Positions 1 through 21,734 of a stretch of 21,734 nt of DNA are shown one piece after another (positions within the stretch are counted from its first letter, which is position 1; each line of letters starts with the position of its first letter). The stretch spans positions 1 through 21,734 of the IMG/VR virus record IMGVR_UViG_3300009177_000126; one strand, 5' to 3'. A model generated the notes under the pieces. That model was not told the DNA's origin and did no database searches. It saw only the letters and a program-made list of their open reading frames with translations. Position numbers and translations under genes: made by a program. The stretch comes from a virus.

Positions 1-1077
1 GGAGTGGGGTCGACGCTGACGCATACGTTCGCGACGGCGATCGCTTCACCGGGCACGGAAGTCACTCGGTTCAAGTTCTACTTCGCCGTGCTCCCGACAA
101 GTGATGCCCAGATCTGCAACGTGTTGAACAGCACGGAGGGCGTGTTCTTCGACTCAACGACCGGGAAGATCGCGATGGGCAGTACGGGCTTCGTGACGTT
201 CCGCGGTCCGACGATCAACGCCAATCAGGTGTACGAGGTGTGCTTCCTGCAAACCAGGGACAACGGCCCCAACCTTCGCAGGTTGACCGTCGACGGAGTC
301 GAGTACGGGAATGCTGGCTCTGCCGGTGTCGCGTCGGGTGGTACGGGGATCACTATTGGCAACATCAGCGGTCGGGTGTGCGATCTCTACATGGATGACA
401 TCATTACGTCGGCTGTTGGTGGCGACTACCCGATCCCGAGTGGCATCGTCGCGGGGCTCTATCCGAATGGCGACAAGCCGAACGCGTCGGCCAACCCATC
501 CAACGACAGCATCGGCCACTTCTTCTCGGCAACGACTGACTTCGGGAAGGGAACGGGCGGTGCGACCGCGACGGGTGCGCAGAACGTCGAGAGCACGACG
601 TGGCAGTCGCTCAACAAGCCGATCCCCGTCACCACGCCGACGACGTGGGTTGCGAACCTCTTGGGTTCCGTCAGCGAATACTTGGTGTGGACCCTTGAAG
701 ACCTGCCTGCCGGAGCGCAGGCCATCAACGGCGTGATGGCCGTCGCATCAACGCACTCGGCGGCAGCGACCGCGAACGAGTTCGGGCTCCTACAGGTGCA
801 GGACACCATCGGGCAGGTCGGTGCAACTTTCGGTGTGATCGACCTGTCGGAGATCACGCCGACCATTCCCGTCGTGATCGTGGCTACCGCGCCGAACAGC
901 GTCCCGTGGAGTGTCGCGAACGTCAACTCGTCGCTCCTTCGATGGGGCAACAGCAGTGACGTGAACCCGGACCCATATCTCGATGGTGCGTGTCTAGAGG
1001 TCGACTACGTGCCGACACCACCCGCCACTGCACCACCGCTGAAAGTTGATCCATACCGCCAGTTGCTCAATCACTAG
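1..1077 (+). CDS. Lectin-fold / jelly-roll virion surface protein, 5' partial
   Basis: The reading frame is open from the first base, so the visible 357 residues after the GTG at 4 are probably the C-terminal part of a longer protein. Residues ~10-150 read like a concanavalin-A/LamG-like beta-sandwich: alternating strands, 'FKFYFAVLP', then 'VYEVCFLQ', 'LTVDGVEYGN' and 'DLYMDDI', a pattern common in phage and actinobacterial surface proteins. Residues ~165-335 form a second beta domain ending 'NPDPYLDGACLEVDYV', typical of phage virion modules. A Pro-rich linker and short tail follow. No catalytic residues are recognisable. It probably binds a carbohydrate or forms part of a head or tail appendage. 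It leads a tightly packed run of four genes ending at the portal gene, with 9 bases before the next start. Fold class is moderately sure; exact role unknown. Confidence 0.7.
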   Translation, partial: GVGSTLTHTFATAIASPGTEVTRFKFYFAVLPTSDAQICNVLNSTEGVFFDSTTGKIAMGSTGFVTFRGPTINANQVYEVCFLQTRDNGPNLRRLTVDGVEYGNAGSAGVASGGTGITIGNISGRVCDLYMDDIITSAVGGDYPIPSGIVAGLYPNGDKPNASANPSNDSIGHFFSATTDFGKGTGGATATGAQNVESTTWQSLNKPIPVTTPTTWVANLLGSVSEYLVWTLEDLPAGAQAINGVMAVASTHSAAATANEFGLLQVQDTIGQVGATFGVIDLSEITPTIPVVIVATAPNSVPWSVANVNSSLLRWGNSSDVNPDPYLDGACLEVDYVPTPPATAPPLKVDPYRQLLNH

Positions 1078-1086
1078 GGAGAAACC

Positions 1087-1584
1087 ATGCAACTCGACAC
1101 GTATACGGTGCCGATGCTGAACCAGACCATCGTCGGCGATGCGACCCTGGTGATCATCCACACCCCGACTTCTGGTGTGGCAGCAGGCAGCCACATTGAA
1201 ATCCTGCGGGCCTCGGTCTCACAAATGACCAGTGCAACCAGTCAGCAGCTTGGCGTGATCGTCGGAACCAAGGCCACTGCGTTCGGCACGTACACCGCAA
1301 CGACTCCGGTGCCCACCACACCAGGAACTAGCGCCAGTGGTATCACCGGGGGCACCGCTGGAGCAGCGGGTACCGCAGGCACCGACGCCACTGCCGAAGG
1401 TGCCGGTACTGTCACGCCAATGTTTGAAGAGGGCTTCAACAACCTCAGCGGTTGGCTCTGGATTCCCACCGAGGAGGAGCGCCCGCTCCTACTGAATGAC
1501 CAGGCGTTTATTTTGAAGCTCGTAGGCACGCCTACTACGCTCACCAACTGGAACGCCCACGTCACGTACCAAGAGCGGGTCTAA
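1087..1584 (+). CDS. Small beta-rich virion protein with Gly/Ala/Thr linker
   Basis: A 165-residue protein starting at ATG 1087 behind an AGGGAGA ribosome site. Residues 1-70 and ~115-165 look like beta-sandwich halves; the second contains 'GWLWIPTEEERPLL' and ends 'NAHVTYQERV'. The halves are separated at ~75-110 by a low-complexity Gly/Ala/Thr stretch that looks disordered or loop-like. I recall proteins of similar shape ('W.PTPEE.P', then a strand ending in '.EE') beside structural genes of actinophages, where they are usually hypothetical virion proteins. There is no signal peptide or membrane segment. The stop overlaps the next start by one base (TAATG), so translation is probably coupled to the repeat protein. 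It may be a trimeric decoration or appendage subunit; this is inference. Confidence 0.65.
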   Translation: MQLDTYTVPMLNQTIVGDATLVIIHTPTSGVAAGSHIEILRASVSQMTSATSQQLGVIVGTKATAFGTYTATTPVPTTPGTSASGITGGTAGAAGTAGTDATAEGAGTVTPMFEEGFNNLSGWLWIPTEEERPLLLNDQAFILKLVGTPTTLTNWNAHVTYQERV

Positions 1585-3875
1585 TGCCTAGAGGGCTGTA
1601 CGTACATCAGCAGGTTATTCAGCAACGTCGTCAGTACGTTCCTGCTGCTGTCGCGGCCCCTGGTGTCGTTACCTTTTCTTGCAAGATGGCCACGGCTACC
1701 AGTGCCAAGATAGTTCCTGGTCTCACCACCTTCTCAGATTCGTTCAGCCGGGCCAACTCGACCACGACGCTCGGCACGACGGATACCGGGCAGACGTGGA
1801 CGGCGAGCGGTACGTGGGGTATCGACACCAACCGCGCCTACTGGGTGAGCGGTCCCGGCGACAACCAGGCGACCGCAACGGTCGAGACGGGACTGTCGGA
1901 CTGCATCGTCAGCGTGACAGTTGCAGTGAAGGGGGCGCTGTTTGAGGGACCGATCTGTTTCCGCGAAGTCGACGTCAACAACCACTACGTCGTCGGCTCC
2001 GTGAGCGGCAATGCCTGGGCGATCTACCAGCGGACAGCGGGCACCTATTCGGCACCACTGGCGTCGGGTGGAGTCTTCCCTCCGTTCGATGGCGACGTCA
2101 TCACGGTCGAACTGTCGGGCGGCAACATCGTCGTGAAGCAAAACGGCGTGCAGGTGGTCGCGTACTTCTCGGCGGTCTATCAAACGGCGACCCGACACGG
2201 GCTGCGGGCATACGGCCTAGCGACGAACGGCACCCGGCTCGACAACTTCTCGGTAGTAGGCGGCAGCACCACTGGACGCGGGTTCGATGTCAAACGTGGG
2301 TTCGTAGCTAAAGCCGCTACCGCTACCAGTGCCAAGGGCACACGGGTCAACCGCACCCAGCGGTTCACAGCGAAGCTGAACACTGCCAACAGCGCCAAGG
2401 CGACACGCATCAACCGAGTCCAGCGGTACACCGCCAAGATGGCCACCGCTAACTCCATGAAGGAAACGTTCTTCAACCGTGTGGTGCGCATCACGGCCAA
2501 GGTGCCAACAGCTACCAGCGCCAAAGCAACAAAGCTCAATCAGCTCAAGCGGTTCACTGCCAAGGCCGCTACCGCTACCAGTGCCAAGGAAAATATCTGG
2601 GTTAGCCGCAGCGACCGAACTACGCAGATCAATGTTGCGACCAGTGCCAAGGTCACACGTCTGAACCGTGTGCGCCCGGTAACCGTCAAGATGGCGACGG
2701 CTACCAACATGAAAGCCACGCTGAGCAAGATCAAGCTGTTCAGCGCCAAAATGCCGACGGCCACTAGCGCCAAGGCCACCCGTATCAACCGGACAGTCGC
2801 TCTCGGCGGGATGAAGGCCAATATCGCTAGTAGTGCCAAGGCCACGAAGCTGAATCAGCAAAAACGCTTTGTAGCCAAACTTCCTACCGCTAGCAGTACC
2901 AAAGCCACCCAACTGAACCGGTTGAGAGCGTTCACAGCTAAGGCACCCAGTGCCAGCAGCATGAAGGCTGCCCTGAGCAAGGGTGGCGTCAAGGACTTCA
3001 TTTGGAAGTCGCCGACTGCTGCCAACATGAAGGCGACGGCCAAGGTCGCTCGCCCGCTGACAGTGAAGTTCTCAACTGCTGCCAGCATGAAGGCGACCAT
3101 GCGGGTAGCTCGCCCGATGGTGGCCAAGGCAGCAACGGCGACCAGTAGCAAGGCCACTCGTATTCAGCGGCTTCGGCCATTTGCAGGAAAAATAAATACG
3201 GCGAATTCAGCCAAAGCCACTCGGCTGAACAGGTTTGAGCGTCTGTCGGCCAAGGTGCCTACCGCCACCTCCATGAAAGAATCGTTGCAGGCGACACGGC
3301 GGTACACGGCCAAAGCACCGACAGCTACCAGCGCCAAGGCCAACCTCACTGCTGCCGGACAGAACATTGTTGCCTTCAGTTGCAAGATGCCCACCGCCTG
3401 CAATATGAAACCGACCGTGCGTGTGGCTAGGCGCTACGTGGCCAAGCTGCCCACAGCTACCAGCAGCAAGGCAACGATTCTCAGCCGTAGCAAACTGCTG
3501 ACGGTGAAGATGAACACTGCTACCAGTAGCAAGGCTACCTCGCTGCGTAGAACTCGTGCGGTGACGGTCAAGTTCAGTTCTGCTCAAAGTATGAAGGTCA
3601 CCAAGCTGCGGCTGTTGCTCCGGCTTGTTGCCAAGCTGCCCACCGCCACCAGCGTCAAAGCAAACCTCGGGCGCAAGCAAGTGCTTATCGTCAAGATGCC
3701 CATCAGCACCTACATGCGGGCAGACTTCACCGGGCGCACCGTACCGCCGCTTGAGATATTTGTTTCTGTCATTGATGGGATGGGGATCGAAGCCATTGAA
3801 GGCTTGGGTGTTACTGTGCTGGACAGTCTTGGGATAGAGTGCGCACCAGTTGATGTGGAGGCACAGATAACATGA
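1584..3875 (+). CDS. Large basic repeat protein with embedded lectin-fold domain (putative fibre/appendage)
   Basis: 763 residues. Residues 28-42 hold one copy of a motif (K-x-x-T-A-T-S-A-K). Residues ~49-226 form a concanavalin/LamG-like domain with the signatures 'DSFSRANSTTTLGTTDTGQ' and 'LDNFSV'. Residues 243-718 are 23 head-to-tail copies of a 20-24 residue unit (mostly 21) with core K-x-x-[TS]-A-[TNS]-[SN]-[AMS]-K-[AEG]-T, usually followed by a basic 'RLNR..R' segment and an aromatic-Thr/Val-Ala strand. Residues 719-763 are an acidic, hydrophobic tail with 'GMGIEAIEGLGVTVLDSLGIE'. The array has only about seven acidic residues against roughly five Lys/Arg per unit, so it is extremely basic. 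A regular short period rich in Thr/Ala/Ser suggests a beta-solenoid or fibre shaft; this is inference. It overlaps the previous stop by one base and the next start by four (ATGA), so coupled expression is likely. Not a recognised enzyme. Confidence 0.75.
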   Translation: MPRGLYVHQQVIQQRRQYVPAAVAAPGVVTFSCKMATATSAKIVPGLTTFSDSFSRANSTTTLGTTDTGQTWTASGTWGIDTNRAYWVSGPGDNQATATVETGLSDCIVSVTVAVKGALFEGPICFREVDVNNHYVVGSVSGNAWAIYQRTAGTYSAPLASGGVFPPFDGDVITVELSGGNIVVKQNGVQVVAYFSAVYQTATRHGLRAYGLATNGTRLDNFSVVGGSTTGRGFDVKRGFVAKAATATSAKGTRVNRTQRFTAKLNTANSAKATRINRVQRYTAKMATANSMKETFFNRVVRITAKVPTATSAKATKLNQLKRFTAKAATATSAKENIWVSRSDRTTQINVATSAKVTRLNRVRPVTVKMATATNMKATLSKIKLFSAKMPTATSAKATRINRTVALGGMKANIASSAKATKLNQQKRFVAKLPTASSTKATQLNRLRAFTAKAPSASSMKAALSKGGVKDFIWKSPTAANMKATAKVARPLTVKFSTAASMKATMRVARPMVAKAATATSSKATRIQRLRPFAGKINTANSAKATRLNRFERLSAKVPTATSMKESLQATRRYTAKAPTATSAKANLTAAGQNIVAFSCKMPTACNMKPTVRVARRYVAKLPTATSSKATILSRSKLLTVKMNTATSSKATSLRRTRAVTVKFSSAQSMKVTKLRLLLRLVAKLPTATSVKANLGRKQVLIVKMPISTYMRADFTGRTVPPLEIFVSVIDGMGIEAIEGLGVTVLDSLGIECAPVDVEAQIT
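1665..1709 (+). repeat. Isolated first copy of the basic motif, before the lectin-fold domain
   Basis: Residues 28-42 of the repeat protein ('VVTFSCKMATATSAK') match the tandem unit found after the lectin-fold domain. They most resemble the unit near residues 597-608, which also carries 'FSCKMPTA'. The lectin-fold domain therefore sits between copy 1 and copies 2-24. Confidence 0.8.
2310..3737 (+). repeat. 23 tandem ~63-base coding repeats (20-24 residue unit)
   Basis: Unit starts (the Lys before x-x-T-A-T-S) fall at residues 243, 264, 285, 306, 327, 348, 369, 389, 411, 432, 453, 475, 495, 515, 536, 557, 577, 601, 621, 642, 663, 684 and 704. The period is 21 with small deviations (20, 22 and one of 24). 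Protein similarity is strong, but most units differ at the DNA level. One exact 25-base match pairs 2313-2337 with 2565-2589, exactly four units apart. There are no unique spacers, so this is a protein repeat and not a CRISPR array. Confidence 0.9.
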
Positions 3876-4207
3876 AAACGATTGAGGTCCAATCCTCTAG
3901 TAAGGAATATGTGCGGGCAGCGGTAGCAGCCACCCGAGACGACGTCCTCAGCGGCACGCCTGCGTTTGCCTTCAACACTGAGCAGAACGACGACGGCCTC
4001 ACCTTTACTGCCGGAACCTGGCTGAGCAACGAGAAATCTATTGAGCTGGTGGACGATCGCTACCAGGAGGCGTACATCGCCCAGGCGCTCGTCGGTCCTG
4101 GTACCCCGAACGCACTTGCTACCGGCACGACCTACTTCATGTACGTGCGGGTTTCTATGGGCGCACAAGTACCTGTACGCCTAGCTGGAAAGGTGAAGGT
4201 GCTCTGA
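3872..4207 (+). CDS. Small beta-type virion protein upstream of portal (hypothetical)
   Basis: A 111-residue protein whose ATG overlaps the repeat-protein stop by four bases. The layout is typical of small actinophage virion proteins I recall: a strand around 'VRAAVAAT', a 'P.FAF' segment (51 residues in total up to 'GTWLSNEKSIEL'), then 'YIAQALVGPG', a short loop, and 'LATGTTYFMYVRVSMGAQVPVRLAGKV'. The VGPG..L..G.Y..YVRV order reads as paired strands of an Ig-like beta-sandwich. No signal, membrane or catalytic motif is visible. Its stop overlaps the portal start by one base (TGATG), so it is probably co-translated with the portal gene. Candidate roles are an appendage base or a decoration subunit partnering the repeat protein. 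The function is unknown. Confidence 0.7.
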   Translation: MKTIEVQSSSKEYVRAAVAATRDDVLSGTPAFAFNTEQNDDGLTFTAGTWLSNEKSIELVDDRYQEAYIAQALVGPGTPNALATGTTYFMYVRVSMGAQVPVRLAGKVKVL

Positions 4208-5889
4208 TGCCCACTTGGCGTGAAAAGGTAGAGATCTCTGACCCGTGGTCGTTCTATGACTACAAGGAATCGTTCTACAACCGTGGCACCGGGCAGCTAC
4301 CAACGTGGGCTCCTCCCAACTGGGTCGGTGACCATGCCCGCAGGCTGGCGGCGTACCACCTGCTGGACGACTACTGCAAGAACCGCAGCCGTGCATGGAT
4401 GTCCAGTGACCTGGACGACGAGGACCGTAAGGACTACAGGGAATACGGCGACCCTGCCATGCTGGTCAACAACATCACCAGCAGCATCGTGGGTGACAGC
4501 CAAACCATCAAGGTTGAAGGCTTGCAGGACGAAGCTGACGTCGGTGGTCCCAGGACAGCACTACAAGACACCCTCAACGAGTGGGCACAGCAGGAACGCT
4601 TCTACCTGAAGGTGCTGCACAATGAAAAGACTGCCGTCAAGCTGGGCGACTGCTGCTACGTCATCGGCTGGGACGCCAAGAATCTGCGTCCTCGGGTTCG
4701 TGTGTATGACCCAGGGTTTTACTTCCCGGTACTGGACGATTGGTCCCACGACGAGGACTACCCTCGCAAGGTACACATCGCCTGGGAGTACGAGCGCCCC
4801 GACACCAATGGCAAGAAGCGCAGCTACCTGCGTCGGCTGACGTGGTGGCTGGCCGAAGGGGCACCGCAGTCATTGCCTTGGAATCCTCTACCGGCCACTG
4901 ACCACTGCTGGTTCGAAGAACTTGAGTGGGTGATGGATGACGTCAAGGCTGCCGTGGCTGACCTCAGCGACGCCAACGCACTTGAAGTCACACCGGCACA
5001 GGACTTGGGCATTGACTTCCTGCCGGTGATTCACATCCCCAACACCATCAATGAGACAGAACACTATGGGGACAGCAGCCTGGGTGTGGTCATGCAAGCA
5101 CTGGACGATCTCAGTAGTGTCACCACAGATCTCCAGGCAGCAGCGGCTACCACTGGCAGCCCGCCGCTGGGCTTGGACGATGCCGACGTGCCTCGCAGCG
5201 AGGACGGTGAGATCACCACCTACGGCCCTGGCCAAGTGTTCGCAGGGAAGGTCACACTGGTCGACACCTCCCGTAGCCTGGACGCCCTACTGAAACTAGA
5301 AGAGTCGGTGCAGGACAGGGTGGCGACCAACGCTCGCACCCCGAACACATTGACGGGCCGCATCGACCCCGAGAAGGTCAACAGCGGCATTATCCTCACG
5401 CTGAGCTTCCAGCCTCACGCCAACATGATTCGTGAGATGCGTCTGGTCCGCAAGGACAAGCACGACCTGCTGTTGAAGTTCGTCATCCGCTACATGATCC
5501 AAGGCGGCATCGTACCTGCCTACTACCCCACCCACCTAGAATATGGCAGCTACCTGCCGAGCGACCGACAGGAGATCAGCAGCATTGTCACCGCTGGTAT
5601 GCAGAACCACAGCATGTCGGTGCAGACTGCCGTGGACATGATGGTGCAGGCGGGGTACCCCATCGAGGATGCGCAGATGGAAGTGCTGTTGATTCAGCAA
5701 CAGAACTTCGATGCTGCCAGCAAGGCGCTCGATGCCACCGGAGACATCAACTTCAGCCGGAGCCTGCTGGGGCTGCCACCCATTGAGGAAGACCTGCTAG
5801 GAGGCCCGGAGACTAACGGTGCAGGCGAGGTAAACGTAGGAGATCTGACCGAAGCACAGATACCACCGGCACCAGAGCTACCGGTCTAG
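4207..5889 (+). CDS. Portal protein
   Basis: 560 residues, in the usual size range of SPP1 gp6-like portals. Portals form the dodecameric ring at one capsid vertex, through which DNA is packaged and to which the connector and tail attach. The N-terminal part (~residues 40-110) shows the helical 'LLDDYCKNRSRAW' region and then 'MLVNNITSSIVGDSQTIKVEGL', matching the family's wing start. The middle has the beta-rich wing ('RPRVRVYDPGFYFPVLDD', 'HIAWEYERPD'). Residues ~285-350 ('GDSSLGVVMQALDDLSSVTTDLQ', then 'TTGSPPLGL') match the conserved stem/clip region. The Gln/Asp-rich C-terminus is probably the crown. The start overlaps the previous stop by one base. Position directly before scaffold, decoration and capsid genes supports the call. 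The terminase genes expected nearby must lie outside the window. Confidence 0.92.
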   Translation: MPTWREKVEISDPWSFYDYKESFYNRGTGQLPTWAPPNWVGDHARRLAAYHLLDDYCKNRSRAWMSSDLDDEDRKDYREYGDPAMLVNNITSSIVGDSQTIKVEGLQDEADVGGPRTALQDTLNEWAQQERFYLKVLHNEKTAVKLGDCCYVIGWDAKNLRPRVRVYDPGFYFPVLDDWSHDEDYPRKVHIAWEYERPDTNGKKRSYLRRLTWWLAEGAPQSLPWNPLPATDHCWFEELEWVMDDVKAAVADLSDANALEVTPAQDLGIDFLPVIHIPNTINETEHYGDSSLGVVMQALDDLSSVTTDLQAAAATTGSPPLGLDDADVPRSEDGEITTYGPGQVFAGKVTLVDTSRSLDALLKLEESVQDRVATNARTPNTLTGRIDPEKVNSGIILTLSFQPHANMIREMRLVRKDKHDLLLKFVIRYMIQGGIVPAYYPTHLEYGSYLPSDRQEISSIVTAGMQNHSMSVQTAVDMMVQAGYPIEDAQMEVLLIQQQNFDAASKALDATGDINFSRSLLGLPPIEEDLLGGPETNGAGEVNVGDLTEAQIPPAPELPV

Positions 5890-5917
5890 CCTGAAGATGG
5901 TGTACGGTATCAGCCAA

Positions 5918-5931
5918 CCGACCCAGGTCGG
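5918..5931 (+). other. Hairpin 1 between portal and scaffold genes
   Basis: Inverted repeat CCGAC-CCAG-GTCGG, a perfect 5-base-pair stem with a 4-base loop, lying 28 bases after the portal stop. No T-run follows. It could slow or process the transcript or protect an mRNA end. Confidence 0.5.
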
Positions 5932-5937
5932 ATGACA

Positions 5938-5950
5938 CCCGCCTAGCGGG
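5938..5950 (+). other. Hairpin 2 just upstream of scaffold ribosome site
   Basis: Inverted repeat CCCGC-CTA-GCGGG, a 5-base-pair GC-only stem with a 3-base loop. It starts six bases after hairpin 1 and ends five bases before the AAGGAG site of the scaffold gene. The position suits control of translation or RNA processing rather than termination, since no T-run follows. Confidence 0.5.
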
Positions 5951-5955
5951 ACAAC

Positions 5956-5961
5956 AAGGAG
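5956..5961 (+). promoter_or_regulatory. Ribosome binding site deciding the scaffold start
   Basis: AAGGAG lies 8 bases before ATG 5970 but only 2 bases before the alternative in-frame GTG 5964, so ATG 5970 is preferred. Confidence 0.75.
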
Positions 5962-5969
5962 AAGTGGGA

Positions 5970-6638
5970 ATGGGTACCGAGAACGAGGAAACCCTCGAAG
6001 ATGAACACGAAGACGACGAAGGTGAAGAAGAAGCACCAAAGTCCAAGAAAGAAGTCGTCATGTCACAGCGGCGGTTCTCTGCCGTGATGACTCGTGAGAA
6101 GGACGAGGGACGACGTGCTGCCAAGCGTGATCTCCTGGGTGAGCTCGGCGTCGAAGACGTCGACGAACTTAAGGACATCGTGAAGGCTGCCCAGGACGCT
6201 GCGGATAAAGACACGAACGACACCGCTCGTCTACAACGGGAAGCCGACCAAGCTCGTCGAGTGGCCGAAGCCGCCAAGGCCGAAGCAAAGCAAGCCCGCT
6301 TCGAAGCCAAGTTGGATCGTCGCCTGATGGCTGCTGATGTTCCCGCCAAGCGTGTCGACAAGGTTCGTCGACTGCTTGACGTGGAAGTAGGGGCCGAGGA
6401 TGACGAAGTCGCCGACGCCATTGAAGACCTCAAGGAAGAGTTCCCGGACCTCTTCAGGGTCACTGCGCCTGACACAAGCGAGGACGAGGAAGAGTCCAAC
6501 GGCAGTCAGCGCAGTGGCCCCACCCACAGCGACCCCGGACGATCACCAAGGAAAAAGCAATCACCTGCATCCGTGCAGGACCAGGCAAAGAGCCTGCTGC
6601 ATGAAAGACATCCGAACCTGGCTCGTCAGAGCCAGTAG
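5970..6638 (+). CDS. Capsid scaffolding protein
   Basis: 222 residues from ATG 5970. Scaffolds line the inside of the procapsid, guide capsid-protein assembly and leave or are cleaved before DNA fills the head. Here the N-terminus (residues ~1-30) is very acidic with long Glu/Asp runs. Residues ~55-150 are charged, Ala-rich and heptad-like ('AQDAADKDTNDTARLQREAD' and 'AKAEAKQARFEAKLDRRL'), predicted coiled coil. Another acidic helix ('VADAIEDLKEEFPDLF') leads into a disordered Ser/Pro/Arg stretch and a basic C-terminal helix ('SLLHERHPNL'), the usual capsid-binding end of scaffolds. The order portal-scaffold-decoration-capsid fits. No protease motif is visible, so this is scaffold alone, not a protease-scaffold fusion. 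A GTG six bases upstream is a less likely start. Confidence 0.88.
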   Translation: MGTENEETLEDEHEDDEGEEEAPKSKKEVVMSQRRFSAVMTREKDEGRRAAKRDLLGELGVEDVDELKDIVKAAQDAADKDTNDTARLQREADQARRVAEAAKAEAKQARFEAKLDRRLMAADVPAKRVDKVRRLLDVEVGAEDDEVADAIEDLKEEFPDLFRVTAPDTSEDEEESNGSQRSGPTHSDPGRSPRKKQSPASVQDQAKSLLHERHPNLARQSQ

Positions 6639-6657
6639 CAGGCAAGGGAGGTAACTC

Positions 6658-7089
6658 GTGCCTGGTACGAACATCGGTATCACCTCCGAAACGTTTAACA
6701 AGGGCAGCGATAAGTCCTGGCTCGGCACCCGCATGGGGCTCCGGGATATGCGCAGCATCACGTTGGACATCTCGGCCTTCGATGCAGAGCACGTTGCTGG
6801 TGGGTACATCCCCAGTGGCATTGCGCTCGGCATCATCACAGCAACCCAGAAGTACGGACCCTACAACGACGCGGCCCTTGACGGGTCGCAAGTGCTGCGG
6901 GGACACCTCTTCGAAGAGGTGAAGGTCACCGACAAGACCACCGACCCGGACGTGGGTGCAGCGTTGTTCTGGACGGGCGTTGTCAAGCTGTCCAAGCTTC
7001 CCCAGTTCACCGGTACCGGCAACCTGAAGGGGGAAGTCGACGCCGCAGGGCAAGTCGACACCGCCGGATGGATTCGGTACGAGGCCTAG
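6658..7089 (+). CDS. Head decoration protein (lambda gpD-like)
   Basis: 143 residues starting at GTG 6658, five bases after a strong GGGAGGT site. The sequence follows the actinophage decoration-protein pattern: 'SWLGTRMG' near residue 20, 'RSITLDISAF' near 32-41, 'GGYIPSGIALGIITAT' near 48-63, then 'KYGPYNDAALDG' and 'GHLFEEVKV', and a C-terminal beta-strand ending 'TAGWIRYEA'. These proteins bind as trimers on the outer capsid surface at three-fold positions after expansion and cement the shell against DNA pressure. The size matches the family. It sits between scaffold and major capsid gene, as usual, and the AGGAGG site of the next gene overlaps its stop codon. Confidence 0.85.
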   Translation: MPGTNIGITSETFNKGSDKSWLGTRMGLRDMRSITLDISAFDAEHVAGGYIPSGIALGIITATQKYGPYNDAALDGSQVLRGHLFEEVKVTDKTTDPDVGAALFWTGVVKLSKLPQFTGTGNLKGEVDAAGQVDTAGWIRYEA

Positions 7090-7105
7090 GAGGAGCTGAA
7101 ACCAC

Positions 7106-8140
7106 ATGCCCAACATTGTCTATGACCTTGTCCTCCCTCAACTCCTGGTCAACTACGCCCGGGAGTACGACAACGAGGTACTGCGCAACCAGTTCATTCT
7201 GGAGGCGTTCCTCCCCAACAAACTGATCGACGACTTGGAGTATCGGATCCGCAAGGGTACGATCACCGACGTCGACGCCGGTCAGTTCCGTGCGTGGGAC
7301 ACCCCGGCTCCGATGACCGGTCGCCCCGGAGTGACGCGGATTCGTGGTGAGCTTGCTCCGGTGAGCCGCCAGATCCCGCTGGGTGAAGAAGAAATGCTCC
7401 GCCTGCGTGCGTTGGAGCGTGGCAACGATGACCCCATCATCAGCGCCATCTACGATGACGTGGAGCGCATGATCCGTTCGGTGCAGGCTCGTGTGGAACT
7501 GGCCCGAGGCCAGCTTCTCTACACGGGCAAGGTCACCATCAACGAGAACGGTCTCCAGATCGAAGCAGACTTCGGTCTTCCGGGTAGCCACAACGTGACT
7601 GCCGGTACGGTCTGGACCAACACGGCAAGCGCCACACCCCTCACCGACCTGCTCACATGGCAGGACTTGTACATCACGGACAACGGTCGTCCTCCGGGAA
7701 CGCTCCTCATGGCGCAGGCTCGTCTCAGCAACCTCTACCTCAACGCAGAAATGCGTGCGGCAGCGGCTGCCAACGGGACCACCCCTGCCCGAGTGAATCG
7801 GGAGACCGTGGACGCGATCTTCGCAGCCAACGGCCTGCCTCCGATCTCGGTGTACGACGTGACCGTACGTGTGGACGGCATTGCCACCCGACCTATTCCT
7901 GCGGACAGGGTGCTCATGCTGCCCCCGCCGGACGAGCCGTTCGGTAACACGTTCTACGGCGTGACGGCGGAAGCCATCAAGCTGCGTTCTAAGGGCTACA
8001 TCGAAGCAGATGCAATGCCGGGAGTGGTTGCGGTGGTCACGGAAACAGACCACCCGGTGCAGACCTTCACGGTCGGTACCGCCATTGCTCTACCGGTACT
8101 TCCCAACCCCAGCCTGCTGTTCGTCGCAGACGTAGCCTGA
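7106..8140 (+). CDS. Major capsid protein (HK97 fold, PF03864-type)
   Basis: 344 residues, normal length for the 'phage major capsid protein E' group. It builds the icosahedral shell. Visible family features: N-terminal 'LLVNYAREYD' and 'NQFILEAFLPNK' (residues ~11-35), the 'TPAPMTGRPGVTRIRGELAPVSRQIPLGEEE' region (~65-95, E-loop and start of the spine helix), the long helix 'DDVERMIRSVQARVELARGQLLYTG', 'TDLLTWQDLYITDNGRPPGTLLM' (~175-195), and the A-domain segment 'PPISVYDVTVRVDG' followed by 'RVLMLPPP' and 'NTFYGVTAEAI'. No N-terminal delta domain is evident, consistent with the separate scaffold. Translation starts at ATG 7106 after an AGGAGGAG site. A 10-base-pair inverted repeat follows the stop, suggesting that this abundant message has its own 3' end. 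Confidence 0.93.
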   Translation: MPNIVYDLVLPQLLVNYAREYDNEVLRNQFILEAFLPNKLIDDLEYRIRKGTITDVDAGQFRAWDTPAPMTGRPGVTRIRGELAPVSRQIPLGEEEMLRLRALERGNDDPIISAIYDDVERMIRSVQARVELARGQLLYTGKVTINENGLQIEADFGLPGSHNVTAGTVWTNTASATPLTDLLTWQDLYITDNGRPPGTLLMAQARLSNLYLNAEMRAAAAANGTTPARVNRETVDAIFAANGLPPISVYDVTVRVDGIATRPIPADRVLMLPPPDEPFGNTFYGVTAEAIKLRSKGYIEADAMPGVVAVVTETDHPVQTFTVGTAIALPVLPNPSLLFVADVA

Positions 8141-8143
8141 TCT

Positions 8144-8186
8144 CTGGCCGGGAGTGGGGCTCTCCGAGATCTTCATTCCCGGCCAG
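8144..8186 (+). terminator. Putative terminator or RNA-stabilising hairpin after the capsid gene
   Basis: CTGGCCGGGA (8144-8153) and TCCCGGCCAG (8177-8186) form a perfect 10-base-pair GC-rich stem with a 23-base loop, starting four bases after the capsid stop. No T-run follows, so it could be a partial terminator, an end-protecting structure or a processing site. It is the strongest intergenic hairpin seen in the window. Confidence 0.6.
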
Positions 8187-8212
8187 GCCCAACACGAGAA
8201 AGGAACTCAGTA

Positions 8213-8551
8213 ATGGCGAAAGAGCTTGCAACGGACACCTACGTCACCGACAAGGAGACTGGGCAGTCCGAGATGTACCCGGCAGGTACCAAGGCCAGTG
8301 ACATCCCCAAGGAAATGCTCGACCAGATCAACAATGAATCTGCCTGGGGTGACTCAGAAGAAGAGATCGACAAGGAAACTGGCGACCCGGTGCAGGTACA
8401 CGACTACAGCAGCAAGTCAGCCCAAGAGCTGACCAAGATGGCTGACGAGCGTGGGCTTGTGCTTGGCAGCAAGAAGAAGGAAGACCTCGTCGCGGCTCTC
8501 GAGGAGCACGACAAGACCCGTAGCAACGTCGAAATCGGCGAAGTTCCCTAG
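8213..8551 (+). CDS. Small protein with HeH/LEM-like (SAP/Rho-N-like) helical motif
   Basis: 112 residues starting at ATG 8213 behind GAAAGGA with an 8-base spacer. Residues ~7-45 follow a pattern I recall in short phage head-region proteins ('TYVTDKETGQSEMYPAGT', then 'DQINNESAW'). An acidic linker follows. Residues 66-100 ('SSKSAQELTKMADERGLVLG', then 'KKEDLVAALEEHD') match the helix-extended loop-helix arrangement of HeH/LEM or Rho N-terminal motifs: 'S...EL...A...G......KK.DLV..L'. That motif often binds nucleic acid or protein partners. Such proteins commonly sit between the capsid and adaptor genes of actinophages and have no settled function. It is the first gene after the capsid hairpin and so may begin a lower-expressed connector segment. 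Confidence 0.7.
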   Translation: MAKELATDTYVTDKETGQSEMYPAGTKASDIPKEMLDQINNESAWGDSEEEIDKETGDPVQVHDYSSKSAQELTKMADERGLVLGSKKKEDLVAALEEHDKTRSNVEIGEVP

Positions 8552-8553
8552 CC

Positions 8554-8895
8554 ATGCCTGCCACCGAAGCCGAGCTTACATACGCACGGAGCTACATCGG
8601 TACCACGGAAACCGATGACGTCTTCAACGAGCGTGTTGATCGGCTGGCACTGAGCTACACCGAGCGTGCAGACACGATCGATGCAGCCATCGAAGAAAGC
8701 ATCCGTGCCCAGCTTTCTTCCTTGCTCCTTGACCAGCCTGGTCAGGCCAGTGCACCCGGTGGAGTTAGCTACAGCAACGGGGCGAACATCCAAACGCTAG
8801 CGCAACAGCTCACGGCTTTCCAGCAGGGAGGGGGCTCCTCTGCTGGGGGCCGTGGGATCCATGTTGGAAGGCTGGTGCGAGAGCGGAGACGGTAG
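8554..8895 (+). CDS. Putative head-tail adaptor
   Basis: 113 residues starting at ATG 8554, two bases after the previous stop, with no strong ribosome site, so it is probably translationally coupled. Residues ~1-60 are helical ('EAELTYARSYIGTTETDDVF', then 'DTIDAAIEESIRAQLSSLLL'), followed by 'APGGVSYSNGANIQTLAQQL' and a Gly-rich, very basic tail ('HVGRLVRERRR'). A helical N-terminus followed by a 'SYS.G....L..QL' segment is reminiscent of gp6/gp15-type adaptor proteins, whose 12-13-mer ring sits under the portal. Position after the capsid gene and before the closure protein fits, although the MuF gene lies between them. It could alternatively be an unrelated head protein. Confidence 0.55.
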   Translation: MPATEAELTYARSYIGTTETDDVFNERVDRLALSYTERADTIDAAIEESIRAQLSSLLLDQPGQASAPGGVSYSNGANIQTLAQQLTAFQQGGGSSAGGRGIHVGRLVRERRR

Positions 8896-11730
8896 ATGCC
8901 TCAGGCGGCAGAAGACCTCGCGGAGGATATGTACTACCGTTTTATAGAAGAGCAAGCCGAACTCGTTAATATCCAAAGAAGATTGATAGAGAGAGCCACC
9001 CTCGTCCAGTCCCTGCCCAAAGCCATGCTGACGAGCCAGGGACCGGCGGAAATCACTCGACGTATGCAAGTGCTGCAACGCATCACTCGGCAATACTTCG
9101 CCAAAGACTTCGACCCTATCTACCTGGCTGGTGCTCGCAAGGTTGATCCCACTTTTGCCATCGGGGCGGCAGATCGTAGTTTCCTGGCGAAGCTGAATCT
9201 CCAGGAGTACCAGAAGCTCACTGCTGCCATGCGTAACGTGCGAAACGAATCCAGGCGCTTCGCCGAGATGGTGTGGAACGACAGGCAGGACCGCCGCAAG
9301 AAGCTGGGCATCAAGTACACCCACGTTGATTTCGTCAACGCCAAGCCACTGCCAGATGAACTCACGGGGCTCACTCCTCGTGGGGTCATGGCGATCCTGG
9401 CGAAGAACCCCAGCACCGGACGGGACAACAGTGCTCGCACCATCAGGCTGCGTGGCATCAAGGCAATACAGTTCCGCCCCGGTATGCGTGTTGACCCTGG
9501 TCACGAGGGACGAATCAAGTTCGACAAGGTGGGTAAGAAGTACACCCTCGGTGACTACGGCAGTATGGTCGTGAAAACGAATGCGAGCCGTGCGTACAAC
9601 ATGGGCACCCTTGCAGCTATCAAGCGTAAGGGGTTGAAATACGTCAGCGTTACTGATGGCCCCGAGTGTGGCTGGACAGCCCACGGCGATGGTGACCTGG
9701 CCAACGGCAAGGTCGTCACCATTGAAGAGGCCAGGGCCTACCCCATTGCCCACCCCAACTGTAAACGTGCGTTTCATCCTGCCTCCCCCGAGGACACCAG
9801 ACGAGAAGAGGAAAAACGAGCCCGAGAGGCAGCAGCAGGAAAGATCCTCGGGGAGACAGCTACGCAACGGGCACTCCGCATTGGTGTTCTGTCTGCCACC
9901 GGACTGCTGACGGCAGCGGCAGCCACCAACATCGGTGAGGCTGGCTTCACTCGCTTCGTTTCTAGTCAGTTCTTTAATAAGATCGTGGAGCGTGCTGCGG
10001 CGGTGGCGCTGAAGGGTGACCGCATCGCTACCGTTACCTTGCAGCGGCTGAACCGCTTGGCCGACTTGGTTGAAGTTGGAGGCGAGAAGGTACTCGCCAG
10101 CGTGACGCCCATTTATCCTAACGGGCCGACCAGCCTCCCAAGCGTTCCTATACTGGACCAAGTTCGGTATGCCGGGGAACGATTTATTCAAGAGCCATAC
10201 ATTCGAACGACAGAGTTCGTCAAGACTGTTGGCGGAGGTATCTCTAAGGAGATCAAGACAGCCATTGGAGCACTAGACGAAACTATAGAGGACAAGATTG
10301 GGGATAAGTTCCAAGCTGCCTACCACGTGGCCAAGCGCGTAGCAATGTCCGAGGACACGGGCGAGAACCTCAAGCGCGTCATAGACATGGAAGCCAAGCG
10401 CCGAGGCATGTTCGAACGTGTGATGGACAAGCTGCCCGGTAAGCCTGAGATCCGTGCTAGCTGGTCACGGTGGGGGCCACGAGCCGTTATTGATCTCACA
10501 AGCTGGGTGCGAGCCAAGGTCACTGCCACACCTACCGGGCTTATCCGTACACTGGCAGTGAAGCCAGCGGGTGCAGTGCGTGGTGTGTTCAAGATGTACC
10601 AGGACGGTACGCTGGGCGGCCACATCAGTGTCATCCCGAAGAACTTTGCCCGAGGTATCTTCCGTGCCATCGTAGAAGTTGATGAGCAGGGTCACCTCGT
10701 TGGCAACCTGCGCCTGGTGCCTGGCGGTCCGCTACGACTGCGGCTGGAGTTTGTTACCGACGCCGTCAAGCAAGACCTCAAGGACTTCACCATCAGTCCT
10801 ATCGGCGCAGCAGCCAACTTGGCCGAGCAGGCAAGAAAATTCAAGTTCAACCGTGCGGTGCTCGAGCTGAGAATCTTCAACCAGTCAGCATTTGAAGTTG
10901 CTGCCAATCTGCGTCTACCGGTGAGTGATATCAAGCGAGCTATCAACGCGGCCAAAGAGGTTGGCAAGGTCGTCGAGGCAGCAGGTGCCAACAAGTACAC
11001 CGGCACCATCACTCATTTCATCCGGAACCCAGAATTTGTGAAAAAAATATTTGGCAAATCTAAGTCCAGTGTGTTCGGTAATATCAAGTTCAGTAACTTG
11101 ACCAAGCAAGCACTAGAGCAGAGCAAGCTGCTGGAAATAGCCAAGGGGCTAAACGTTCGCCTGCTCACCAAGGCACAGCTCACCAGCAAGGGGCTGCAAG
11201 CTATCGCCACCAACATGCGGCTGCATGGGTGGATCGTCTACGACATCGGCAACGTGCTCAAGCTGCGCTGGCGAGACGTACAGGTTCTCATCAACAATGG
11301 CATGGCCCGTACTGTCAGATTCATGGAGGACCTGGGGGTCCGTAAGCCGGAAGACCTACTGCCCGTCTGGCGAGAGCGGGTGGCACAGGCGCAGTTGATC
11401 GTACGACGCAGCCCAGTGGCAGCCAGGGGCTACGGGGTCAACGTGGCGGAAACAATCAAGCGGGCACTGGAACCTATCTACCTGGGAGCAACGCCAGGAC
11501 AGGCCAACCGCTATCAGATTCGTGCCCTGCAAACCTTGATCGGCAGCAAGTCCGGGGACACCGTAGAACAAACATACAACAAGCTACGAAATATGATCAA
11601 CTTTCTGCGAGATCAGGAGTGGGTGGAAGGCAACTACATCCAGGGCTACGCCGACGGCATCACTGAGGCCATGATGCGAGCAATCGCCAAGGACCTGACC
11701 AGCCGCAGGCGTACGCTCAGAGTGGTGTAA
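8896..11730 (+). CDS. MuF-type minor head protein with giant C-terminal extension
   Basis: 944 residues, about three times the usual MuF core. ATG 8896 directly abuts the previous TAG. Residues ~1-310 match the family (phage minor capsid / SPP1 gp7-like): helical N-terminus, 'FDKVGKKYTLGDYGSMVVKT', 'NASRAYNMGTLAAIKRKG', then the signature 'TDGPECGWTAHGDGD' and 'EARAYPIAHPNCKRAFHP', with C258, H263, H286 and C289 as likely metal or structural residues. MuF proteins are internal head proteins near the portal and may enter the cell with the DNA. Residues ~311-944 are an extension I do not recognise: a charged helix (AAAGKILGE), a moderately hydrophobic Ala-rich segment near 327-345, amphipathic helices, a beta-rich stretch near 560-615 and a basic helical C-terminus. 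Known MuF proteins can carry C-terminal toxin domains, but no toxin active site is visible. Several stretches look lower in GC than neighbouring genes. Confidence 0.85.
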   Translation: MPQAAEDLAEDMYYRFIEEQAELVNIQRRLIERATLVQSLPKAMLTSQGPAEITRRMQVLQRITRQYFAKDFDPIYLAGARKVDPTFAIGAADRSFLAKLNLQEYQKLTAAMRNVRNESRRFAEMVWNDRQDRRKKLGIKYTHVDFVNAKPLPDELTGLTPRGVMAILAKNPSTGRDNSARTIRLRGIKAIQFRPGMRVDPGHEGRIKFDKVGKKYTLGDYGSMVVKTNASRAYNMGTLAAIKRKGLKYVSVTDGPECGWTAHGDGDLANGKVVTIEEARAYPIAHPNCKRAFHPASPEDTRREEEKRAREAAAGKILGETATQRALRIGVLSATGLLTAAAATNIGEAGFTRFVSSQFFNKIVERAAAVALKGDRIATVTLQRLNRLADLVEVGGEKVLASVTPIYPNGPTSLPSVPILDQVRYAGERFIQEPYIRTTEFVKTVGGGISKEIKTAIGALDETIEDKIGDKFQAAYHVAKRVAMSEDTGENLKRVIDMEAKRRGMFERVMDKLPGKPEIRASWSRWGPRAVIDLTSWVRAKVTATPTGLIRTLAVKPAGAVRGVFKMYQDGTLGGHISVIPKNFARGIFRAIVEVDEQGHLVGNLRLVPGGPLRLRLEFVTDAVKQDLKDFTISPIGAAANLAEQARKFKFNRAVLELRIFNQSAFEVAANLRLPVSDIKRAINAAKEVGKVVEAAGANKYTGTITHFIRNPEFVKKIFGKSKSSVFGNIKFSNLTKQALEQSKLLEIAKGLNVRLLTKAQLTSKGLQAIATNMRLHGWIVYDIGNVLKLRWRDVQVLINNGMARTVRFMEDLGVRKPEDLLPVWRERVAQAQLIVRRSPVAARGYGVNVAETIKRALEPIYLGATPGQANRYQIRALQTLIGSKSGDTVEQTYNKLRNMINFLRDQEWVEGNYIQGYADGITEAMMRAIAKDLTSRRRTLRVV

Positions 11731-11741
11731 CCTTCTGCGCC

Positions 11742-12083
11742 ATGGACCAGCAACACGACTTTGTGGTGGTTGAGGAAGACGGTGTTAGAAAAGTATGGAT
11801 CGACAACGAAGAAGTTACAGGCGAAATCACTGGCTTAGAGATCCACATGCCTCCGGGGCAGGCCACGGCGCTCATGTTGTATGCCACGCCCGACAGTCTC
11901 AAAATCGTCGACCGTGGCTACATCTACGTGCAGCCGGTAGTAGATGGCACCGTACTGAACGACCTCGATCCTTTCGAGATCGAACAGATGGCCATGGAAC
12001 GTGAGTCATGGGGAAGTGATAAGCGATTCGTAGAAAATCTGCTTGATGTCATCAAGGAGAAGCTCAGTGGCCAAACCCCTTAA
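11742..12083 (+). CDS. Hypothetical connector-region protein
   Basis: 113 residues from ATG 11742, 11 bases after the MuF stop and without a clear ribosome site. Residues 1-70 look beta-rich: 'DFVVVEEDGVRKVWIDNEEV', 'GEITGLEIHMPPGQATALML' and 'GYIYVQPVVDG'. Residues ~75-110 are an acidic helix ending 'FVENLLDVIKEKL'. The alternating strands with a repeated 'G-E-I' pattern suggest a small beta-barrel or sandwich. I do not recognise the family. The last 17 bases overlap the next gene, whose ribosome site lies inside this coding sequence, so the two are probably co-translated. Its place between minor head and head-closure genes suggests a connector accessory role, by context only. Confidence 0.6.
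   Translation: MDQQHDFVVVEEDGVRKVWIDNEEVTGEITGLEIHMPPGQATALMLYATPDSLKIVDRGYIYVQPVVDGTVLNDLDPFEIEQMAMERESWGSDKRFVENLLDVIKEKLSGQTP
12054..12059 (+). promoter_or_regulatory. Ribosome binding site deciding the head-closure start
   Basis: AAGGAG lies 7 bases before GTG 12067. Earlier in-frame TTG 12043 and ATG 12046 lie upstream of this site, so GTG 12067 is preferred. Confidence 0.75.
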
Positions 12084-12495
12084 CCTGCTGCCACTACAGA
12101 AGTTCGTTGAAGACCAGATGACGGATACCTGCTATATCACCACGGATACTGAAGGCACCACTGACGATATCTTCGACCCCGTCACTGGTGGGTACACACC
12201 ACCACCGAGCGACACCGACTTCATCTACCAGGGCAAGTGCTTCGTCAACACGCTCAACGTGTTCCCGAGTCAAGCCACCGAGGCCGGTGCCACGACCATC
12301 AGTACTGACTTCGAACTTCACCTGCCCAAAGACAGTCCTCAGGTTCCTGTGGATGCACTGGTAGTGATCACTGCCAGCATGCGGGATGCCAACTTGGTCG
12401 GCGACAGGTTCATCGTACGCAGCAACAGCAATAACAGCTTCGCAGTCGATCAGACCGTGCGCATGTACGCTAAGGAACAAAGGATCGTGCAGTGA
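12067..12495 (+). CDS. Head-closure (stopper) protein, DUF6093-like
   Basis: 142 residues from GTG 12067. It starts with a helix ('NLLPLQKFVEDQM') and 'TDTCYITTDTEGTTDDIFDP', then a Pro-rich loop, 'YQGKCFVNTLNVFPSQATEA', 'STDFELHLPKDSPQVPVDAL' and 'VVITASMRDANLVGDRFIVR'. This is the order seen in small-barrel head-closure proteins of actinophages (the DUF6093 type as I recall it): a target-like 'M.DT' opening, 'Y.GKC', 'ELHLP', 'V..DD.V.I' and '..L.G..F.V'. Such proteins form the ring between adaptor and tail that blocks DNA exit until ejection. The last four bases overlap the next gene (GTGA), supporting coupled translation with the neighbouring neck protein. Confidence 0.75.
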   Translation: MAKPLNLLPLQKFVEDQMTDTCYITTDTEGTTDDIFDPVTGGYTPPPSDTDFIYQGKCFVNTLNVFPSQATEAGATTISTDFELHLPKDSPQVPVDALVVITASMRDANLVGDRFIVRSNSNNSFAVDQTVRMYAKEQRIVQ

Positions 12496-12896
12496 GCAGT
12501 GCCAGCATTCAAGTCACCGGCTTGACTGAGCTGCTCCTTAAACTTCGCAGTACCAAAGAACAAGCGCCCCGCCGAGTACGCATGGTGAACGCTACGTGGG
12601 TGCCTCGGCTGCGCATGATGTTGATCGCCCATAGCAGCGGCAGTCCTGGTCCGGAGGTTCGTAGTGGTGCCTACAACGCCGCCTATGACGTGCACCTTAC
12701 TGACGGTGGCATGGGTCTGGAAGCCTCTAACCCTAGTCCTCAATCCGCTAGGCTTGAATATGGATTTGTCGGTCAGGACTCTCTGGGCAGGCACTACCAC
12801 CAACCTCCTTTCCCTCACTTCCGCCCAACCATGGACGAAGCAGGTCCACAATACGTAAGCGACATCCGCAGGGCTGTCCTTTTCAACTGGTGGTAA
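12492..12896 (+). CDS. HK97 gp10-like neck / tail-joining protein
   Basis: 134 residues from GTG 12492, overlapping the preceding stop by four bases. Features: an N-terminal strand 'SIQVTGLTELLLKLRSTKEQ', a helix ending near 'LRMMLIAHSSG', a central beta hairpin ('AYDVHLTDGG' and 'GLEASNPSPQSARLEYGF'), and the family-typical C-terminal 'HYHQPPFPHFRPTMDE' followed by a helix. The '..AR.lEyGf......P.p.f.Pa.d' motif is typical of the HK97 gp10-like group, which sits at the head-tail interface and helps tail completion and joining. Size and order (closure, gp10-like, tail terminator) are canonical. The protein ends with an aromatic 'FNWW'. Confidence 0.8.
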   Translation: MSSASIQVTGLTELLLKLRSTKEQAPRRVRMVNATWVPRLRMMLIAHSSGSPGPEVRSGAYNAAYDVHLTDGGMGLEASNPSPQSARLEYGFVGQDSLGRHYHQPPFPHFRPTMDEAGPQYVSDIRRAVLFNWW

Positions 12897-12897
12897 C

Positions 12898-13347
12898 ATG
12901 GATTTCTGGAGCTTTGAAGCCTCGCTGACACTGTGGATGCAGACCGAATCTGGTCGCCCCATTGGTCTGGCAGAGATCCCAGGCAAGGATCCGAACATTC
13001 CCTACGCAATCTTCACGCCTATCAACAGTCCCCGTGGCGACGGCGATTACAAGATGACCGAGAGCCACCGAGACTATGTGTTTCAGATTCTGTGCGTCGG
13101 CAAGTCGCCCCGGCAAGCCCGCTGGATGAGCGACCTGATGCGCAACGTACTCATCGGCAGAGATGTCACCACAGGTGCTTACTTGCACGGTATCAATCTG
13201 CCCGATGTCCCGGACACCACACCGCCGACGCCACCGGGAGCCAGCGTCCTACCGGGTAGCCGGTACTCAGATGCTGTTGGCAGTATAGTGAAGACCGGCG
13301 ACACTGTGTTTCAGGTCGTTGACACCTACCGATTCAAGGTGGCGTAA
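12898..13347 (+). CDS. Tail terminator protein
   Basis: 149 residues from ATG 12898, one base after the preceding TAA. The sequence begins with a helix ('DFWSFEASLTLWM'), then the strand 'YAIFTPINSPRGDGDYKMTE', 'RDYVFQILCVGKSPRQARWM' and a helix 'SDLMRNVLIG'. A Pro-rich loop precedes the C-terminal strands ('FQVVDTYRFKV'). A '.Y.ii....s..G.......d..y.fQi..vg....qa...ad..r..l' pattern is typical of lambda U/gp17-like terminators, which form the hexameric ring that stops tail-tube growth and docks the tail to the head. The position between gp10-like protein and tail tube agrees. The next gene starts immediately at the following base. Confidence 0.8.
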   Translation: MDFWSFEASLTLWMQTESGRPIGLAEIPGKDPNIPYAIFTPINSPRGDGDYKMTESHRDYVFQILCVGKSPRQARWMSDLMRNVLIGRDVTTGAYLHGINLPDVPDTTPPTPPGASVLPGSRYSDAVGSIVKTGDTVFQVVDTYRFKVA

Positions 13348-13662
13348 ATGAAACTCAAGGAAGCGGAAGTTGCAGAAAGGAATCTCGACGAAGGTTGGGT
13401 CATCATGTCCCACCCCGACCTCGAAGATTCCTACTCAGCAGTACCTCTCCCTGCCTTCGAGGAGGTATGGGAAGACAAGGGGTGGACGATCAGCCCACTC
13501 CACAACCCGGACACCGGAGAGACGTACTCCGAGGAGGAACGGGTCGCACAAGCCAACGCCGCAGCAGAAGCCAGGGCACAGGAAAAGCCCGCCGATGCGA
13601 AGGCAGCAGGTGCCACCGGAGATCAGCCGGAAGCAGACGACCAACAGGCACCGAAGGAGTAG
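13348..13662 (+). CDS. Small acidic protein between tail terminator and tail tube (hypothetical)
   Basis: 104 residues from ATG 13348, directly abutting the previous stop. Residues 1-50 follow a small-protein pattern common in phage structural regions ('WVIMSHPDLEDSYSAVPLPA', then 'WEDKGWTIS'), that is, a 'HPD.....VP..A...W..KGW' module of about 40 residues. Residues ~62-104 are low-complexity and acidic, rich in Ala, Glu, Gln, Asp and Pro, and look disordered. It could aid tail assembly or decorate the neck. No enzyme motif is visible. The ribosome site of the tail-tube gene (AAGGAG, 13655-13660) overlaps its last codons, so the two are probably co-expressed. Confidence 0.65.
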   Translation: MKLKEAEVAERNLDEGWVIMSHPDLEDSYSAVPLPAFEEVWEDKGWTISPLHNPDTGETYSEEERVAQANAAAEARAQEKPADAKAAGATGDQPEADDQQAPKE

Positions 13663-13668
13663 TCGATT

Positions 13669-14145
13669 ATGGCAAGGTTCCTACGTCGAGGTACCACCCG
13701 GTTCTACTGGGTGCCCACCATCGCAAGTGCGGCCCTTGTGCCTACGACCGCAGAGGTCACAGCAGGAACGAGGCTCGACAGCCAGTTGAACGAGGTTGCG
13801 GGGTTCACGTTCGGGAACAACCCGATCAATGCTCCTGACTTCCTGACCACGTTCGTTGGCCAGGTGGCGGGTGAGGACACCAGCGAGGACTCCTCGCTCA
13901 CGTTCTACGAGGACACCGTCACCAACCCCATCCGTACGCTGCTCGCCAAGGGCGCTTCCGGGTACATCTTCATCCTCAAGGCTGGTACTGCCGGTGCGAA
14001 CCCGGCAGCCGGTGACAAGGGTGACACCTGGCCCGTCAGTGTTGGGTCCAACGCTCCCATCTACACCGCCGACAACGAAACGGCGAAGTACATGGTGCGG
14101 TTCATCAACACGGCACGTCCTGCCGCAGATGTCACAATGACCTAG
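13669..14145 (+). CDS. Major tail (tube) protein
   Basis: 158 residues from ATG 13669, eight bases after AAGGAG. Tube proteins stack as hexameric rings around the tape measure to form the flexible tail. The sequence is beta-rich: 'TTRFYWVPTIASAALVPTTA', 'VTAGTRLDSQLNEVAGF', the loop 'NPINAPDFLTTFVGQVAGED', 'DSSLTFYEDTVTNPIRTLLA', and the strands 'GYIFILKAG' and 'YMVRFINTARP'. The 'EV.G......i..Pd......g...GedT.edSsLTFYeD' region with short helix 'NPIRTLLAKG' matches actinophage tube proteins as I recall them. It is on the short side, with no Ig-like C-terminal domain. Position before the chaperone pair and tape measure is canonical. Confidence 0.85.
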   Translation: MARFLRRGTTRFYWVPTIASAALVPTTAEVTAGTRLDSQLNEVAGFTFGNNPINAPDFLTTFVGQVAGEDTSEDSSLTFYEDTVTNPIRTLLAKGASGYIFILKAGTAGANPAAGDKGDTWPVSVGSNAPIYTADNETAKYMVRFINTARPAADVTMT

Positions 14146-14150
14146 TAGTT

Positions 14151-14169
14151 CCGTCTCCGCCATTGACGG
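14151..14169 (+). other. Weak hairpin after the tail-tube gene
   Basis: CCGTC (14151-14155) pairs with GACGG (14165-14169) around a 9-base loop, five bases after the tube stop. The short stem and lack of a T-run make it weak evidence for a transcript end or attenuator. It lies just before the GCAGTACC repeats. Confidence 0.3.
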
Positions 14170-14172
14170 TTT

Positions 14173-14233
14173 GCAGTACCGCACTACAGCAGTACCGAAG
14201 GCAGTACCCATAGCATCAACAGAAAGCAGTACC
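14173..14233 (+). repeat. Four direct GCAGTACC repeats in the chaperone leader
   Basis: Exact 8-base copies lie at 14173-14180, 14189-14196, 14201-14208 and 14226-14233 (start-to-start spacings 16, 12 and 25). The last copy ends at the base before ATG 14234. The 88-base gap between tube and chaperone genes has no strong Shine-Dalgarno sequence, so the repeats occupy the leader that must set chaperone translation. Only two other copies were noticed in the window (12547 and 20872), both inside genes. Confidence 0.75.
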
Positions 14234-14788
14234 ATGGAAAATGGCAACGACAACCGCCCAGCGGTCAAGGACCGCCTCAAGAAGAAGGAAGCAACTCGCA
14301 ACAAGGTTCGCATCACAATGTCTAGCGACATTGCCGATGCCCTCAGCGAGGCAGAAGAAGCCCACTCGCTCGCACAGATGTCCCTCATGCAGAATGAGGA
14401 AGACGCCGACGTCAAGCGCAAGCTGGTTGATGCTGAGGAAAACCTCAGGGTAGCCAAGGAAGCAGCGATCGAAGACAGCATCGAGTTCGTATTCCGCAAC
14501 GTCGGTCGCAAGGCGTTCGATCTTTTGATCGACCAGCACGCCCCCACTGCTGCTGACCGTAAGGAAGCGGAGAAGCAGGGCGGCAACCCCGATTCGCTCC
14601 AGTGGTCGCCGAGTACGTTTCCTCAGGCGCTGGTAGCTGCCAGCATCATCCACCCCAAGATGACCCAAGAAGAAGTGCAGGAGATCTGGGATGACCCTGA
14701 CTGGGGTGGCGACGAGCTGACGCAGTTGTTCTACTGCGCCCTTGGTGCACAGCAAAAGTCGAGGATCGTGCGAATGGGAAACGCCTGA
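14234..14788 (+). CDS. Tail assembly chaperone, short form (G-like)
   Basis: 184 residues from ATG 14234. Tail chaperones G and GT bind the tape measure and recruit tube subunits; they are not in the finished virion. The N-terminus is charged and helical: residues 25-90 include a 'IADALSEAEEAHSLAQM' helix and coiled-coil-like 'KRKLVDAEENLRVAKEAA'. Residues ~125-184 match the actinophage chaperone pattern: 'FPQALVAASIIHPKMTQEEV', then 'IWDDPDWGGDELTQLF' and 'CALGAQQ'. The gene lies between tube and tape measure. Its 3' end holds a slippery heptamer three codons before the stop. An in-frame TTG at 14171 would add a short unlikely N-terminus and lacks a ribosome site. ATG 14234 has only the weak AGAAAG eight bases upstream. 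Confidence 0.87.
   Translation: MENGNDNRPAVKDRLKKKEATRNKVRITMSSDIADALSEAEEAHSLAQMSLMQNEEDADVKRKLVDAEENLRVAKEAAIEDSIEFVFRNVGRKAFDLLIDQHAPTAADRKEAEKQGGNPDSLQWSPSTFPQALVAASIIHPKMTQEEVQEIWDDPDWGGDELTQLFYCALGAQQKSRIVRMGNA
14776..14782 (+). other. -1 programmed ribosomal frameshift site G_GGA_AAC
   Basis: The heptamer GGGAAAC is in the canonical X_XXY_YYZ phase of the chaperone frame (ATG-GGA-AAC). Slippage by -1 re-pairs the two tRNAs on GGG and AAA and reads into the open -1 frame from CGC 14782. It lies three codons before the zero-frame stop (14786-14788), as expected for G/GT chaperone pairs. A downstream stimulatory structure was not established. Confidence 0.87.
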
Positions 14789-15123
14789 GGAGTGATGCGG
14801 TCTTCAAGTTGGAGATGGACTACTGCGCTCCAATAGGACTGCCTCACTCCAAGTTTCTCAGTTGGAACCCTGATGACCAGGACAAAGCGATGGCTTGGGT
14901 CGTGGAAAGTCGTCGCGCCTGTCACCAGTGTGGTACCGTCTCAGATGAATGGCTTGACGAAGAGGGTAGAGACCGGGAACCCCCTCCATTCGTCGCCAAG
15001 AGTCGCTACTGCGCAGGGTGCCACGCAATCAGGCAGCTCTCAGAGGAGATCCCGGAGGATAGAAAGTCCTTCACTCACATTTATCTTGAGCCGTGGAGCG
15101 AGGAATGGGATCTCAGCTCGTAA
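14782..15123 (+). CDS. Tail assembly chaperone, frameshift extension (T part of GT)
   Basis: This -1 frame segment has no good start of its own and is reached by slippage at G_GGA_AAC. The fused GT product would be residues 1-183 of the short chaperone plus 113 residues, 296 in all. The segment opens 'RLRSDAVFKLEMDYCAPIGL' and continues 'PHSKFLSWNPDDQDKAMAW', a recognisable actinophage T-segment pattern ('D.....E.DYCAPLGIPHS.FL.W...D..KAL.W'). Two CxxC pairs follow (C230/C233 and C260/C263 in the fusion), suggesting a zinc ribbon. In the lambda model the T part contacts tube subunits while the G part coats the tape measure. Its last 19 bases overlap the tape-measure start. Confidence 0.85.
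   Translation, partial: RLRSDAVFKLEMDYCAPIGLPHSKFLSWNPDDQDKAMAWVVESRRACHQCGTVSDEWLDEEGRDREPPPFVAKSRYCAGCHAIRQLSEEIPEDRKSFTHIYLEPWSEEWDLSS
15095..15098 (+). promoter_or_regulatory. Ribosome binding site deciding the tape-measure start
   Basis: GGAG lies 6 bases before ATG 15105. The alternative in-frame GTG 15093 lies before this site and has no clear site of its own, so ATG 15105 is preferred. Confidence 0.55.
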
Positions 15124-18100
15124 AGATCGCACTACAGGCAGATGTCGGCGGGTTTGTTAGCGGGTTCAGTCAAGCCGAAGGTGCAGTCGGTAAGTTCGGT
15201 GCGACCCTCAGTGGTCTGACCCGTATCGGTGGTGCTGTCGGCAGTGCGATCGACGCTGTAGCTGAAAAGGCCAGAACCTTTGCCAAGCACGTTGCGGCAG
15301 GAGGCATAGCCGGTACAGCGTTCTTTGGTGGCTTAGGTATCGCTGCTGCACAGCTTGAAGTTCCTATGAGGAACGTTCAGACCCTGATGGGTAAGGGGTT
15401 TGGTGAGAAGCAGTTCCAGCAGATGACGCAAGACATCATCAACATGAGCCGCCGCTTGCCGCAATCAGCAGTCGAGCTGGCGAACGGCATGTACGACATT
15501 GCCTCGTCAGGGTTCGCTGGCGCAGAGGGAATGAAGATCCTAGACGTCAGTGCTACGGCTGCCGTCGCCGGTCTCACCAGTACGAAGAACGCCAGCACCG
15601 CTGTCACCGCAGCCCTGAATGCTTACGGTAAGGGCGCAAGTGCTGCCGGAGACATGTCAGACATCCTGTTCCAAACTGTGAACTTGGGTGTCGTCAGCTT
15701 CGAGCAGTTAACGGGCGTCATCGGTGACGCCGTTGGTACCGCTGCTGCTGCCAAGGTGAACTTCGCCGAGGTGGGCAGCGCCATCGCCACCATGACCCGT
15801 AGCGGTATCAGCGCCGAAGAATCTGGCACCAGCCTGAACCGCTTGCTGCAAAGCATCATCGACCCCAGCGATGCGCTAGCCGGTGCCATCCGTGGCCTGG
15901 GCTACGAATCTGGTGCTACTGCCTTGGAGCAGGACGGCCTGCGCAAGGTCATGATGAAACTGATGGAGGCCAGCAAGGGCAACATCGGCGTCCTATTGCA
16001 ATGGTTCCCAGAGATCCGTGCTGCTCGTGGCGCACTGGCCCTCATGGCCAACGAGGGCAGGACCTACAACGAAGTAGCAGCAGGCATTGAGGACAAGAAC
16101 AAGCGTGCCGGTGCCAGCCAGCGGGCCTTCGCCATCCAGAGCCAGTCAGCAGTGGCAGAGTTCAAGCTGTTCATCAACAGCCTCAAGGCTGCCGGTATGG
16201 AGATCGGTCAATACTTCCTGCCAGCGGCCAAGCTGATTATCTCTGCTGCTACTTCTATCACCAACGTGTTCGGCAGTATGTCCGCTCCCATGAAGCAGGT
16301 CATAGCATGGGCTGGACTGCTGGGCAGTGCGCTGACCGCACTAGGCGGTATCTTCCTGGCATGGCGCTTGAAGACCGCCGTGATGAATGTGGCCCTGCAA
16401 GGCATCGGTGCCGGGTTTAAGGCAGTAGGAGAAAGGTCTGCCGGAGCAGGCGGCATGCTGAGCCAGTTTGGAACTAGGCTCTCCAACACGCAGGGGCCGT
16501 TCGGTATCACCCGAGCCGTGCTCGGCAGCACCTTCGATTTGTTCGGTAGGTTTGGTGAATCCGTTGGCAGGGCTGGCAACAGGATCACTGAGTTCGGCGG
16601 TCACATGGGTCGGGGCGGAGGGCTCGTCTCCGGCTTCGGCAATACCCTCAAACGAGCCGAAGGTGCCAGCCATGCACTGGCTGGAGGCTTGGGCGCAGTA
16701 GGCAAGGCTGCCTCTTCACTGGTGGGCATCCTGCCTGCGGCGGCAGCGGTGGGCATGGCATTGTTCAGTGCCTTCCAGCAGGGCAAGGCTTCCGCTGACG
16801 CCATGGCTGAAAGCCTCACCAAGAACATGAACGAGAAGGACCCCGTCAGCCTTGTAAAGAACTACGACAAGGTGCGGGCAAAGCTGGACGACGTAAACAA
16901 AGCTCTTGAAAAGCCGCATCAAGGTGGCATCTTCGATCAGATCGTCGAAAGCGCCAAGCAAGCCGCAGTCAACATTGCGGACGAGACCACCAACATCGTC
17001 GGCATTGACGCCATCGATACATCGTCGTGGGACAGACAGTTCCAGCTAGATTCTCTGAACAAGACAGAGAAGAAGATCGTCAACACCATGCACAACATCT
17101 CCAAGAACGCCACCGAAGTGTTCAACACCATGCACCCAGAAGCTGCACTGGGCCACGGCAAGATGCTAGGACTGGACAGCCAAGAGCTGATCTACATCGC
17201 CAGGGTGGCCGAGACCACCGGTGTTGACCTCACCAAGGCGTTCAGCAAGTCGGGGCCAGAGCGGCAGAAGGCTATGCAAGAAATCCAAAAGATGACTGGC
17301 TTCATGGGGGATATGGGGAATACTGGCACCGCCGTCAGTGCTGCGATGGTGCAGCAGTACGCCGCTATGGCCAAGGCAGCCGACAAAGCTGCCGAAGGAG
17401 CGGCCAAGGCATTCACCAAGAGCTTCGATTTGTTCAAGTCAGTCGACCCTAGCAAGACGTTCGGCCAGATGCTGGGTGGGGAAGATACCACTCTGGTTCC
17501 AATGCAAGCTCAGATCGCAAACTTCTACGCAACATCGCTTGAGACGGCAAGGAAGTTCTACGACGGTATCAGTGAGATGCAGAAGCGTGGTGCCGATCCT
17601 TCTGTCATCCAAAAGATGTTGCAAGCTGGCCCCGAAGCTGCCGGGGCAGTAGTGCAGGCGGCAGTGGAAGACACCACCAACGCGACGATCCAAGTTCTTA
17701 ATGCCGGTGAGTCTGCGCTACGACAGTTCAGCCAGCGTGCAGCAGAAATCGCTCGCCTGACACAAGCAGCCATCAGCGACCCCACCGATAAGAAAGTGCA
17801 GCAGCTTGGCGATGCAATACAGATCGCCAACGAGAAGATGACGCAAGGCGGCTTGGCCACTACTGAGTCTGTTGCGAAAGCCCTGCACATGGACCCCGCC
17901 AGCGTCAATGAAATCGCACATAACTTCGGTATGGGGCTGCGAGGTGCCATCAAACCAGAAGAAATCTTCAAGGGGTTCATCACCGAAGGCGAGTCTGGCC
18001 CGGTCAGTCAGTTCCAAACGCACCTGCTGGGTGTTGTTGACGCCATGCGGCAGTTCACTGGTACGCAGCCTGAGACCATCATCAGTTTGGCTAAGGGTCT

Positions 18101-19205
18101 TGGCAAAGTCCTGAACATGCCCGACGTCACGCCTGGTGAACTAGCCAAAAAGCGTGAGGCTATCGAAAAGCTGTACAACCAAGCGGCAGAAATCCCTGGT
18201 CAACAAGACAAAACCATCACGTTCAAGATCCTCGGTGACGAGATCGCCAAGGACAGAATGCGGGACGTACTTAACGCAGCCTTTGGTCCTGGCCGTGAAA
18301 ACCAAGGGGCCAGAGGTCTCACCGCACAGCAGATAGATTTCATTGTCGGTTTGCAGGGCGACGCAGAGGCCATTGCGAAAATCGGAGCTATCTCAGCGGC
18401 ACTAAACCTGACCCCACACGAACACGCCGTCATGCTGCGAGCACTGGGCACCGAAGAGGCCATCCACCAAGCAAATCTGCTGGACGCAGCTATCGAAGTG
18501 CTGCACGGTAAGAACCTACCCATCACCGCCGATGCCGTACAAGCGATTATCGCCAGTGGTGAGGCGCAAGACCACATTGACGGTGTGGAGCAAAAGAGCG
18601 TTCCCGGTATCGCAGCAGATCCTACTGCTGCCCAGCAAGGGGCGAGGGATGCACAGGCTGCCATCGACTCAATCCAAGGGAAAAATGTACCGGTAACTGT
18701 TTCCGTTACTCTCACCGGAGAGCAGCTCGCGGTAGACACATATCGTGGTCAGGTTCTTGCCGGTGGCGGTAGTGCCGCTCGTGCGTATGCCTCTGCCTAT
18801 GGAAGCCTCTGGAAGGATGGTGTTCAGGCATTTGCACAGGGCGGGATGATTGGCGATGGTAAGAAAGCCATCCTGTGGAACGAGCCTGGCACCGGAGGCG
18901 AGTCCTACATTCCCTGGGCCATGGACCGCAGAGACCGAGCTACCGAGATTCTTCAGCGTACCGCAGAGGCGTTCGGCTACTCACTGGTGCGTGGCAGTGT
19001 CAAGGCGTACGCAGGTGGCGGTATGCAATATCCCGCCCAGTCAAGCACGGCATGGACCCCTGCCAGTACGACCATCGCCACCACCATTCAGTTCAATGCG
19101 CCCATCTACGGAGACAGCGGTTTGCAAAACCACATTCAGAACGCCTTCGATGAGCATGACCGCCAACTCAGCATTAGGCTCCGTCAGAACAGAGGAGGCC
19201 GGTAG
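15105..19205 (+). CDS. Tape measure protein (TP901-type)
   Basis: 1366 residues from ATG 15105, the longest gene here. Tape measures span the tail lumen, set its length and help DNA entry. Residues ~80-270 carry the TP901-family core: 'EVPMRNVQTLMGKGFGEK', 'ELANGMYDIASSGFAGAEGM', 'AVAGLTSTKNASTAVTAALN', and the helix ending 'GTSLNRLLQSIIDPS'. Hydrophobic segments occur near residues 66-83, 399-423 and 536-557, typical of this family and possibly membrane-inserting at ejection. The middle is long and helical. Residues ~1230-1300 have the common C-terminal motif 'FAQGGMIGDGKKAILWNEPG' followed by 'GGESYIPWAMDRRDRATEIL', and the protein ends with 'FNAPIYGDSGLQNHIQNAFD' and a basic helix. At about 0.15 nm per residue the tail would be near 200 nm. 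No peptidase or lysozyme motif was noticed. Confidence 0.93.
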   Translation: MGSQLVKIALQADVGGFVSGFSQAEGAVGKFGATLSGLTRIGGAVGSAIDAVAEKARTFAKHVAAGGIAGTAFFGGLGIAAAQLEVPMRNVQTLMGKGFGEKQFQQMTQDIINMSRRLPQSAVELANGMYDIASSGFAGAEGMKILDVSATAAVAGLTSTKNASTAVTAALNAYGKGASAAGDMSDILFQTVNLGVVSFEQLTGVIGDAVGTAAAAKVNFAEVGSAIATMTRSGISAEESGTSLNRLLQSIIDPSDALAGAIRGLGYESGATALEQDGLRKVMMKLMEASKGNIGVLLQWFPEIRAARGALALMANEGRTYNEVAAGIEDKNKRAGASQRAFAIQSQSAVAEFKLFINSLKAAGMEIGQYFLPAAKLIISAATSITNVFGSMSAPMKQVIAWAGLLGSALTALGGIFLAWRLKTAVMNVALQGIGAGFKAVGERSAGAGGMLSQFGTRLSNTQGPFGITRAVLGSTFDLFGRFGESVGRAGNRITEFGGHMGRGGGLVSGFGNTLKRAEGASHALAGGLGAVGKAASSLVGILPAAAAVGMALFSAFQQGKASADAMAESLTKNMNEKDPVSLVKNYDKVRAKLDDVNKALEKPHQGGIFDQIVESAKQAAVNIADETTNIVGIDAIDTSSWDRQFQLDSLNKTEKKIVNTMHNISKNATEVFNTMHPEAALGHGKMLGLDSQELIYIARVAETTGVDLTKAFSKSGPERQKAMQEIQKMTGFMGDMGNTGTAVSAAMVQQYAAMAKAADKAAEGAAKAFTKSFDLFKSVDPSKTFGQMLGGEDTTLVPMQAQIANFYATSLETARKFYDGISEMQKRGADPSVIQKMLQAGPEAAGAVVQAAVEDTTNATIQVLNAGESALRQFSQRAAEIARLTQAAISDPTDKKVQQLGDAIQIANEKMTQGGLATTESVAKALHMDPASVNEIAHNFGMGLRGAIKPEEIFKGFITEGESGPVSQFQTHLLGVVDAMRQFTGTQPETIISLAKGLGKVLNMPDVTPGELAKKREAIEKLYNQAAEIPGQQDKTITFKILGDEIAKDRMRDVLNAAFGPGRENQGARGLTAQQIDFIVGLQGDAEAIAKIGAISAALNLTPHEHAVMLRALGTEEAIHQANLLDAAIEVLHGKNLPITADAVQAIIASGEAQDHIDGVEQKSVPGIAADPTAAQQGARDAQAAIDSIQGKNVPVTVSVTLTGEQLAVDTYRGQVLAGGGSAARAYASAYGSLWKDGVQAFAQGGMIGDGKKAILWNEPGTGGESYIPWAMDRRDRATEILQRTAEAFGYSLVRGSVKAYAGGGMQYPAQSSTAWTPASTTIATTIQFNAPIYGDSGLQNHIQNAFDEHDRQLSIRLRQNRGGR

Positions 19206-21514
19206 TGGCCATCGCACGGAGGCTGGCTGTCAACCCAGCCAACAAAGCACAGAAGTACATCCTTTATTCCAACGGGTACATCCAGCCGGTGGGCGGCGCA
19301 CTGCCCGTCAACCAGGACGAAGGATCGTATGGTGGCAGTTGGACTGCCGGATCTAGTGGGGCACCCATCAGCTCTAGCTCGGATATGTTTGTCAGCTTCC
19401 AGATCTATAACTGGGCCACGCCTTCCGGCTATACCCTGGATATCTATGGCAGTGTGTGGCGGTGGGGTGGAGCGCCTGCTATTCCAGGTAGTACCAACAT
19501 GCTCACCGGTGGACCTGAATATTACTTCGGGACCAACGGCGGCTTCCCTTCCCCGGTGTATGGATACGTTATCGACTTCAAGATGGACCCCACTGGTGGC
19601 GGCACCTGTTACCTGCTGCTGTACAACGGCGAGGTTGTGAGCGTCGGCACTGGTGTGACCGTGGTGCAACGTTCCGCTTTCATTCCTGACACTGCTGCCC
19701 GCATGCTGCAAATGGATTGGACCAGCAAGCGGTATTGGATCCTAGACAACCTGGGCCGAGTGGGATCGTACAACGGCGGTACCAACCAAGCCGTTGAAGG
19801 CTATACGTTCCCTGCCTACATCTGGGGACGGGGTGGTCTGTACGGCCAGGGTGGGTTCCGCCTGTACGACTTCAGCACCACAGAAAAGGGCTGGGCCATG
19901 GACGCCTTCGGGCGGGTGTACGCCATCGATGGTGCACAGGCCGCACCGGGTTTCAACTTCACACCCAACGCCCGGCAATGGGTGGACATGGATATCATCG
20001 ACGACGGCCAAGGCGCGAACCCGCTGCGCTTGGTACAGCTCACCTCAAGCGGAACACTGTACGAATACGTTGTGAGCACCCCACCTTCCGGGGCAGTCAT
20101 CGAACCTGCCGGTACGCTGACCACGCAGACCAAGCCGTGGGTCGGCTGGCAATACACCGACCCAGAAGGCGACGCACAGTCTGCATGGCAGGTCAAGATC
20201 ATTACTGCTGCGGTGTACGGAGCAGGCGGCACCGTCAACGAGGTGCAGTCGTTGAACCAAACCGGTGCGCCTACCGGTGGCAACGTAGTTCTAGGGTTCC
20301 GCACGACACCGACTTCACCGGTTGCTACCACTGCCACCATCGCTAACAACGCCAGTGCTGCCACCGTACAGACGGCGCTACAAGCCCTGCCCAACATCGG
20401 CAGCGGTGGTGTGATCTGTACCGGTGGACCGTGGGGTACTGCACCAATCGTGTGTACGTTCAGCGGCCCGACCATGGCGGGGACAGACTGGCCACCGATC
20501 TTCATTAGCAAGAACAGTTTCACCGGTGGTAGCAGCCCGACCATTGCTATTACCACGACCACGAACGGTAGTGGTGGCAGCTTTGACCCGACTACTGCTG
20601 CCAGTGTGTTCTCAGCCTCGGGTACGGACAGTTCTACCCGAGTGCGGTCCACCGTAGACCTGGCCAATAGCACTACGTTCCGTGCCTACGTACGAGTGAC
20701 CGATACTTCTGGCAAGCAGAGTACGTGGTCCTACAGTCAGTTCACCACTGCCTACACCGTGCTGAACGTTCCCACCGTACTGCCGACACCACTGGGCGGG
20801 CCGCAGGGAATGTTCCTCCGAGTGTCTGCCACGACCGGTGCGGGCCTGCCGGGCACGGCCCGCTTCGCAGTGCAGTACCAGGACGCAGGTTCCACCGTGT
20901 GGTACAACGTGCGCAACGGCAGCGTCCTCACCCCTGACGGTGCAGGTGTAGCCACCGTCGCAGACTTGGATGCACCGTTCAATGTGGCACGCAGCTACCG
21001 GGCCATCACCTACATCTACGACGCTGCCGCCGACGCTTGGAACGGCAGTGGGTGGTCCGCTACCGCCAGTGCTACCAACACCGGAACGTGGGCGCTCACC
21101 AACCCGGCAGACGTTTCGCAGATGCTGGTTCCTCGACTGAAGACAGAACTCTCGTTCGAACGTCCTACCGTGGGCACCGTGTACACACCAGTGAACAGGC
21201 TAGACCCCGTGGTGCTGACAGACGGCGCTCCCAAGCTGCCGAGCTTCACGTTGGGCATCTGGGCGCTCGACCGTGCCACCAGGGTCGAACTAGAAACCAT
21301 GGCTGCCAGCAACGCCGTGCTGCTGCTGCGCACGCCTTTCGGTGAGAACTACTACTGCCGCCTGATTGGCTCATGGAAGGCAGACCTCATGCACCTGTCT
21401 CCGGTGTCGGGTGAGACCACGCTCATCCGGGACGCACGAGAAATCTCCCTCCCCATGCAAGCGGTCAAGCGACCCAAGGTTGGCCCCACCACCGGGCCAC
21501 TGGCGGAAGTCTGA
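19205..21514 (+). CDS. Tail-tip composite protein: propeller-like repeats, FN3-like domain, distal-tail-like C-terminus
   Basis: 769 residues from GTG 19205, which overlaps the tape-measure TAG by one base; AGGAGG sits 6 bases upstream. Residues ~20-290 show six 'G.V...G' hairpin units near 21, 78, 138, 179, 231 and 279 (for example 'LDIYGSVWRWGGAP', 'ILDNLGRVGSYNGG', 'AMDAFGRVYAIDGA'), 41-60 residues apart, which reads like a beta-propeller. Residues ~305-342 and ~457-518 are two halves of one FN3-like domain ('WVGWQYTDPEGDAQSAWQVK' and 'TTFRAYVRVTDTSGKQSTW'). They are split by a ~115-residue domain with 'NNASAATVQTALQALPNIGS'. Residues ~525-625 form another beta domain, and ~640-769 resemble distal tail/minor tail ends ('LRTPFGENYYCRLIGSW'). 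It probably builds the tail tip and contacts the host surface. Domain roles are inferred from pattern only. Confidence 0.75.
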   Translation: MAIARRLAVNPANKAQKYILYSNGYIQPVGGALPVNQDEGSYGGSWTAGSSGAPISSSSDMFVSFQIYNWATPSGYTLDIYGSVWRWGGAPAIPGSTNMLTGGPEYYFGTNGGFPSPVYGYVIDFKMDPTGGGTCYLLLYNGEVVSVGTGVTVVQRSAFIPDTAARMLQMDWTSKRYWILDNLGRVGSYNGGTNQAVEGYTFPAYIWGRGGLYGQGGFRLYDFSTTEKGWAMDAFGRVYAIDGAQAAPGFNFTPNARQWVDMDIIDDGQGANPLRLVQLTSSGTLYEYVVSTPPSGAVIEPAGTLTTQTKPWVGWQYTDPEGDAQSAWQVKIITAAVYGAGGTVNEVQSLNQTGAPTGGNVVLGFRTTPTSPVATTATIANNASAATVQTALQALPNIGSGGVICTGGPWGTAPIVCTFSGPTMAGTDWPPIFISKNSFTGGSSPTIAITTTTNGSGGSFDPTTAASVFSASGTDSSTRVRSTVDLANSTTFRAYVRVTDTSGKQSTWSYSQFTTAYTVLNVPTVLPTPLGGPQGMFLRVSATTGAGLPGTARFAVQYQDAGSTVWYNVRNGSVLTPDGAGVATVADLDAPFNVARSYRAITYIYDAAADAWNGSGWSATASATNTGTWALTNPADVSQMLVPRLKTELSFERPTVGTVYTPVNRLDPVVLTDGAPKLPSFTLGIWALDRATRVELETMAASNAVLLLRTPFGENYYCRLIGSWKADLMHLSPVSGETTLIRDAREISLPMQAVKRPKVGPTTGPLAEV

Positions 21515-21734
21515 TGGTAGCCCTCGTCTCAGAAGCATTCAACCTGGCGCTCAAGGAAAGCCATACCGTCATCTCACAGTTGATCATGAAAAACGGCACC
21601 TCCACCATGGCGCTGGACATCGTTAGCGGCAATGTCAAGCAGAACTATGACGCCGTCAGCCGTTGGGCAACGGACGTTGAGTTCTTGGTACCGGAGTCGT
21701 ACGTCCCCAGTGACTTGCAGAACTTGTTGCAACA
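21514..21734 (+). CDS. Minor tail protein, DUF5047-like, 3' partial
   Basis: Starts at ATG 21514, overlapping the previous stop by one base (TGATG), and runs off the window after 73 full codons. The visible N-terminus 'ALKESHTVISQLIMKNG', then 'ALDIVSGNVKQNYDAVSRW' and 'VPESYVPSDLQNLL' follows the pattern of actinophage minor tail proteins of the DUF5047 type ('L..SH.......v..G.....l.i..G.v..D......' then '...P....d....L.P'). These sit after the distal tail gene and contribute to the tip or baseplate. The order supports the assignment, but too little is visible to describe domains. Confidence 0.65.
   Translation, partial: MVALVSEAFNLALKESHTVISQLIMKNGTSTMALDIVSGNVKQNYDAVSRWATDVEFLVPESYVPSDLQNLLQ

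Follow-up and report, generated by a model that had tools for sequence, protein, structure and literature searches.

Gene context and layout of the repeat protein

A 763-residue repeat protein is encoded by an open reading frame that occupies exactly positions 1584..3875 (+) of the window, that is, of the whole 21,734-nt stretch of viral DNA analysed here. Its start codon begins within the stop codon of the gene before it (TAATG), and its 3′ end overlaps the following start (ATGA). Overlaps of this kind continue to the portal gene, which indicates that the repeat gene and its neighbours, portal included, are probably co-translated. Four genes lie 5′ of portal, and the group that contains the repeat gene is followed by portal, scaffold, decoration, capsid, head-tail, major tail and tape-measure genes in that order. 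The principal features are:

1..1077, +, upstream gene of at least 357 aa, truncated at the contig start; no family match, assigned to the cassette by position only
1087..1584, +, 165-aa gene coupled to the repeat gene; no family match
1584..1670, +, N-terminal segment of the repeat protein, aa 1-29; pLDDT ~27 in the full-length model
1671..1709, +, isolated repeat copy 1, TFSCKMATATSAK, aa 30-42; unit HMM
1719..2267, +, predicted concanavalin/CBM66-like jellyroll domain, aa 46-228; tblastn, Foldseek and VIA
2298..3746, +, 23 basic units of ~21 aa, aa 239-721; self-comparison and unit HMM
3747..3872, +, acidic C-terminal tail, aa 722-763; composition
3872..4207, +, 111-aa gene coupled on both sides, to the repeat gene and to portal; no family match
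4207..5889, +, portal protein; phrog_64, E 4e-9, and 33.7% to Streptomyces phage ZL12
7106..8140, +, major capsid protein, Phage_cap_E; E 7.6e-29
15093..19205, +, tape measure protein; context

The window phage is uncultivated and is probably a siphovirus, and its host is probably an actinobacterium. No terminase is present in the contig; the gene is either displaced or located beyond the contig start. An earlier note on this DNA described the repeat correctly but overlooked both the jellyroll, which is inserted between copies 1 and 2, and the acidic C-terminus. The N-terminal segment (aa 1-29) would be a possible virion anchor. Further downstream, positions 8896-11730 encode a 944-aa minor-head-like protein whose family match spans only about aa 209-327 and leaves a long C-terminal portion outside it.

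The basic repeat array and its occurrence

A unit HMM recovered 24 copies (aa 30-42 and aa 239-721) at spacings of 20-24 residues with a mode of 21, in agreement with the 23 tandem copies, the isolated copy and the period given in the earlier note. Self-comparison of aa 236-720 gave an identity of 0.276 at lag 21 and 0.233 at lag 42, against a maximum of 0.148 at any lag over 500 shuffles. The same region contains 57 Lys, 43 Arg, 3 Asp and 4 Glu residues, which amounts to a pI of ~12 and a net charge of ~+93 over 485 residues. The acidic count matches the approximately seven residues previously noted, while the measured 4.3 Lys/Arg per unit is slightly lower than the five that had been estimated.

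The unit consensus is [R]-[F/Y/L]-T-A-K-x-[P/A]-T-A-T-S-[A/M]-K-A-T-..., in which Lys, Ala and Lys are near-invariant. Two near-invariant basic positions are found in each unit, eight residues apart: Lys occupies core position 0 in 23/24 copies, and 24/24 have Lys or Arg at position 8. These are flanked by hydrophobic residues at -3, -1 and +1 and at 7 and 9, an alternation that two short β-strands would show if their basic residues pointed outward. Tandem Repeats Finder detected no DNA-level repeat over the array, codon usage is mixed at the conserved Lys, Ala, Thr and Ser positions, and comparison between units gives a median dN of 0.56 versus a dS of 1.83, thus indicating that the array is old and has been kept by selection on the protein sequence. 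The isolated copy (1674-1688) and unit 18 (3375-3389) both start with FSCKM, in which Cys precedes the Lys, and each is preceded by a spacer, as if the array started afresh with its second part.

Comparison of the array with Pfam, PHROG and NCBIfam profiles returned weak matches only, and no relative was found among PDB sequences. Triple β-spiral shafts have a repeat of ~15 residues with a conserved Gly/Pro turn; this class was rejected on the basis of the 21-residue period and the near-invariant Lys, Ala and Lys. A collagen-like fibre was likewise rejected, as the unit columns contain no Gly-X-Y.

A second phage with the array, L015 (IMG/VR 3300045944_000062), encodes a protein of 365 aa in which the window repeat type occurs as 13 units. 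The gene sits between terminase and portal, separated from terminase by a phrog_240 'head protein' gene. The capsid of this phage differs from that of the window phage, and a search of it with the window portal gave no match. In this genome of 67% GC, many Lys residues are replaced by Arg, which largely takes the place of the Lys of the window array, yet positions 0 and 8 remain basic in 13/13 and 12/13 units, respectively. Charge is therefore a conserved trait of the array. The L015 protein lacks the jellyroll and has a different C-terminal domain with tryptophan-rich WNGxAW-type repeats. Each of the two arrays includes one 24-residue unit. No sequence kinship was found between the small neighbour genes of the window and the small genes of L015. 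Between the L015 repeat gene and portal, an LtfC-like ORF overlaps a short collagen-like ORF (L015:3652-4388, -); a frameshift may have divided a single gene into these two.

Searches of IMG/VR with four different probes revealed no array beyond those of the window and L015, and DNA pattern scans of IMG/VR for the core gave chance matches only, L015 excepted. An exact pattern for the core also gave only chance matches in 84,980 species genomes. A profile search of 396 actinobacterial genomes found no array; the same profile recovers L015, whose units it includes. Among cultured phages, tblastn with the array returned nothing even at E 10, a weak negative because the low-complexity filter probably masks the array, and blastn returned marginal, chance-like matches only. 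The array may be commoner than it appears, since divergent members are missed by exact-pattern scans.

The jellyroll domain and the fibre locus

Analysis of aa 46-228 by tblastn against cultured phages revealed matches to parts of two tail proteins, Gordonia phage Barco gp31, a 'minor tail protein', and Arthrobacter phage Persistence gp31; the region also resembles the C-terminus of a fibre-like (tail-fibre) protein in a faecal phage. Foldseek against the PDB returned CBM66 (E 2e-5) and galectin-like lectins. The CBM66 of Bacillus subtilis and galectin/ERGIC-53-like lectins have the same jellyroll fold, with ~16% identity. The top-ranked VIA match among solved structures was the C-terminal domain of the central fibre protein gp20 of mycobacteriophage Douge (residues 689-878; Z 15.5 over 170 aligned residues, rmsd 3.2-3.3), and the receptor-binding domain of TM4 gp23 was matched with Z 13.6. 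Where named, matches among viral structure models were mostly minor tail and tail-fibre proteins. The predicted structure thus shows aa 46-228 as a lectin-like jellyroll with the fold of a known receptor-binding domain.

In Douge, the central-fibre tip and C-terminal domain (CFP-tip-CTD) binds the mycobacterial surface and fragments of LAM/AM and α-glucan, with receptor binding read from glycan arrays (PMC13033339). The C-terminal domain of Douge gp20 (8ZDP/8ZDQ) and aa 46-228 have a common fold, and the fibre role would be alike. The Douge domain is located at the fibre end on a different stem, whereas in the window protein the domain lies between repeat copies and the remainder is the cationic array. 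The same jellyroll occurs six times, after a collagen-like start, in a 1701-aa protein at another locus (L087:1874-6976). The gene before it (L087:3-1496) encodes about ten 20-residue repeats of TATATWxExxxxxGKK type, for which homology to the array was looked for and not found.

Related phages, defined here as loci with a 57-63% identical capsid protein, provide a view of the same locus. In all eight relatives in which the junction is visible (L089-L093 and L095-L097), terminase directly abuts portal (0-50 bp), and the repeat gene is present at this junction in none of them. Instead, fibre-type genes are found 5′ of terminase: FnIII and β-helix spike genes in L010, a collagen-like tail fibre in L092, and in L090 a 1518-aa protein with many neutral 22-residue repeats of the TPVAATATVRAVTINTTAV type (L090:734-5287). 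This is a variable fibre locus, and in the window it is occupied by the repeat gene. Collagen-like phage tail fibres (phrog_366, phrog_5073) have a repetitive shaft, found at this locus in L092, but are built of Gly-X-Y, which the window array lacks.

The L090 protein is a long Ala/Thr-rich repeat array beside terminase, in the same locus group as the window array. Its repeats are almost uncharged (K 0.7%, R 3%), whereas the window array is strongly basic, and profile comparison found no homology between the two. The loose similarity to 'TATS' repeats of other phage proteins that the earlier note mentioned was not upheld as homology: related phages have neutral TATS/TATV-like repeats, and these showed no relation to the array in profile comparison. 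The L090 repeats are broken by a non-repeat stretch of ~280 residues, and the N-terminus of the L090 protein showed no significant homology to the jellyroll. The earlier proposal of a fibre in a structural operon is supported by the jellyroll match to the Douge fibre, the translational coupling to the portal gene and the fibre genes of relatives at this locus.

Proposed role of the repeat protein

We propose that the gene product is probably a virion-surface fibre for adsorption (receptor binding), in which a lectin-like jellyroll is combined with a polycationic β-rich shaft. The units would build a long shaft with two strands each, and in each strand the conserved Lys/Arg would point outward and its hydrophobic neighbours inward, so that two ladders of positive charge would run along the shaft. 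Specific binding to a sugar on the host surface would fall to the jellyroll, and the shaft would provide a charge-based hold on anionic wall polymers such as teichoic acid and phosphorylated or uronic-acid glycans. The phage could thereby be retained and scan along the surface ahead of irreversible attachment. A grip on anionic polymers is plausible from the sequence because charge is kept through the Lys-to-Arg change in L015. Arabinogalactan, which the earlier note had named as a ligand, is not itself a strong polyanion. We infer that the fibre is on the tail rather than the head, as we do its oligomer state and ligand.

Two rivals to an adsorption fibre of this kind are the strongest: a fibre on the head, and a cationic tether that is disordered. 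The first would place the same adhesive protein on the capsid or portal vertex instead of the tail tip. The coupling of the repeat gene to the portal gene, ahead of the scaffold, decoration and capsid genes, is consistent with such a location, as is the phrog_240 gene between terminase and the repeat gene in L015. The capsid protein of Douge also bears glycan-binding domains (PMC13033339). However, in relatives this locus carries genes for a tail spike or a collagen-like tail fibre, and the jellyroll is of a type usual in minor tail proteins. We regard a head fibre as unlikely.

The second rival concerns the structure of the array. In a full-length AlphaFold2 model (pLDDT ~50 over the array), nearly every unit has one strand spanning -3 to 0 and another spanning 7 to 11, and four units modelled alone are coil (pLDDT 43); a VIA search with this low-confidence four-unit model gave no matches and was uninformative. 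These models are weakly consistent with the regular β-rich shaft suggested earlier, with two strands per unit, but are not confident enough to show a solenoid or a trimer. If the array were instead an intrinsically disordered polycationic tether, it could make loose multivalent contacts with the wall or pack other virion parts. The four-unit coil fits this possibility, as do the scarcity of large hydrophobic residues and a borderline charge-hydropathy value, marginally on the disordered side of the Uversky line (0.471 vs 0.482). Disorder is harder to reconcile with the near-constant unit spacing of 20-22 residues, the regular alternation of hydrophobic and basic positions, the selection evident from dN<dS and the strands that the full-length model places in most units. 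A tether seems to us about as improbable as a head fibre, and we infer that the array would form a β-rich shaft. It is very improbable that the protein serves to condense phage DNA, as a basic DNA-binding or ejected protein to which the jellyroll would be incidental: extreme net positive charge and the conservation of Lys/Arg as charge would suit this role, but the array is fused to a fibre-type lectin-like domain in a fibre locus, and Pfam, PHROG and NCBIfam searches matched no nucleic-acid-binding family.

Within the adsorption-fibre interpretation, the jellyroll fold and the idea of a repetitive fibre are already known, and it is the repeat that matches no described family. The array could, as a tentative and somewhat doubtful proposal, represent a new class of phage shaft: a regular β fibre with two outward basic residues per turn, whose charge ladders would hold polyanionic wall polymers non-specifically. 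It would be a cassette that moves between capsid types at the terminase-portal interval and replaces neutral shafts. If the adsorption-fibre interpretation is right, a specific sugar-binding domain is coupled to a long electrostatic grip, an adsorption mode that is rarely visible from sequence alone. Comparable loci of different phages carry neutral or cationic repeat proteins, so that comparison of these natural variants could test how charge acts in the first contact with Gram-positive or actinobacterial walls.

The C-terminus of the repeat protein (about aa 721-763) contains eight acidic and no basic residues. This tail could partially neutralize the charge of the array, and it might either bind the array within the fibre or anchor the fibre. 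Three eight-residue near-repeats, IDGMGIEA, IEGLGVTV and LDSLGIEC, are found within it (3747-3872).
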